From the NCBI RefSeq assembly GCF_007859955.1, contig NZ_SJPR01000001.1, positions 572,388 to 636,387 of the forward strand: DNA of 64,000 nt. The letters are read 5' to 3'. Below, piece by piece: positions 1 through 64,000 of this stretch. The notes under the pieces are model-generated. The model saw nothing but the letters and a program-made list of their open reading frames with translations. It was not told the DNA's origin and ran no database searches. Within the stretch, counting starts at the first letter, position 1. Each line of letters starts with the position of its first letter. Made by a program: the position numbers and the translations under genes. Source of the stretch: Botrimarina colliarenosi (GTDB lineage Bacteria > Planctomycetota > Planctomycetia > Pirellulales > Lacipirellulaceae).

Positions 1-108
1 GGCGATCTCGTGAGCGTCGAATCGACCCCCGCCACGGTCGCGGTCGAGGCTGTAAAGAACGTCTTCCGGATCTCGATGGGGGTCGGCGGCAACCTGTCGT
101 TGTTTTGA
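1..108 (+). CDS. C-terminal end of a protein upstream of the exopolysaccharide operon, possibly polysaccharide export protein (5' truncated)
   Basis: The frame is open from the first base to a TGA at 106-108 and encodes about 35 residues ending in a glycine- and leucine-rich tail (GVGGNLSLF). No start is visible because the gene begins before the window. The next gene is a Wzz/BY-kinase chain-length regulator, and in such operons the gene immediately upstream is commonly the outer-membrane polysaccharide export protein. That identity is inferred from position only; the tail itself carries no diagnostic motif. Confidence 0.45.
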   Translation, partial: GDLVSVESTPATVAVEAVKNVFRISMGVGGNLSLF

Positions 109-156
109 CGTTTGCGGTTCTCTATCACGTCTTGCTGCTTAAGAGACAAAGAATCC

Positions 157-2424
157 ATGTCGCTGGAATCGGCTAACGAACACGGTGAGCCGTGGCGTGA
201 CGACAACGATGCGAGCGAGCACGCTCTGGAAGCGTTGGTCCGGCTCGCGCGGGTGATTCGCTACCGTCAGCAGACGGTCCTCTGGACGCTGGCGGCTTGC
301 CTTGTGGTTGGCGCCGCCTACTACGCGACCGCCCCTCGCTACTACCGCTCGACGGCAAAGCTGCTTGTCGTCGACCAGAGTGGCGGCGAGATGGTGAGCT
401 TGAACGAACAGGCGGGCGCGGACAACCTGATGGCGACGCACCGCGAGCTCGTCAAGAGTTCCGAAGTGGTGAGCCGCGCTATCGATCGATTGGGGCCCGA
501 GTATCGGATTGATTTCGTCGACAAGAAGGCCAACGAATGGGTTGAAACGATCAACGAGCAACTCACCGCCTCGACCGTTCGGAAGACCAACTTCATCAAT
601 GTCGGTTACGACTCGCTCGACCCCGAGGCGGCGGCGGCGGTTGTGCGGGCGGTCATTGAGGCGTACCTCGATTTCGTCGCTGAGACGCACCGTGGGACCG
701 CCGCAGAGGTGCAGGACGTGCTGACGACCGAGGGGACCAAGCTCAAGCAGGAACTCTCCGCCAAGCAGCTCGAACTGCAGCAGACACGCGAGCAGGTGGG
801 CCACCTCTCGCTGCCCGACCACGAGAATGTCGTCGATCCGATTGTCGGACGGGCGATTCAGTACAACGACGCCCTAATGGGCGCCCAGCGTCGACGGCTC
901 GACTTGACGGCGTCGCTAGCGACGATCCAGGTCGCGATCGCGCGCGGCGAGGACCTGTCGCAGCACATGGGGCTCGTCGAGGAGTCGATTGGCCAGGCGG
1001 CGATGCTCGCTGCGATGGGCATGGCGCCGAACGACATCGAGGTGCTCGCCGCGCAGCAGTCAAAGCTGATCGGCGTCCGCGACGAGCTGCGCCGCGTCGA
1101 GCCGTTCTACGGCCCCTCGCACCCGCAGGTGGTGACGCTCCGCAGCCAGATTGAGGCGACCGAGCAGTACCTCGCTTCGTACCGCAGCGACGCCTCCGGC
1201 CGCCCGACCGGGCTGAGCCGCGAGGAACTCGGCCCGCTGCTGATTGGCATGCTCAACCAGGCGCTAGCGCAATCGAACGAGCGCGAGCGGCAGCTCGCTG
1301 AGGCGTTCGAGGTCGCACGCAGCGAGGCGTCTCGGCAGAGCGGCGACCTCGTGAAGCTCGAGATGCTCAATCGCGACGTCGCTCGGCTGGAGAAACAGTA
1401 TGACGCCGTCTGCGACAAGATCTCCGCGATCGACATGACCCAAGTCCAGGCGCCGATCCGCGCCACTATCGTTCAGGAGCCCTTGCCAGCCGACCGGCCC
1501 GCCTCGCCGCAATTGAGAATGGTGCTGATGGCCTCGCTGCTGGGCGGTCTCTGTCTGGGGATTGGCGTCGTTTATGTCCAAGATCTCCTCGACGATCGGT
1601 TCGGGTCGCCCGAGGAGATGGCGCTGCAGTTGGGCTGTCCCGTCTTGGCGGTGGTGCGTGACTTGCCCGCCCGGTCTGGCGTCGGTCTCGAGAAGGTGCA
1701 GATGTTTGCCCAGCCGCAAGGCGCCGAGTCCGAAGCGTTCCGCACGCTTCGCACGGCAATCACTCTAGGCGCCGCAGTTTCGGACCGACTGGTGATCTCC
1801 AGCAGCGAGCCGGGCGACGGCAAGACGACCATCTCGGCAAACCTCGCCGTTTCGTACGCCCAGACCGGGAAGCGGACCCTCGTCATCGACTGCGACCTCC
1901 GCAAGCCGGGCCTGACCGCTCTTCTGGAGCTCAAGGGGCAGGCGGGCGTCACCGACATCCTTACCACCCGCGACGATGTCGCCGCTGTCGCGGAAAGGTG
2001 TGTCCTCCGTACGGCGCTCGACACGCTCGATGTGATTCCGGCCGGACCGCGTCGGCCTGACCCGGCCGAACTGCTGCTAGGAACCAACTTTGCCGATCTG
2101 CTTGCGTGGGCCGATTCACGTTACGACCAGGTGCTGGTGGACTGTCCGCCGATCCTGGCAGTGAGCGACGCGCAAATTGCGGCCCGCCTCGTGGATGGGG
2201 TGGTTCTGGTCGTCACTCCGGAAAAGAACCATCGCCGCTTGGTCACTCGCGCCTGCAGCCACTTCTCGACGGGCGGTGCGCCGCTCCTTGGGGTGGTTGC
2301 GAATCGCATCTCCGAACAGGCCGGCAAGGGCTACGGGTACGGCTACGGATACGGCTATGGCTACGGAGTCGATGAAGCGGATCACGATGAGCCAAACGAC
2401 CGGTCACTACCGGTCGCGGCCTAA
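157..2424 (+). CDS. Exopolysaccharide chain-length regulator with BY-type tyrosine kinase domain (Wzc/CpsCD-like)
   Basis: A Wzz-type co-polymerase fused to a bacterial tyrosine kinase, expected in the inner membrane, where it would control the length and export of an exopolysaccharide. A membrane helix near residues 40-62 is followed by a long coiled-coil periplasmic region and a second helix near 455-478. The kinase has Walker A (SSEPGDGKTT, about residue 549), a Walker A' (VIDCDLRKP) and Walker B (VLVDCPP, about 657). The C-terminus has a Gly-Tyr alternating tract (about 724-738), the expected autophosphorylation cluster. ATG at 157 is preferred to the TTG at 112 because it gives a typical cytoplasmic N-terminus, although no strong Shine-Dalgarno is present. 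It lies upstream of the ligase and dehydratase genes in one operon. Confidence 0.9.
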   Translation: MSLESANEHGEPWRDDNDASEHALEALVRLARVIRYRQQTVLWTLAACLVVGAAYYATAPRYYRSTAKLLVVDQSGGEMVSLNEQAGADNLMATHRELVKSSEVVSRAIDRLGPEYRIDFVDKKANEWVETINEQLTASTVRKTNFINVGYDSLDPEAAAAVVRAVIEAYLDFVAETHRGTAAEVQDVLTTEGTKLKQELSAKQLELQQTREQVGHLSLPDHENVVDPIVGRAIQYNDALMGAQRRRLDLTASLATIQVAIARGEDLSQHMGLVEESIGQAAMLAAMGMAPNDIEVLAAQQSKLIGVRDELRRVEPFYGPSHPQVVTLRSQIEATEQYLASYRSDASGRPTGLSREELGPLLIGMLNQALAQSNERERQLAEAFEVARSEASRQSGDLVKLEMLNRDVARLEKQYDAVCDKISAIDMTQVQAPIRATIVQEPLPADRPASPQLRMVLMASLLGGLCLGIGVVYVQDLLDDRFGSPEEMALQLGCPVLAVVRDLPARSGVGLEKVQMFAQPQGAESEAFRTLRTAITLGAAVSDRLVISSSEPGDGKTTISANLAVSYAQTGKRTLVIDCDLRKPGLTALLELKGQAGVTDILTTRDDVAAVAERCVLRTALDTLDVIPAGPRRPDPAELLLGTNFADLLAWADSRYDQVLVDCPPILAVSDAQIAARLVDGVVLVVTPEKNHRRLVTRACSHFSTGGAPLLGVVANRISEQAGKGYGYGYGYGYGYGVDEADHDEPNDRSLPVAA

Positions 2425-2480
2425 GTTACGGGAACTCTTAGTAAGCAGGCGTCTCCCACCCGGGGGCAACCGAGGAAACC

Positions 2481-5210
2481 ATGTTCGGCTCATTCCCACG
2501 CTTGCGAATGCCGTCACGAGCAACGCTCGCCGACGGCTGTCAGCGAACCCGGGAGGTGGCGCTCGTTGTTGGCCTGGCGTTGACGATGTTGACGCTCGGC
2601 GGACGGCACGACGGTGGTCGACTCATTTACGCGTTGGCAATTGCGGTGGCGACAATGGCGACGGTCGCCCGCGCGTCGCTCCTGGGGCGTTCGCTCTGGA
2701 CGCCCCTCGGGCCACTGAGTGTCGCCATCGCGGGGAGCGCTTGCGTCGCCGCCCAGATTCTTCCGCTGACGGCAGGGATTCTCAGCGTGATGGCGCCGGG
2801 CCATAGCGAACTGCTTCCACTCTGGGCAACCGACTCTACCTTCGGAATCTGGAGCACCATCTCGCTCACTCCGGCCGAGTCGGTTGAGGGGCTTGGCGTA
2901 CTCCTCTGCCATGGGCTTCTGTTCTTCGTCATCGGGGACTGGGTGAGCAGCGAGGAGGATGTCTCAAGAGTGCTCGCCTGGATCGCTGGGCTCGGTGTCT
3001 TCGCGGCGATCGTGGCGATGATGCAGCAGTTCTTCCCCGATGAACAATACCTGTGGCGTTACGATTTCCCGTTACAGCGATTCGATTTGGGCGTGAAAGG
3101 GCCGTTCTCTAATCGCAACCATCTGGCGCACTTTCTCATTTTCGGAGCGGCGGCCCTGGCGCCGCTCGCATTCTCACAAGCCCTTCCGAGCCGCCGTGGA
3201 GCCAAGAAGCCAAACGGCCCGTCGAATGGCGTCGTCCGTATCGCCTCATTGGTGGCTTTGGCGGTCCTCTTGGTCATGGTGCTGGCGACTCAGTCCCGCG
3301 GAGGCGCCGCGGCTCTGGCATTCGCGACCCTCACGGCGGCGCTGCTGAGTTGGTGGGGGGGCCGGCTCGGATTGAAAGACCTGATCATTCTCGCGGCGAC
3401 CGGATCGGTCGTTTTGGGAGGAGTCTCGTTCTTCGGTTACGACGAAGTAACGGCGAGGCTCGATGATCTGGTTTCTGGTCAAGTCGACGAGCTCGACGCC
3501 GATGCACGGCGTCGTTTGATCTGGGCCACGAACGCCCGCGCCTTTACGGCGAATCCGTGGTTCGGACATGGCGCCGGCTCTCACCGCTTTGTCTATCCCT
3601 CGTATCTGGATCGATCGAGCTACAAGGAATTCACCCACGCCGAATCGGGGTACTTGCAGATCGCTACGGAGAACGGAGTCGCGGGACTGCTGGTGATCGG
3701 CGCCGCGATGGCCCTCTGTCTCCGCTGCGTGGCGACAGGGGTCCATGGCGCCAAGACGCCGCGCCGCATCCTGTTGTGGTCGGTCCTCGGCGCCGGACTT
3801 GCGGCGAGTTTCGTCCATTCGATAGTCGACTTCGTCTGGTACGTACCGGTACTAGCGGCCGTAGCGGTCGCCTTCGCGTCGTGCGCGATCCGCCTCGGAG
3901 AGATCCAGGCGGCCGAGGCGGCGCAGGCGGAAGAGCGTCCGCGACGAGAGCGTCGGGATACGGACTGGTTCAGGGGAGGACTTGCTGTCGCCGCGAGCGC
4001 GTTTGCCGTCGCCTGCCTGGTGGCGCCGGCAGCCGGCTCGCTCGCCTGGGACCGCTACTTACGCACGTCCAAGACGATCGCGTCGCTCGAATCTCGCCTC
4101 TTTACGTCGGCGCCAGATCATTTGGACCCCCACCTCAATGCAACCATCGACGAAACGACCCGTCGCTCGCTTGAGTCGCTCAGGTCGGTGGTCACCGTGG
4201 ATCCGCTGAATGCTCGGGCGCACAGCCGCTTGGCTGGTCGGTTGATGCAACAATTTGAAAGAGTTGCGGCGCAAAGCGACAACCCGATGTCGATCGACAT
4301 GATTGCCGATACGGTTCGGACCGGCTCCTTCAGTTCTGAGGCGGAGATCCGCGACTGGTTGGTCCGGGCTTTCGGCGAGTCGTCGCGGCTGCTCGCCGAA
4401 GCCTCCGCCCACTCGGAAGCCGCCGTACGGCTCTGCCCGCTTCAGGGGGAGGCTTACCTCCAGTTGGCGAGCCTCTCCTTCCTGCAGTCTTCCAATCCGC
4501 CGCTTGAAGCTTACGTTGAGCAAGCGGTCCGGTTGCGACCCTTCGATGGACGCGTTCGATTCGAGGCGGGTCGCCAGATCCACCTCGCGGGTGACGTTGA
4601 TACCGCGTTCGAGCACTACCGGGCGAGTATTCGCTTGCCGGGGTCGCATCGCCAACGTCTCGTGGCGCAGCTGGCGCGGGTTCTGCCGGCGCACGCGCTT
4701 GTCAATGAGCTGAATCCCGACTGCGCCGCAACGGATTTCGTTCTGGCTGCTTATCGGAAAGTGGGCAAGGAAGCGGACCTCGTGGCGATCGCCGAACACG
4801 CCGAAGCCGAGTCGGTAGTCGAAGGCGAAACGCTCTCTCCCCAAGACGCGGCCCGACGTTGGCGCCAGGTCAGTATCGTGAATCGGTCGCTCGGGCGGTA
4901 CGACAAGGCGATTGAATGCGCCACCAAGGCGTGCGAGTTATCGCCGAACGACTTCTGGATTCGGCACGAGATCGCTCTCGCCTATTTCGAGGCAGAGGCC
5001 TACGACGAGGCGGACCCGCACTTGCGATGGTGTCTTGCCCGGCGCCCCGATCTCCGCTATTTGCAACGGTCGCTGCATCTGTCGGCGAAAAAGCAGGCCG
5101 CCCTGAAGCTAGCCCAGCGGACACGGCCGCTAACGACGCCTGCTCCTCAGCATGAACAGGGGGCCGCAAGCGACAGCGAACCTCAACAAACTTCCACTGA
5201 GTTACGATGA
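2481..5210 (+). CDS. O-antigen ligase/polymerase-like membrane protein with C-terminal TPR repeats
   Basis: The first ~500 residues are a multi-spanning membrane domain of the O-antigen ligase/Wzy type (PF04932-like). This contains a NPWFGHGAGSH segment and a following HAESGYLQIATENG segment, which correspond to the conserved loop of this family. The last ~350 residues are helical TPR-like repeats (for example RYDKAIECATKACELSPND), an arrangement seen in many planctomycete Wzy/ligase proteins. It probably polymerises or ligates the polysaccharide whose length the preceding kinase controls. The stop codon overlaps the start of the next gene by four bases (ATGA), so translation is likely coupled. 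Confidence 0.85.
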   Translation: MFGSFPRLRMPSRATLADGCQRTREVALVVGLALTMLTLGGRHDGGRLIYALAIAVATMATVARASLLGRSLWTPLGPLSVAIAGSACVAAQILPLTAGILSVMAPGHSELLPLWATDSTFGIWSTISLTPAESVEGLGVLLCHGLLFFVIGDWVSSEEDVSRVLAWIAGLGVFAAIVAMMQQFFPDEQYLWRYDFPLQRFDLGVKGPFSNRNHLAHFLIFGAAALAPLAFSQALPSRRGAKKPNGPSNGVVRIASLVALAVLLVMVLATQSRGGAAALAFATLTAALLSWWGGRLGLKDLIILAATGSVVLGGVSFFGYDEVTARLDDLVSGQVDELDADARRRLIWATNARAFTANPWFGHGAGSHRFVYPSYLDRSSYKEFTHAESGYLQIATENGVAGLLVIGAAMALCLRCVATGVHGAKTPRRILLWSVLGAGLAASFVHSIVDFVWYVPVLAAVAVAFASCAIRLGEIQAAEAAQAEERPRRERRDTDWFRGGLAVAASAFAVACLVAPAAGSLAWDRYLRTSKTIASLESRLFTSAPDHLDPHLNATIDETTRRSLESLRSVVTVDPLNARAHSRLAGRLMQQFERVAAQSDNPMSIDMIADTVRTGSFSSEAEIRDWLVRAFGESSRLLAEASAHSEAAVRLCPLQGEAYLQLASLSFLQSSNPPLEAYVEQAVRLRPFDGRVRFEAGRQIHLAGDVDTAFEHYRASIRLPGSHRQRLVAQLARVLPAHALVNELNPDCAATDFVLAAYRKVGKEADLVAIAEHAEAESVVEGETLSPQDAARRWRQVSIVNRSLGRYDKAIECATKACELSPNDFWIRHEIALAYFEAEAYDEADPHLRWCLARRPDLRYLQRSLHLSAKKQAALKLAQRTRPLTTPAPQHEQGAASDSEPQQTSTELR

Positions 5211-7045
5211 GTCTTCAAGTCCGCCGTTGTCTCATGCTGACTGCGTTTGCGGCGGTTTCCGCCGTGACGTTTGTGGCGGCCTATTCGCTCCGCTTCGGTG
5301 GTCCCATCCCTGAGCAGCACGTCGCCGGCATGACGGTCGCCATGCTCTGCGCCGTCGGCGTCAAGCTCTTCTCGTTCTGCTGGCATCGGCTTGACCAAAA
5401 CGTCAACCGCTACATTGGCTTTCATGATCTCGTAACGATCGCCAAGGCGACCACGCTAAGCACCATCGGGCTGTCGTTTGTCGACACCTTTCTGCTGCCC
5501 GAAGTCTCGACCCCGCGCGGCGTCTTGCTGATCGATTGGGGGGTTACCCTGCTGGCGGTCGGATTATTGCGATCGGCGCCCCGCGCGTACCGCGACTTGC
5601 GGAGTAACTTTGCCAAAGAGACGGGCCGCCGCGCCCTGATTGTCGGCGCCAACGACGAAGGGGAGTCGCTCCTCCGGACGCTCCGCATGGCGCGGATGCA
5701 ACCGCTACGCGCCGTCGGCTTCATCGACCCCGATGTCCGCCAGTTCGGCCAACACATCGGCGGGGTCCCGGTTGTCGGCGTTCCTGAGGACCTCCCGCGG
5801 CTTGTCGCCGAGTACTCGGCTCACGAAGTGCTGATCGCCGGTTCGCTGCCCGGGCGGGTGGTGCGCACCGTGATGGCGGACGCCCAACGCGCCGGCGTGC
5901 CGGTCCGGGCGATGCCGACCCACGAACAGCTGCTACGCGGCACGGTTTCGGTTGGTCCTCGCGACGTCTCGATCGAGGACCTCTTGCGCCGTGATCCCGT
6001 GCGGCTGGACAACGGCGCCATCTCCAACTGGCTCGCCGGACAGACGGTGCTTGTCACCGGAAGTTCCGGCTCGATTGGCTCGGAGATCTGTCGCCAACTG
6101 CTCAAGCACAAGCCTGCCAAGCTGGTCGCTCTCGACCGCTCTGAAACGGGGCAGTTTTTCCTCGATCGCGAGTTGGAAGCGCTCGCCCCCGGGGTCGTTG
6201 AGGTCGTGCTCGCCGACACGAACGACCGCGAGCGGCTCGACGCGGTGTTTCAGGAGCATCGCCCCCGCGTGGTATTCCACGCCGCGGCTTACAAGCACGT
6301 GCCGCTCATGGAAAAGCATCCCGGCGAGGCGATCAAGAACATCACGCTCGCCACACGCAATGTCGCCGACGCCGCCGAGGCGTCGGGCGCCGCAAGCTTC
6401 GTTATGGTGAGCACCGACAAGGCGGTGAACCCGACCAGCGTGATGGGCGCCTGCAAGCAAATGGCGGAACGCTATGTGCAGGCGAAGAGCGTCGGGTCGG
6501 CGTGTCGTTTCGTAACGGTCCGATTTGGCAACGTGCTCGACTCGGCCGGCAGCGTGATCCCAATCTTCCGCCAGCAGATCGCCCAGGGCGGTCCGATCAC
6601 GGTGACGCACCCCGATATCAATCGCTACTTCATGATGATCCCGGAGGCGGCTCAGTTGGTCGTCCAGGCGGCGACGATGGGGCAGGGGGGGGAGATCTTC
6701 GTTCTCGACATGGGCGAGCCGGTGCGGATTCTCGATCTGGCCCGCGACATGATCCGGCTGTCGGGCCTGCGAGAAGGCGAGGACATTGAGGTTGAGATCA
6801 CCGGCTTGCGACCGGGCGAGAAGCTCTACGAAGAGCTTTACAACGACAGCGAGCAGCACAAGCCGACTTCGCACGAGAAGATCATGACGGCCGACTGTGC
6901 GGTGCAACCCCTCGTGCAGGTGCTGCACGATCTGCGTCGTCTTGAGGCGGCGGCCAACGACTCGGTTGCCGAGGCCTTGGCGGCGCTCGAAGAGATCGTT
7001 CCGCGGATGCCGACCGAAACCCTGGCGCTGCGCGTCGCCGCGTGA
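5207..7045 (+). CDS. CapD/WbpM-type nucleotide-sugar 4,6-dehydratase/epimerase, membrane-anchored
   Basis: The N-terminus has several hydrophobic helices. A CoA-binding-like Rossmann segment (RRALIVGANDEG) follows near residue 142, and an extended SDR domain begins about residue 283 with TGSSGSIGSE, the NAD(P)-binding glycine motif. The catalytic region reads STDKAVNPTSVMGACK. Met replaces the classical SDR Tyr, as is usual in the PglF/WbpM/CapD dehydratases. The length (612 aa) fits that family. It makes a deoxy or amino sugar nucleotide precursor for polysaccharide synthesis. It overlaps the ligase gene by four bases and ends only eight bases from the converging moaC-moaB stop. Confidence 0.9.
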   Translation: MSLQVRRCLMLTAFAAVSAVTFVAAYSLRFGGPIPEQHVAGMTVAMLCAVGVKLFSFCWHRLDQNVNRYIGFHDLVTIAKATTLSTIGLSFVDTFLLPEVSTPRGVLLIDWGVTLLAVGLLRSAPRAYRDLRSNFAKETGRRALIVGANDEGESLLRTLRMARMQPLRAVGFIDPDVRQFGQHIGGVPVVGVPEDLPRLVAEYSAHEVLIAGSLPGRVVRTVMADAQRAGVPVRAMPTHEQLLRGTVSVGPRDVSIEDLLRRDPVRLDNGAISNWLAGQTVLVTGSSGSIGSEICRQLLKHKPAKLVALDRSETGQFFLDRELEALAPGVVEVVLADTNDRERLDAVFQEHRPRVVFHAAAYKHVPLMEKHPGEAIKNITLATRNVADAAEASGAASFVMVSTDKAVNPTSVMGACKQMAERYVQAKSVGSACRFVTVRFGNVLDSAGSVIPIFRQQIAQGGPITVTHPDINRYFMMIPEAAQLVVQAATMGQGGEIFVLDMGEPVRILDLARDMIRLSGLREGEDIEVEITGLRPGEKLYEELYNDSEQHKPTSHEKIMTADCAVQPLVQVLHDLRRLEAAANDSVAEALAALEEIVPRMPTETLALRVAA

Positions 7046-7053
7046 GCGCTGCG

Positions 7054-8034
7054 CTACGGGTGGCTCGCTTCCTCGCCACGCAGCGTTTCGAGCGTGTGGG
7101 GCAGTACGTCGGCGATCAGCCTGAGCGTCTCGACGGCGCCACGCGGCGAGCCCGGCAGGTTGACGATCAGGGTCCGCCCGACGACGCCGGCGACGCCGCG
7201 CGACAGATAAGCGTGCGGCTTCCCAGGAAGGCACCGCGCGCGGGCCAAATCAAGCAGGCCCGGATGGAGCCGCTCAGCGACTTCGATCGTCGCCTCGGGA
7301 GTGACGTCGCGTGGTCCGACGCCTGTGCCGCCTGTCGTGAGGACGAGCGACGGCGCAGCGGGCTCGCTGGCCCAGTCGCGGAGCTGCGTGGCGATCGCTA
7401 CGCGATCGTCCGGGACGAGCTTCGAGGCGACGACGTCGCCTCCCAGGAACCTCTGCACGGCGTCGGCCAGTAGCGGCGTCGCCAAGTCCTCTGCGGCGCC
7501 GGCAGAGCGACTGTCGCTGACAGTGAGGATCGCGACGCGCGGCCCCGCGGCGTGGTGGCGGGTCGGCCCCGATTTACCGCCCGTCTTCTCGACGACTCGG
7601 AGGGAGCGGATCTCGATCGCTGGATTGAGTGACTTGCCCATATCGACGACGTTTAGCGCCGCCCCGGCGACGGCGGCGAGCGCCTCCATCTCGACGCCCG
7701 TTTGTCCCGCGGTGCGGACCGTGGCGGTGAGGACGACACAATCTTCTTCGAGCGTCGCCTCGACATCGATGTGGGCGAGCGGCAGCGGGTGGCAGAGCAG
7801 GACGAGGTCGGCGGTTCGCTTCGCCGCCTGGACGCCGCCGAGTCTCGCCACTTGGAGCAAGTCGCCTTTCTTGAGGGAGTTCTCGCGGATGGCGGCGGCC
7901 ACCTCGGGGCCGACATCGACGCGGCCTTCGGCCACGGCGCGGCGGTCGGTAACCGGCTTGCCGCCGACGTCCACCATCCGCGCACGCCCCGCGGTGTCGA
8001 GGTGGGAGAGCGGCGGTTCGTTGGAGCGAGTCAT
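7054..8034 (-). CDS. Bifunctional molybdenum cofactor protein: MoaC fused to MoaB/MogA
   Basis: The N-terminal half is MoaC (cyclic pyranopterin monophosphate synthase accessory enzyme): MVDVGGKPVTDRRAVAEG, GDLLQVARLGGVQAAKRT, a HPLPL segment and TGVEMEALAAV are its signature stretches. The C-terminal half, from about residue 165, is a MoaB/MogA domain with VAILTVSDSR and TTGGTGVGPRDVTPEAT, expected to adenylylate molybdopterin. ATG at 8034 is chosen; it lies four bases after the moeA stop, so the two genes form an operon. A longer reading to 8127 would overlap moeA and lacks family similarity. The fusion places an early and a late step of molybdopterin synthesis on one polypeptide. Confidence 0.9.
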   Translation of the reverse strand: MTRSNEPPLSHLDTAGRARMVDVGGKPVTDRRAVAEGRVDVGPEVAAAIRENSLKKGDLLQVARLGGVQAAKRTADLVLLCHPLPLAHIDVEATLEEDCVVLTATVRTAGQTGVEMEALAAVAGAALNVVDMGKSLNPAIEIRSLRVVEKTGGKSGPTRHHAAGPRVAILTVSDSRSAGAAEDLATPLLADAVQRFLGGDVVASKLVPDDRVAIATQLRDWASEPAAPSLVLTTGGTGVGPRDVTPEATIEVAERLHPGLLDLARARCLPGKPHAYLSRGVAGVVGRTLIVNLPGSPRGAVETLRLIADVLPHTLETLRGEEASHP

Positions 8035-8038
8035 GCGA

Positions 8039-9274
8039 TCAAGGACGCCAAGCGTAGTAGGGATAGGGCCCAACGCCGGAAGTGTCGGCCGGGACCTCAA
8101 TGAAGCCATCGGTTGCGGCGGGGCCACAGACGTCGCCCGAACCGCGGAGGGACGCGAGGCTCGCGACGCCCTGCGCGTTGAGTCTCACCGGCCGCCACCA
8201 GGTGAGCGGCAGCGTCTTACCCGACCACGCCTCCAGCGTAACCTGCGGCGTTGGTGATTCGATCGTAGCGTGCCCGGCCAACCGCCTCAGCACCGGCGTC
8301 AGCACGCGGCGTCCCGCCGTGAGCACGGCAAGTGGGTTGCCCGGTAGGCCGACGATCGCCTTCTCACCCGCCACTGCGCCGAGCGTCGGTTGGCCCGGCC
8401 GCGCACGGATCCGGTAGAACACGACTTCACCGCCGATGCTCCGGACCGCGTCGGGCACGTAGTCGTAAGCGCCCTTGGAGACGCCGCCGGTGAGCACGAC
8501 CGCGTCGTTGCGTTGCAGCGACTCTGCGAGGACCGTAGTTAATTCTTCGAGCGAATCATCCGCGTGCTGTAGCTCGACCGAGTCGATCCACGGAAGGCCG
8601 CCAAACATCGCCGCGAGGGCCGGCCCATTCGAGTCGCGGAGACGCCACGGCGGCAGGTCGCTGGCGTCAGGCCGCTCGAGTTCGCTGCCGGTCGTCACGA
8701 CACCGAGCCGAAGCGATCGGTGAACGCAGAGCGAACCGAGCCCCACCGTCGCAGCGGCGGCGATCGAGGCGGCGGTGAGTTCGACGCCACGGTCAACGAC
8801 GACGTCGCCCGCGGCGGCGTTTTCGGCACGGCGCCGAAGGTCTTCCCCCGTGGTGACGGTGGTTCCTGCCTGCAGCCGGATCACCCGCTCGGCTTCATCG
8901 ACACGCTCTAATCGGATGACCGCGTCCGCCCCGCGAGGGAGCGGGCTGCCGGTATAGATCCTCATGGCGGCGTGAGCCGGCAGGGCGCCGGGTGGCTCAC
9001 CAATGCGGCACTCGCCGACCACCGGCAGAGCCCCCGCCGCTAGTTCGGCGGCGCGGACCGCGAAGCCATCCATCGCGCTGCAGTCGCAGGCGGGACTATC
9101 ACGGTCAAGCAGGATCGGGTCCGCCAGCACCCGTTCCGCGGCGGCCGAGGTCGCCACGGTCTCGACCCCGATCGGCGCGAGCCGTTGCGTTAGTTGCTGA
9201 ATCGCTTCGGCGGGTTCGAGTGGAGGCAAAGCCACAGCGATGCGGGGCGTGAAAGGTGGTGTTGTTAGCAACAA
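8039..9274 (-). CDS. moeA: Molybdopterin molybdenumtransferase MoeA
   Basis: MoeA inserts molybdate into adenylylated molybdopterin. The sequence shows the classical SAMDGFAVR motif near residue 66, the IYTGSPLPRGADAVI segment, and the C-terminal nucleotide-binding domain motifs VVLTGGVSKGAYDYV and VGLPGNPLAVL. Length (411 aa) is normal. The start at 9274 is TTG; an in-frame GTG at 9235 (giving MALPPLEPAEAI) is equally plausible and would match the usual short N-terminus better. It is the first gene of a two-gene operon with moaC-moaB. Confidence 0.92.
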   Translation of the reverse strand: MLLTTPPFTPRIAVALPPLEPAEAIQQLTQRLAPIGVETVATSAAAERVLADPILLDRDSPACDCSAMDGFAVRAAELAAGALPVVGECRIGEPPGALPAHAAMRIYTGSPLPRGADAVIRLERVDEAERVIRLQAGTTVTTGEDLRRRAENAAAGDVVVDRGVELTAASIAAAATVGLGSLCVHRSLRLGVVTTGSELERPDASDLPPWRLRDSNGPALAAMFGGLPWIDSVELQHADDSLEELTTVLAESLQRNDAVVLTGGVSKGAYDYVPDAVRSIGGEVVFYRIRARPGQPTLGAVAGEKAIVGLPGNPLAVLTAGRRVLTPVLRRLAGHATIESPTPQVTLEAWSGKTLPLTWWRPVRLNAQGVASLASLRGSGDVCGPAATDGFIEVPADTSGVGPYPYYAWRP

Positions 9275-9470
9275 GTCTAAGCGACCGCGTTGCTAGCGTC
9301 GCGGGCGCCCGGTGTTCCGATTGATCCGATTCCAACGGTTTTGAGGCCAACTCACGTCAAGCGGTGATCGTCACGGCGTCGATGCTTCGACTGCGGGATG
9401 GCTGCGCCGTCCCGTGTGAGTCGCCGAGGGGGGTGGCCAGGCTGAGGCACAAAAGGCGGGGGGTCGAGGG
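9275..9470. other. Divergent intergenic region between moeA and the export operon
   Basis: About 200 bases separate the divergent starts of moeA and the TolC-like gene. A purine-rich stretch (ggggggtcgaggg) immediately before 9471 can act as ribosome binding site for the latter. I could not identify convincing -35/-10 pairs. Confidence 0.4.
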
Positions 9471-12275
9471 TTGAGCGTTTTCCTACGCATCGTGTGCGTC
9501 GTCGCGGTCATGGCGTCGCTCGAGGGCTGTAGCCGCAGCAAGGCGCGGCTGCGCGCCGACCGCGACGCGTACCACCTGCTCGACCAGAAGTCGACGGTCG
9601 CCGGCGGCGACATCGGGGCGTACCGCATCGGGATCGATCCGCGGTCCCGGATGTACGACAACGATTCGCCCGACTGCCCGCCGATGCCGCCCGACGATCC
9701 GACCTCCCACCACTACATGGTGAGCGTCGACGGAAAAAAGGGGGCCAAATACTGGCGGGAAGCGCCGCGGACGCCGTGGGTCGACCCGCCCGACTGGCGT
9801 GCGACGCTGCCCGTCGACGCCCAGGGGCGCCTCGTCCTCGACTCCACCGCCGCGGTGCGGCTCGGTCTGGTAAATGATCCTGACTTTCAGAACGAGCTCG
9901 AAGAGCTGTACCTCTCGGCGCTCGACGTCTCTTTCGAACGGTTCCGCTTCGACACCCAGCTCTTCGGCGGCTCCGGCATCGAGTACGTCGCCGACGGCCG
10001 TGTCCGTTCCGGCACGGGCGAGTCGTCGAGTCAATTGTACGTCTCCCCCAGCAACAGCACGCTCGGGCCCGGCCCTGCCAACCGCTGGCGACTGCAGAAG
10101 CTGACGGCTACCGGCGGCGAGATGGTTGTCGGGCTGGCGAACACGCTCGTCTGGCAGTTCGCCGGCGGCAATGACTACTCCAGCCGCACCTTGCTCGACT
10201 TCTCCATCGTCCAGCCGCTGCTGCGCGGCGGCGGCCGCGTGCGGATCCTCGAGCGACTGACGGTCGCCGAGCGGGCGCTGTTGGCGAACGTCCGTTCCAT
10301 GGAGCGCTTCCGAGGCGAGTATTACCTGAACGTCGCGGTAGGGCGCTTCCTCAGCGGCGGGCCTCAGCGGCGGGGTGGGTTGCTCGGCGGCGCGGGCCTG
10401 TCGGGCTTCGCGGGAGTCAACCTGCAGGTCGGCAACTTCGGCGGCGGCAACTTCGGCGGCGGCAACGGCAACTCGGGCGTCGCCGGCGCGGCGGCCGCCG
10501 GGGGGTACCTCGGCCTCCTCCAGACCCAGAAGGTCCTCAGCAACCAGCGCGCGAACGTCGCGGCCCTCCGCGACAGCACGATGCAGCTCGCCGCGTCTTA
10601 CGACGCGGGACGGATCGACCGCTTCCAAGTCGACTTAGCACGGCAAGCGCTGTTCAACGCGCAGAGCCAATTGCTCCGCGCCGAGGCTGATTTCCAGACG
10701 TCGCTGGATAACTTCAAGGTCGATCTTGGTTTGCCACCCGACATCGAGTTGGTGATTGCCGACCCGCTGCTCGAGCCTTTCAATTTGCTATCGCCCGAGG
10801 TGACGGCGCTCCAAAACGACGTGGCGGACGTGCTGCTTACGACGGTCGATCCGGTGGAAGCGGTCGAAAACCAAGTCGACACCGCCCTCGATGCGACGCC
10901 CGTTCCGGACGCCGAGCCAGTCGATCCGCTTGCCGGTCCGACGTTGCCGACGCCAGATGGTCCGACCCTCTCGGAGAGCGTCCCCGAGGAGGTCCCGGCT
11001 GAGGCGGGCGAGACGGTCGAGTCCGACCGGTTGCTCGCCGAGGCAGCGGCGCAGTTCGCCGTCGTTGAAAGCGATCTCCAAACGCTCTTGAACGTGGTTC
11101 CGGCCCGCCGCGAGCATTTGCTCGCCATCCGGGATCGATCGGAAGTGGTCAATGCCCAGATCGATCGGGCGCTGTTTGATCCCGATCTGCTCGACGAGCG
11201 TGTCGCCTCGATCGAAGTCGATGTCGCCGCATGGCGTGACTCGCTCGCAACGCTGCAGGCTGAGTTCGTCGAGGCGGATGCGGCCGAGCGTCCCAAGCTG
11301 CTGCGTCGTTTGTCGGCGATGCTTCTTGAGTTGTCGATCCTGCAGGCCCGGACGCGGCTCGACGCGCTCGACCTGACGCCGATGGAGCTCACGCCCCAAG
11401 AGGCCCTGGAGATTGCTCGGGTCAATCGTCGCGACTGGGCGAACGCCCGCGCCTCGTTGGTAGACGCGTGGCGGCTGATCCACTTCAACGCGAACAACCT
11501 GATGTCGGCGGTCGACCTCGTCTTCTCGGGCGATCTGGCGAATGTCGGCGACAACCCGCTGCGATTCCGCGACACCAACGGGCGGCTACGCGTCGGCGTC
11601 GAGTTCGATTCGCCGACGTCGAGGCTCGCCGAACGGAACGTCTATCGGCAGTCGCTGATCGAGTACCAACAGGCGCGGCGGAGCTATTACCAGTTCGTTG
11701 ACCGCATCTACCAAAGCCTGCGGGGCACCTTGCGGCAGATCCGCCTGAACGAGGTCAACTTTGAGCTCCGCCGCGAAGCGGTCCTGGTGGCGATCGCCCA
11801 GGTCGATCTGACCCAGCTGCGGTTGTCCGAGCCCCCGAAGCCGGGCGCCACCGAACAGTTCAACAACACCACGGCTCGTGACCTCGTGCAAGCGCTGGGG
11901 GACTTGCTCAACGCACAGAACGACTTGCTGTCGGTCTGGGTCAACAACCGCGTGCAGCGGCTGAACCTCGAGCTCGACCTCGGGGTGATGCTCGTTGATT
12001 CGCAGGGGCTGCGGGTCGAGATGGGGGATGATTTCGACATGTTCGTGCCCCGGTGTCCTTGCCCCGGCGGGGGCGATGTCTCGCCGTTGCCGCTGGCGGG
12101 GCCGTGCCTCCTGCCGCCCGACTTGGCGCAGGAGCTGCAAACCGACGCGGACGGGTCGCCAAACGAGCTGATGAAAGGGGAATTAGCGAACCCAATGGGT
12201 CCGGCGCCCGCAGAAGAGACGAGAGAGTTGACGCAAATCGACGCCACAATCTCGCCATCGCAACTGGGCGACTGA
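9471..12275 (+). CDS. TolC-family outer membrane efflux lipoprotein, enlarged
   Basis: The N-terminus is a lipoprotein signal with lipobox ASLEGC (Cys at residue 20), so the mature protein should be lipid-anchored. Long helical segments with TolC-type features (for example SYDAGRIDRFQVDLARQALF and later paired helices) support an outer-membrane channel of an efflux or export system. At 934 aa it is nearly twice the usual TolC length. The extra sequence includes a Gly/Asn-rich insert (about residues 322-340), a Pro/Asp/Glu-rich acidic linker (about 450-520) and a Cys-Pro-rich segment near the C-terminus. The start is TTG, placed by the purine-rich upstream stretch and the signal peptide. It heads a four-gene operon with an adaptor, an ABC ATPase and a permease. 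Confidence 0.82.
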   Translation: MSVFLRIVCVVAVMASLEGCSRSKARLRADRDAYHLLDQKSTVAGGDIGAYRIGIDPRSRMYDNDSPDCPPMPPDDPTSHHYMVSVDGKKGAKYWREAPRTPWVDPPDWRATLPVDAQGRLVLDSTAAVRLGLVNDPDFQNELEELYLSALDVSFERFRFDTQLFGGSGIEYVADGRVRSGTGESSSQLYVSPSNSTLGPGPANRWRLQKLTATGGEMVVGLANTLVWQFAGGNDYSSRTLLDFSIVQPLLRGGGRVRILERLTVAERALLANVRSMERFRGEYYLNVAVGRFLSGGPQRRGGLLGGAGLSGFAGVNLQVGNFGGGNFGGGNGNSGVAGAAAAGGYLGLLQTQKVLSNQRANVAALRDSTMQLAASYDAGRIDRFQVDLARQALFNAQSQLLRAEADFQTSLDNFKVDLGLPPDIELVIADPLLEPFNLLSPEVTALQNDVADVLLTTVDPVEAVENQVDTALDATPVPDAEPVDPLAGPTLPTPDGPTLSESVPEEVPAEAGETVESDRLLAEAAAQFAVVESDLQTLLNVVPARREHLLAIRDRSEVVNAQIDRALFDPDLLDERVASIEVDVAAWRDSLATLQAEFVEADAAERPKLLRRLSAMLLELSILQARTRLDALDLTPMELTPQEALEIARVNRRDWANARASLVDAWRLIHFNANNLMSAVDLVFSGDLANVGDNPLRFRDTNGRLRVGVEFDSPTSRLAERNVYRQSLIEYQQARRSYYQFVDRIYQSLRGTLRQIRLNEVNFELRREAVLVAIAQVDLTQLRLSEPPKPGATEQFNNTTARDLVQALGDLLNAQNDLLSVWVNNRVQRLNLELDLGVMLVDSQGLRVEMGDDFDMFVPRCPCPGGGDVSPLPLAGPCLLPPDLAQELQTDADGSPNELMKGELANPMGPAPAEETRELTQIDATISPSQLGD

Positions 12276-12347
12276 CCGTCATGCAGCCATAATGAGGCGT
12301 GGCCCGCTTCGCCCCCCCTCCGACTCCCTTCTCCTCACGGCAACGAG

Positions 12348-13919
12348 ATGTTTCGGCGCCCCCCCCATGCGTTGATCCGACAGCGACACTCAGGCGGCGC
12401 CCTCCTCTGGTTGGCGCTGCTCGTCTGCCTCGCTAGCGGGGGAGGCTACGCCTGGTGGCGTTCGGTCCAAGCGAGCGGCGCCGCGTCTGGCACGGACGAC
12501 GCCGTGTTGCACACCGTCGAGCGGCAGGACTTTTCGCTCCAAATCACCGAGCGGGGCGAGATCCAGTCAGCCGGTGGCGTCGAGGTGAAGTCCGCCGTGA
12601 AGACCCAGGGAGCGACGGGGAACGCCATCCTGCGGATCATCCCCGAAGGGACACAGGTCGAGCCCGGCGACTTCCTCGTCGAACTCGACTCCTCAACGCT
12701 GGTGTCGGACCGCCTGCTGCAGCAAATCAACGTCAACACGGCCGAGGCGGCTGTCATCGAGGCCCAGAACCTCTACGAGACGGCGATCATCGCCCAGCAA
12801 GAGTACGTCGATGGGCTCTTCGTCCAAGAGAAGCAGACCATCGAGAGCGAGATCTTCGTCGCCGAGGAAGACCTCAGCCGGGCGAAGGAATACGTCCAGT
12901 ACAGCAAGCGACTAGCCGCGAAGGGGTACGTCAGTGAGCTACAGCTCCAGGCCGACCGCTTCGCCGTCGAGAACGCCCAGAAGGCGCTCGACGCGGCAAA
13001 GACCAAGCTGCGGGTCCTCGAGGACTTCACCAAGGCGAAGACGGTCAAACAACTCGAATCCGACGCTGCGATCACAAGCGCCAAGTGGGAATCGCTCAAG
13101 AACAGCTACCAACTCGAGACCGACAAGCTCCGCGAGATTGAGGACCAGATCGCCAAGTGTGTGATCACCGCGCCGGCGGCGGGGACCGTCACCTACGCCC
13201 ACGGCGAGGACCAGCGCGGCGGCGGCGAAGAGTTTGTCGTCGAAGAGGGCGCCGTCATCCGCGAGCGTCAGACGATCATCCGCCTGCCCGATATCTCGTC
13301 GATGCAGGTCGAAGTCGAGGTCAATGAGTCACTGATCCAGTACATCCGCCAAGGGATGCCGGCCGCGGTGAAGCTGGTCGGCGGCGATGGCAAGGTGCTG
13401 CGGGGCCGTGTCGCCCGCGTCAATCAGTACGCCGAGCCGACCAACTGGCGTCGGGCCAACGTCAAGGACTACAAAGCCTTCGTCGCGATTGAAGAGCCGA
13501 CGGCTCAACTCAAGACCGGCATGACGGCGAGCGTCACGATCAGTGCGATGTTCGTCCCGGACTCGCTGGTGACCCCCGTTCAATCGATCTACGCCCATGG
13601 CGACAAGCTTTACTGCTTCGTGAAAGAGGGCGACCAACTGGCGCCGCATGAGGTGACGGTTGGACCGACGAACGACCGATTCTTTGTCGTTGAAACGGGC
13701 CTCGAGGCGAACGACCGCGTGGCGCTCAACCCGCGGGCGTTGGTGGACCAAGTGGCGCTGCCCGAGATTTCCTCCGAGCAGAAGCAGCACGCGGTCGACA
13801 CCGGGTCCGACTGGCGTCGCCTCCAAGAGGCGCCCAAACCGGCCGCCCCGGCTAGCGACGCCTCGGGCGACACGACGGCCGCTAAGCAGACGGCCGGCGG
13901 CGTTGCGGGGCAGGGCTGA
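12348..13919 (+). CDS. HlyD/RND-type periplasmic adaptor subunit (MacA-like)
   Basis: One N-terminal membrane helix (about residues 20-37) is followed by a split biotinyl-lipoyl-like region, a long alpha-helical coiled coil (about 120-265) and beta-barrel segments, the plan of membrane-fusion proteins that bridge an inner-membrane transporter to a TolC channel. VVTPVQSIY-like and TGMTASVTIS-like strands near the C-terminal half match the adaptor barrel. The final ~40 residues are Ala/Pro-rich. Its stop TGA overlaps the ATG of the ABC ATPase gene (TGATG at 13917), so the genes are translationally coupled. Confidence 0.88.
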   Translation: MFRRPPHALIRQRHSGGALLWLALLVCLASGGGYAWWRSVQASGAASGTDDAVLHTVERQDFSLQITERGEIQSAGGVEVKSAVKTQGATGNAILRIIPEGTQVEPGDFLVELDSSTLVSDRLLQQINVNTAEAAVIEAQNLYETAIIAQQEYVDGLFVQEKQTIESEIFVAEEDLSRAKEYVQYSKRLAAKGYVSELQLQADRFAVENAQKALDAAKTKLRVLEDFTKAKTVKQLESDAAITSAKWESLKNSYQLETDKLREIEDQIAKCVITAPAAGTVTYAHGEDQRGGGEEFVVEEGAVIRERQTIIRLPDISSMQVEVEVNESLIQYIRQGMPAAVKLVGGDGKVLRGRVARVNQYAEPTNWRRANVKDYKAFVAIEEPTAQLKTGMTASVTISAMFVPDSLVTPVQSIYAHGDKLYCFVKEGDQLAPHEVTVGPTNDRFFVVETGLEANDRVALNPRALVDQVALPEISSEQKQHAVDTGSDWRRLQEAPKPAAPASDASGDTTAAKQTAGGVAGQG

Positions 13920-14725
13920 TGACGGCCTCCGCCCGAACGCCCGCCAGGCCTGCGACAGCGGCTTCCGCGGCGGTTCTGAACGACGGCCTGGCCGTCAGCA
14001 TCCGCGACCTGAAGAAGGCGTACGTCCTCGCTGGCGGAACGGTGCACGCCCTCCGCGGGGTGTCGTTTGACGTACCTACGGGCGATTTCGTATCGATCAT
14101 GGGGCCCAGCGGCTCGGGGAAGAGCACCCTCTTGAACCTGCTGGGGTGCCTCGACCGGCCGACCGGAGGCGAGTTCTACCTCGGCCCCGATAACGTCGCG
14201 CAGATGAGCGACGACGAGTTGGCGGACGTACGGGCGTCCCGGCTGGGGTTTGTTTTCCAGTCGTTCAACCTGCTGCCGGCGCTGACCGTGCTTGAGAACA
14301 TCGAACTGCCGCTGCACTACAGCGGCCGGCTGGGCCGTGACAGCCGTCAGCGGTGCGAAGAGCTCGCCGACAAGGTGGGCCTCGGCGACCGCCTCGACCA
14401 CCGGCCGATGCAGCTCTCCGGCGGCCAGCAGCAGCGTGTCGCGATCGCCCGCAGCCTGGTGAACGACCCCTGGTTCCTGCTCGCCGACGAGCCGACGGGG
14501 AACCTCGACACCGCGACGACGCGTGAGATCCTTGACCTCCTGACGGGGCTCAACGAAGAAGGCCGCACGATTATCCTCGTGACGCACGAGCCCGAGGTCG
14601 CCGACCTCACCAAACGGACCGTCGTGCTCCGTGACGGATTGGTGGTCTACGACGGCCATCCGGACGGGTCGCGGGCGGCCTTGGACGCCAGCCGTCGCAA
14701 GGACGGACCCAACGGGGCTCGCTGA
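13919..14725 (+). CDS. ABC transporter ATP-binding protein (MacB/LolD type)
   Basis: All ABC ATPase motifs are intact: Walker A GPSGSGKST near residue 63, Q-loop FVFQSFNLLPALT, signature LSGGQQQRVAIARSL and Walker B LLADEPTGNLD followed by the H-loop VTHEPE. The FQSFNLLP and DEPTGNLD wording is typical of the MacB/LolD/FtsE branch, which powers lipoprotein release or peptide and macrolide export rather than classical solute uptake. It is encoded between the adaptor and the permease, and all are co-directional with almost no spacing. Confidence 0.93.
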   Translation: MTASARTPARPATAASAAVLNDGLAVSIRDLKKAYVLAGGTVHALRGVSFDVPTGDFVSIMGPSGSGKSTLLNLLGCLDRPTGGEFYLGPDNVAQMSDDELADVRASRLGFVFQSFNLLPALTVLENIELPLHYSGRLGRDSRQRCEELADKVGLGDRLDHRPMQLSGGQQQRVAIARSLVNDPWFLLADEPTGNLDTATTREILDLLTGLNEEGRTIILVTHEPEVADLTKRTVVLRDGLVVYDGHPDGSRAALDASRRKDGPNGAR

Positions 14726-14730
14726 CCGCC

Positions 14731-16068
14731 ATGCAAAACACCTCCTTTGTCGCTTCGTTCGCCCGCTGGCGCCGCACGGTCGAGCTCAGCGTGAAGAGCT
14801 TGCTGCTGCACCCGATGCGGTCGGGGCTGACGGTGCTCGGCATCCTGATCGGCGTCTTGAGCGTCGTCTGGCTTCTGGCGATTGGCGAGGGGATCAGCCG
14901 GGCTTCGCAGGAGCAGATCGCCTCGCTCGGCGCCAAGAACATCATCGTCCGCACGGTCAAGCCGACCGGCGACGACTACGACGGCGCCGGCTATGGCGTC
15001 ACCCGCGACGACTACGTGAAGCTGAGTTCGACGCTCTCGACGCTCGACTCGGCGGTGCCGATCCGCGAGATGACCTGCGAGTTCCGCGTCGGCCGCCGGT
15101 CGCTCGAGGGGCGGCTCGTTGGCGTGACGCCCGAGTACCAGGAGACCGCTCGCCTGAAGATCTCGATGGGCCGCTTCCTATCGGATGGCGACGGCCTCTT
15201 CGAGCGGAACCATTGCGTCATCTCGGCGGAGGTCGCCGACCGGCTCTTCCCGACCGGCTCGCCGATTGGCGAGTTGGTCCAGGTCGACCACGAGTTCTAC
15301 AAAGTCATCGGCGTCTGCCAGCCGCGGTCGGCGTCGGCGGGGATCGGCGGGTCGATCGCGGCGGAAGACTACTCCAAGGACGTCTATATCGCGTTGCAGA
15401 CGATGTGGCGCCGTCTGGGGGATCAGATCATCCAGATCACGCCCGGTCAGTTCCGTCGCGACCTGATCCAGCTCTCGCAGGTGACGCTCCGCGTGGCCGA
15501 GCCGAAGGACGTGCTGCCGACCGCCGACCTCGTGCGCGAGACGATCGCCGGCGACCACCCGCTGAAGGACTACGCCGTCACCGTCCCGATGGAGTTGCTT
15601 GAGCAAGCGAACACGACGCGGCTCATGTTCATGCTGCTGTTGGGCTTGATTGCCGCGATCTCGCTGGTCGTCGGCGGCATCGGCATTATGAACATCATGC
15701 TGGCGACGGTCACCGAGCGGACCCGTGAGATCGGCGTCCGCCGGGCCCTGGGCGCCAAACGGCGTGACATCGTCGGCCAATTCCTGACCGAGAGCGTCGT
15801 GCTGTCGATCGTCGGCGGTGGCTTGGGGGTGCTTGGGGGGCTTTTCTGCCGCCCCGTGGCGATCGGGCTGCGATACCAGCTGGAACGCTGGATCCCGGAA
15901 CAGATGGCCGCTGTCCCCGACCTGGTGCGTAACGTCGAGCCCCAAGTGGTCCCGTGGTCGATCCCGCTGTCGCTGGGGATCTCGGTTGTCGTCGGCGTGG
16001 CGTTCGGCGTGTACCCGGCGATCCGGGCGGCGCGGCTCGATCCGATCGAAGCCCTCCGGCACGACTAG
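14731..16068 (+). CDS. ABC transporter permease, MacB/FtsX family
   Basis: An N-terminal helix near residues 28-48 is followed by a periplasmic MacB_PCD-like domain and three C-terminal membrane helices, with NIMLATVTERTREIGVRRALGA, the hallmark cytoplasmic loop of FtsX/MacB permeases, at about residues 322-345. The protein ends RAARLDPIEALRHD, the standard terminus of this family. With the three upstream genes it completes a tripartite MacAB-TolC-like export system across both membranes. The substrate cannot be deduced from sequence. Confidence 0.92.
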   Translation: MQNTSFVASFARWRRTVELSVKSLLLHPMRSGLTVLGILIGVLSVVWLLAIGEGISRASQEQIASLGAKNIIVRTVKPTGDDYDGAGYGVTRDDYVKLSSTLSTLDSAVPIREMTCEFRVGRRSLEGRLVGVTPEYQETARLKISMGRFLSDGDGLFERNHCVISAEVADRLFPTGSPIGELVQVDHEFYKVIGVCQPRSASAGIGGSIAAEDYSKDVYIALQTMWRRLGDQIIQITPGQFRRDLIQLSQVTLRVAEPKDVLPTADLVRETIAGDHPLKDYAVTVPMELLEQANTTRLMFMLLLGLIAAISLVVGGIGIMNIMLATVTERTREIGVRRALGAKRRDIVGQFLTESVVLSIVGGGLGVLGGLFCRPVAIGLRYQLERWIPEQMAAVPDLVRNVEPQVVPWSIPLSLGISVVVGVAFGVYPAIRAARLDPIEALRHD

Positions 16069-16234
16069 CAGCTTCCCGCTAGAGCGAGCAGGAAGGTAGG
16101 ACGCCGCCCGGGGAGAGGCGATTGTAAGCGGCCTCGCCGCGCCTTTGCGCATTCTTCATCGCCGCTTCACGGTTGGCGCCTACGCTCCACGACGCAGCAT
16201 TTCGCATCGTCCACCGTTCCTCTGGCGAACAACA

Positions 16235-18895
16235 ATGACTTCACGCTTATTTCTCGTTGCGATCGCGGCGTCCGCGGCGTCCTGGTCGATAGCGGCCGAG
16301 TTGATCCAGCTCGACGCGACGAACTACGACGCGGCCGTTCCCGCCGGCAAGGAGACCGACGCCATTTACGGCGACTTCTTGCTGCGAAACGACCAGATCA
16401 TCGCGGTGATCGCGGCGCCCGGCGACGAGCGTGACGCCAATCTCACGGTCCGCAACGTGGGCGGCAGCGTGATCGACCTGACCGAGCGCGACGCTCCGAA
16501 CGACCAGCTCAGCTGCTTCTATGCGGGCGGCGGTGGCTACGCCTACGACCAGCGGATTGAGTGGCCGACCGCTTGGGACGCCGTGGCCGAGGGGAGCCAA
16601 GCGATCGCCTTCGCCGGCGACGCAACCGGGCCGAAAGCCTCGCCGCTGGCGATCCAGACCGGCTATGAGCTACGCGACGGCGAGGCGTTCGTTCGCGTCA
16701 CCTCGATGCTCACCAATACCGGTGACGAGCCGGTCGAAGCGACGCCCTCCGACGGCGTCCGGGCCGACACCGACTTCAAGTTCGGCGTCGATCACGAGGC
16801 GAACCTCTGGTGGGCGTACGACCTCCCCTGGCGGCAGGCCTACGGCGTCCAGCCCGAATCGGGCACGGCGCAGATTGATCGGAAAGTAAACCGCGATCGG
16901 CGGTCCCCCAACCCGATCCTCTACCCGGAGGACCGAGACGACCCGCAGCCGGTCATGCTGGCCCCGGGCGAGTCGGTAACCTGGCGGCGGCGGCTCTTTC
17001 CGGCAGCGAGCAACGTGGCGCTGCAGACGCTCGCTTACGAGAATCGGGGTGAGTCCCTGCGGGACGCCGTCGTGACCGTCACCGACGGGGACACCCCCAT
17101 CGAGGGCGCCCGGGTCCGTGTGATCCGTACGCCCGCCGACGGGGCGCCGGGAGAGCGGATTTCATTGGGAATCGGCCTAACCGATGGCGCCGGTCGCTTC
17201 GAGTTCGCTCTGCCCGCGGGCGACTATGCCTTGCGGGTCTCGGAGCTGGCTCACGGCTCGGCCAAGGCGACGATTGCGCTCGGTGGCGAACAAACGACCG
17301 CCGAAACAACGGTCACGCTCGCCCCGGCAGGTTTCGCCGAAGCGGTGATCACCGACGGCGCCGGGCGGCCGATCCCGGCCAAGGTGCAGCTCACCGGCGT
17401 CGGGGAGACCAAGTCGCCTGATTTCGGGCCCGAGTCGGGCGAGAGGGGCGTCAAGAACGTGCAGTACACGCCCGACGGGCGCTTCCGCTGCAAGTTGGCC
17501 CCGGGCGCTTACAAGTGGGTCGCCAGCTATGGGCCCGAGTACGACGCGGCCTACGGTGAGATCGTCGTCGACGCGGCCCAGACGGCTCGTATCGCCGCTT
17601 CGCTGCCGCACACCGTCGATACCACCGGCTGGCTCAGCAGCGAGTTGCACAGCCACAGCAGCCCCTCGGGCGACAACACCGCCAGCCAGGCCGGTCGGGT
17701 GCTCAATCTGCTCGCCGAGCACCTCGAGTTCTGCCCCTGCACCGAGCACGCCCGGATCGACGTCTACGACGAGCACCTTGAGGCTTTCGACGCTCAACAC
17801 CGGATGCTGACCTGCCCCGGCATGGAGCTGACGGGCCAGCCGCTGCCGCTCAACCATCAAAACGCATTCCCACTGGTCCACCGGCCCCACGAGCAAGACG
17901 GCGGCGGCCCGCAGACCGACGCCAATCCCGTGACCCAGATCAAACGGCTCGCCGAGTGGGACAATGGCGCCGAGAAGGTCATCCAGACCAACCACCCGAA
18001 CACGGCCCAGATGATCGGCGACCGTGACCTCAACGGCGAGCCCGACGAGGGGTTCGAGGCGATGTTTGGCTACATGGATGTCATGGAGGTCCACCCACCC
18101 GAGTTGATCTTTGAGCCCCTTGGGCAGCCCGGCGACGTGAATAACGGCGTCGGCAGCGGCGGATGGGACGGTCGGGGCTCGGTGATCCAGAACTGGCTCC
18201 AGATGCTCAACCTGGGCTACCGCGTCACCGGCGTCGTGAACACCGATGCTCACTACAACTTCCACGGCAGCGGGTGGATGCGCAATTGGGTCCACAGCGC
18301 GACCGATGTCCCGGCCGAAGCGTCGGTCGCGGACCTCGTCCATGAGTTCGAGCATGGGCACGTGGTGGTCTCCAACGGGCCGTTCATGCAGGTCACGGCG
18401 CGATCCGCCGCCCAGGACCGAGTCGCCTTGCCGGGTGACGACCTGCGTGCCGCCGACGGCAAAGCGACGTTCCGTGTCGTCGTCCGCTGCCCGAACTGGA
18501 TCGAGATCAACCGCGTCCAACTGTTCGTCAATGGCCGGCCCGATCCCGAGCACAACTACACCGTCCGGTCGCACGGCGATTGGTTCGGCCGCGGGCCCGA
18601 GGTCTTCGACCGGGAAATCGAGGTCGCCCTCGACGGCGACGCTCATGTCGTGGTCGCCTGCTGTGGCGAAGGCCGATCGCTCAAGCCGATGTTCGGCGGC
18701 GACGACGTGAAGGACAGCTGGGGGCGGGAAATGCCCGTGGCGGTCGCCAACCCGATTTTCTTGGACACCGATGGCGACGCCGACGGTGACGGAATCGTCT
18801 TCGAACCGAACGGCGACGACCTGGGTCTCCCGCTCCCCAGTCCGGCGGGGCGTAAGCCGTCGCACGGCCACGACCACCCGAACCACCGCCGCTGA
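16235..18895 (+). CDS. Secreted CehA/McbA-family PHP-domain metallohydrolase
   Basis: A signal peptide (residues 1-21, cleavage near IAA-EL) leads into a large beta-rich region with a carboxypeptidase-regulatory/Ig-like segment around 285-370, then a PHP-type metal-dependent hydrolase domain. Metal ligands are visible in ELHSHSSPSGD (about residue 470), CTEH (about 505), TNHPN and TDAHYN (about 670). These match the CehA/McbA family, whose few studied members hydrolyse carbamates or phosphonate-type esters; the substrate here is unknown. ATG at 16235 is chosen because it precedes a clean signal peptide, whereas a TTG at 16145 would add 30 unlikely residues. The C-terminal tail contains a D-rich DTDGDADGDG calcium-binding-like repeat. 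A strong terminator follows. Confidence 0.8.
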   Translation: MTSRLFLVAIAASAASWSIAAELIQLDATNYDAAVPAGKETDAIYGDFLLRNDQIIAVIAAPGDERDANLTVRNVGGSVIDLTERDAPNDQLSCFYAGGGGYAYDQRIEWPTAWDAVAEGSQAIAFAGDATGPKASPLAIQTGYELRDGEAFVRVTSMLTNTGDEPVEATPSDGVRADTDFKFGVDHEANLWWAYDLPWRQAYGVQPESGTAQIDRKVNRDRRSPNPILYPEDRDDPQPVMLAPGESVTWRRRLFPAASNVALQTLAYENRGESLRDAVVTVTDGDTPIEGARVRVIRTPADGAPGERISLGIGLTDGAGRFEFALPAGDYALRVSELAHGSAKATIALGGEQTTAETTVTLAPAGFAEAVITDGAGRPIPAKVQLTGVGETKSPDFGPESGERGVKNVQYTPDGRFRCKLAPGAYKWVASYGPEYDAAYGEIVVDAAQTARIAASLPHTVDTTGWLSSELHSHSSPSGDNTASQAGRVLNLLAEHLEFCPCTEHARIDVYDEHLEAFDAQHRMLTCPGMELTGQPLPLNHQNAFPLVHRPHEQDGGGPQTDANPVTQIKRLAEWDNGAEKVIQTNHPNTAQMIGDRDLNGEPDEGFEAMFGYMDVMEVHPPELIFEPLGQPGDVNNGVGSGGWDGRGSVIQNWLQMLNLGYRVTGVVNTDAHYNFHGSGWMRNWVHSATDVPAEASVADLVHEFEHGHVVVSNGPFMQVTARSAAQDRVALPGDDLRAADGKATFRVVVRCPNWIEINRVQLFVNGRPDPEHNYTVRSHGDWFGRGPEVFDREIEVALDGDAHVVVACCGEGRSLKPMFGGDDVKDSWGREMPVAVANPIFLDTDGDADGDGIVFEPNGDDLGLPLPSPAGRKPSHGHDHPNHRR

Positions 18896-18924
18896 AGCGG
18901 GGCGATTCGGGGGTAGAAACGACA

Positions 18925-18966
18925 AAAGCCGCCGGCCGCTGATGCAAATCAGCGGCCGGCGGCTTT
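18925..18966 (+). terminator. Hairpin terminator after the PHP hydrolase gene
   Basis: A perfect 19-bp inverted repeat (arms 18925-18943 and 18948-18966, loop GCAA) lies 29 bases after the stop. It begins AAAGCC and ends GGCTTT, so it can work for both the hydrolase gene on the plus strand and the tRNA-Phe gene reading toward it on the minus strand. Confidence 0.85.
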
Positions 18967-18982
18967 GATTAGAGTGTTGGAG

Positions 18983-19055
18983 TGGGCAGAGGCGGGGTCG
19001 AACCGCCGACACCGGCATTTTCAGTGCCGTGCTCTACCAACTGAGCTATCTGCCC
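18983..19055 (-). tRNA. tRNA-Phe (anticodon GAA)
   Basis: The reverse complement folds into a complete 73-nt cloverleaf: acceptor GGGCAGA/TCTGCCC, D-arm GCTC/GAGC, anticodon arm CGGCA-CTGAAAA-TGCCG with anticodon GAA, a five-base variable loop and T-arm GGCGG-TTCGACC-CCGCC, with discriminator A. CCA is not encoded. The bidirectional hairpin at 18925-18966 is its likely terminator. Confidence 0.97.
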
Positions 19056-19283
19056 GCCGCGTAGACCCCTGATCTTAGCTCCCGCTGCCGCCATGTAAAC
19101 GGGGCAGGGGGGCGTCAGGGCGTTCTTCGGCATCCAAATCCGCCGGTTGGCCCGGCTCTACCGATTGCTCAGGAACGCCGAATCCTCGATAGCCCGCATG
19201 TTGACGCCCAACCCGCCTGTGGTAGCAATGGCAGGACGCCTGCCGTTCCCCGTCCGCTAGAAAACCTGCCCCCACCGGAGCCG
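19056..19283. other. Intergenic region between divergent tRNA-Phe and metallophosphoesterase genes
   Basis: This holds the promoters of tRNA-Phe (minus) and the phosphoesterase gene (plus). No strong consensus promoter or repeat was recognised. Confidence 0.4.
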
Positions 19284-20657
19284 ATGTCCCTCTCTCCGAT
19301 CTTCCGCTCGTTCTCGATCGACCTCCTGGCCGTCCTCGTTATTGCCGGCGCCGGATCGATTGCTTCGGCGCACCCCGACCACGACGCCAAGCCCCGTGCA
19401 TACGACCTGGCTGACCATTTTCGGCCGACGCCGATCCCCGACCGGGTAGTTCTGACCTGGAGCGACGATCCGGCCACAACGATCGACATCACCTACCGCA
19501 CCGCACCGGGCGTCGAGCCAACGCTGTGCCAGTGGGTCGAGGCGAGCCGGATCCTGGGCGACCACGCCTCGGGCGCCGTCCCCGAGTCGGAGCAGACCGA
19601 AGGGACCAGCGAGCCGTTCACCAGCGATCGGGGCGACTGCCTGATGCACAGCATCGCGTTACGGAAGCTCGCGCCCGAGACGCGTTACGCCTATCGGGTC
19701 GGCGATGGCGTCAATTGGAGCGAGTGGCATCACTACACCACCGCGAGCCGCGACGCGAAGCCGTTCGAGTTCCTCTACTTCGGCGACGCCCAAAACGCCG
19801 TTCGCGCGCTCTGGTCGCGGGTCCGTCGCGAGGCGCACGCCGACGCGCCGCGGGCGGCATTCGCCCTGCACGCCGGGGACCTCATCAACGCCTCGAACGC
19901 CGACACCGAGTGGGGTGAATGGCACGGCGCCGCCGGCTGGCTCAACGCCACAGTGCCGACCGTCGCCACGCCCGGCAATCACGAGTACTTCATCCGCAAG
20001 CTGCAGCTGACCGTCTCCGACCACTGGCGGCCCCAATTTTCCTTTCCATTGAACGGTCCAGAAGGGCTTGAAGAGACCTGCTACTGGTTCGACTACCAAG
20101 GGACGCGGTTCATTTCGCTCAACTCGAACGAGAAGCAAGAGGAGCAGGCAGAGTGGCTCGACCGCACGCTCAGCGACCTGCCGCCCGCCCGGTGGACGAT
20201 CGTGACGTTCCACCACCCGATCTTTGCCGCCGCCAAGAACCGCGATAACAGCACGCTCCGCGAGCTCTGGAAGCCGATCTTCGACAAACACCAGGTCGAT
20301 CTGGCGCTGACGGGGCACGACCATGCCTACGCCCGCTCGGGCCTCGGCGGCCCAGGCGATCAGATGGTAGGCGCCGAAAATGCAGGCGAAGGCGTCAGCA
20401 CCAAGGAAGGGAAAACCGTCTACGTGGTGAGCGTCAGCGGCCCGAAGAGCTACCCGCTGGGTCAGGCTTGGGACGAGCCCCGCAGCGGCAGCGGGATACA
20501 ACTCTATCAGGTGATTAGCGTCGACACCGGTTCGATCCGCTATCGGGCGTTCTGCGCCAGCGGCGAACTCTACGACGCCTTCACCATCGAGAAAGACGTC
20601 GATGGCGCTGTGGAACTCATTGAGCAGGCCCCTGAGACGCCCGAGATCCGCAAGTAA
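19284..20657 (+). CDS. Secreted purple-acid-phosphatase-like metallophosphoesterase
   Basis: A signal peptide (about residues 1-29, ending ASA-HP) is followed by an N-terminal fibronectin-like domain (about 45-160) and a calcineurin-like phosphoesterase domain. Metal-binding blocks appear in order: FGDAQN, HAGDLIN, GNHEYF, TFHHPIF and GHDHAYAR. This order and the N-terminal beta domain are those of purple acid phosphatases. It likely releases phosphate from organic esters in the periplasm or outside the cell. It stands alone and converges on the response regulator gene with only eight bases between stops. Confidence 0.88.
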   Translation: MSLSPIFRSFSIDLLAVLVIAGAGSIASAHPDHDAKPRAYDLADHFRPTPIPDRVVLTWSDDPATTIDITYRTAPGVEPTLCQWVEASRILGDHASGAVPESEQTEGTSEPFTSDRGDCLMHSIALRKLAPETRYAYRVGDGVNWSEWHHYTTASRDAKPFEFLYFGDAQNAVRALWSRVRREAHADAPRAAFALHAGDLINASNADTEWGEWHGAAGWLNATVPTVATPGNHEYFIRKLQLTVSDHWRPQFSFPLNGPEGLEETCYWFDYQGTRFISLNSNEKQEEQAEWLDRTLSDLPPARWTIVTFHHPIFAAAKNRDNSTLRELWKPIFDKHQVDLALTGHDHAYARSGLGGPGDQMVGAENAGEGVSTKEGKTVYVVSVSGPKSYPLGQAWDEPRSGSGIQLYQVISVDTGSIRYRAFCASGELYDAFTIEKDVDGAVELIEQAPETPEIRK

Positions 20658-20665
20658 GCCTCGGG

Positions 20666-21577
20666 CTAGTCGGCCATCGCGAACTCGCCCCCGAGGTCGT
20701 AGAACGGCCCACACGGCTTGCAGCGTCGGATCTGGCAGACGACGCGGATCTGCTTTGCCGGCAACTGCGTCGCGTTCCAACAGAGCGCGAGGTACGGCGC
20801 GTTGGTCGCGCGGGTGTGAATAAGTCGCGCGCCCCCTTCTGAGAGGTCACGGAGAGCGAGCTTGAACGGTTCGCCAGTCAGCTCCCAATGTCGATTGACC
20901 GGCGCCGCGATAACCGTCGTGTAGCAGGTCACGCGATCCGACCCACGCAGATCATGCCCCGGAAGCACCGTGGGGACCGGCTTCTCGTTGTCTAAAACCT
21001 CCGACTCGGCGAGGCGGCGGATGAATTCGCGTATCGATTTGGGCGGATCCGTGAGTTCGCCCGGTGAGTCGAAGGCCTTGTCGAGTCGCTCCCCCGCGAG
21101 TTCGGTGAGTTCGACCAGTGAGGTTTCGATCTGATGGAGGAGATTGATCTTCTTGGCGACGTTCTTCTTCGGCGGGGCTTTCGAGAGCACCCTTTGCTTG
21201 AGCTGGCGGTGCTCCACCATCGCCTGGACCTTGAGGGCCAGGATGTCGTAGTTGACCGGTTTGGCGACGACATCGTGCACGCCTCGGCCGATAAGGTCGC
21301 GAACTAGCCGGGGGTCGTAGAGCGCCGTCAGCACCAAGATGCTGGGCGATGCAGGCATCTCTAGCAGGTCCAGGCAGAGCGAGTGCCCGTGCTTGAGAGG
21401 CATCCGCAAGTCGGTCAAGACCGCGTCGTAGGACTTCTGAGACGCTTTACGAATCGCGTCCTCGCCGTCGCACGCCACGTCACATTCGAAGCCGTAGCCC
21501 GTCAACGCACGACGGGTCAGGTCACGAACCTGAGGTTCGTCATCGACGATCAACAGTTGGTTGTTGTTTTGGATCAT
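20666..21577 (-). CDS. Response regulator with receiver and C-terminal PilZ (c-di-GMP-binding) domain
   Basis: The receiver domain (residues 1-125) has acidic residues at 11-14, the phosphoacceptor Asp56 in LTDLRMP, Thr84 and Lys106. A helical linker (about 140-195) leads to a domain with RGSDR at 211-215 and DLSEGG at 244-249. These are the RxxxR and D/NxSxxG c-di-GMP contact motifs of PilZ domains. The protein should therefore combine phosphorylation from the adjacent kinase with c-di-GMP sensing; no DNA-binding output is present. The start overlaps the kinase stop by four bases (ATGA), so the pair is one operon. PilZ assignment is by motif only. Confidence 0.83.
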   Translation of the reverse strand: MIQNNNQLLIVDDEPQVRDLTRRALTGYGFECDVACDGEDAIRKASQKSYDAVLTDLRMPLKHGHSLCLDLLEMPASPSILVLTALYDPRLVRDLIGRGVHDVVAKPVNYDILALKVQAMVEHRQLKQRVLSKAPPKKNVAKKINLLHQIETSLVELTELAGERLDKAFDSPGELTDPPKSIREFIRRLAESEVLDNEKPVPTVLPGHDLRGSDRVTCYTTVIAAPVNRHWELTGEPFKLALRDLSEGGARLIHTRATNAPYLALCWNATQLPAKQIRVVCQIRRCKPCGPFYDLGGEFAMAD

Positions 21578-22392
21578 GGGGTGACCAGGAGCGGCGCCGT
21601 GAAGCCCGCTTCGTCCAAGGATTCAATCCCGTCGCCCTCGGCGTCCACAGCGACCGGCAGATAAAGGTCGAAGCGAGACCCCTCGCCAGGTTGGCTCGTA
21701 ACACCGATGGCTCCGCCAGCCGACTCGACGAACGTCGCCACCATAGCGAGGCCTAGCCCCGTGCCTTTTCCGGGAGACTTCGACGAAAAGAAGAGGTCAA
21801 AAATGTGCGGCAGATTCTCTGCGGGGATCCCTTCTCCGGTGTCGATTACCGAGATTTTGACGTAGTTGCTTGGGGACAGCTCCCCCACCGCAAGATTGTC
21901 CGCCGAAGGGGCCGAGAGGGCGGCGGCTTGCACCGTCAGCACGCCACCGCTTGGCATCGCGTCACGTGCATTAATACATAAATTCAACATCGCTTGTCGG
22001 AACGTGGCGTCACTGGACGCCACGACAGGGACGTGCGTCGACGCGTCGAACTCAAGACGGATGTTCTCGCCAATAATCGGCCGCAACAACAGCCTCAAGG
22101 AGTCGATCGCGTCATTGACGTCGGTCAAATCGCCTTCGTCGAACTCGGATCGAGCGAACTGGAGCAGCCGCCTAGAGAGGTCCGCTGCGCGGTCGGACGC
22201 CGCCATTGCCGCGTCAAGATCGCGTCGGATTTCACTGTCGGGCGGAAGCTGGTTCCGCGCGAAGGAAAGATAGCCTTGAATGATTTGCAACACGTTATTG
22301 AACTCGTGCGCCACCCCTGCAGCGAGACCGTTGATCGTCTCCATCCGCTGGAAAGCGAAGCCGTCCGGGAGTTCACGGCGTGAGTCTGGCAC
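21574..22392 (-). CDS. Sensor-less histidine kinase partner of the PilZ response regulator
   Basis: A soluble 272-aa kinase core. The H-box is GVAHEFNNVLQII with His29; the N-box is NLCINARDAM (about 137-146), G1 is DTGEGIP (184-190), the F-box is IFDLFFSSK and G2 is GKGTGLGLAM (about 209-217). There is no sensor or membrane domain, so input must come from a partner or from upstream phosphotransfer. GTG at 22392 is used; ATG at 22344 would begin just before the H-box helix. The C-terminal ~25 residues are acidic and of unknown role. It is the first gene of the kinase-regulator operon and is divergent from the double-GGDEF gene. Confidence 0.88.
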   Translation of the reverse strand: MPDSRRELPDGFAFQRMETINGLAAGVAHEFNNVLQIIQGYLSFARNQLPPDSEIRRDLDAAMAASDRAADLSRRLLQFARSEFDEGDLTDVNDAIDSLRLLLRPIIGENIRLEFDASTHVPVVASSDATFRQAMLNLCINARDAMPSGGVLTVQAAALSAPSADNLAVGELSPSNYVKISVIDTGEGIPAENLPHIFDLFFSSKSPGKGTGLGLAMVATFVESAGGAIGVTSQPGEGSRFDLYLPVAVDAEGDGIESLDEAGFTAPLLVTP

Positions 22393-22740
22393 AGTGGTGA
22401 ATAGCCTGTCGCTTGCAGTAAGCAGGTTCTTGTCGCCTCGAAAGTACGTCGCCCCCAGGGTTCCCGCTTAGCGTTTGCGGTATTCCGCGGCCTTCTGAGG
22501 CCATTGCGGGTGAAGACGATTAACACAGTCACGCCGGCCGGGCCTTTTCACCCGGTTTTTAAGGGCGTCATGCCACCCGCGCGACGCCCACTTCGGCGTG
22601 TCTTTTTGTTCGGTTTACCGTCAGTTTCGGTCCACCCCTCTCGCATTGCGAACTACCTTTTTCGGCTGACCGGTATCCCCTGGGGTGCCGGAACCGCCCT
22701 AGGCATCGACCGTCACAGCTCTCAGTGAAGACTGCTAAGA
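22393..22740. other. Divergent regulatory region between kinase operon and GGDEF gene
   Basis: About 350 bases with no supported gene; a 74-codon frame on the plus strand (22504-22728) lacks a ribosome site and recognisable content. The span must hold promoters for both c-di-GMP units, making it a candidate site for joint regulation. I could not identify a certain operator or promoter. Confidence 0.4.
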
Positions 22741-24219
22741 ATGGACTTGCTAGCCAACGCCGCATCCGTCGCCCCGCTCGTTCTGGTGAACCTGGTATTC
22801 GCCGCGATCGCTATCGGCGTCGGCTTTGCCGCAGGAGCGTGGGTCGGGAGTGCGAAGTCGGATCGCGTCACGCCGTCGCCGGATCTTTCCCCCAAGCTCG
22901 ACGAGCATAAGCTAGTCCTCGAAAGCACGATGCTGGCGAGTGATCGACTCCGTGACCTCGCCGTCAGCGTCGCTTCCGATGTCGGCGCCCATAACGCCAA
23001 CATCGGCGCGATCGAAGCGCAACTCTCCTGCGACAACGCCGACGGCGCGGCCAGCGCCGAGACCGTGCTCAGAGCCCTCGAGCAGATCGGTGAAGCCAAT
23101 CAGGCATTGCAGTCAAAGCTCGCGAAAGCCGAACTACAGATTCAATCCCAAGCCGAGCTTATTCGCGCTCACGAGTCCGAAGCCCGGACCGATTCTCTGA
23201 CACAACTCGCCAACCGGCGCGCCTTCGACGACGAAATCCAGCGCCGCTTCGCCGAATGGGAACGGTTCGGCACGCCTTTTTCATTGTTAATTCTCGACGT
23301 CGATCACTTTAAGAGTTTCAACGACACGCATGGCCACCAAGCCGGCGATGAGGTGCTGCGTCGGGTCGCCCAGGCGATCACAAGCGGGGGCCGAGAAATG
23401 GACCTTGCCTGTCGCTACGGTGGTGAGGAATTCGCCGTCGTCATGCCGACAACCGAGGGGATCGATGGCGGCATTCTGGCGGAACGTGTGCGTATGGCGA
23501 TCGAGACCATGAGTATTCCCTTCGAGGGGAAGAGGCTCTCGGTGACAGCCAGCGGCGGTCTGGCGGGCGTGGAGCCGGGCGACAACATCGCCAGACTGGT
23601 GAAACGGGCCGACGAGGCGCTGTATGCCTCGAAGGACGCCGGCCGGAACAATACGCACCGACACACCAACTCGGTCTGCGTGGCGATCGGCAATCTCACC
23701 GGCCAGCCCGACTGCGCTACGGCGGACGTGGTGCAGCCCGAAACAAAGATGGAGATGGACGCGCTCCCCAACCGGACCCGCTTTCTTGAGCTCCTGCGGT
23801 CCGAAGTTCGGACTTCTCAACAGCGTTCCATGCCGCTTTCGCTCGTCACAGCCGACTTTCGGAGTTATGGCCGCCTGAAATCGGAGTTTGGCGACGCCGT
23901 CGCTCTGCTCACACTGGACTCCATCGCCCAGTTCCTCGGCAATGCGTTGCAGGAGGGGGGGTGCCTCGGGCGGCTCGGCGAAAGTGCCTTCATCGCGCTG
24001 ATGCCGGACTGCACCGCTGCGGCAGCCACGGCCGCCGGTGAACGGATCAATGCCGCTCTGGCTCATTGCTCGGTCCCCCTCGGAGACGGGCACCTGACGC
24101 TCTCGACGCAGATGAACGTCACGGAGCTGCTCCCGAGCGACACTGCCGCGAGCTTCATGGAGCGCGCCGAGAGCGCCTTGGGTCACGTCGTCAGCAACGC
24201 GGAACCGGTCCTGGTTTAG
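22741..24219 (+). CDS. Membrane-anchored diguanylate cyclase with one intact and one degenerate GGDEF domain
   Basis: An N-terminal helix (about residues 10-37) anchors a coiled-coil region (about 50-150) and a first GGDEF domain with DSLTQLANRRAFD and the active motif YGGEEF (G227-F231). An I-site RxxD (R218-D221) sits exactly five residues before it, so the enzyme should make c-di-GMP and be product-inhibited. A second GGDEF-like domain (about 340-485) has LPNRTRFLELL but reads GESAF (413-417) in place of GG(D/E)EF, so it is predicted inactive and may be regulatory. It is divergent from the kinase/PilZ pair, which suggests producer and receiver of one circuit. Confidence 0.88.
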   Translation: MDLLANAASVAPLVLVNLVFAAIAIGVGFAAGAWVGSAKSDRVTPSPDLSPKLDEHKLVLESTMLASDRLRDLAVSVASDVGAHNANIGAIEAQLSCDNADGAASAETVLRALEQIGEANQALQSKLAKAELQIQSQAELIRAHESEARTDSLTQLANRRAFDDEIQRRFAEWERFGTPFSLLILDVDHFKSFNDTHGHQAGDEVLRRVAQAITSGGREMDLACRYGGEEFAVVMPTTEGIDGGILAERVRMAIETMSIPFEGKRLSVTASGGLAGVEPGDNIARLVKRADEALYASKDAGRNNTHRHTNSVCVAIGNLTGQPDCATADVVQPETKMEMDALPNRTRFLELLRSEVRTSQQRSMPLSLVTADFRSYGRLKSEFGDAVALLTLDSIAQFLGNALQEGGCLGRLGESAFIALMPDCTAAAATAAGERINAALAHCSVPLGDGHLTLSTQMNVTELLPSDTAASFMERAESALGHVVSNAEPVLV

Positions 24220-24540
24220 GCGGACGTTCTGCTCGTCGCACCGGCGTACCACCGGTGTCTCGCCCGCATTTTGCAGGGCTTTTTTGGCTGGTTGGACGGG
24301 AATCGACAGATTTTCCGGATCGCCCCCCTTGTTCTCTCTCAAGGGGCCAGTAGGATTCTGCCGAAGTTGGTTGGCCTAGTCGTCGCTTGCGACAAACAGG
24401 CGCCACCAACAGCGGAGAGACCAGCGGCGATGATCTGTAAAGGCAACGCCGCAGAGCGACGAACGCCGACCGTCGGCGGCCGTAGTTCGGGGGAAAGGCC
24501 AGGTGACTGGATGACCCCGAAAAAAACTCTCGAATGCCCT

Positions 24541-24569
24541 TTGACAGCATCGGGAGCCTCGGTTAAAGT
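24541..24569 (+). promoter_or_regulatory. Sigma-70-type promoter of the 23S-5S rRNA unit
   Basis: A perfect TTGACA (24541-24546) is followed after a 17-base spacer by TAAAGT (24564-24569), four of six matches to TATAAT. It is about 415 bases upstream of the predicted 23S 5' end and in the correct orientation. Confidence 0.7.
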
Positions 24570-24721
24570 TCTGAGCTCGCAGCAGACGGAGCGAACGAAG
24601 TAGTCAGTAGCAGGGCGGCTAGCGAGCCGCCAGATTTGGACTGGCTCCTTCGTGCGTCCCGTCGCTGTGCGACGGCGAGGCGTAGATCCCGGCAGGCTGT
24701 GGCCGGGCCAGCGTTTTCGCT

Positions 24722-24739
24722 GGCGATCTTTGACAATTT
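24722..24739 (+). promoter_or_regulatory. boxA-like antitermination element in the rRNA leader
   Basis: GATCTTTGACAATTT closely resembles the rRNA leader boxA of enterobacteria (TGCTCTTTAACAATTT). It lies directly before the 23S processing stem. It also contains TTGACA but has no -10 at the right distance, so it is read as boxA rather than a second promoter. Such elements recruit NusB/NusE to prevent premature termination; function here is inferred. Confidence 0.55.
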
Positions 24740-24741
24740 GG

Positions 24742-24753
24742 CTTGAGCAAGAG
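24742..24753 (+). other. 5' half of 23S rRNA processing stem
   Basis: CTTGAGCAAGAG here is perfectly complementary to CTCTTGCTCAAG at 27848-27859, beyond the 23S 3' end. The pairing loops out the whole 23S rRNA, as expected of an RNase III-type precursor stem. Confidence 0.75.
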
Positions 24754-24982
24754 TGGCATCTTAATTGGGGCGACTCGGCCGTCGGTGCGTCTTTCGAGAC
24801 GGTCCGGTGGGTGAGTTGTCCTTGTCGAGCACCTCGCTCTGTAAGCGACCTTGGGTGTCTAGCCCGGGGGAGCAAGCGGAGCAAAGAAGCGTTACTCGCT
24901 GTTGGTCTTCGCCGGCCAGCAGCAACGATAGCAACCATTCTTCGATAGTGATGAGCGTAAGCTTTGAGCGTTCGATTAATGT

Positions 24983-27791
<2,809 letters not shown>

Positions 27792-27847
27792 TTAATCAAA
27801 CGCTTCAAGCGTGCTAGAGACAGTCACCGTGAGGTGATTGTCAGTCC

Positions 27848-27859
27848 CTCTTGCTCAAG
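27848..27859 (+). other. 3' half of 23S rRNA processing stem
   Basis: CTCTTGCTCAAG pairs with 24742-24753. It lies about 57 bases after the 23S 3' end and before the 5S gene. Confidence 0.75.
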
Positions 27860-27909
27860 TCATGTCATAGACAGACACAGTCATGTCGCTGAGAAATCAG
27901 CGGCGAGGC

Positions 27910-27933
27910 GTGTTAGGTTTCACCACCTAACAC
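27910..27933 (+). other. Hairpin in the 23S-5S spacer
   Basis: A perfect 9-bp inverted repeat (GTGTTAGGT / ACCTAACAC, loop TTCACC) just before the 5S gene. No U-tract follows, so it is more likely a processing signal for the 5S 5' end than a terminator. Confidence 0.6.
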
Positions 27934-27937
27934 GGCT

Positions 27938-28047
27938 TTCTGGCGACCATATTCGAAAGGAAATACCTGTTCCCATTCCGAACACAGTAGTCAAGCTTTC
28001 GAAGCCGATGATAGTGCCTACCAGTGCGAAAGTAGGTATCGCCAGTT
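27938..28047 (+). rRNA. rrf: 5S ribosomal RNA
   Basis: About 110 nt closed by CTGGCGA / TCGCCAG. It contains the conserved loop CCCATTCCGAACACAG and the 3' GCGAAAGTAGG segment. It is co-directional with 23S and about 145 bases downstream of it; exact ends are estimated. Confidence 0.95.
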
Positions 28048-28051
28048 TTTT

Positions 28052-28087
28052 AAACCCTCCCGGGCTTCGGCCCGGGAGGGTTTTTTT
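28052..28087 (+). terminator. Rho-independent terminator of the rRNA unit
   Basis: A perfect 14-bp stem (28052-28065 and 28070-28083, loop TTCG) with a very GC-rich core, followed by a run of T (28081-28087), immediately after 5S. Confidence 0.95.
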
Positions 28088-28240
28088 ATGGCCTTATCCT
28101 GCCGTTGGCATCGCCTCGCATTTTGGCCAATAGGGTCCAGCTGAGGCGTCGGTTGAAGACGCCGGTTGCCCTTTGCTCAATGGCTAACCAAGCTGGCCAT
28201 ACGTGATGAAGTCCCACGTGTCGTCACGACATGGGGGGTC

Positions 28241-28744
28241 TTACTTCGACAGGTGGCCGACGAAGCCAGCCGCTTCGAGCACCGGCTGGGTGAGCGGGTC
28301 GGTGAATTTCACCATGGCGATCTCGTCGAAGGGGATCACGAGAAAGCGACCGCCTAAGGAGTCGGGGCTGGTCCGCTCTAGAAGCAGAAATTGACCCCGA
28401 ATCATGAACGCCTTGAAGGGCGACGCCTCATTCAGCTTGCTGATCAGGATCCCGCGTTGAGGAACTGAACTCGGCCAATCACAGAAGAGATCGTGCCAGT
28501 GGCTTTGGGCAACGGTCGTGGGCTCTGCGACGACTGTCGGTAGGGGAGGGGCCGGAACCGACGGACGCGTCTCGGGGGGAGCCGGTCGCTGTACGGAGGC
28601 CGCCTCGGCGCGGGCCAAGGCAGCGATGGCGGGACTAACGGCGGGGGCCGACTTCGCGGCACGTTCCTGGACTGACGGTGGATTCGTCGGTGTTGCCGAG
28701 GCGACGGCCGGAGGGCATGTCGGAACGGAGGAAGGCAAACTCAT
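28241..28744 (-). CDS. Small conserved-looking hypothetical protein with Pro/Ala-rich N-terminus
   Basis: 167 aa. The first ~75 residues are Pro/Ala/Ser-rich and probably disordered. The last ~85 residues look like a compact domain (WHDLFCDWPSSVPQRGIL, FLLLERTSPDSLGGRFLVI, IAMVKFTDPLTQPVLEAAGF). No signal peptide or membrane helix is seen. It lies 150 bases downstream of the ATP-grasp ligase gene on the same strand and may be co-transcribed with the ligase/transglutaminase genes. I do not recognise the family. ATG at 28744 is the natural start. Confidence 0.6.
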   Translation of the reverse strand: MSLPSSVPTCPPAVASATPTNPPSVQERAAKSAPAVSPAIAALARAEAASVQRPAPPETRPSVPAPPLPTVVAEPTTVAQSHWHDLFCDWPSSVPQRGILISKLNEASPFKAFMIRGQFLLLERTSPDSLGGRFLVIPFDEIAMVKFTDPLTQPVLEAAGFVGHLSK

Positions 28745-28894
28745 CGCGGAAACCTAAGGCGGCGCGGAGACGGGCTGGGCGCGAGCAGTTGCGACCCCAG
28801 AGAAGGGCTCGACCCCCACGGAAGGGTAGGTCACGTGGGGCGGCCGGGCGCTGCACTGCCGATCACAATCGTCCGCCAGCTCTTGAAGAGGCCG

Positions 28895-29851
28895 CTAGAG
28901 GCCCATATTCGCCACTTCATCGATGAGCCGCCACCGCGCGTCACCTTTCAGGAGGTGATCCGGGTTGGACCTGACCCGCTCGAGCCGCGGCCAAATGCCG
29001 ACGCGGTTGGCCACTTGAATCGCCAACCCCGGACGCGCGTTGGCCTCAAGGACGACCGGTCCTTTCTGGGCGTCAATGACGAAGTCGACGCCGATGTAAC
29101 CCATTTCGAGGGCGTCGGAGAGCTTCATGGCTGAATCGAGCAGGTGCCTCCAGTTCGGCAGTTCGATACCAGCGATCGGCTGATGGGTGTCAGGATGCTC
29201 ATCGACGATCCGGTTGCTGCAGACGCCGCCGTAGGTTTGTCCACTCGAAAGGTCGATTGCAGCCGCGATTGCGCCCTGGTGCAGGTTGGCTCGGCCTCCC
29301 GAGGCGTGCGTCGGAAGCCGTAGCATCGCCATGACGGGGATCCCGCGGTACAGGATCACACGGACGTCGGGGGTGCCGCCGACCGAGACGCTGTCGAGGG
29401 CCGGATGAGTGACGATCCGCCGTTCGACGATCACCGTGTCCATCTTGCCGCCAAGCGAGTGCAAGCCGGAAATGATCGTCGAGAGGTGATATCGGACCTC
29501 ATTCCACCGGAGCCCGCGTCCGCTTGGGCTGATGTAGATGTCACCGACATGCTCGGCGATGACCATGACGCCGCGCCCAGCGGCGCCACAGGCGGGTTTA
29601 ATCACAAAGTCGGTGATTTCGCGGACGAGTTCCGGGAACCTGCCTACTTCGCCGTGCTTGTCGAAGACCCCGTAGGTTTCGGGGACCGGGATGTCGTTCG
29701 CCTCGCAGATCGACTTCGTAATGAGCTTGTTATCGACCCGGGGATAAAGCCGGCGGGGATTCGACTCGAGGATGTACGAGAGGTTGCGGCGGTTGATCCC
29801 AAGGATCCCGCTATCTTTCAATTCACTCGGCCAGGCGAACCAGCGCGGCAT
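28895..29851 (-). CDS. RimK-related ATP-grasp ligase (alpha-L-glutamate ligase homolog)
   Basis: An ATP-grasp fold enzyme expected to join amino acids through an acyl-phosphate. Visible features are the N-terminal LGINRRNLSYILESNPR, the nucleotide-binding strand DFVIKPACGAAGRGVMV (81-97), the VIVERRI strand (about 147), the DVRVILYRG strand and the metal-binding GVDFVIDAQKGPVVLEANARPG region near the C-terminus. ATG at 29851 gives 318 aa, the size usual for this subfamily; a longer frame to 29974 would overlap the upstream gene and adds unlike residues. It lies 64 bases after the transglutaminase-7TM gene on the same strand. The substrate is unknown; a peptide or protein tail is the family-based guess. 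Confidence 0.85.
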   Translation of the reverse strand: MPRWFAWPSELKDSGILGINRRNLSYILESNPRRLYPRVDNKLITKSICEANDIPVPETYGVFDKHGEVGRFPELVREITDFVIKPACGAAGRGVMVIAEHVGDIYISPSGRGLRWNEVRYHLSTIISGLHSLGGKMDTVIVERRIVTHPALDSVSVGGTPDVRVILYRGIPVMAMLRLPTHASGGRANLHQGAIAAAIDLSSGQTYGGVCSNRIVDEHPDTHQPIAGIELPNWRHLLDSAMKLSDALEMGYIGVDFVIDAQKGPVVLEANARPGLAIQVANRVGIWPRLERVRSNPDHLLKGDARWRLIDEVANMGL

Positions 29852-29915
29852 CTTGGTGACTCGAGGGGGGAAGGGCGTCGCGGACCTGAAATCGGCAAGG
29901 GGGATCCGGACAAGG

Positions 29916-31490
29916 TCAGTCCGTCTTGACGAGATCGCGGAAACGCCAGAGCTCGACCAAGCGATACCCGGCATAGCGACCGATCGCGATGAACAAGGCG
30001 ACCGTGATCAGGTGGGTTTCGGGGTAGACCAGGATGATATGGCCGATCGTTTCCCAGCTGAGGACCATGTAGCAGACCGCGCCGACGCCGATGGTGCCGG
30101 CGACGAGCTGCATGGCGAAGCCGACGCCGTCCTCCTCGGTGGTCACATAGAACCTTTCGATGAGGACGGTGACGATCACCAACGGCAGCAGCACCGCGTT
30201 GGCGCTGGGGGTGAGATTGAGATAATCGAGGGCTGAAACACTGAAGACCACGCACAAAATGATCGTTGTCAGAATGATGCTAAGTCGCGGCACCATAAGC
30301 AGCTGCAGTCTTCCGACAAGGACTCGGCCCGCTAGGCCGGCGATGATCACAACGGCCAGGATGAGCAATCCCGACGTCCCGTCGGCGTAGACGAAGCTGA
30401 CGGCGAACAGGGCCGGAGCAAAGGTCCCGAGCGTCGGGATGCCGACGATGTTGCGGAAAAACGCCGTGATCAGGGCTCCGAAGGGAAGTAGCAGCAGAAG
30501 AGCCAGCACCTCGTGCATTTCGACTGGCAGTCGCGTCAGGTCGAATACTTGCGAAGGGTGGTTCTCGGTGCGGTCGAGCACCGAGTCGGGTGGCCCGAGG
30601 CGGACAATCGAGTACTTCGACACGATTTCCTCTGCGATCGCACTCTTGGGGGTGCGGACAATCTCCTCGCCATCGCGGCGAGCCGCGACGAACTCGTTAG
30701 GCAGCCGCCGGGCGTGGCCGTAGACCGGATCGAAGGGGAGCCAGCGGGCGTCCCGAAAGACTTCGACCCAAGTGTGGGGCTGCAACTGCTCCTGCTGCCG
30801 GAGCTCAAAACCGGTCACCAAGCGGGCGGGGAACTTCGCGGCCCGGCAGAGAGTCACCATCAATCGGGCCCGCCCCAGCGGGGTCGCCGAGCCGTCACGG
30901 AGGGCGCCCAGGACGCTGTCGTTGGAATTGTCAGCGGCGTGCTTCAGGTCGCGGGAGCAGTGATCGAAAATCCACTGCAGCTTACCGCCGTCCGACGTCG
31001 TCTCCGATTCGGCTCGACGCAAAAGAGCGAGAACATCGGCGTTCCGCGTTGGGAAAATCGTCCGCTCTTCGCTCAGGTACTTCGCCTCGGTGTCGCCCGA
31101 GAGGTTCTGGAGGGGGGGCTCACCCCAACCGCCGCGGGGTCGCAAACGGGCGACAAACTCGGCCGTCACCCGGTAATTATCCTGCTGACTGGTGCTGACC
31201 ACGAGCTCGCGCGTGCCGCTTGGTCGGAGTCGGACCATCCGCTCCGAGAGCATCGGATTGGTCGAGTTTTCGGTCTCAATTGCGACGTGATCGCTGTCGG
31301 AGGGGAGGGCGAGCCGCACCTCGGTCCGGTCGCCGGTCGCCTTGAACTGCACGTCGTAGGTAAGACGCCACAGGCTGTCTTCCAAGGCGGTGCGATCGGC
31401 AACCCTTCCTGAATGGCGGATCGCCAGCCCAACTCCGCCGATAAGGAGCAGGCCGAAGATAGCGAGTTGGCTCAGCGAGCGACTACTCAC
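29916..31490 (-). CDS. Inactive transglutaminase-like protein fused to seven transmembrane helices
   Basis: One N-terminal membrane helix (about residues 8-25) is followed by a periplasmic beta domain and a transglutaminase-like domain (about 150-260), then about seven helices (325-515). In the transglutaminase core the His (PHTWVEVF, H239) and Asp (LPFDPVYG, D254) positions are kept. The helix that should start with the catalytic Cys reads DGSATPLGRARLMVTL (199 onwards), so the nucleophile is lost. It should bind rather than cleave or cross-link peptides. The architecture matches the known inactive transglutaminase/7TM families (PF14400/PF14402-like), which are found beside ATP-grasp ligases. 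First gene of the ligase operon. Confidence 0.87.
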   Translation of the reverse strand: MSSRSLSQLAIFGLLLIGGVGLAIRHSGRVADRTALEDSLWRLTYDVQFKATGDRTEVRLALPSDSDHVAIETENSTNPMLSERMVRLRPSGTRELVVSTSQQDNYRVTAEFVARLRPRGGWGEPPLQNLSGDTEAKYLSEERTIFPTRNADVLALLRRAESETTSDGGKLQWIFDHCSRDLKHAADNSNDSVLGALRDGSATPLGRARLMVTLCRAAKFPARLVTGFELRQQEQLQPHTWVEVFRDARWLPFDPVYGHARRLPNEFVAARRDGEEIVRTPKSAIAEEIVSKYSIVRLGPPDSVLDRTENHPSQVFDLTRLPVEMHEVLALLLLLPFGALITAFFRNIVGIPTLGTFAPALFAVSFVYADGTSGLLILAVVIIAGLAGRVLVGRLQLLMVPRLSIILTTIILCVVFSVSALDYLNLTPSANAVLLPLVIVTVLIERFYVTTEEDGVGFAMQLVAGTIGVGAVCYMVLSWETIGHIILVYPETHLITVALFIAIGRYAGYRLVELWRFRDLVKTD

Positions 31491-31715
31491 AATAAGTTTC
31501 AGTCAAAAGGGGGAAATCAAGGTGGGGCACGGCGTCGACGAGCGAAGCTTCCGCAATTGCGCGGCATGCGCCTGCGCAAGTGAACCTCTTTGGTGGGGTT
31601 CGCGTAGACTATAGCTCAGAAATAGTCCCCCTGAACTGCCGGCATCTTGCTATTCTTCCGGAGCACCCTCATTCTCCAAGCCCTCCCCACCCGCCAAGTC
31701 GCGCCGCCTACACCG
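31491..31715. other. Divergent promoter region of the ligase/transglutaminase and protease genes
   Basis: 225 bases between the two divergent starts. A short hairpin TTGCGC/GCGCAA lies at 31557-31579 and could be an operator or a stem in either transcript. No unambiguous promoter was found. Confidence 0.4.
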
Positions 31716-32363
31716 ATGTCAACGGATCGGAAACTCCCGGGAAACGCCCCGTGCGTCCTCTTGATCGTTGCCGCCTTGCTGCTGGCCGCCCCCCTGGGTT
31801 CGGTGGCGATAGGGGCTGACGACCCGATTTCAGAGAAGGTGGACGAATCGATTCCACCGGAAGAATCGGCGCCACTGGACTGTCCGGAAGGCGAAGAGAA
31901 GGCAGTCATCGGGGCGACCGCCGACTTCGTTGAGAAGTCGTCCGGCTTCCGCTACACGGCTCGCGTCGACACGGGGGCGACGACCTGCTCGATCCACGCC
32001 TCCAAGGTCCGGGTCGAGGACGCCGAGAAGTCGATGCTCAAGAACGTGGGCAAGAAGGTGTCGTTCGAACTTGAGTCGGACAACGGCAAGAAGAAGCGGG
32101 TCTCGACCACCATCGCCGACACGATCCGGGTCAAGACGTCCGACGCGAAGGAGCGTCGCTACAAAGTCTGGCTGACTCTCCTGCATGGCGGGGTCGAACG
32201 CCGGGTGCACGTGACGCTCAACGACCGCTCGCATATGGAGTTCCCGCTGCTGATCGGTCGGAATTTCTTGTGCGGAAAGTTTGTGGTCGATGTCGCCGAA
32301 GAGCACAGCGACGGGGCGATCGCGGCCAGCGCCGAGGCGAAGTCGGCCGGCGACGGGGGCTGA
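31716..32363 (+). CDS. Secreted retropepsin-like aspartyl protease (RimB/ATP-dependent zinc protease family, PF05618-like)
   Basis: A signal peptide (residues 1-34, hydrophobic core VLLIVAALLLAAP) precedes a single retropepsin-like domain with the active motif RVDTGATTCSIHA (Asp85) and the later LLIGRNFL strand. This pair of motifs is typical of the PF05618 family, once called ATP-dependent zinc protease, whose members resemble half of a pepsin and act as dimers. The ATG at 31716 is chosen over 31647 because it begins a clean signal peptide. It is divergent from the inactive transglutaminase and RimK-like ligase. The export signal and the periplasmic transglutaminase domain suggest action outside the cytoplasm. 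Its C-terminal tail is Ala/Gly-rich. Confidence 0.85.
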   Translation: MSTDRKLPGNAPCVLLIVAALLLAAPLGSVAIGADDPISEKVDESIPPEESAPLDCPEGEEKAVIGATADFVEKSSGFRYTARVDTGATTCSIHASKVRVEDAEKSMLKNVGKKVSFELESDNGKKKRVSTTIADTIRVKTSDAKERRYKVWLTLLHGGVERRVHVTLNDRSHMEFPLLIGRNFLCGKFVVDVAEEHSDGAIAASAEAKSAGDGG

Positions 32364-32436
32364 AAGACAGGCCCGGGTTTGACTTGCGAGTGGGGGCGGT
32401 GGCGGGTTAATCTCCTACCGCTAGCGTGGCGTACTG

Positions 32437-34248
<1,812 letters not shown>

Positions 34249-34255
34249 CTTGCTG

Positions 34256-34310
34256 AGCTTGGGTAACCCCCCCGCTCCCTTCAAGGAGGGTTAGGGGGTT
34301 GCCCCGAGCT
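34256..34310. repeat. Imperfect inverted repeat after the symporter gene
   Basis: AGCTTGGGTAACCCCCC pairs with several mismatches to AGGGGGTTGCCCCGAGCT, around an inner GC-rich stem. It lies just after the symporter stop and could act as a terminator, but has no clear T-run. Confidence 0.5.
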
Positions 34311-34354
34311 GTTCATGCGTAGCTCATTGCCACGGATTTGATCACGGCCGGTTA

Positions 34355-34500
34355 CAGCCGCTCCGCTCCGGGGTGGCGAGCTGGCATTATTCACGGAGCG
34401 GCTGCGTCCGATTTTGTGAGCGGCATGGCGCTAGCCGCCGGTGAATTACCGAGAGGGCAACCGGCGGCTAGCGCCATGCCGCTCACAAAGCCGGCTCGCC
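34355..34500. repeat. Nested palindromic repeat between convergent genes (CTAGCCGCCGG type)
   Basis: A perfect 30-bp inverted repeat (34413-34442 and 34460-34489) with a 17-base loop. Smaller nested pairs (CAGCCGCTCCG at 34355-34365 with CGGAGCGGCTG at 34394-34404, and GGCGAGCTGG with CCGGCTCGCC at the ends) occur around it. It sits directly against the stop of the next minus-strand gene. A shorter relative occurs at 63572-63616. Confidence 0.8.
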
Positions 34501-35871
34501 CTACGCCCCAAACTGCCGGAGCACGATGTCGAACACATCGACATCGGCGGTTGGCTGCTCGATGAAGGTCGCTTTACGGCTCGACAGCAGCACCCCGCGT
34601 TGGGCGTCGGTGCGTGCTGGCGCGCCGTGGGATCCCTTCACTAGGGACGGGTCGAGCGGCACGCCGCCGCCGTCGTGCTGCTTCATCGCGGCCATGTCCC
34701 AGAACTGCTCGCACGGGTCGTAGCCCGGCTTGTTGTGGATGTCGACTTGCCGCGCGAACCGCGGCGCCAGGGCCTCGTCGTTCCACCAGTAGTACGCCTG
34801 CCAGCTGTCAGGCTCACTGATCAGGACGAGATCGCCCGACCGCTCGTGGCCGAGGCCTTGGCGGGACTGCTCGTCGGCGTCCCATATGTCGGCGACGCCA
34901 GCGAGCTTCCCGAGTACAGCGGCCGCCTGGGCGATCGTGGCGGCGTCGTGTTCACGGACGAAAACGTGGCCCACTTGATGGTCAACGAGGGTCCAAGCCC
35001 GGCTCGCCGCGAAGTCGATCCGCTCTCGGCCGTCGTCGTCGAGCCGCACGGTGAGCAGTCCCGCGTCGCGCAGCGCCCGATTGGGGAAACTGGCGAGCGT
35101 TACCTCGGTGATCGCATACTCCGACGCCACCAACCACAGCGGCTCTTCTCCCAGCAGCGGGGCGGCGCCGTTGACGAGGCGGCCGATCTCCTCGTCGAGT
35201 TCGCCGAGCGCCGCGATCGCTGGCGGCGAGTCGGGCCCGAACTTCTGGGCGGCGTAGTCGAGGTGTGGCAAGTAGAGGTAGGCGAAGTTCGGCCGCTCGG
35301 TCCTGAGTAGTTCGAGATACGACGAGACAATCCAGCGGCTGCTCTCGATACTCGCCAAGGGCCCCCAGAAGTGTTTTAGTGGGAAGTGGCCCAGGGCGTC
35401 TCGCAACTCGCCGTAGTGCATCTCTGGAACGGTATAGCACCAGAGCGACTCGCTACCGTCGGGGTTGTGGATCGGGGCAAACGTGCAAACGAAGTCGGCG
35501 CCGCAGCCCTTCGCCAGCAGGGGGAACCAGACCGCCGAGGTGAGCGACGCGTCGTGCTGCTTGAGCCGTTCCCAGATCCGCGGCCGCTCGACAACATCGT
35601 TCCAGGCGGTCCACATCTCGACGCCGTCGTACTTCGGCCCGCGGCCGGGCGTGAGGCCGTCGCGCCAGTAGAAACCGTTGGCGATCACGCCATGCTCGGC
35701 CGGCGGCGTACCGGTCGTCATGTTCATCTGCACGGGGCAGGTGACCGCCGGAACACTGGGGACCAGCGTCGCCCGATCCCCTGCCGAGGTCAGCCGCTGC
35801 AGACGCGGCATGTGGGTGAGGTCGCGCTCGCGGAGCCCGGGGATCGAGAGCAGGAAAACGTGATCAGACAT
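34501..35871 (-). CDS. Alkaline phosphatase-superfamily phosphodiesterase (nucleotide pyrophosphatase-like; EboF-like)
   Basis: The N-terminus ([15 protein letters not shown]) and [17 protein letters not shown] with its candidate catalytic Thr, followed by [16 protein letters not shown], fit type I phosphodiesterase/nucleotide pyrophosphatases. [17 protein letters not shown] supplies later metal ligands (D and H), and [15 protein letters not shown] with KGSHGAP lies near the C-terminus. No signal peptide is seen. It is the last of a minus-strand group with a UbiA prenyltransferase and TIM-barrel proteins, the set expected for eboF. The Ebo link is inference; the phosphodiesterase superfamily is well supported. 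Confidence 0.8.
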
Positions 35872-35894
35872 GCGTATTATAGAATCTGAGAACT

Positions 35895-36018
35895 ACAAAG
35901 GAACGATGGAACAAAGGAAGCGGGGAGGGTTCGTCCGATAGGCCGGGAGGGTTTGGTTGCCGACTCTTTCTATCGGTCTCCCAGACAATCCGCTTGCTTT
36001 GCTCCATCGTTCCTTTGT
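35895..36018. repeat. Long inverted repeat between the phosphodiesterase and TIM-barrel genes
   Basis: Arms 35895-35916 (ACAAAGGAACGATGGAACAAAG) and 35997-36018 pair at 21 of 22 positions. Inner complementary pieces CCGATAG/CTATCGG and AAGCGG/CCGCTT suggest the whole ~124 bases fold as one hairpin. It differs in sequence from the other palindromes in this window. Confidence 0.75.
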
Positions 36019-36021
36019 GTT

Positions 36022-36864
36022 TCATCTTAAGGAAGTAAGAAACTCATAGGCAGCGCGCGCCGCCTGCGGTGCGGCGTGGCTGTGGCGGCTGAGCTCGACG
36101 CAGGCCGGGCCGGAGTAGCCGATTCGTTGCAAGGCGTCGAGCACCGGTGTGAAATCGATTTCTCCCTCGCCGAACATCAGGTGCTCGTGGACGCCTGCGC
36201 GCATGTCCTCCAAGTGGACGTTCGCCAGGTCGGCGGCGTGACGCTCGATCGCCTCGACAATGGTGGTCTCGCCGTTGCAGTGGACGTGGCCGATGTCGAT
36301 GGTAAGCCGCAGCGCTTCGACCGCGGCGCCGCTGGCGGTGAGGCGTTCTTTCAGTTCGCGGTAATCGGCGAGCGTCGCGACAAACATGCCCGGCTCGGGC
36401 TCGAGGGCGATCGGCATCGCGTTGCGGTGAGCGTAGTCGAGCACCGGCGTCAGCCCCTCGACGAGCCGCTGCCAAGCTTCGCTCGCCGGGGCGTTGTCAT
36501 GCACCACGCCCGACCAGAGCGACACGCAAGTGGCCCCAAGCTCCCGGGCCAAGTCGATGGCTTGCTCGTAGAAAGCGACCCGCACCGCCCGGCGGTCGGC
36601 TTCGGCGGTGACGAGCGTTGGTTCGTGCTTGGTCCACGGGTCAAGGACGTAGCGGCCGCCTGTCTCGACGACCAGCGTCAGGCCGAGCTTCTTGGCGAGC
36701 CGCCGCAGCTTGCCGGCTTGGTCGCCCAGCCGCGCGTCGCGGGGGTTGAGGACGCCGTGGTCGATCGTGAGGGCGACGGCCCGAAAGCCAATCGAAGCAA
36801 GCACCTCCATCGCGTCCTCGGGCGCGTGGTGGGCGAAGCCGTTGGTGTTGTAGCCGAGAAGCAA
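36022..36864 (-). CDS. TIM-barrel sugar phosphate isomerase/epimerase-like protein
   Basis: A 280-aa xylose-isomerase-like TIM barrel. Indicative stretches are ALTIDHGVLNPRD, VVETGGRYVLDP, CVSLWSGVVHD, IALEPEPGMFVATLADY, LTIDIGHVHC and VHLEDMRAGVHEHLMFGEGEIDF, with acidic and His ligands at strand ends. The start is TTG (36864); no clear ribosome site precedes it. It lies between the phosphodiesterase and the UbiA gene on the same strand. The family is broad, so the substrate is unknown; an EboE-like role is possible but not shown. Confidence 0.78.
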   Translation of the reverse strand: MLLGYNTNGFAHHAPEDAMEVLASIGFRAVALTIDHGVLNPRDARLGDQAGKLRRLAKKLGLTLVVETGGRYVLDPWTKHEPTLVTAEADRRAVRVAFYEQAIDLARELGATCVSLWSGVVHDNAPASEAWQRLVEGLTPVLDYAHRNAMPIALEPEPGMFVATLADYRELKERLTASGAAVEALRLTIDIGHVHCNGETTIVEAIERHAADLANVHLEDMRAGVHEHLMFGEGEIDFTPVLDALQRIGYSGPACVELSRHSHAAPQAARAAYEFLTSLR

Positions 36865-36956
36865 GATAAGGGACGGGGGGCTAGGGACGGGGGACGAGGC
36901 GGGGCAGCGAGCCGGAGGGCGTCAGCCCCCGGAGTGAATCACCGAGCAAGTCCGCA

Positions 36957-37880
36957 TCAGGTCTGCGGGATCCACCGCGCCAACAACATCGTAACGGGCA
37001 GCAGCGCCAGAATCGCCAGCCCCGCCATCGGCCCGGCATAGAACGTGGCAAGCGTGGCGTCGATCACGACGAGCCCCTGGATCGCGATCCCCACCCCGCG
37101 GCCGATTTTTTTAGGGGTGGGCTGGAGGACGCCGGCGACCATGCCGCGGGTGGCGATCAGGGCGACGACGGCCCACGTAAGATTCCACTTCTCTGTCCCG
37201 ATAAACCGGGGGAGTGGCAAAATGTCGAACTGCGGAAGGCAGCCAAGGAAGAATACACCCATGAGGGTTACGAGCAGCGAAAAGACAAGCCCGCTTCGTT
37301 TCCCCCCAATGACTTCACGACGGGCATAGAGAGTCAATCCGCAGACATAGAAAAAAATTCCTACGCCTAGGGAATCAGCTTGGGGGATTCTTAGGTCAGC
37401 CGATACTGCCGCGACCCCTAGGCTTACGTTCAGAACACGGCATAGAGCCATCAGTATCGGCCCGAATACCGTCCGCTTGAATTGGCTATTGTATGCGACG
37501 ATCGCTACGAGTAGCAGAAGCACTCGATCCACGGCCTCGTAGGAGGCATCGAAGCACCCCGCGGTTATTCCGAAAGCCATTCCGGTGAGCAGTAATGATT
37601 GCGCAACCCGCTTGGCGACTTGGTAGGAAATCAGCCCTGCGGCGATTGGGCGGCCGCGATTGTCGAGAGCATCTTGCTCGGCGTCTCGAACATCGTTTAA
37701 AGCCATGCCGCCGTGATAGAGGCAAAGCGAACAGACCGTCATCAACGCCAACGGCAATGTCGGTTCAAGGGAACCACTTGCCACCGCGTAGCCCATCCAC
37801 ACGTCCGCCATCGCGGTCGGACCGTTCGACAGCCGCAGCAGCTTGGCGTAGGCGGCGATTCTTTGGACCACGGATGACAC
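36957..37880 (-). CDS. UbiA-family prenyltransferase (EboC-like)
   Basis: About 300 residues with eight or nine membrane helices. The divalent-metal motif NDVRDAEQD followed by NRGRPIAAG matches the NDxxDxxxD prenyl-diphosphate site of UbiA enzymes. It transfers a prenyl chain to an acceptor at the membrane. GTG at 37880 is chosen (GTG at 37871 is also possible). A longer frame to 37976 would take its first residues from the palindromic repeat at 37918-38008 and is rejected. With the neighbouring phosphodiesterase and TIM-barrel genes this resembles part of an ebo cluster; eboA, eboB and eboD are not in the window. Confidence 0.75.
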   Translation of the reverse strand: MSSVVQRIAAYAKLLRLSNGPTAMADVWMGYAVASGSLEPTLPLALMTVCSLCLYHGGMALNDVRDAEQDALDNRGRPIAAGLISYQVAKRVAQSLLLTGMAFGITAGCFDASYEAVDRVLLLLVAIVAYNSQFKRTVFGPILMALCRVLNVSLGVAAVSADLRIPQADSLGVGIFFYVCGLTLYARREVIGGKRSGLVFSLLVTLMGVFFLGCLPQFDILPLPRFIGTEKWNLTWAVVALIATRGMVAGVLQPTPKKIGRGVGIAIQGLVVIDATLATFYAGPMAGLAILALLPVTMLLARWIPQT

Positions 37881-37917
37881 GGATGGACGGATGGAAGTGA
37901 CGATTGTGCGATGCTTG

Positions 37918-38008
37918 ATTGTGGGAGGGGTCTCCCGACGCCGATTACGCGCACCACGCCGTTTCGGAATGGACACCGCAATCGGGGTCGGGAGACCCCT
38001 CCCACAAT
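37918..38008. repeat. Palindromic repeat, family GTGGGAGGGGTCTCC (copy 1)
   Basis: A perfect 22-bp inverted repeat (37918-37939 and 37987-38008) with a 47-base centre that contains a further CGATT/AATCG pairing. It is closely similar, including the central bases, to the repeat at 56808-56884, so it is a dispersed element rather than a one-off terminator. Confidence 0.85.
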
Positions 38009-38067
38009 GTTATCCCCCCACAACCTTATCTCATCCCGCCGACACGCCGTCAGCATGGCGGTGTCAC

Positions 38068-38946
38068 TCATTCCTCATCCGTAAAATCCGTGGTTCTCCG
38101 CTTCGCGTCGTGCACCAGCGGCGCTAGGTAGGCGAACGCCTCGGCGGCGGCCGCGTCGGGGGCGTCGCCGTAAGGATAGAGCTCGACCGTTAACCAGCCG
38201 TCGTAACCCGTTGCGGCAATCGCCTTGATCGTCGCCTTAAAATCGATGGCGCCGTGGCCCGGGATCAGATGCTTGTGGACGCGCGTCGCCGCGATGTCTT
38301 CCAGGTGGTAGTGCACGGTGTGCGGCGCCATCTTCGCCACCCAATCCTGCGGGTCCTCGCCAACACAGTAGGCGTGGCCGACATCGAAATTCAGCCCCAC
38401 GCGCGGCGAGTCCAGCGAGTCAACGAACTCGAGGTACTGGTCGAACTTCTCGATCAAGAGCTCGGGCTCGGGCTCGATCAAGAGGCCGACGCCGATCGCC
38501 TCGGCCATCTCGACACAAGGCAACAATTCTTCGCGGAAGATCCGCAGGGCCTCGGTCCGGGATTGCCCCTCAAAGGCCGGGCCGCCCGGCTCGGTCGTGA
38601 TATGCGGCGCGCCGAGGTCCTTCGCCAGCTGCAGCGAGCGCTTGGTGTGTTCACGGCGGATCGCCCGGTAGTGGACGTCGGGGTCGGTCCAGCTGGGGTG
38701 CCAGTAGGGCTGCCGGGGGTCGGCGACGGCGTTCATCATGAACGCGTTGATGTTCGAGATCGTCAGGCGGTTCTCTTCGAGCGATCGCCGGATCGCCTCC
38801 TTCTGCGGCTCGAGCAGCCCCGCGGGCCAGGCGTGCGGCACGTCGGCCAGCAGTTCGACGCCGGCGTAGCCGGCCGCCGCGATCCGGCGCAGCGCCTCGT
38901 CGATCGGGTGCGAGAGGTAGGCGTTGGCGCTGAAGGCGAGTTTCAC
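38068..38946 (-). CDS. Sugar phosphate isomerase/epimerase (TIM barrel)
   Basis: A xylose-isomerase-like TIM barrel of about 292 aa. It begins VKLAFSANAYLSHP and shows ELLADVPHAWP, FMMNAVADPRQPYWHPSW, GLLIEPEPELLIEKFDQY, GLNFDVGHAYCVGED, YHLEDIAATRVHKHLIPGHGAIDF and WLTVELYPYGD. The metal-binding Glu, Asp and His positions at strand ends are present. GTG at 38946 is used. The longer frame to 39072 takes its N-terminus from an inverted repeat and is not believed. It is upstream of and co-directional with the UbiA and phosphodiesterase genes, but separated from UbiA by a palindrome. Confidence 0.85.
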   Translation of the reverse strand: MKLAFSANAYLSHPIDEALRRIAAAGYAGVELLADVPHAWPAGLLEPQKEAIRRSLEENRLTISNINAFMMNAVADPRQPYWHPSWTDPDVHYRAIRREHTKRSLQLAKDLGAPHITTEPGGPAFEGQSRTEALRIFREELLPCVEMAEAIGVGLLIEPEPELLIEKFDQYLEFVDSLDSPRVGLNFDVGHAYCVGEDPQDWVAKMAPHTVHYHLEDIAATRVHKHLIPGHGAIDFKATIKAIAATGYDGWLTVELYPYGDAPDAAAAEAFAYLAPLVHDAKRRTTDFTDEE

Positions 38947-38997
38947 AGGCGGGACCTTGCAGTTGGGTCGGAACCATCGATTGTCGCCCACCGACAC

Positions 38998-39091
38998 CCC
39001 GTAGGGAACGCCCTCCGTGGCGTTCCTGGCGCCAACGAACAGGTCCGCCATCCAGGTGTTCCGGAACGCCACGGAGGGCGTTCCCTACGGG
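38998..39091. repeat. Palindromic repeat overlapping the methyltransferase stop codon (CCGTAGGGAACGCCCTCCG family)
   Basis: A perfect 29-bp inverted repeat (38998-39026 and 39063-39091) with a 36-base centre. The right arm contains CTA at 39085-39087, which is the TAG stop of the minus-strand methyltransferase. The element lies just upstream of the next minus-strand gene's real start. Its sequence is unlike the GTGGGAGGGG and CTAGCCGC families. Confidence 0.85.
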
Positions 39092-40260
39092 CGGTTGGCG
39101 GCGACGACGGTTGGCTTGCCGTGTTGGTCGGGGAAAACGAGTAGCGTCATGGCGGCGTCGCCGCGGGGTTTGAGCTCTCGCCGCAGTGACTCGGGCCGTA
39201 CGTCGACGCCGCGGCATTTGATCTCCAGCGTCCCAACGCCCCGTTCCGCGAGCCAGCCCGCCAGCCGTTTGCGGCTCAGCGGCATGGCCTCGACGACGCG
39301 GAACGAGGCGACCAGCGGGTCGGCCGCTGGCGTGTCGCTAGTGAAGTAAGCCACCCGCGGCGTGACTTGCTGGAGTTGGTTCTGGTTAGCGAGCGACCCC
39401 TCCAGGTCGGCGGCGAGCACCGCCGGGTCGAAGTCGTGCAGCCAATCGCCGATCGAAGTCGCGATCTCGGCCCGTTCGTCAGCAGCACCGAGGAAGGTGG
39501 CGAGGGCGCCGTCGCCGCTGAGCTTGGTGGCGCGCCGTTTCCCCGGTTTGCGGGCGAGCGGCCCGGCCCACGCCACGAGCTGCCGACACTCGCCGCCGCG
39601 GCTGATCCACTCCAGCTCGCACTCGGCTTGCCAGTCGCCAGGCAATTGGGCCGCCGGGGCCAGCTTGATCGCGGCGGCCGGCGTGCGGCGGCGCCAGGCG
39701 GCGAGCGTCGCCAGCGAGGGCTCGTGGGCGTCGGGCTGCGTGGTGCGGCGGCCGGCAGGGCGGCGGTCGGGATCGGCGTGCCAAGCGTCGCACTCGGGCA
39801 GGTTCTCTGCGTCGAGCATCGTGGTCGTGACGGTCGCGTTGACGTCGTAGGCGGCGGCGTTGCGCTGAGCAAACGCGGTCATCGCGGCGTCGGCGTCGAT
39901 GCCGATTCTGTCGGCGACGCCCTGGGCGGATCCAACCAGATCGCCGCCGACGCCGCAGCAGGCGTCAACCACCGTGGTAAAGCCGTCGAGTCGCCGCGCC
40001 TTGTAGCGGGCGATCCACTCGTCGGTCGCTTGTTCAAGACCCCTGCGGGTAAAGAACATTTCCGCGGCGTTGGCGAACTTGTTTGTCCCGCGCCTTCTTA
40101 GTTCCGCCAGTTCGACCACAGCGGCGGCGTGACGGGGGTCGCCGAGCTGCTTACGCAGGCTCGTTAGCAGCGCCGGCGTCACTTGAGCGGCGGCGATTTC
40201 AGCGAGCACCGCGGCCGCTTCGTCGCCGAGGAGCCAGGAGAGGGGCGGGGGGGGCGTCAT
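39085..40260 (-). CDS. Class I SAM-dependent methyltransferase with THUMP-like C-terminal domain
   Basis: 391 aa. Motif I is VVDACCGVGGDLVGSA and motif II has DRIGIDADAAM. DAWHADPDRRPAGRR corresponds to the D-P-P/PDPAR loop of RNA methyltransferases. The C-terminal part (about 290-385) resembles a THUMP-like domain. Base methylation of RNA is the family expectation but the substrate is unproven. ATG at 40260 is chosen; an open frame continuing to 41802 lies antisense to two other genes and is not coding. The stop codon falls inside an inverted repeat. Confidence 0.78.
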   Translation of the reverse strand: MTPPPPLSWLLGDEAAAVLAEIAAAQVTPALLTSLRKQLGDPRHAAAVVELAELRRRGTNKFANAAEMFFTRRGLEQATDEWIARYKARRLDGFTTVVDACCGVGGDLVGSAQGVADRIGIDADAAMTAFAQRNAAAYDVNATVTTTMLDAENLPECDAWHADPDRRPAGRRTTQPDAHEPSLATLAAWRRRTPAAAIKLAPAAQLPGDWQAECELEWISRGGECRQLVAWAGPLARKPGKRRATKLSGDGALATFLGAADERAEIATSIGDWLHDFDPAVLAADLEGSLANQNQLQQVTPRVAYFTSDTPAADPLVASFRVVEAMPLSRKRLAGWLAERGVGTLEIKCRGVDVRPESLRRELKPRGDAAMTLLVFPDQHGKPTVVAANRP

Positions 40261-40422
40261 GCGGGCGGGCCGGATAGGAGGGTCGGGCAAAGCTCGCCAG
40301 CTAGCGGCGTCATAGCGGCGGACGCATCGCCGTGCGGCAGACACGGGCCAATGTGTCGATCTTCTCCGATGCGGACCTGTGTTGTTCCAACCACCCGCGT
40401 TTTCAACAAGTGGCGGCTCAAG

Positions 40423-41388
40423 ATGATCGGACGACCTCTCGCTCTGGCTGGCCTGCTCGGCGCCGCCGTGGGGGGGCCGTACGTCGTGTCGCAAGCGAAC
40501 AACGGCGACTGGCAGAACCCCTGGGGCGCCCCGCAGGCGGCGCCGCCTGCGGCCGAGCAGCCGATTGCTCAGGGTAGCCCACCGGCTGGTTTCGCCACCC
40601 GGCCGCCGAACCTCCAGGGACCCATGGGGCCTGGATCGGAGATCTACGAGAGCCCCGCGTCGCTGGTTGGCCCCGTCGGCACGCCGCTCGAGCAGGCGAT
40701 GGACTGGAGCGTCGACAAGAACTGGGTCTACCACAACTGGGCCCGCAAATCGACCGGCTTGGCCGACCCAACGCTGTTTGGCGTCCGCGTCCCCCTCGTG
40801 ACAGGGAGCGGGATGACCGACGTCGCCGGCTCGCTGACCTACTACTTCGACGGCGCCGGCGTGCTGCAGAAAATGTCGCTCTACGGCCGGACGGCCGACA
40901 CGTCGCGGCTGGTGCATCTGGCGACGACGCGGTTCGGGATGCAGGCCGCTGCCGGATCGCCGGGGGACCAGGTCTTCCAGGCAGTTGAGAGCAAAAAGCT
41001 CCGCGGCCACCTCCGGACGCGGCCCGAAGGGACCCTGTGGGCGACGTCGCCTCACAGCAGCTTCGCCATCGAGATGCAGGTGACGCGGCCCGGCAGCCCC
41101 TACGTGGTGACGCCGACGACGCCGCGGCTCGAAATCCCGTCGGCGGCGGCCCCTCCGCCACCGCGTCTGGCGGAGGCTCAGGGCCCGAACGAAGGCGCCT
41201 CGCCTGTCTTTCCGTCGCGGAGCGTCGTTCCTGACGGCCAGCCGGTGAACCCCCAGGCGGCCGGCGCCGAGACGATTGGCGGCCCGCCGACGCCGTCGTT
41301 GCCGAAAGTCGGCTCGCCCACCGCGGCGCCGCCGGCGGAGTTGAAGCCGCTGGACGGCTACCGCGACCGGTTCCGCTGGCCCGGGTGA
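40423..41388 (+). CDS. Secreted or anchored Pro/Ala-rich hypothetical protein
   Basis: 321 aa with a signal-like N-terminus (IGRPLALAGLLGAAVGGPYVV). Pro/Ala-rich tracts appear at about residues 30-75 and throughout the last ~90 residues. The middle (about 85-205) looks folded: TPLEQAMDWSVDKNWVYHNWARKSTG, VRVPLVTGSGMTDVAGSLTYYF and LVHLATTRFGMQ. I do not recognise the family and assign no function. ATG at 40423 is chosen for the signal peptide; the frame is open further upstream (from 40183) but that part has no signal or family character. It is co-directional with, and 24 bases upstream of, the acetyltransferase gene. Confidence 0.7.
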   Translation: MIGRPLALAGLLGAAVGGPYVVSQANNGDWQNPWGAPQAAPPAAEQPIAQGSPPAGFATRPPNLQGPMGPGSEIYESPASLVGPVGTPLEQAMDWSVDKNWVYHNWARKSTGLADPTLFGVRVPLVTGSGMTDVAGSLTYYFDGAGVLQKMSLYGRTADTSRLVHLATTRFGMQAAAGSPGDQVFQAVESKKLRGHLRTRPEGTLWATSPHSSFAIEMQVTRPGSPYVVTPTTPRLEIPSAAAPPPPRLAEAQGPNEGASPVFPSRSVVPDGQPVNPQAAGAETIGGPPTPSLPKVGSPTAAPPAELKPLDGYRDRFRWPG

Positions 41389-41412
41389 GGGGTGAGCGGC
41401 TAACGTGACGGC

Positions 41413-42348
41413 ATGCCGGACCCGTCCCCCGTTATTCGTGTCGCCGCCCCTCACGAGCAGCGTGCTGCGCTTGAGCTCGCGCTGAGACCTTTGCCGGCGG
41501 CGTCGCGGGGCCCGTTGCTCGATGCGGTCGGGGCGACAGCGGGACACCCGCTCGGACCGCTCGACGCGTTGCTCGTCGCCGTGGAGAGGGAACGCGTCGT
41601 CGCCGCGACCTGGGCCCAACCGTCCCCCGGCGCGGCCGCGGCGCTGTGGCCCCCCGAGTGGGTAGGCGCCCGTCCGCCGCACGCCTCTGCTGTCGAGCTG
41701 GCCCTCGTGAAGGGGGCGGCGGCGGCGTGCGATGCGGCCGGCATTGCGTTGACGCAGGCGTTGTTTGAGATCGCCGACGATCCGCGGATCGCCGCCCTGC
41801 AAGGGGCTCGGTTCCGAGAGATCGCGAAGTTGCGTTACCTAGGGCGCACAATCCGGGCGGCGGACTCACCCACGGCGCCGGACGCCGTGCTGACCTTTGA
41901 GCCGCTGACCCAGCGTGACCACAGCCGATTGAAGAGGCTCCTGAAGCGGACGTACATCGACAGTCTCGATTGCCCGGGGCTCGATGACTACCGCGACCTC
42001 GACGACGTGCTGGAAAGCTACCGCGCGACCGGCCGCTACGACGCCCTGGGCTGGCAGTTTGTTCAGCAAGGGGGCGACGACATCGGCGTGGTGATCGTGG
42101 CGGAGCACCCCGACGCCGACCAAGCGGAGCTGATCTACATGGGGCTCGTCCCGGAGGCGCGGGGCCAGGGACACGGCGCAAGGCTGATAAAGCGGGCGAT
42201 TCGGCTGGCGGCCGATTACGGTTCGGATCAACTCATGGTCGCGGTCGACGAAGGGAACACGCCCGCGCGGCGCGCCTACGAACGGGCCGGATTTGCGTCC
42301 TGGGCGAAGCGTTCAGTCTACGTCCGGGCCCGGGACGTCGCGGGGTGA
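41413..42348 (+). CDS. GNAT-family N-acetyltransferase
   Basis: 311 aa. The C-terminal ~150 residues carry a GNAT domain: IYMGLVPEARGQGHGARLIKR contains the acetyl-CoA pyrophosphate loop (R-G-Q-G-H-G-A), and AVDEGNTPARRAYERAGF is the typical motif B region. The N-terminal half may be a second, degenerate acetyltransferase-like unit (ATWAQPSPG, FEIADDPRIAALQGARFREI). The substrate is unknown. It follows the unknown secreted-protein gene and may be in the same transcript. Confidence 0.8.
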   Translation: MPDPSPVIRVAAPHEQRAALELALRPLPAASRGPLLDAVGATAGHPLGPLDALLVAVERERVVAATWAQPSPGAAAALWPPEWVGARPPHASAVELALVKGAAAACDAAGIALTQALFEIADDPRIAALQGARFREIAKLRYLGRTIRAADSPTAPDAVLTFEPLTQRDHSRLKRLLKRTYIDSLDCPGLDDYRDLDDVLESYRATGRYDALGWQFVQQGGDDIGVVIVAEHPDADQAELIYMGLVPEARGQGHGARLIKRAIRLAADYGSDQLMVAVDEGNTPARRAYERAGFASWAKRSVYVRARDVAG

Positions 42349-42799
42349 GCCGCGTCACCGGCGCGGCGAACGCGTTATGCACGATCGGCGCGCCGTGTCA
42401 GCTTTCTGTCGACAACGGGTCGCGCGTGTGTTTCGCCCGGGTTAAGCCGAGATTAAGAATCGATGTTGGGTCAGGTTTTCCCCCGTTGTTCAGACAGCGT
42501 TTGACAGCGGCGCCAGCACCCCCATAATCGGCCGCTCGGGTGGACGGGGTGATCGCAGGGCAGGGCCGACAAGTTTGGCCTGCCGCGGACCTCTCTCGTT
42601 GGTGGTACGAAGTTCTGGTGGCGTCTGACGGTGGGGTTTTCCCGCTAGGCGACGCGTTCTTGCTGGCCCCGCTACGAAGGCGGGCCAGAGCCAGGCTGCC
42701 GCCGCGTTGGCCTCCGAATGGGGTGGGTGAAACGGGTCACGCAGGTCGCTCTTGTCGAGCGTTGCGTTGACCCTCTAGGAATCGGCACGGAAGGCTTGC
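42349..42799. other. Upstream region of dnaA: promoter and long leader
   Basis: About 450 bases without a supported gene. It holds a strong promoter at 42501-42528 and therefore a ~265-base untranslated leader with a GC-rich hairpin (CTGGCCCCGC / GCGGGCCAG, about 42665-42693). One weak DnaA-box-like TTATGCACG occurs near 42383. No AT-rich unwinding region or cluster of boxes is present, so this is not a convincing origin of replication. Confidence 0.5.
42501..42528 (+). promoter_or_regulatory. Predicted sigma-70-type promoter of dnaA
   Basis: Perfect TTGACA (42501-42506), a 16-base spacer and CATAAT (42523-42528, five of six to TATAAT), in the dnaA direction, about 270 bases before its start. 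Confidence 0.65.
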
Positions 42800-44329
42800 A
42801 TGGAAGGTCGGTGTGGAGTGGTTCGTTCTCACGAAGCGTGTCGCCAAGATGAGCGGACGGCCGGCGATTCGTTTCGTGACGCGTTACGACAGCAGATTGG
42901 CGCGACTCGCTACTCGACATGGTTTGCCGAGTCGGCGTTCGCCGAGGGGGTCCACGTGGCCGCAGGGACGGTTGGCATCGCCGTGAGCTTCGACCGAGGC
43001 GCCGCCGACCCGACCGTCACCCTGACGACCGCGTCGTCGTTCGAGCAGTCGCTGCTGCGGCGGCAGTTCCGCGTCGAGGTCGAGGCGGCCGCCCATGCCG
43101 CGTTCGGTCCCGCGGCGCAGGTCGCGTTCGAGGTGCAAACGTTAACCGCCCAACCCGCCCCAACCAACTCGACGAAACAGGCCGCCGCGACTAAGCCGAC
43201 CGCCGACTGCCCAGCGACGTCGGCCATTCCGTCCCCAGCCGAACCGATTCCAGCTAAAACGTCCCCCAGCCCTACCAAGCCGATCGCGCGATCGGCGCCG
43301 CGTCCTGTCGATCCTTTGGAGGGTTGGGTGGTTGGCGAAAGCAACGCCCCCGCGACGCGGCTCTGCCAGCGACTCATCGCGGGCGACTTCGTCGCGTCTC
43401 CGGTTCTGCTATGGGGTCCTTCGGGGGTCGGTAAGTCGCACCTGTTGCGGGCCGTTGCCGAGGGGGTCCGTTCGCGGCATCGCCGCCGCCGAGTGCTGCT
43501 GATCACCGCCGAGCAGTTCCTGCGCGGCTTTGTCGATGCGGCCCGGGGAGGAGGGTTCCCGAGCTTTCGTCAGAAGCACCAGGGCGCCGACCTGCTGTTG
43601 GTGGATGACGTCCAGCAGCTGATCGGCAAGACACGCACGCTCGAAGAGTTCCGCCAGACGATCGATGCGGCGATCGAAGCGGGCGCCCAGGTCGTGATGA
43701 CGGCCGACCGGGGGCTGAACGAGCTGCGCGAATTGGGCCCCGAAATCGCCTCTCGCCTTGCGGGGGGGCTCGCCGTCGAGACGCCGCTGCCGGACGCTTT
43801 GATCCGCGAAGGCCTAGTCCGGCAGGCCGCCGAACGGGTCGGCCTCGACCTGCCCGAAGCCACTGCCAGGGCGCTGGCTTGCCGGCTGGTGGGCGGCGGA
43901 CGCGAAGCGCAGGGCGCCGTGAATCGGATGGCCCTCATCCACGACACCTTCGCCTCGGCCCTCGACGAGGCCCTGGCGATCCGGGTGGCGGACGACGCCA
44001 ACCGGCTCTCGACCCCCCCCGTCCGGTTGGCCGACATTCAGCGGGCCGTTTGCGGCGTCTGTGGCGTTGATCTGAAGATGCTGCGGTCGGACAAAAGGAC
44101 CAAATCGGTCACCGAGCCGCGGATGCTGGCCATGTGGCTCTCCCGCAAGATGACCGGCAGCGCCTGGAGCGAGATCGGCGAGTACTACGGTCGCAGCAGC
44201 CACAGCACCGTGATTGCCGCCCATCGGCGGGTCGAGACGCTGCTGGCCAAGGGCGAGCCGACCCGGCTCGTGTCGGGCGATCTGGGCGAAACAATCCGCC
44301 GGATCGAGGCCGCCCTCCGTTCGGCCTAA
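42800..44329 (+). CDS. dnaA: Chromosomal replication initiator protein DnaA
   Basis: 509 aa with the four-domain plan. The N-terminal domain is about 20-110, followed by a Pro/Ala-rich linker (about 115-175). The AAA+ domain has Walker A GPSGVGKSHLL (about residue 206), Walker B LLLVDDVQQL (about 265) and sensor and arginine-finger regions. The C-terminal DNA-binding domain has the DnaA signature GRSSHSTVIAAHRRVE (about 457-472). It should open the origin and load the helicase. ATG at 42800 follows a GGAAGG ribosome site. It stands alone, with an acetyltransferase before and an oxidoreductase after, and no dnaN is adjacent. The long linker and relaxed N-terminal domain differ from the enterobacterial protein. 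Confidence 0.93.
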   Translation: MEGRCGVVRSHEACRQDERTAGDSFRDALRQQIGATRYSTWFAESAFAEGVHVAAGTVGIAVSFDRGAADPTVTLTTASSFEQSLLRRQFRVEVEAAAHAAFGPAAQVAFEVQTLTAQPAPTNSTKQAAATKPTADCPATSAIPSPAEPIPAKTSPSPTKPIARSAPRPVDPLEGWVVGESNAPATRLCQRLIAGDFVASPVLLWGPSGVGKSHLLRAVAEGVRSRHRRRRVLLITAEQFLRGFVDAARGGGFPSFRQKHQGADLLLVDDVQQLIGKTRTLEEFRQTIDAAIEAGAQVVMTADRGLNELRELGPEIASRLAGGLAVETPLPDALIREGLVRQAAERVGLDLPEATARALACRLVGGGREAQGAVNRMALIHDTFASALDEALAIRVADDANRLSTPPVRLADIQRAVCGVCGVDLKMLRSDKRTKSVTEPRMLAMWLSRKMTGSAWSEIGEYYGRSSHSTVIAAHRRVETLLAKGEPTRLVSGDLGETIRRIEAALRSA

Positions 44330-44503
44330 CCGCTGCGGCGGGCGAATTCTTGCGTCCGATGGCGGCGGGAGCCGGTAGCTTGTGAGCCGGTTTCACGGGC
44401 GGGCCCTTTCATTCGGGGCTCCGGGTGGACATCGTAGAGACTTGCCGGGAACGCTGTTTCCGCCTTTTCGCACTTCTCAACGCACCTCGTTCCTTAAGGA
44501 CGA

Positions 44504-45973
44504 ATGATGGCCGACTCGTCGATTCCTCCCGTGGTTGCCTCCCGTCGCGGATTTCTGAAGGCGTCGGCAGCGACCGCTGCGACCGCGGGCTGGTGGTCGA
44601 CGACGTCCCGCAGCTGGGCGGCCGGCTTCCGCAGCGCCAACGAGCGGCCCGTCTGCGGCTTTATCGGCACCGGCATCCGTTACGGGAGTCTCGTCACCGA
44701 GGCGGTCAAGTACGGCCCCTGTGCGGCGTTGTGCGATGTCGATGGGGCGCAACTGAACCATGCGGTGCGGACGGCTCAAAGTGTCTACAACCGGCACGGC
44801 GTCGCGGCGCCCGTCGCCGATCTCTACGAGGACTACCGCCGGGTGCTCGACCGTCCGGACATCGACATCGTCGTCATCGCGACCCCCGACCATTGGCACT
44901 CAAAGATCGTCATCGAGGCGCTGCTCGCCGGCAAGGACGTCTACTGCGAGAAGCCCCTCACGCACCACGTCGCGGAGGGACAGCAGATTCTCTCGGCGCT
45001 CGATCGGACGAAGCGTGTCATGCAGGTCGGATCGCAGCAGCGGTCGGGACTGCAATTCCAGACCGCCGTCGCGCTGGCGCGATCGGGAAGGGCCGGCAAG
45101 ATCAATCGAGTGACCTGTAGCATTGGCGGCTGCCCGACGAGCGACTCGCTTCCGCTCTGCGCCCCGCCGAGCGAGATGAACTGGAACCGTTGGCTCGGTC
45201 CCGCGCCTTGGGCCGCCTACCGCGCCGCGGATTCGCTCCCCGACGGCGGTTACGGCGGCGAGCACCCGTACGGCCGCGGCCACGCTCACTTCCGCTGGTG
45301 GTACGAGTACGCCGGCGGCAAGCTCACCGACTGGGGCGCCCACCACGTCGATATCGCGATGTGGGGCCTCAACAAGTCGGACGCCTCGATCGGCCGCTTC
45401 ACGATCGACCCGATCAAGGTCAACCACCCGGTCGAGTTCAAGGACGGCTACCCGGTCGATGACACCCGTTTCAATACCGCCACCACCTTTGAGATTCGCG
45501 TCACCTTCGAAGACGGCGCCGAGATCGACATTGTCGATAACTCTGAGCGGCTTGGCTTCGGGAACGGCATCATGTTCGAGTGCGAAGACGGCCGCTTCTT
45601 CGTCAATCGCGGCAAGCTGACCGGCAAGCCGGTTGAAGAGTTGAAGACGAACCCGTTGCCAGAGTCGGCTTTCACCGATCTGTATCAGGGCCCGTCGCAG
45701 GCCGCCGCCGACGAGACCGACGGGGACGGCCACGAGGCCCGCGGCTCGTCGCACATGAAGAACTTCATGGAATGCGTCAAGAGCCGGCAGACGCCGATCT
45801 CGGACGTCGCCTCGCACCATCGAAACCTGACCGTTTGCCACGTGTCGAACATCGCGATGCGGCTCGGGCGTAAGCTGACGTACGACCCGTTGAGCGAGCG
45901 CTTTGTCGACGACACCCAGGCCGATGGCCTGCTGAGCCGCGAGCCGCGCAAGGGCTACGAGTACGCCGTCTGA
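44504..45973 (+). CDS. Tat-exported Gfo/Idh/MocA-family oxidoreductase
   Basis: A twin-arginine signal (SRRGFLKASAATAA, about residues 13-26) precedes a Rossmann NAD(P)-binding domain (GFIGTGIRYGS). DVYCEKPLTHH, the conserved EKP motif, and TDWGAHHVDIAMWG, the substrate/cofactor contact region of this family, are clear. Planctomycetes carry many such exported dehydrogenase-like proteins, thought to act on sugars or inositols, with cofactor folded in before export. The start is ATG at 44504 (a second ATG follows at once). It is followed on the same strand by a sugar porter gene. Confidence 0.9.
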   Translation: MMADSSIPPVVASRRGFLKASAATAATAGWWSTTSRSWAAGFRSANERPVCGFIGTGIRYGSLVTEAVKYGPCAALCDVDGAQLNHAVRTAQSVYNRHGVAAPVADLYEDYRRVLDRPDIDIVVIATPDHWHSKIVIEALLAGKDVYCEKPLTHHVAEGQQILSALDRTKRVMQVGSQQRSGLQFQTAVALARSGRAGKINRVTCSIGGCPTSDSLPLCAPPSEMNWNRWLGPAPWAAYRAADSLPDGGYGGEHPYGRGHAHFRWWYEYAGGKLTDWGAHHVDIAMWGLNKSDASIGRFTIDPIKVNHPVEFKDGYPVDDTRFNTATTFEIRVTFEDGAEIDIVDNSERLGFGNGIMFECEDGRFFVNRGKLTGKPVEELKTNPLPESAFTDLYQGPSQAAADETDGDGHEARGSSHMKNFMECVKSRQTPISDVASHHRNLTVCHVSNIAMRLGRKLTYDPLSERFVDDTQADGLLSREPRKGYEYAV

Positions 45974-46156
45974 GGGCCTGGCGGTTCTCTCTTGTCGACG
46001 ACGAACCTGTCGGGCGGTCGCCCTGCGCCGTGATGAACGCGCGTCGCTTTGGGCCCGACGCGATTTTTTTAATGCGCCATTCCGCTACCATGGGCCTTCT
46101 CATGCCGGGCCACGGCGGCCTCGTCACGTCTCTTGCGTTTTCTCACAAGTCGACCC

Positions 46157-47494
46157 ATGCGTCAGTCTGGCAAGCTGTTTCAGAGCGCGTTGGTGGCGTC
46201 GCTCGGCGGGTTTCTCTTTGGGTTCGACACCGCCGTTATTTCGGGCGCTGAGCAAACGATCCAGTCGCTGTGGTCGCTGAGCGACACGCTGCACGGTCTC
46301 GCCATGAGCGCGGCTCTGTGGGGAACGGTCTTGGGGGCGCTCGCCGGTAGCGTTCCCACCGACCGCTGGGGCCGGAAGCCGACCCTCTTCTGGATCGGCG
46401 TGCTGTACTTCGTCTCGGCGGTTTGGTCGGCTTTCGCGGGCGATGTCGGCTCCTTCATGGCAGCGCGCTTCATCGGTGGCGTGGGCGTCGGCGTGTCGAC
46501 CGTCGCCGCGCCGCTCTACATCGCGGAAATCTCGCCACCGGGCCTCCGCGGCCGGCTCACAGGGATGTTCCAGTTCAACATCGTGTTCGGCATTCTTATC
46601 GCCTTCGTGTCGAACTACTTCATGAAGCAGATTGGCGACGATAGTTGGCGGTGGATGCTGGGCGTCGAGGCGATTCCGGCGCTGCTTTACACGGTGCTCA
46701 CCGCCACGATCCCCGAGAGCCCCCGCTGGCTGATCGGCTTCCGCGCCGACCGAGAGGGGGCGCTTACCGGTCTGGCGCGGCTCAACCCGGGAGCGACCGC
46801 CGCGGAGACCGCGGCCCTGGTCGATGAGATCGAGGCCGCCGCTGTCGCTGAAGAGTCGGTCACGGGCGGGTCGCGCTTCGCCGGCACGTTGACCAAGCCG
46901 CTGTTGTTGGCTTTCTTGGTCGCTTTCTTCAACCAACTTTCGGGCATCAACGCCATCCTTTACTTTGCGCCTCGCATTTTTGAAATGGCGGGGCTCGGCG
47001 ACAGGGCGGCGCTGCTGCAGTCGGTCGGCATCGGATTGACGAATCTCGTCTTCACCTTCGTTGGCTTGGCTTTGATTGACCGGCTCGGTCGTCGGACGCT
47101 GCTCCTCATCGGGTCGTTTGGCTACATCCTTTCGCTCGGCCTCTGCTCTTGGGCGTTCTTCAACGACGTCGGCTCGATCGTGCCGGCGTGCCTTTTCGCC
47201 TTCATCGCGTCGCACGCCGTGGGGCAGGGCGCGGTCATCTGGGTCTTCATTTCGGAGATTTTCCCCAACGAGCACCGGGCGTTGGGCAACTCGGTCGGCA
47301 GTGGCACGCACTGGGTCTTCGCCGCCCTGCTGACGGCCTTCTTCCCGCGTCTGGTGACCGCGTTTGCTCCCGGGACCGTTTTCGCCTTTTTCTGCGGCAT
47401 GATGGTGCTGCAGCTTATCTGGGTTTTGACCATGGTCCCCGAAACAAAAGGCGTCTCGCTCGAAGAGATCCAGCGTCGACTCGGGCTCGTGTGA
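46157..47494 (+). CDS. MFS sugar porter (xylose/glucose:H+ symporter type)
   Basis: Twelve membrane helices with sugar-porter signatures: GGFLFGFDTAVISGAEQTI at the N-terminus, DRWGRKPTLF, IGGVGVGVSTVAAPLYIAEISP, FNQLSGINAILYFAPRIFE in helix seven, DRLGRRTLLLIGS and the C-terminal VPETKGVSLEEIQ. These place it with XylE/GLUT-like proteins, importing a monosaccharide. ATG at 46157 is used in place of a TTG at 46133. It lies downstream of the oxidoreductase gene, but about 180 bases separate them, so a joint operon is uncertain. Confidence 0.95.
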   Translation: MRQSGKLFQSALVASLGGFLFGFDTAVISGAEQTIQSLWSLSDTLHGLAMSAALWGTVLGALAGSVPTDRWGRKPTLFWIGVLYFVSAVWSAFAGDVGSFMAARFIGGVGVGVSTVAAPLYIAEISPPGLRGRLTGMFQFNIVFGILIAFVSNYFMKQIGDDSWRWMLGVEAIPALLYTVLTATIPESPRWLIGFRADREGALTGLARLNPGATAAETAALVDEIEAAAVAEESVTGGSRFAGTLTKPLLLAFLVAFFNQLSGINAILYFAPRIFEMAGLGDRAALLQSVGIGLTNLVFTFVGLALIDRLGRRTLLLIGSFGYILSLGLCSWAFFNDVGSIVPACLFAFIASHAVGQGAVIWVFISEIFPNEHRALGNSVGSGTHWVFAALLTAFFPRLVTAFAPGTVFAFFCGMMVLQLIWVLTMVPETKGVSLEEIQRRLGLV

Positions 47495-47518
47495 AACCGA
47501 GGCCTACGAACGGACGGC

Positions 47519-48436
47519 TCACTTCTCGCCGAGCGGCACGTCGCGGTAGCGCTCGTGGCAGTTGACGCAGTTCGCGTTGATCCTCTGCAAAGCCACAGCG
47601 GCCTTTTCAGCGGGGATGCTTGGCGTGCCGAGCGTTGTCTCCAAATCGATGGCGGCCGCTTCGCTTTCGCGGAGCATTCGGAGGAACTCGGCCGGCTCGC
47701 CAGCTACAGCGTCGCTGCGGAGCAGTTCGGTGAAGTGCTCTCGGAGCAGTAAGGCTTCATGGCCCGGATCGAGGTCCGGATGATCCCTCGGCGCCCTCCA
47801 GCCGGCGGCGGCGAGCGTTTTGAGCCGGTCGTGGGTCTGCTCGATCGCGACCATCGCCGCCGCCATCGGGGGCGCCTCGACCGACTCGGGGAACTCTGCC
47901 GACATGCGGTCAAGCGTCGCCGGGTTGAGCGGCCTGGCTTCGCGGGCCGAGGCGAAGAGGCCGCGATAACTCGGGCTCGTGCCCGCCAGCTCAAGCACGC
48001 CCGGCGCGTCGGCTGGTTCCATCATCCCCGCTGTGACGCACGCAACCGCCGCGGCCGCCGGGCTGCGGTGCTTGCCGTGGTGGCAATGGACGTAGACCGG
48101 GCCCTCCAGGTCGCGGACCGCCTTGGCGAGTTGCGCGGCGCGTTCGGCCGGGACGCCGTCGTAGCCGTGTGGCAGGTGGATGTACCGCAAGCCGTGGCGG
48201 GCGGCCGCCGCCAAGTCGGGCTGTGCCGCATCGACGCTGATCACCGTCTTCACGCCCAGGCGGCTTAAGGCGGCGAAGGCCGTGTCCCCCTCGGGCGCCC
48301 CGCCAGAGAGGACCTTCGGATGGACCCGCACGAGGTTAGGAACCGGCGGCGACTCGATTCGCTGCGGCGACGCGGCTTGGGCGACGGCCGCTCCCAGGAG
48401 CGTCACGGCGGCAGCAGTCATTCGCGGCAGCGGCAT
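47519..48436 (-). CDS. Exported dual-specificity-like protein phosphatase fused to a CxxCH haem-type motif
   Basis: About 305 aa with a signal peptide (ending AQA-AS). The first domain is a PTP/DSP-like fold: VLSGGAPEGDTAFAALSRLGV and the P-loop YVHCHHGKHRSPAAA, where HCx5R (Cys-HHGKH-Arg, about residue 115) is complete. The C-terminal ~130 residues are helical and end with NCVNCHERYRDV, a CxxCH cytochrome c haem-binding motif in the cytochrome c'-like manner. I know no standard protein with this order, so either a redox-linked phosphatase or a DSP-like inactive partner is possible. ATG at 48436 is preferred over TTG at 48466. Confidence 0.78.
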   Translation of the reverse strand: MPLPRMTAAAVTLLGAAVAQAASPQRIESPPVPNLVRVHPKVLSGGAPEGDTAFAALSRLGVKTVISVDAAQPDLAAAARHGLRYIHLPHGYDGVPAERAAQLAKAVRDLEGPVYVHCHHGKHRSPAAAAVACVTAGMMEPADAPGVLELAGTSPSYRGLFASAREARPLNPATLDRMSAEFPESVEAPPMAAAMVAIEQTHDRLKTLAAAGWRAPRDHPDLDPGHEALLLREHFTELLRSDAVAGEPAEFLRMLRESEAAAIDLETTLGTPSIPAEKAAVALQRINANCVNCHERYRDVPLGEK

Positions 48437-48648
48437 AGCAAGCGATCGGCGGAAGAATGGACGCAATGGCGAACTCGCTCCTGTTGAGAGTCGCAGCTAG
48501 CCGTCAAAATGTCTACCAGAGGTGGCTGATGGGGGAGATTAGAATCCCGGCGGTCTGTCCGCTTCTCGCCGGTTGGTCAGGCCCATACGCCCCGGCCGGA
48601 ACGGCGGCGCCAGTCGAATAAACTTCCCGTCGTCGGACAAGGACACGC

Positions 48649-50517
48649 ATGCCCCCGCTCTCGAGCGTCTGGACCACGGCCGGTGACGCCTGGAACGACT
48701 GCCGCCACCGGTGGCGTTCTTTGCTCCTGACCGGCGTCGCGGTCCGGGTCGTCTCGCTCTTGCTGCTGACGCCCCTCTATGCGGTGACCCTCCGGATCGC
48801 GATTGCCGGTTCGGGGCGGACAGTGCTGACCGATCAAGACCTGCTGTACTTCGTGACGTCGCCGATCGGCTTGGGGGGGCTCTTCCTCGTGAGTGTTGCG
48901 ATCGTGGCGGCGGTCGCCCTTGAGCTCGCCGCGTTCCTGGTCGTTCTGTCCCAGCCGAGTAACGCCACGTCGCTCGTAGCGGCCTTGCGCACTACGCTGG
49001 CGAGATGCCCCCGTGTCTTGCGAGTGTCGGCGCGACTTGTGATCCAAGTCATCATCTGGATTGCGCCCGCAGGGGCTGTTGCGGCGGCTACTTATGCACT
49101 GCTGCTCTCTCAGTTTGACATCAACTACTACCTGACCGCACGCCCCGCTGCGTTCTGGGCCGCCGGAGCGATTGCCGTCTGCCTCGGTGTCTACGTCGCA
49201 GTGGTTGGTTTGAAACTCTCAGCGGACTGGTTCCTCGCTCTGCCGATCGCCTTGTTCGAGGGGATCGAGTCTCCACGGGTCCCCACTGTCAGTCGCGAAC
49301 GGATGTCCGGCAGCCGCTGGGAGGTCCGCGGTTGGATCATCGGATGGTTGGCCGCGTCGTTGCTTGTCTCCATGGGAGTGTCGCTGCTGGTCGGCGCCAC
49401 GGCGTGGCTGTTGGCGCCGTTCTGGCCCCGATCGTTGACGGCGGTCGCCGCCGGCGTCGGCCTCGGTTTGGCCGCCCTTGTCGCGGTTGGCGTCGCGACA
49501 AACTTACTCAGCACGGTCGCTTTCGCGGCACTGCTGCGCCGGCTCTACCTGCGGCTCGGCGGCAGCGTCGACGCCGAGGTCGATCGCGAAGCTCTCGACC
49601 ACCAACGCGGCGTTTGGCTCACGGCGACGCGGCTGGCGACGGGCGTTGGGTTGGCTCTGCTGGCCGCGGTCACGATCGGGTTCGTCGCGATCAGCAGCGT
49701 GCCGATCGAGGACGACGTGCTGGTGATCGGACACCGAGGCTCACCGCTCTCGGCGCCAGGCAACACGCTGGCGTCGGTCCGGGCGGCGATCGAGGATGGC
49801 GCCGACTGGGTCGAGATCGATGTCCAAGAGACGGCCGATGGCGAGGTGGTTGTCTTTCATGACAGCGACTTTATGAAAGCCGCCGGCGTCGATCTGAAGA
49901 TCTGGGACGCCACGGCGAATCGGCTTGCAGCGATTGATCTCGGCGCCGGGTTCGCACCCGAGTTCGCTGGCGAGCGCGTCCCGACGTTCGCGGAGGTCCT
50001 GGCCGAGTGTCGGGGCAAGGCCGGCGTGGTCGTCGAACTCAAGTACTACGGGCACGACGTCCGACTCGAACAACGGGTGATCGAGATCGTGGAACGCGAA
50101 GGGATGGCGGATCAAACGATGTTCATGTCGCTCTACCGGCCGGGCGTCGAGAAGTTCAAGTCGCTGAGGCCCGATTGGCGGGTGGGGCAACTGCTCTCGG
50201 TCGCGGTCGGTTCGAAGAGCCGCCTCGAAGGCGACTTTCTAGCGATCAACGGCTCGTTCGCCAAACGCGGGCTCATTCGGTCTGCGCACCGCGACGGCCG
50301 AGAGGTGTATGCCTGGACCGTTGACGACCCGTTGGCGATGTCCGCCCTGATCAGCCGCGGCGTCGACGGTGTGGTCACCAACCTGCCCGCCGTCGCACGT
50401 TCGGTGCTCGCCGAACGCTCTGGAATGCCGCCCATCATGAGGCTGCTGGTCGACTTGGCCGACCGCTTCAAGCTTGCCTCGCCTTACACGCCGGCCCCGC
50501 TCGCCGAATCGCCGTAA
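48649..50517 (+). CDS. Membrane glycerophosphodiester phosphodiesterase (GDPD with N-terminal membrane domain)
   Basis: About seven or eight membrane helices (residues 20-345) are followed by a GDPD catalytic domain from about 358: VIGHRGSP, NTLASVRAAIEDGADWVEIDVQETADGEVVVFHDSD and VVELKYYG. These contain the HRG, ExD and HD motifs and the later E. It hydrolyses glycerophosphodiesters to glycerol-3-phosphate and an alcohol. The membrane half resembles the GDPDase-associated membrane domain of Gram-positive GdpD/YqiK-type proteins. The C-terminus (VHGVVTNLP-like segment) is complete. It stands alone. Confidence 0.9.
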   Translation: MPPLSSVWTTAGDAWNDCRHRWRSLLLTGVAVRVVSLLLLTPLYAVTLRIAIAGSGRTVLTDQDLLYFVTSPIGLGGLFLVSVAIVAAVALELAAFLVVLSQPSNATSLVAALRTTLARCPRVLRVSARLVIQVIIWIAPAGAVAAATYALLLSQFDINYYLTARPAAFWAAGAIAVCLGVYVAVVGLKLSADWFLALPIALFEGIESPRVPTVSRERMSGSRWEVRGWIIGWLAASLLVSMGVSLLVGATAWLLAPFWPRSLTAVAAGVGLGLAALVAVGVATNLLSTVAFAALLRRLYLRLGGSVDAEVDREALDHQRGVWLTATRLATGVGLALLAAVTIGFVAISSVPIEDDVLVIGHRGSPLSAPGNTLASVRAAIEDGADWVEIDVQETADGEVVVFHDSDFMKAAGVDLKIWDATANRLAAIDLGAGFAPEFAGERVPTFAEVLAECRGKAGVVVELKYYGHDVRLEQRVIEIVEREGMADQTMFMSLYRPGVEKFKSLRPDWRVGQLLSVAVGSKSRLEGDFLAINGSFAKRGLIRSAHRDGREVYAWTVDDPLAMSALISRGVDGVVTNLPAVARSVLAERSGMPPIMRLLVDLADRFKLASPYTPAPLAESP

Positions 50518-50748
50518 TGCGAACGAGATCATGGGAGGGGAGGGTGGCCCGGCACACCGTAACCCGTGACTCGGCTGCGCTTGCAGGCCGCGCAGGCGTC
50601 TAAGTAGAGTGAGAAATTCGACCCGTGCGGCTGTTCGGCGTTTATTGTGGGAGAGGCCTCGGGACGCAATGCCCCGCTGCTCGCCTATCCGAGCCTAGGT
50701 CCAGCCCCAGACGCCGCCCCCCCAAGCACTTCGGAAGTTGAATCCTTG

Positions 50749-52194
50749 ATGCAGCACTTTGGGAAATTCTCTTGCTCGCTCGTCGCCAACGGGACGGCGA
50801 CTCCTCCGATCAAGACGGTGGCGGTGGCGGTGGCGCTTGGTGCTTTGGCGTCTGGCTTGCTCTCTCTACCGGCCTCCGCCGCCCCGCCGCAGGTCCCCGG
50901 CCTGCCGTCGCAGACGGCCGAGTACATCAAGTACGCGTTGCAAGACCTGCCGACCCACTTTCAGGTCGGCGAAGTCGCGGCGCTCGACAACACGCCGGCA
51001 GACAACTTACTGACCGACGCCGGCGCGACGCTCGGACGCGTCTTGTTCTATGACACCCGGCTGTCGCATGACAGCAGCATCTCGTGCGCGTCGTGCCATC
51101 AACAGGCGAATGGCTTCTCCGACCCCGACCAATTCAGCGAGGGCATCAACGGGCAACGCGGCGACCGCCATTCGATGGCCCTGGCGAACGGCAAGTACTA
51201 CGTGAACGGCGCCGCCTTCTGGGACGAGCGGGCCGAGTCGCTGGAGGCCCAGGCGCTGATGCCGATCGAGAACCCCCTTGAGATGGGGGCGACGCTCAGC
51301 GAGGTGGTCGACAAGTTGGGGCAAACGACATTCTATCCAACGCTCTTCACCGCGGCGTTCGGCACGGCGGAGATCACGCCCGAACGGATCGGCAAGGCCA
51401 TCGCGCAGTTCGAGCGGGCGATGGTCTCGTACCAATCGAAGTTCGACACGGCGTTCGCCCCCGGTTCGACCACGCCCGACTTTGAGAGCGTCTTCACCGC
51501 CGATGAACTCGCCGGCCAAGCGATCTTCCACGGCGCCGGGCGGTGCAGCGGGTGCCACACGACCGAGGCGCAGGTGGGCCAGCAAATCGCCAACGTCGGC
51601 CTCGACGCGGACCCCCTTGACGGGGTTCCGGTCGACGAGGGCGCCGGCGAGGGGCGTTTCAAGACGCCGTCGCTACGCAACGTCGCCGTTCGGGGGCACT
51701 TCATGCACGACGGCCGCTTCTCTTCGCTGCAAGAAGTGGTCGAGTTCTACAGCACGGGCGTGCAGGATAACGAATCGCTCGACGAGTCGCTCCGCAACCC
51801 GCTGCGACTCCGCCTCTCGGAGCAAGAGGTCTCGCAGTTGGTGGCGTTCCTCGAAACGCTCACCGACGAAACGTTCTTAACAAGCGACCTCTTCTCGGAC
51901 CCCTTCGTCACCTTGCCGGGCGACTACAACGGCGATGGCGAAGTTGATTCCGCCGACTACGACGTCTGGGTAGCAAGTTATGGCGACACGACCTCGCTCG
52001 TCGCCGATGGCAACGGCGACCAAGTCGTCGACGCCGCCGACTACACCGTCTGGCGAGACAACTACGGCCAGTCTTGGTTGACGGTGTCGGCGGCAGGGAA
52101 CGCTTCGACGCCGACGCCCGAGCCGGCAACGCTGGGACTCGCCGCGCTGGTGATCGCCGCCATGGCCAGCCGACGACGGCGTCTTCGCTCGTAA
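50749..52194 (+). CDS. Secreted di-haem cytochrome c peroxidase-family protein with dockerin and PEP-CTERM
   Basis: A long N-terminal signal leads to a MauG/cytochrome c peroxidase domain with two haem motifs, CASCH (about residue 113) and CSGCH (about 265), and RLGRALFYDTRLS-type wording (LGRVLFYDTRLSHD). This would reduce peroxide or oxidise a protein partner outside the cell. A pair of dockerin-like EF-hand repeats (GDYNGDGEVDSADYDVWVA, DGNGDQVVDAADYTVWRD) follows, then a PEP-CTERM tail (PEPATLGLAALVIAAMA-SRRRR) for sorting. ATG at 50749 is chosen because it precedes the signal peptide with an upstream GGAAG. It begins a run of PEP-CTERM genes. Confidence 0.85.
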   Translation: MQHFGKFSCSLVANGTATPPIKTVAVAVALGALASGLLSLPASAAPPQVPGLPSQTAEYIKYALQDLPTHFQVGEVAALDNTPADNLLTDAGATLGRVLFYDTRLSHDSSISCASCHQQANGFSDPDQFSEGINGQRGDRHSMALANGKYYVNGAAFWDERAESLEAQALMPIENPLEMGATLSEVVDKLGQTTFYPTLFTAAFGTAEITPERIGKAIAQFERAMVSYQSKFDTAFAPGSTTPDFESVFTADELAGQAIFHGAGRCSGCHTTEAQVGQQIANVGLDADPLDGVPVDEGAGEGRFKTPSLRNVAVRGHFMHDGRFSSLQEVVEFYSTGVQDNESLDESLRNPLRLRLSEQEVSQLVAFLETLTDETFLTSDLFSDPFVTLPGDYNGDGEVDSADYDVWVASYGDTTSLVADGNGDQVVDAADYTVWRDNYGQSWLTVSAAGNASTPTPEPATLGLAALVIAAMASRRRRLRS

Positions 52195-52232
52195 CCTCGG
52201 CGCGATTCGCTACTAATAAGCCCGGCGGCCCA

Positions 52233-54017
52233 CTAAGCCCAGCGGCGGAGTAGGCCAAGCATCCCGAGCAACGCGGCGGCGAGGCTGTCCGGCTCGGGGA
52301 CCGATGCCGATGTCTCAAGGGCGAGCGAGCTACCGAAGTTCGTCTGCCAGACATCGTAGTCCGCTTGCTGATACGTCTCGCCGAGGCCGTCACGCCAGAC
52401 GGTGTAGTCGGCCGCATCGACGACACCGTCGCCGCTGTAGTCGCCCGGCAAGTAGGACACGGTGAGATACTGGTCGGCGGCGATCCCGCGGACGGTCTGC
52501 TTCGTCCCGTCGGGCCAGACGACCAGCAGCTCGTCGACGAGGGTGGCGTCGGCGAGCCCGAAGTGGACCGGCAGGTCGCTCTGGTTGAAGGTGCCGATGC
52601 TGGTGTTCGCTTCGCGGCGGAGCGTCTCGCCCGCTAGCACGCCTTCCTCAACGCTTGCGTACAGCGCGGCCCCGAGGCCGGTTGTGTTGGAGGTCGGTCC
52701 CTGCAACTCGACATACAGCCAGTGATTGCCGTTGGTCGAGGCGTCGCTCACATAGACCCGCTCGGGCGTCGGCGTGCCGGCGAAGGTCGAGTTGTTGGGG
52801 GTGATCAGGTCCTGGTCGCCATCGCGGTCGAGGTCGCCCCAAGCACTGTCGTAGCCGCCGGCGCCGACCGGGGCGCCTCCCGCCGCGACGTCGAGCCCTT
52901 CGAGCGACGTGACGTCGGTGAACTGCCAGTTGCCGTCGTTGCGGTACAAACGCTGGTTGCCGGTCGCGGCGAGGTTGTCGTGGAAGTAGAGGTCGAGGTC
53001 GCCGTCGTTGTCGTAATCGACCGCCTTGCTGCCGTTCATGTCGATCCCGTTGTAGCTCAGCAGCGGGTGACCGGTCAGCGTGTCGACGTCGGTGAATTGG
53101 TTATTCCCATCGTTCCGCCAGATCTTGGTGTCGCTGCCGTCGGCGCCCGTCGCGTAGAGGTCGACATCGCCGTCGTTGTCGAAGTCGATGAACTCCGTCC
53201 CGTAGGTGTTGTTGAAGTTCTGGGTGCCGTTGCTGTCGGCGATGTCAACGAAGCTGAGCGACCCCGTTTCGGCGAGCATGTTCTTGAAGAAGTTGTTGCG
53301 GATGTCACCGCCCGAGCGACATGTCGAGATATAGATGTCGATGTCGCCGTCGCCGTCGGGGTCGCCCATCGCCAACCCGTAGCCTTTGGTGCCGAACGCC
53401 ACTTGGAGGCCGACATCGGCGCCAACCGGGGTGAATTGGCCGTTCGCGTCCTGGAGGTAGATCTCGTGCTTCTCGGGCCCTTCCATCCCGATGATGAGGT
53501 CGAGGTCGTTGTCGTTATCGATGTCGGCCCATCCCACGTTCTGATGGAAGCCCGGGTCGGCAAGACCGGTGAGGAATCCGGCGTTGGAGAAGGTCGACCC
53601 GTTGTTCCGCAAAAAGCTGCCGGTATTCCCGGAGCTGTTGCTCTGGCCAACAAAGACGTCAACCAAGCCATCGCCGTCGTAGTCGGCCCAGCCAGCGCTC
53701 CACGAAGCGCTCAGGCCCCCGGGGAGCATGGTTGAGGAGACGTCGGTGAACGTGAACGATCCGGCGCCGCCGGCGTTAACGATGTTGTTACGTAGAATTC
53801 TTCGGTCGGACGACGACGAGCCCTGAAAATAGGCGTCGAGGTCGCCATCGTTGTCGATGTCGGCGAGCGAGACGCTACGGGCGGAGTAGTTTACCCCTCC
53901 GAGGATTGTCGACCCTTGCTCCGAGAAGGTGGCGCCGTTTCCGTCGGCGGCTAGGCAGCAACCGAGCGTGACGATTGCAATCGTCTTACCGAGGGGGAGA
54001 AGACTCGAACGAAGCAT
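52233..54017 (-). CDS. Secreted FG-GAP/ASPIC-UnbV repeat protein with dockerin and PEP-CTERM
   Basis: A signal peptide (about residues 1-29) is followed by many VCBS/FG-GAP calcium-binding repeats of the type DIDNDGDLDAYFQG and WADYDGDGLVDVFVG. An ASPIC/UnbV domain near residues 435-515 ends VHFGLADATLVDELLVVWPDG. A dockerin-like unit (GDYSGDGVVDAADYTVWRD) and a PEP-CTERM tail (VPEPDSLAAALLGMLGLLRRW) follow. It is a beta-propeller-type surface protein, probably for adhesion or binding. ATG at 54017 is chosen with an AAAAGAGA ribosome site; a longer frame to 54107 is not needed. It converges on the peroxidase gene upstream. Confidence 0.88.
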   Translation of the reverse strand: MLRSSLLPLGKTIAIVTLGCCLAADGNGATFSEQGSTILGGVNYSARSVSLADIDNDGDLDAYFQGSSSSDRRILRNNIVNAGGAGSFTFTDVSSTMLPGGLSASWSAGWADYDGDGLVDVFVGQSNSSGNTGSFLRNNGSTFSNAGFLTGLADPGFHQNVGWADIDNDNDLDLIIGMEGPEKHEIYLQDANGQFTPVGADVGLQVAFGTKGYGLAMGDPDGDGDIDIYISTCRSGGDIRNNFFKNMLAETGSLSFVDIADSNGTQNFNNTYGTEFIDFDNDGDVDLYATGADGSDTKIWRNDGNNQFTDVDTLTGHPLLSYNGIDMNGSKAVDYDNDGDLDLYFHDNLAATGNQRLYRNDGNWQFTDVTSLEGLDVAAGGAPVGAGGYDSAWGDLDRDGDQDLITPNNSTFAGTPTPERVYVSDASTNGNHWLYVELQGPTSNTTGLGAALYASVEEGVLAGETLRREANTSIGTFNQSDLPVHFGLADATLVDELLVVWPDGTKQTVRGIAADQYLTVSYLPGDYSGDGVVDAADYTVWRDGLGETYQQADYDVWQTNFGSSLALETSASVPEPDSLAAALLGMLGLLRRWA

Positions 54018-54452
54018 ATCGTGGTCTCTTTTCCGGAGGCGCCGATAGTCGGTAGGTTCCAAACCAATCGTAGTTGCTCGTCCAGTGTGATTGGAAGGTC
54101 GGCGCACGCAGAGAAATCACGCCTAAGAGACAGGGGAATGGCCCAAAGCAGCCCGCGTCGCCCCCTTACCAAGCCCGAGTCGGCCCCGAGTCGGCCGACC
54201 CCCCTCGATAGCCGCCCCAATCCACAGCCGTCAGGAGGTCGCCACTCCTCAGGCGAACTGCCGCCGCGATTGCCGGCGCCGTCTTGAAATAGCGCAAGGA
54301 TCAAGAACCTGCCGCTCTGGGCGGCGATCTGAAGCCCTAGGCCGTCGATTTCAGGGCCGATCTGCTACTCAACCGCAAAGGCGGCGTGAGCCGCCCGCCG
54401 CGACCGAGGCGGTCGACAAGGCTCGACGGTGACTTCCGGAGCCCAAGAACGA
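54018..54452. other. Intergenic region upstream of the ASPIC protein gene
   Basis: About 435 bases without a supported gene, lying between the start of the ASPIC gene and the tRNA-Asp terminator. It must hold the ASPIC gene promoter. Short open frames on both strands lack ribosome sites or homologous features. Confidence 0.45.
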
Positions 54453-54479
54453 CAAAAGCCTTGCATTGCAAGGCTTTTG
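54453..54479 (-). terminator. Hairpin terminator downstream of tRNA-Asp
   Basis: A near-perfect 13-bp inverted repeat (CAAAAGCCTTGCA / TGCAAGGCTTTTG) five bases after the tRNA-Asp 3' end; read on the minus strand the arm ends in TTTTG. Confidence 0.8.
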
Positions 54480-54483
54480 GCAG

Positions 54484-54557
54484 CGACGCCGACGGGACTC
54501 GAACCCGCAACCACTGGATCGACAGTCCAGTACTCTAACCAATTGAGCTACGGCGCC
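54484..54557 (-). tRNA. tRNA-Asp (anticodon GTC)
   Basis: 74-nt cloverleaf on the minus strand: acceptor GGCGCCG/CGGCGTC (one G-T pair), D-arm GCTC/GAGT, anticodon arm CTGGA-CTGTCGA-TCCAG with anticodon GTC, T-arm GCGGG-TTCGAGT-CCCGT, discriminator G. CCA is not encoded. A terminator hairpin follows. Confidence 0.97.
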
Positions 54558-54836
54558 TCACTCGGCGAAGGAGAGACCCGACTGACTGGCAGCCGGTTCG
54601 CTCAACCGAGACTCGTAATCTTATTCGGACTTGGCTGGCCGTCAATTGGGGGGCCAAGTTCCCGGCGATCGGCGCCTTTTTTCTCCGAGAAGAGCGGTCG
54701 GAGGGGTTACGCCGGCTGGGAGAGTCTCGGAGCGGCCCACGAGGCGGGTCGGGAGCCCTAATGCGGATTGCCGTGGCCTACGGTTGCCGTGGAAGCGACT
54801 ACTTTTCCCTCCCCCCACCAATCGCACGGCGCCGCC

Positions 54837-55004
54837 ATGCAAGACTGGCAGGATTACATCACCGGGTTCTTCGCCGGCAAGGCGGGGGATCTCTGGGTCT
54901 GGTTCGATTCGCTCAGCCGGCAAGAGTGGCTGATTGTGATGGCGGCTTGCTGTGCGTTTGGCTTCCTGTTCCTCAAGAGCGGGGGCCACCGCGGCCCCTG
55001 CTGA
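54837..55004 (+). CDS. Small membrane protein, 55 aa
   Basis: ATG at 54837 opens a short frame with an amphipathic start (MQDWQDYITGFFAGKAGDLW), one hydrophobic helix (WLIVMAACCAFGFLFL) and a polar end. It is 46 bases before, and in the same direction as, the GGDEF protein gene, so co-expression is likely. No clear Shine-Dalgarno is visible and the coding case rests on the single helix and spacing. I do not recognise the protein. Confidence 0.5.
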   Translation: MQDWQDYITGFFAGKAGDLWVWFDSLSRQEWLIVMAACCAFGFLFLKSGGHRGPC

Positions 55005-55050
55005 GACGCCTCACGCTGGCCGGCCCGGCCGAACCCCTTTCTCACCCGCT

Positions 55051-56031
55051 ATGAACATCGTCTCGGTATGGGGCGGAGGCTTCGGCCTTCCCGAATCGGT
55101 CGCCCTCGGCGCGGTTGCGCTGATCGGCTACCTGTTCGGCCGGCGGACCCGCAGCGAGACGCCCGCCGACGCCAGTGACGAGGTGGTGCGGGCCTCCGAG
55201 ATCGCCCGCCAGCTCGAGGCGGTTGCCGTGGCGTTGCGTAATGATCTCGCCATCCATCGCTCCGAAGTGGAGCGCTTCAAACGCGTCGTCCGCAACGCCG
55301 GGCAGACGCCCGACGACGGGGCGTGGATCGCCCTCCGCGACGAAGCCGACCGAGTGCTGGAGCCGACCCTGCGGCTGGTCTCCCGCGTCGCCTCGGCCTA
55401 CGACCAGATCCGTCGCCAGTCGAGCGCCCTGGCGCGGTTCAGCGGCGGCCGGACCGATTCGCTGACCGGCCTCGGCAACAGCCGGGCGCTGAGCGAAATG
55501 CTCCGAATCGAGTTGGCCGGCCATTCCGCGACGGGCGGGCAGCTTTCGATCGCCATCCTCGGAGTTCACCAAGAGAAGGGAGCGACTCCCGAGAACCGGT
55601 CGGAACAGCAAGCCCGCTTGCTGCAGATGACCGAGCTCTTGCGGTCTCAGTTACGCGACGCCGACGTGATGGCCCGCTACGGGATCGACGAGTTGGTGGT
55701 CGTTATGCCGCACACCAAGCTGTACGGCGCCTGCATCTTCGGCCGCCGCGTCCGCAAGCTTCTCGGCGACGCCGGTATGACGATCAGTTGTGGACTGGCT
55801 CAGTCGGCGCCCGGCGATACCGCGGCCGCCTTTCTGGGGCGGGCCGACTCGGCCCTCTACAGCGCCCGGGCCAAAGGGCAGGGGGCCCAGTTTCTCCATA
55901 CCGGCCAAGCCATCCGAGAAGACGCCCCGCAGACGGCGTCCGCATCGATCGAGTCTCCCGAAATCGCCGAGTCGGCCTTACAGACGCCCGCCCAGGAGGC
56001 GGAAGTCGCCGCGCTGAGTGATTACAGTTAG
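55051..56031 (+). CDS. GGDEF-domain protein with degenerate active site and retained I-site
   Basis: An N-terminal hydrophobic segment (about residues 10-30) leads to a coiled region and a GGDEF domain with DSLTGLGNSRALSEML. The active site reads YGIDEL (G211-L215) instead of GGDEF, so cyclase activity is doubtful. The RDAD motif (R202-D205) lies exactly five residues ahead and equals the RxxD inhibitory I-site, so it may act as a c-di-GMP receptor. The ~45 C-terminal residues are low-complexity. ATG at 55051 is the best start. It follows the 55-aa membrane protein and precedes a 229-aa exported protein gene on the same strand. Confidence 0.82.
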   Translation: MNIVSVWGGGFGLPESVALGAVALIGYLFGRRTRSETPADASDEVVRASEIARQLEAVAVALRNDLAIHRSEVERFKRVVRNAGQTPDDGAWIALRDEADRVLEPTLRLVSRVASAYDQIRRQSSALARFSGGRTDSLTGLGNSRALSEMLRIELAGHSATGGQLSIAILGVHQEKGATPENRSEQQARLLQMTELLRSQLRDADVMARYGIDELVVVMPHTKLYGACIFGRRVRKLLGDAGMTISCGLAQSAPGDTAAAFLGRADSALYSARAKGQGAQFLHTGQAIREDAPQTASASIESPEIAESALQTPAQEAEVAALSDYS

Positions 56032-56070
56032 GCCACGGTCGTCTTTGCCCTCTCCCACCGCTTGCTCACC

Positions 56071-56757
56071 ATGTCATTGCGTCGCATTCCTACGGCTCGT
56101 TGCCTGCTTGCGCTGGCGCTCGTCGCGACGGCTGCTCGGTCGGCCGAGCCGCAACAAGCGCGGCTAACGATCGACGAGGCCGTCTATAACGTGCCGCTCG
56201 GCAAGGCGTTCGCGGTGCGGATCGGCGGCGAGCGGGTGACCCTGCGGATTGATCCGCAGAGCGACAACGCGTTCGAGGCGGCCGGCGTGGCGTTCCGTTA
56301 CCCGTCGAGCCTCAAAGCGAGTGACACCGCCGGCGGCGACGACGTGCAGGTCTGGACCCTCCAGGGGCTGTCGGCCGCCGTAATGCTGCAGAAGTACGCC
56401 GCGGGGCTCGACGCCAAGTCGCTCCGCGATGTGTTGGTCGAGAACCTCATCGAGCGGGAGGGGGTGTCGGACAAGCAACAGCGGGTCAAGTTGACCGGCG
56501 CCGAGCGCGGCTACGAGGGCGCCCAGCTCCGCTACCAAAAGCCGGCCCAAGGCAAGGCGCCCGCCACCGAGACGGTGCAGAACGTCTTTACGTTCGCCAA
56601 TGCCGAGGGGATCTTCGCCCTGATGGTGCAAGACGTGCATGCCCCGGGCGAGGAGGAATCGGACGAGTACGCCGAAACGCTAAGGCTCCTGGGCGAGTCG
56701 CTGGTGACGGGCGAAGAGCCAGCGCCGCCAGAGGCGCCCGCCGAGCCGCCTCGTTAG
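56071..56757 (+). CDS. Exported hypothetical protein
   Basis: About 228 aa with a signal peptide (CLLALALVATAARS-AEP). The mature part has a beta-rich region (FAVRIGGERVTLRIDPQSDNAFEAAGVAFRYPSSL) and a helical segment (LDAKSLRDVLVENLIEREGVS), ending in Pro/Glu-rich residues. I do not recognise a family. ATG at 56071 is chosen over TTG at 56062. It is 39 bases after the degenerate GGDEF gene on the same strand and could be its target or partner. Confidence 0.7.
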   Translation: MSLRRIPTARCLLALALVATAARSAEPQQARLTIDEAVYNVPLGKAFAVRIGGERVTLRIDPQSDNAFEAAGVAFRYPSSLKASDTAGGDDVQVWTLQGLSAAVMLQKYAAGLDAKSLRDVLVENLIEREGVSDKQQRVKLTGAERGYEGAQLRYQKPAQGKAPATETVQNVFTFANAEGIFALMVQDVHAPGEEESDEYAETLRLLGESLVTGEEPAPPEAPAEPPR

Positions 56758-56779
56758 AAACCCCGCGCCGACACCACAA

Positions 56780-56890
56780 CCGTTGTGGGAGGGGCGGCAG
56801 CCCTGTAGGAGGGGTCTCCGACCCCGATAACGCGCAACCAACTCTACCGGCTTGGAGACCGAAATCGGGGTCGGAGACCCCTCCCACCGA
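56780..56890. repeat. Palindromic repeat, family GTGGGAGGGGTCTCC (copy 2, with partial duplication)
   Basis: A perfect 21-bp inverted repeat (56808-56828 and 56864-56884) with a 35-base centre. Its arms and centre match the repeat at 37918-38008 closely (GAGGGGTCTCC-GACCCCGAT-ACGCGCA). A partial arm copy (GTTGTGGGAGGGGCGGCAG, 56782 on) precedes it. It lies between the converging exported-protein and peroxidase genes. Confidence 0.85.
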
Positions 56891-56945
56891 GAGACAGGGA
56901 GGAGGTCGCCTCTTCCCAGCGAAAGGGAGAGGCGGAGTCGCTGCC

Positions 56946-58799
56946 TCAGCGGCGCTGCTTCGCCGCGGCGAGGAGCAAGGCCGCCATCGCGGCCACGAGC
57001 GTGGTTGGCTCGGGAATCGCTCGTTGCCCAGCACTACTCCCGGAGTTCGGAAACTGGCCGACGTTGAAGCCGTAATGTTCTCTGAAGAGGGCCATCGCGT
57101 CGCCCGCCATGCCGGCGTCGCGGAGGACGGTGTAGTCGGCCGCGTCGATGCGGCCGTCGCCGTTGAAGTCGCCTTCGGCGTAGTCGGTGAACCCAGGGAC
57201 ATAGAAAAGATTCTCTTGGAGCCCGGTGACGGCCGTGTTGGCTTCGATGATGTCGGCGAGCGTCACCGCGTCGAGGTCCACCAGTTCGGCGATCATTGGA
57301 TCGAGCACGCCGTCGAAATACAGTCCCGCGGCGGCGCCGTTGTAGAACAGCCGGTCCCCTTTGCGGAGGCGTTCGAATTGGCTGTCAATGACGGCGTAGA
57401 AAAGCGGCCCGACGCTCGCGCCGGCGACATGATCCTCAGCAAGCCCGCCGACCCAAGCGTCGAGGTTGCCGAGGTTCCCCTCGTACAAATCCGACAGCGT
57501 CGCGGCGAGCAGAGGGTCGGAGGTGATGTCGGCAAACGACTGAAGGACTCCCGCCTGGTGGTTCGCCCGAAGCGTGCGGTAGTTGGGCAGCCCCGCGTCG
57601 CGGCCGCGTTGGATGTTGATCGCCGCCAGGTCGAGCCCGCCCGCACCGGGTGGGCCGAACAGGGCGTTCCGTAGGTCGTCGACGACGAGCGTATCGATTT
57701 CTTCCGAACGCTGTTTCGCGGCGCCGCGCAACAGGTCGTCGACCAGCGTGGGGTCGCCGTCGATCAGCGTCGGATTGTGGAACGCGTTGCGGAGAGGGAG
57801 GGCCGATGCGGCGCCGGTATCGTCGATCAAGGCGAGGTTGCTCGAGACCTGGCTATGCCCCAAGCGGAAGGCGGCGTTGGCGAACGCGTTGGTGACCGAA
57901 GCATCGACTCCCGTGTACAGATGCGTGCCGAGGACCTCCGTGCTGCGACCGCCGCCGATCAGCGACGGCAGGAACTCTCGATAGGTGATCGCCTGTAGCT
58001 CGGCTCCCACGAGCTTGCGGGCCAACTGGTAGCGTCCCTCGTCGTCGAGCGACGGCTGCTGGACGCCGATCGCGTCCACCAAGCGGTTGTGCTCCCGGGC
58101 GAACACGGTCTGAAGCGACGTCAGCAGCGGATTCTCATTCGCCCGGATGTCGCCGGCGAGAAACATCGAGGTCGATGGCAACGGGCCGTTGTTCTCGACT
58201 TCGAGGCCTGCGCTGTTGCGCGGCAGCAGGCCGTTCGCATCGAGCAGCAGCTTGCCGCCGGCGCCACGCAGGGCCGCGGCCCGCGCCGCATCGGCGCCAT
58301 AGACAACCGAACCGTCGAGGTAGCTTGACGTGTAATTGATCGGCGTCCTCCCGCCGCCTCGACCACCGCTAGGGAGGGAGTCGGCGCGGGTGAATGGGAT
58401 TGGGCCCGGCGCCAACGGGTCCGTTGGGTCATTGACGGCGATGGGGGCGGCGCCGTTCACCTCGGGGCCGGCCGAGGTCTTGATCAGCTCGATGTCGTGA
58501 GTCACGAACTGCCCCCACGCCCAGGCGTAGTCGCTGAGCCCGCGTAGGCTCTTCACGTCCGACGATTGCGAGAAGACCGCATTGCTGATGTCGCGGGCGT
58601 TGGCGCGTTGGTCGTCGGTGATCATCGCCCCGCCGGAGTTGAGAAACTCCGCGCCGTACCCGAAACGGATCAACCCCGTGCCGGCCGACCCACGCAGGGG
58701 GACGTTCACGTTGTTACCCGTGCCGTCGAACGAACGGTCCTCGGCAAGGACGGCCGACGTGGCGAAGGCGAGAACGCAGCAACCAAAGCGGGCGAGCAT
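56946..58799 (-). CDS. Secreted animal-type haem peroxidase with dockerin and PEP-CTERM
   Basis: A signal peptide (about 1-19) precedes an An_peroxidase domain. The distal His is in WGQFVTHDIEL; FAREHNRLV, AELQAITYREFLPSL, AFRLGHSQV (proximal His) and NIQRGRDAGLPNYRTLR are the conserved stretches of this superfamily. It oxidises halides, phenols or thiols with peroxide outside the cell. Near the C-terminus a dockerin-like repeat (GDFNGDGRIDAADYTVLRD) precedes a PEP-CTERM tail (IPEPTTLVAAMAALLLAAAKQRR). It belongs with the cytochrome c peroxidase-like gene and the neighbouring PEP-CTERM genes. Confidence 0.92.
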   Translation of the reverse strand: MLARFGCCVLAFATSAVLAEDRSFDGTGNNVNVPLRGSAGTGLIRFGYGAEFLNSGGAMITDDQRANARDISNAVFSQSSDVKSLRGLSDYAWAWGQFVTHDIELIKTSAGPEVNGAAPIAVNDPTDPLAPGPIPFTRADSLPSGGRGGGRTPINYTSSYLDGSVVYGADAARAAALRGAGGKLLLDANGLLPRNSAGLEVENNGPLPSTSMFLAGDIRANENPLLTSLQTVFAREHNRLVDAIGVQQPSLDDEGRYQLARKLVGAELQAITYREFLPSLIGGGRSTEVLGTHLYTGVDASVTNAFANAAFRLGHSQVSSNLALIDDTGAASALPLRNAFHNPTLIDGDPTLVDDLLRGAAKQRSEEIDTLVVDDLRNALFGPPGAGGLDLAAINIQRGRDAGLPNYRTLRANHQAGVLQSFADITSDPLLAATLSDLYEGNLGNLDAWVGGLAEDHVAGASVGPLFYAVIDSQFERLRKGDRLFYNGAAAGLYFDGVLDPMIAELVDLDAVTLADIIEANTAVTGLQENLFYVPGFTDYAEGDFNGDGRIDAADYTVLRDAGMAGDAMALFREHYGFNVGQFPNSGSSAGQRAIPEPTTLVAAMAALLLAAAKQRR

Positions 58800-59066
58800 C
58801 GTGGGACCCCTGGGTCAAAACCACTAGACGAGACGGACGCGCTGGGCGCCGGCCACCTAAAGTAACGCCCTCCGGCGTGGTGCGCGAAGCATAAAACCGA
58901 AACTCCCCACCCGTCGCGACGCCGCACGCCGGAAGACCTTGAGTCATCGACGCCGCCCCAGGGCGAGCGGCGAGAGACATCTTCGGCTAAGAAACCACCA
59001 TCGAGACCCCTCCCACAGGGAGGTCTGCCGCCCACCGGTCGGGAGCGGCGAATGGTCGGTGTCTGC
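58800..59066. other. Intergenic region with a solo arm of the GTGGGAGGGG repeat
   Basis: About 267 bases without a gene. At 59003-59017 the sequence GAGACCCCTCCCACA is identical to one arm of the palindromes at 37918 and 56808, but lacks a clear partner arm, so it is a decayed or solo half. Confidence 0.6.
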
Positions 59067-61019
59067 TCAGCGGCGCCGCTTCGTTGTGGCAAGGAGCAGC
59101 GTCGCCAGCGTAGCCACGAGCGTGGTTGGCTCGGGGACGGAATGCGGGATCAGCGAGGCGATGATCTCGCCGTAGTGGGCCTGCCAGAGGGCGAGGTCGG
59201 CGTGGTTGACCCAGCCGTCGCCGTTGGCGTCGGCCAGACCGCCGGTGAACTGGCCGAGGTGGTCCCGCCACATCGTGTAGTCGGCGATATCGACGCGGCC
59301 ATCGGCGTTGAAGTCCCCCTTCCAGCGGTACTGGTAGACCCCCAACAGCGCGTCGGCGTCGGCTTGGTCGATGCGGCCATCGGCGTTGAGGTCGCCATCG
59401 GCGTAGAACACGGCGCCGTCGTCGGCCGTGACGCCGAGGTTGCCGACGAGCCGCTGGTAATCGACTTGATCGACGTCGCCATCGAAGTCGATGTCGCCCT
59501 CGGGCGTGTTGCGATCGAGCACGGCGCGCCACGCCTCGATTTGGCCGTTGGAGTTGCGCCCGTTGCCGATGATCGTCGTGCCGTCATCGCTGATGCCGGT
59601 TGCCTCGTCGAGTTGCCAGCCGGAGAGGTCGAGCCCGTAGTCGAGCCGTAGCACGTCGGCGAGCTCACGCATGCCGCGGGCTTCGTCCCAGATGAAGGGA
59701 GTCTCGATTGTCGAGAAGGGGCAAAACTCGTTGAAGCCGCAGGTCACGGTCGCCTCGCCGATCACGGTGCTTCCATCGCCCGAGACCCCCATCGCCTCGG
59801 CGCCGATGAAGGAACGGAAGCTTGTGGTTTTGAGCTCTCCGAGGTCGATCCAGCCGGTTTCTTCACGCCAGAGGATGGCTGTCTTGCTTTCTGAATAGAA
59901 TGACGGTGGGTAATAGACGTCCCGTGAGTAGCTGTCGGTCGCGGCGTAAAGAACAAAGGGGCTCGTCGTCTCAACGCCCACCACCGTCCGCCCATCGGCC
60001 GAGAGGGCGTTGGCGGTCGTCGTCCGTAACGGTTGGAAGATTGGCGGATTCGGGAAATACGGGGATAGGTGAACGTCGTCGGTGGCCGTATTGCCGGGTG
60101 CAGGAAGTGACGGCCAAGGACGTATACCGAGGCCAACCGGCTCGCCGTTACGCCACAGGACAGGCTGCTTTTGCAGAATCAAATTGGGTGAAACGAACAC
60201 GGCGTTGGACGATGTATTGCCAAGGACCACGTCACCGCTTGAGGAGACATCCACCGATTCTGACCAGCTATTTCCGAGGGGCAGGTCGAGTTCCTCGACC
60301 CCACTCGCTCTCGTGTATTGATATGCCTGATTGAAGCCGCCAACCGGATAGAACGGAAGGATGGTGAGGGGCGTCAATGGAGTGGGGCCGACATCGTCTG
60401 CTGAGACGTTGGTAGTGACATCGGACTGGTTGCTGACGGCAACGATCTGGATTGTCATCTCCGTCGTGCCGACCACCACCCGGCCGTCGCCCGAAATCGC
60501 CGCCGCCGTACGACTGCCGTTAGCCGGCGCCGGGATCAATTCCCTCCCCGCCAGCGACCAGCGGAACGCCGGGTTGTCGGCGAATGTTGATCCAGGCGTA
60601 GTGATGTTCCCCGCGACGTAGACGCCATCGGCGGAGATGGTGGTCGCCACGGTGTCGCCGGTCACGCCGTTGGGGAGCATGTTGTAGGCCGTCCGGCCGG
60701 TCCACGGCGACCAGACGAAGCCCCGGCTACCGCCCGTGCTATCGACGTTGGCGCCGACCACGACGCGGCCGTTCGCCGAGAGGTCGTACGCCTGGCTCGA
60801 CCCGCCGGCGATGGCCCCGAGGCCATGGAACTCGCCACGGAAGGGGTGCGTCGCCCAGCTCAGTCGGTCTCGGGAATCGGCCAGCGCCCGGGCCGTGGTG
60901 TCACGCACCGAATCGGGCACAACGGCCGGCAGATCGACCGCCGGAATCGGACCCCCTGCGACGGCGCTGGCGCCCATGAGGAGCGGCAGCAGCCATCCGA
61001 GGCGGGGTTGATCGAACAT
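59067..61019 (-). CDS. Secreted HAF-repeat protein with four EF-hand/dockerin-like units and PEP-CTERM (paralog A)
   Basis: A signal peptide (ending VAG-GP) is followed by HAF-type beta-propeller repeats with phrases such as LSANGRVVVGANV, TISADGVYVAGN, ISGDGRVVVGTTE, VSGDGSTVIGE and ISDDGTTIIGNG. Four calcium-binding dockerin-like units follow (DIDFDGDVDQVDYQ, DLNADGRIDQADA, DFNADGRVDIADY, DANGDGWVNHADL), then a PEP-CTERM tail (VPEPTTLVATLATLLLATTKRRR). 650 aa. Likely a surface or matrix protein. The 3' third is nearly identical to the second paralog downstream (61557-63368). Confidence 0.88.
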   Translation of the reverse strand: MFDQPRLGWLLPLLMGASAVAGGPIPAVDLPAVVPDSVRDTTARALADSRDRLSWATHPFRGEFHGLGAIAGGSSQAYDLSANGRVVVGANVDSTGGSRGFVWSPWTGRTAYNMLPNGVTGDTVATTISADGVYVAGNITTPGSTFADNPAFRWSLAGRELIPAPANGSRTAAAISGDGRVVVGTTEMTIQIVAVSNQSDVTTNVSADDVGPTPLTPLTILPFYPVGGFNQAYQYTRASGVEELDLPLGNSWSESVDVSSSGDVVLGNTSSNAVFVSPNLILQKQPVLWRNGEPVGLGIRPWPSLPAPGNTATDDVHLSPYFPNPPIFQPLRTTTANALSADGRTVVGVETTSPFVLYAATDSYSRDVYYPPSFYSESKTAILWREETGWIDLGELKTTSFRSFIGAEAMGVSGDGSTVIGEATVTCGFNEFCPFSTIETPFIWDEARGMRELADVLRLDYGLDLSGWQLDEATGISDDGTTIIGNGRNSNGQIEAWRAVLDRNTPEGDIDFDGDVDQVDYQRLVGNLGVTADDGAVFYADGDLNADGRIDQADADALLGVYQYRWKGDFNADGRVDIADYTMWRDHLGQFTGGLADANGDGWVNHADLALWQAHYGEIIASLIPHSVPEPTTLVATLATLLLATTKRRR

Positions 61020-61226
61020 GCCGGGGATCCTTGCGGAGCGAGCGATTTACTGACAGGCGAGGGCTTTCCTACCCCCAGGGCCGAACAGTCGGTCGAATGT
61101 CACGGTCTTGTCTACTAGCAGGAAGCGCTAATCGGGGCCACACGGCGGTTCGTCGATCGACGCTCGTTCGCCTATAACGGTAGTCGCTACTCCCTCACAT
61201 CGAGCTCCTTATCGAGGGCCCCGCCC

Positions 61227-61412
61227 ATGTTCGGTTTCTTCAGCGCGTCGCCCGCCGCAAAGAAGGCGAAACTTGAGAAGCGCTACATAGCTCTGCTTGC
61301 CGAGGCCCACCGCCTCAGCACGATCGATCGGCTCAAGAGTGACTTGGTGACGGCCGAAGCGGAGGAGGTGCGGCAACAGATTGAAGCGATCGAGGCGTCT
61401 GAAGCGGGCTAG
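61227..61412 (+). CDS. Lacal_2735/DUF6435-type small protein
   Basis: 61 aa, MFGFFSASPAAKKAKLEKRY followed by a helical segment rich in Lys, Glu and Ala (AEAHRLSTIDRLKSDLVTAEAEEVRQQIEA). The MFGxF start, the LEKRY-ALLAEAHRLSTIDR-SD-AEAEEV-QIE spacing and the size match the small Lacal_2735 family of unknown function. It lies between two PEP-CTERM genes that are on the other strand. Its role is unknown; a short stress-associated cytoplasmic helix bundle is a guess only. Confidence 0.82.
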   Translation: MFGFFSASPAAKKAKLEKRYIALLAEAHRLSTIDRLKSDLVTAEAEEVRQQIEAIEASEAG

Positions 61413-61556
61413 GTTGTGTCGGCATCCCCATGGCGACGAGGTCGCCCGTTTCTCCTCTCGCTTTAGGGGGAAACAGGCTAGGCGAGGGTGCTGAAGCCGA
61501 TTACCCGTGACGCCCCCCAAAAAAAGGAGTGGGTGAGAGGCAATCGCTACCGCAGC
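61413..61556. other. Short intergenic region with imperfect hairpin
   Basis: CCCGTTTCTCC (about 61445-61455) pairs imperfectly with GGGGGAAACAGG (about 61466-61477) and could terminate the small protein gene. No other feature is seen. Confidence 0.4.
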
Positions 61557-63368
61557 TCAGCGGCGCTGCTTCGCTGCGGCGAGGAGAACCATCGCCAGCG
61601 CGGCGACGAGCGTGGTGGGCTCGGGGACCGAGAGAAGTGAGATCGTCGCGATTACTTGGCCGAAGTTGGCCCGCCAAGCGAGCAGGTCGGCGTGGTTGAC
61701 CCAGCCATCGCCGTTGGCGTCGGCGAGGCCGCCGGTGAACTGGCCGAGGTGGTCCCGCCACATTGTGTAGTCAGAGGCATCGACGCGGCCGTCGGCGTTG
61801 AAGTCCCCCTTCCAGCGATGCTGGTAGACCCCCAACAGTGTGTCGGCGTCGGCTTGATCGATGCGGCCATCGGCGTTGAGGTCCCCATCGGCGTAGAACA
61901 CGGCGCCGTCGTCGGCCGTGACGCCAAGGTTGCCGACGAGCCGCTGGTAATCGACTTGGTCGACGTCGCCATCGAAGTCGATATCGCCCTCGGGCGTGTT
62001 GCGATCGAGCACGGCCCGCCACGCCTCGATTTGGCCGTTGCGATTACGCCCGTTGCCGATGATCGTCGTGCCGTCATCGCTGATGCCGGTCGCGTCGCTG
62101 AGCTGCCAGCCCGAGAGGTCGAGCCCGTAGTCGAGCCGTAGCACATCGGCGAGCTCACGCATGCCGCGGGCTTCGTCCCAGAGGAAGGGGATGACACCCA
62201 CCGCCCCGAATCCGTAGAGCACATCGTCTATGAACAATCCCTTTACAATTTGGCTGAAGCCGATAACTGAGTTTCCGTCTCCCGAGACACCGGTGGCTTC
62301 GGCTTGAATCGAGAATCGATCGTCGGTGGTTTGGAGGTTTCCCAGATGCATCCATCCAGTTGCTTCACGCCACAGCACTGCGAGCGGTTGTGCGAAGATG
62401 CCGCTCCCGTCGTCGTAACCATCGACTCCTACAACCGTTGATCCATCGGCTGAAATGGCGTTGCCGACGGTATAGCGCTTGCTACTATCAGCTAGGCCAT
62501 AATTACCGAGGCCTTGAAGGCCGCCATTGGTAGTCCAGAGGAAAGGTTCACTGCCGTAGTCTTCGGATGAGTCGAAACCATTGATAAGGACCGTCCCGCC
62601 ATCGCTCGTGACCTCCACCGCGGTGGAGTTAACGTAGTAACCTTGGCTACCGCTTGGCAGCACGCCTGGCTCCTCCATTCCTCCGGTGCGGTTGTGGCGG
62701 AAAGCCCAGTTCCGCTTCTTTGCGAGAGGGAGTGAGGTAACGTGGCCTTCATCGTGCAGGTCGCTCAAGAAGGACGGATCGGGACCGTAATCGGAAGGCA
62801 CATAAGGAGTACGGTACGTCCCAGCAAGGACACTGCCGTTGCGTGATAAGGCAGCTGGATAGATGTCCTTTGATTCAACGGAGACGGAGTTCTCCGGACC
62901 TGCAAGAGACCAGCGGAAAGCAGGATCGCCGTATTTGATGTCAACTTCGCCCGCGACATAGACGCCGTCGGCGGAGATACTGGTCGGCGTCGCATTGCCA
63001 GTCACGCCGCTGGGCAGCATGTTGTAGAACGCCTTGCCGGTGGCGGGGGACCAGACGAACGGTCGATTGCTATTTGTTGGTCCGCCCCGGTCGTAACCAA
63101 TAACCACGCGCCCGTCGCCCGAGAGGTCAACGGCATAGCTGGGACCAGTGGGATTGACCCCCAGGCCATGGAACTCACCCCGGAACGGGTGCAGCGCCCT
63201 GCCGAGCGTGTCGCGACCTAAGGCGAGCGACCTCGCTACTCGGTCACGGACGGCGTCCGGGGTTTGCGCCGGCAGGTTCACCGCCGGGATGTCGATCGCC
63301 GCCGCTGTCGTGACGATGCCGGCAAAGAGGCACAGCGCGATCCCAGCGGTTGTTTTCCGTGAAGCCAT
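61557..63368 (-). CDS. Secreted HAF-repeat protein with dockerin-like units and PEP-CTERM (paralog B)
   Basis: About 603 aa. Signal peptide (residues 1-25, ending AAA-ID), HAF repeats (LSGDGRVVIGYD, ISADGVYVAGEV, VTSDGGTVLING, ISADGSTVVGVD, VSGDGNSVIGFS, ISDDGTTIIGNG), four dockerin-like calcium units and PEP-CTERM tail (VPEPTTLVAALAMVLLAAAKQRR). ATG at 63368 is chosen over 63398 for the signal peptide. The last ~200 residues differ from paralog A at only a few sites, but the middle is much more different, which suggests gene conversion or selection on the variable part. Confidence 0.88.
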   Translation of the reverse strand: MASRKTTAGIALCLFAGIVTTAAAIDIPAVNLPAQTPDAVRDRVARSLALGRDTLGRALHPFRGEFHGLGVNPTGPSYAVDLSGDGRVVIGYDRGGPTNSNRPFVWSPATGKAFYNMLPSGVTGNATPTSISADGVYVAGEVDIKYGDPAFRWSLAGPENSVSVESKDIYPAALSRNGSVLAGTYRTPYVPSDYGPDPSFLSDLHDEGHVTSLPLAKKRNWAFRHNRTGGMEEPGVLPSGSQGYYVNSTAVEVTSDGGTVLINGFDSSEDYGSEPFLWTTNGGLQGLGNYGLADSSKRYTVGNAISADGSTVVGVDGYDDGSGIFAQPLAVLWREATGWMHLGNLQTTDDRFSIQAEATGVSGDGNSVIGFSQIVKGLFIDDVLYGFGAVGVIPFLWDEARGMRELADVLRLDYGLDLSGWQLSDATGISDDGTTIIGNGRNRNGQIEAWRAVLDRNTPEGDIDFDGDVDQVDYQRLVGNLGVTADDGAVFYADGDLNADGRIDQADADTLLGVYQHRWKGDFNADGRVDASDYTMWRDHLGQFTGGLADANGDGWVNHADLLAWRANFGQVIATISLLSVPEPTTLVAALAMVLLAAAKQRR

Positions 63369-63457
63369 AACGAGTCTCTCCCAGTTGCGTCCGAGCAAGC
63401 CGCCAAATCATGCCCCGATCGGGCCGTGACGCCAACCGCAGTTCCGGGGGGCGACTG

Positions 63458-63536
63458 TTGGCGAGCCGGCGATGTCAGTCGTCGGTGGGAACCACGATTG
63501 GCCCTCCACCGACCACTGACGTGGCCGGCTCGCCGA
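63458..63536. repeat. Imperfect inverted repeat near the ruvB end
   Basis: TTGGCGAGCCGGCGATGTCA (63458 on) pairs with a downstream arm ending GGCCGGCTCGCCGAA (to 63536) with about four mismatches or gaps over 31 bases. It is flanked by a second palindrome at 63572-63616. It is probably another dispersed element rather than a terminator, as no T-run follows. Confidence 0.6.
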
Positions 63537-63571
63537 ATGCTGAGGAGGAGTCTGGACGCCCCTATACTTGA

Positions 63572-63616
63572 GCTAGCCGCGGGTGGCGCCGGGTACCCGA
63601 TTCACCCGCGGCTAGC
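63572..63616. repeat. Palindromic repeat (CTAGCCGCGGGTG type)
   Basis: A perfect 14-bp inverted repeat (GCTAGCCGCGGGTG / CACCCGCGGCTAGC, 63572-63585 and 63603-63616) with a 17-base loop. It shares the CTAGCCGC core and loop size with the larger palindrome at 34413-34489. It lies about 20 bases from the ruvB stop. Confidence 0.75.
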
Positions 63617-63637
63617 GCCGACGGCTCGAGGGATCGG

Positions 63638-64000
63638 CTAGAACAGCCGTGGAGGGGCTTCGTCGCTCTCGTCCGGCGGGGGCGAGTGGCCGAGGTGCTC
63701 GTACGCCTTGGCCGTCAGCTTGCGGCCCCGTGGGGTGCGGACCACCAGCTCGCTACGCAGGAGGAAGGGCTCGATCTCGTCGGTGAGCGTGTCGACCGCC
63801 AGGTTGAGCGTGTGGGCGATCGCCTCGACGCCGGCCGGGCCGCCGCCGAAGACGCGCAAGATCGTCGTCAGGTACTTGCGGTCCTGCGGGTCGAGTCCCT
63901 TCTGATCGACACCGAGCATGCTCAGGGCGTCATCGGTGACGACCAGGGTCCCCTCGCCGTCGGCGCGGCTTTGGGCGTAGTCGCGGACCCAGCGGAGGCG
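63638..64000 (-). CDS. ruvB: Holliday junction helicase RuvB, C-terminal end (5' part beyond the window)
   Basis: The frame is open to the window edge. RLRWVRDYAQSRADGEGTL, DALSMLGVDQKGLDPQDRKYL and GGGPAGVEAIAHTLN are the RuvB winged-helix C-terminal domain (compare RRVRDYA and LDKGLDxxDRKxL, GGPVGLDTLA). The remainder of the gene, including its ATPase motifs, is outside. RuvB is the motor for branch migration of Holliday junctions with RuvA. The Met in the middle of this frame (63919) is not the start. Confidence 0.9.
   Translation of the reverse strand, partial: RLRWVRDYAQSRADGEGTLVVTDDALSMLGVDQKGLDPQDRKYLTTILRVFGGGPAGVEAIAHTLNLAVDTLTDEIEPFLLRSELVVRTPRGRKLTAKAYEHLGHSPPPDESDEAPPRLF

Follow-up and report, generated by a model that had tools for sequence, protein, structure and literature searches.

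The locus studied here is a deep-branching planctomycete relative of the rlo operon, which was described in Pseudomonas aeruginosa in 2025 and contains the same three protein families, RloA, RloB and RloC (PMC12239564). Comparison across genomes showed that the membrane protein RloB and the ligase RloC form a fixed core, and that the retropepsin RloA is a lineage-dependent, optional accessory. An adding and removing pair was essentially published already; what is new here is a PVC-rich deep RloB clade, the split between core and accessory parts, and a form of the RloB 7TM domain without transglutaminase domain (TG-less) that is linked or fused to a ligase.

The locus lies in a 64,000-nucleotide stretch of Botrimarina colliarenosi DNA, referred to as the window. 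All four ORFs described in an initial annotation of this DNA were found in the ORF list of the window at the same positions, and the three main genes (rloA-, rloB- and rloC-like) are real and intact. The features are as follows:

28241..28744, minus strand: small gene of 167 aa, 150 bases downstream of rloC, a bystander
28895..29851, minus strand: rloC-like ATP-grasp ligase, ~318 aa (TIGR02291 above cut-off, PF14397)
29916..31490, minus strand: rloB-like membrane protein, 524 aa (PF14402 and PF01841, hydropathy)
29931..30560, minus strand: 7TM domain of RloB, residues 311-520 (PF14402), with invariant motifs TFGTFxPxLxA and GRYxGYRLxELxRFR
30726..30977, minus strand: inactive transglutaminase core of RloB, residues 172-255 (alignment to 3isr; columns over 96 relatives)
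31491..31715, no strand: intergenic region between the divergent rloB and rloA (ORF positions)
31716..32363, plus strand: rloA-like retropepsin, predicted to be secreted, 215 aa, signal peptide MSTDRKLPGNAPCVLLIVAALLLAAPLGSVAIGA (PF05618, hydropathy)
31968..31979, plus strand: DTGA catalytic motif of RloA (from the sequence; D108 in the 238-aa frame)

The rloC ORF is open from the ATG at 29974, from which RloC residues are numbered below, but its probable start is the ATG at 29851, because the segment MPRWFAWPSEL is common to the nearest relative, the starts of other relatives lie close by, and the preceding part is not conserved. The likely start of rloA is the ATG at 31716, since the signal peptide comes after it. 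Both promoters presumably lie in the intergenic region 31491..31715, in which no consensus sigma-70 site was found.

Profile searches bore out the identities that the initial annotation had proposed for the ligase, the membrane protein and the protease. The RloC-like protein matched TIGR02291 (rimK_rel_E_lig) in NCBIfam with 354.8 bits, above the cut-off of 314.2, and PF14397 in Pfam (3e-80); a match to PF18030 of RimK was absent, and the rimK_fam score was 49.8 of 143.4 bits. The RloB-like protein matched PF14402 (7TM_transglut, 7e-50) and PF01841 (Transglut_core, 1e-14), and the RloA-like protein matched PF05618 (8e-17) as well as the RloA-type structures 9g58 and 2pma. Because the scores against the curated NCBIfam models fell below their cut-offs, at 166.2 bits (1e-48) of 900 for RloB and 47.8 of 210 bits for RloA3, the best RloA match, the window RloB and RloA are best regarded as homologues outside those curated groups and not as members of those exact models.

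The ligase keeps its ATP-grasp catalytic residues. Among 89 relatives, K126, P127, the glycines of the GxxG loop, D203, R205, D297, E310, N312, R314, P315 and G316 were invariant or nearly so, and K126, D203, R205, D297, E310 and N312 were 100% conserved. PF14397, the best Pfam family of RloC, is described as associated with sugar transfer and not with glutamate.

Domain matches and hydropathy give RloB an N-terminal TM helix, a periplasmic inactive transglutaminase domain, a C-terminal 7TM domain and an Arg/Lys-rich C-terminus predicted to be cytosolic. The initial annotation had read the transglutaminase domain as lacking its Cys nucleophile, and this was confirmed by alignment: Pro204 occupies the Cys position of the transglutaminase-like protein 3isr, so that the Cys-His-Asp triad of an active enzyme is incomplete, with His239 and Asp254 kept. 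None of 96 aligned RloB relatives (one of them gapped) has Cys in this column, and the His and Asp are kept in 36 and 66 of the 96, respectively. As the column is never Cys, the loss of the nucleophile is universal among the aligned relatives and probably old.

The DTGA motif of RloA is likewise conserved, with D, G and A invariant and T or S in the second position in 53 relatives. Pseudomonas secretes its RloA proteases, which cut polyglutamate in vitro and which the cells require at low osmolarity; K46, R92, R114 and R137 contact polyglutamate symmetrically, and the substrate channel is basic (PMC12239564). Alignment predicts basic counterparts for three of these four contacts in the window RloA, namely R106, R171 and R194, in a register set by spacing from the catalytic Asp in the structure alignment (9g58/2pma). 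Among RloA relatives, R106 is R or K in all, R171 is invariant and R194 is conserved in 98%. The fourth contact, R92, is Asp158 in the window protein. Hydropathy and the signal peptide also agreed with the compartments assigned earlier, which place the ligase inside and the protease and transglutaminase domain outside.

The likeness to Pseudomonas Rlo extends over the three families, their predicted compartments and the RloB-RloC order, with a dead transglutaminase fused to a 7TM domain, a secreted DTGA retropepsin and an ATP-grasp ligase adjoining rloB. It extends also to the gene complement of the genome, as each has one rlo operon, two further RloA proteases and one rim pair. In the Botrimarina genome, these are two tandem secreted RloA-type retropepsins (L082:7648-9330) and a genuine RimB-RimK pair (L083:5729-6196 and 6236-7441), of which the RimK carries a C-terminal TrkA_C domain. 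However, rloA is co-directional with the other genes in one operon in Pseudomonas and divergent here, a difference of arrangement only, with no part missing. The window RloB also belongs to a separate deep clade, scoring ~166 bits against the RloB cut-off of 900, and its transglutaminase domain still matches PF01841 well, with His and Asp kept. RimB is a retropepsin acting on polyglutamate, and the RimB-RimK system, which adds and removes polyglutamate on RpsF (PMC11957791), resembles the locus in setting a retropepsin against an ATP-grasp ligase with opposed action. RimB, in contrast to the window retropepsin with its predicted signal peptide, stays in the cytosol; RimK brings an N-terminal domain of its own, PF18030, and RimB-RimK includes no membrane protein.

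In whole-genome searches, PF14402 turned up in 14 of 294 genomes from across the phylum, 24 of 197 from the order and all four from the genus. A first wide RloB alignment was too divergent for a bacterial genome scan, and a narrower one was used; the scan gave 461 RloB relatives, of which the best 80 were kept. Neighbourhood counts were taken on unique, testable loci. In 93 of 94 such loci, drawn from several phyla, rloC comes next after rloB in the same orientation, a neighbourhood far beyond chance. The sole testable exception is a gammaproteobacterial divergent rloA-rloB pair with no rloC within ~6 kb downstream (L138:756-2918). The position of rloA depended on lineage: it was upstream and divergent in 15 of 15 Pirellulales loci, present in 31 of 45 proteobacterial-type loci (30 co-directional), and found in 1 of 21 other PVC loci and in 0 of 6 loci of Gemmataceae type. 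The conservation of neighbourhood proposed as a check on the original reading thus held for RloB-RloC and for divergent rloA in Pirellulales; the small gene accompanies rlo in the genus only.

No PF05618 protein was detected anywhere in 17 of 24 RloBC genomes that had been selected for absence of an adjacent rloA, and a profile of secreted RloA relatives gave zero matches in the same 17, with 5 of 5 positive controls detected. Among the 17 are a Chromatiales record labelled as a whole chromosome and the isolate Gemmata sp. IIL30. Because many of the others are draft metagenome bins, any one absence is weak evidence, whereas the overall pattern is firm. Upstream of RloBC in RloA-less genomes no shared replacement hydrolase was found, the neighbour clusters being mostly antisense shadow ORFs or ordinary chromosomal neighbours. 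Because many genomes keep RloB-RloC without a detectable retropepsin, RloA is the accessory and the ligase-membrane pair the core; either trimming is not always needed or it is done by another hydrolase. The protease was the best-studied part of Rlo in the 2025 description, and its placement as optional moves the question from what RloA cuts to what RloB and RloC make and where the product goes. It also names organisms without RloA, in which the RloBC product may accumulate uncut.

In L077 (6238-6849), a 204-aa ORF runs from the initial portion of a retropepsin straight into the final 52 residues of the 7TM profile, and no rloC was detected close to it. It resembles what an internal deletion would leave of an rloA-rloB pair; an assembly error could also account for it.

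A maximum-likelihood tree of 94 RloB proteins, midpoint-rooted for drawing only, separated a mostly proteobacterial side with Deltaproteobacteria and Nitrospirota from a mostly PVC side, each with 99% SH-aLRT. The window RloB clusters with its genus and family, in a deep clade with mostly Planctomycetota, Verrucomicrobiota and Lentisphaerota members. Previously, 96% of RloB matches were reported to be proteobacterial; in a term search, the text of the same paper did not mention Planctomycetota, Verrucomicrobiota, export or transport (PMC12239564). Five RloB proteins from three genera of another planctomycete family fell on the proteobacterial side, with co-directional rloA at 4 of the 5 loci, and rlo has therefore likely been transferred between groups in places. 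The Gemmataceae-type loci L146, L164, L168 and L179 form a distinct deep RloB subclade with no rloA nearby. An RloB-type gene has also been found in a Shewanella vesicle screen (PMC12096838).

The 7TM domain exists in a second, TG-less form, related to the RloB 7TM at 99.5-99.7% probability in profile comparison. Coordinates of five of its seven loci are:

L078:5481-8691
L081:5363-8623
L079:1796-4823
L074:6521-8968
L073:6362-8131

A Ddl-like (D-Ala-D-Ala-ligase-like) ATP-grasp gene lies directly downstream in three of the seven (L078, L079, L081); in a fourth (L074) the TG-less 7TM and the Ddl-like ligase are one protein of 815 aa. With the TG-less form beside, and once fused to, this kind of ligase, the 7TM domain seems to be a partner of ATP-grasp ligases in general. 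The pairing with a second, different ATP-grasp ligase agrees no less well with a domain that conducts or scaffolds the ligase product than with the reader role suggested initially, and makes a direct part in the handling of ligase products testable. At four of these loci (L073, L078, L079, L081), a KamA-family radical SAM gene is the neighbour of either the 7TM gene or the ligase gene, and the loci with TG-less 7TM, Ddl-like ligase and KamA are possibly an undescribed system joining beta- or D-amino acids. When the whole class was searched with the profile of the TG-less 7TM, matches came from many genomes of a further family (f112), mostly in long open frames of 530-740 codons, so that RloBC may be common in that family.

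An AF2 model of RloB residues 305-524 (pLDDT 82) shows long helices and, around the invariant TFGTFxP and PE motifs, helices that are short and interrupted. A fold search with this model found no significant PDB or viral match and no convincing match to a known transporter fold; in a second look, NqrD/E and RnfA/E subunits recurred near the top of the alignments at Z 5.5-7.5, tied with unrelated helical proteins. By eye, the 7TM domain resembles CapC/PgsC, the membrane subunit of poly-gamma-glutamate synthase, with a GxxxxGxxxPxLxA motif in register, but homology to this family (PF14102) was unsupported, as the hhalign score of 23.3 compared with 23.0 and 24.9 for reversed controls and a block-shuffle maximum of 22.8. 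A search of solved structures with the CapC sequence returned none. PgsB-PgsC/CapC, like RloC and RloB, combines an ATP-dependent polyglutamate ligase with a membrane partner; its ligase superfamily is unlike that of RloC, and the likeness is one of analogy only.

Altogether, we consider it about an even chance that the locus works by an Rlo-type mechanism, in which RloC makes a chain, probably of glutamate, that RloB binds or moves across the membrane and that is shortened outside by RloA. Cytoplasmic RloC would use ATP to build an alpha-linked amino-acid chain, most likely of glutamate, either free or on an acceptor. RloB would hold or carry this product across the inner membrane, with the 7TM domain pairing with the ligase and the dead transglutaminase domain serving as a periplasmic binding module without chemistry. 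RloB appears to carry both halves of such a path, the periplasmic domain and the Arg/Lys-rich C-terminus, which should be cytosolic. Secreted RloA would then cut the chain outside the membrane and keep the product at a safe length or amount. We infer glutamate as the unit here, passage of the product through RloB and a role in envelope stress; the chemistry given to RloA would be that of its relatives in published in vitro work. In P. aeruginosa, deletion of rloB or rloC fully rescues the growth defect of a mutant without all three RloA proteases (PMC12239564), an epistasis that fits an RloBC product that is harmful unless trimmed by RloA. The opposed action of ligase and protease, which the initial annotation had proposed, matches this rescue and the cleavage of polyglutamate by Pseudomonas RloA; its adding and removing pair did not hold as a strict pairing, given the many RloB-RloC genomes without a detectable retropepsin. 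We counted the RloB-RloC linkage, the invariant ligase motifs, the signal peptide and DTGA of RloA, the basic contact residues and the pairing of 7TM with a Ddl-like ligase for the Rlo-type model, and counted against it the 17 of 24 genomes without a detectable retropepsin, the lack of a transporter-fold or CapC match, the change of R92 to Asp158 and the sugar-transfer name of PF14397.

A broader reading, which we put forward tentatively as possible, is that the 7TM domain serves generally, for chains built by ATP-grasp ligases, as a conduit or scaffold in the membrane. RloB-RloC would then suffice by itself, in many phyla, to make an amino-acid polymer and export it, with the retropepsin a later accessory, and other 7TM proteins would serve a Ddl-like ligase and a KamA-type radical SAM enzyme.

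The sugar-transfer association of PF14397 bears as well on an unlikely alternative, that RloC, instead of making a polyglutamate chain, adds amino acids to a polysaccharide of the envelope or to a precursor of peptidoglycan, which RloB presents and from which RloA strips peptide decorations. Consistent with it, PA1766-PA1768, the three rlo genes of P. aeruginosa, were hit in a screen for suppressors connected with exopolysaccharide overproduction (PMC7314104), mutants in rlo show phenotypes in cell shape and with cell-wall antibiotics (PMC12239564), and the TG-less 7TM proteins pair with a relative of D-Ala-D-Ala ligase. However, RloA cleaves polyglutamate peptides in vitro and has a basic channel (PMC12239564), and in the neighbour clusters no glycosyltransferase or peptidoglycan gene was conserved beside RloBC. 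RloB might instead be a membrane sensor that recognises the modified product on the outer side and passes a signal to the inside, perhaps to regulate RloC, and its architecture, a periplasmic dead-enzyme domain fused to a polytopic membrane domain with a conserved cytosolic GRYxGYRLxELxRFR tail that could contact RloC, would suit this. We judge this role rather improbable, as no signalling domain is attached to RloB, and a reader leaves unexplained why the 7TM also exists without the periplasmic domain, beside or fused to an ATP-grasp ligase.

The constant pairing of RloB and RloC would also be expected of an enzyme and its substrate, that is, if RloB itself were modified by RloC and RloA took the tail off. 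This is very unlikely: the C-terminus of RloB, the natural site for a tail, is predicted to be cytosolic but RloA lies outside, and RloA cannot be the eraser in genomes that do not have it. That the rlo genes are neighbours by chance, with no joint action, is hardly credible. The opposite strand of rloA and the other PVC RloBC genomes without rloA nearby would allow it, but the adjacency of RloB and RloC in 93 of 94 loci already contradicts it for that pair, and the divergent RloA in 15 of 15 Pirellulales loci and the epistasis in Pseudomonas (PMC12239564) argue against it.

Beyond the small gene, 23S and 5S rRNA genes lie at 24983-28047 of the window, with a strong terminator hairpin at 28052-28083; there is no 16S gene anywhere in the 64 kb, which indicates an unlinked rRNA operon. 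The small protein has a variable Pro/Ala-rich N-terminus and a conserved C-terminal domain of ~85 residues, and it had no Pfam or NCBIfam matches; a single-sequence AF2 model was poor (pLDDT 47). Its gene is genuinely coding, because it is conserved in four genomes of the genus, each time just downstream of rloC. The suggestion that it encodes a substrate or partner of Rlo was rejected: of the 44 genomes of the family, 31 carry the C-terminal domain, and 13 of these 31 have no rloB; four rlo-bearing genomes do not have the domain, and the gene adjoins rloC only in this genus, lying elsewhere in the family far from rloB (4.4 Mb away in one single-contig genome, G452). The small gene is thus a lineage gene and a bystander at the rlo locus.
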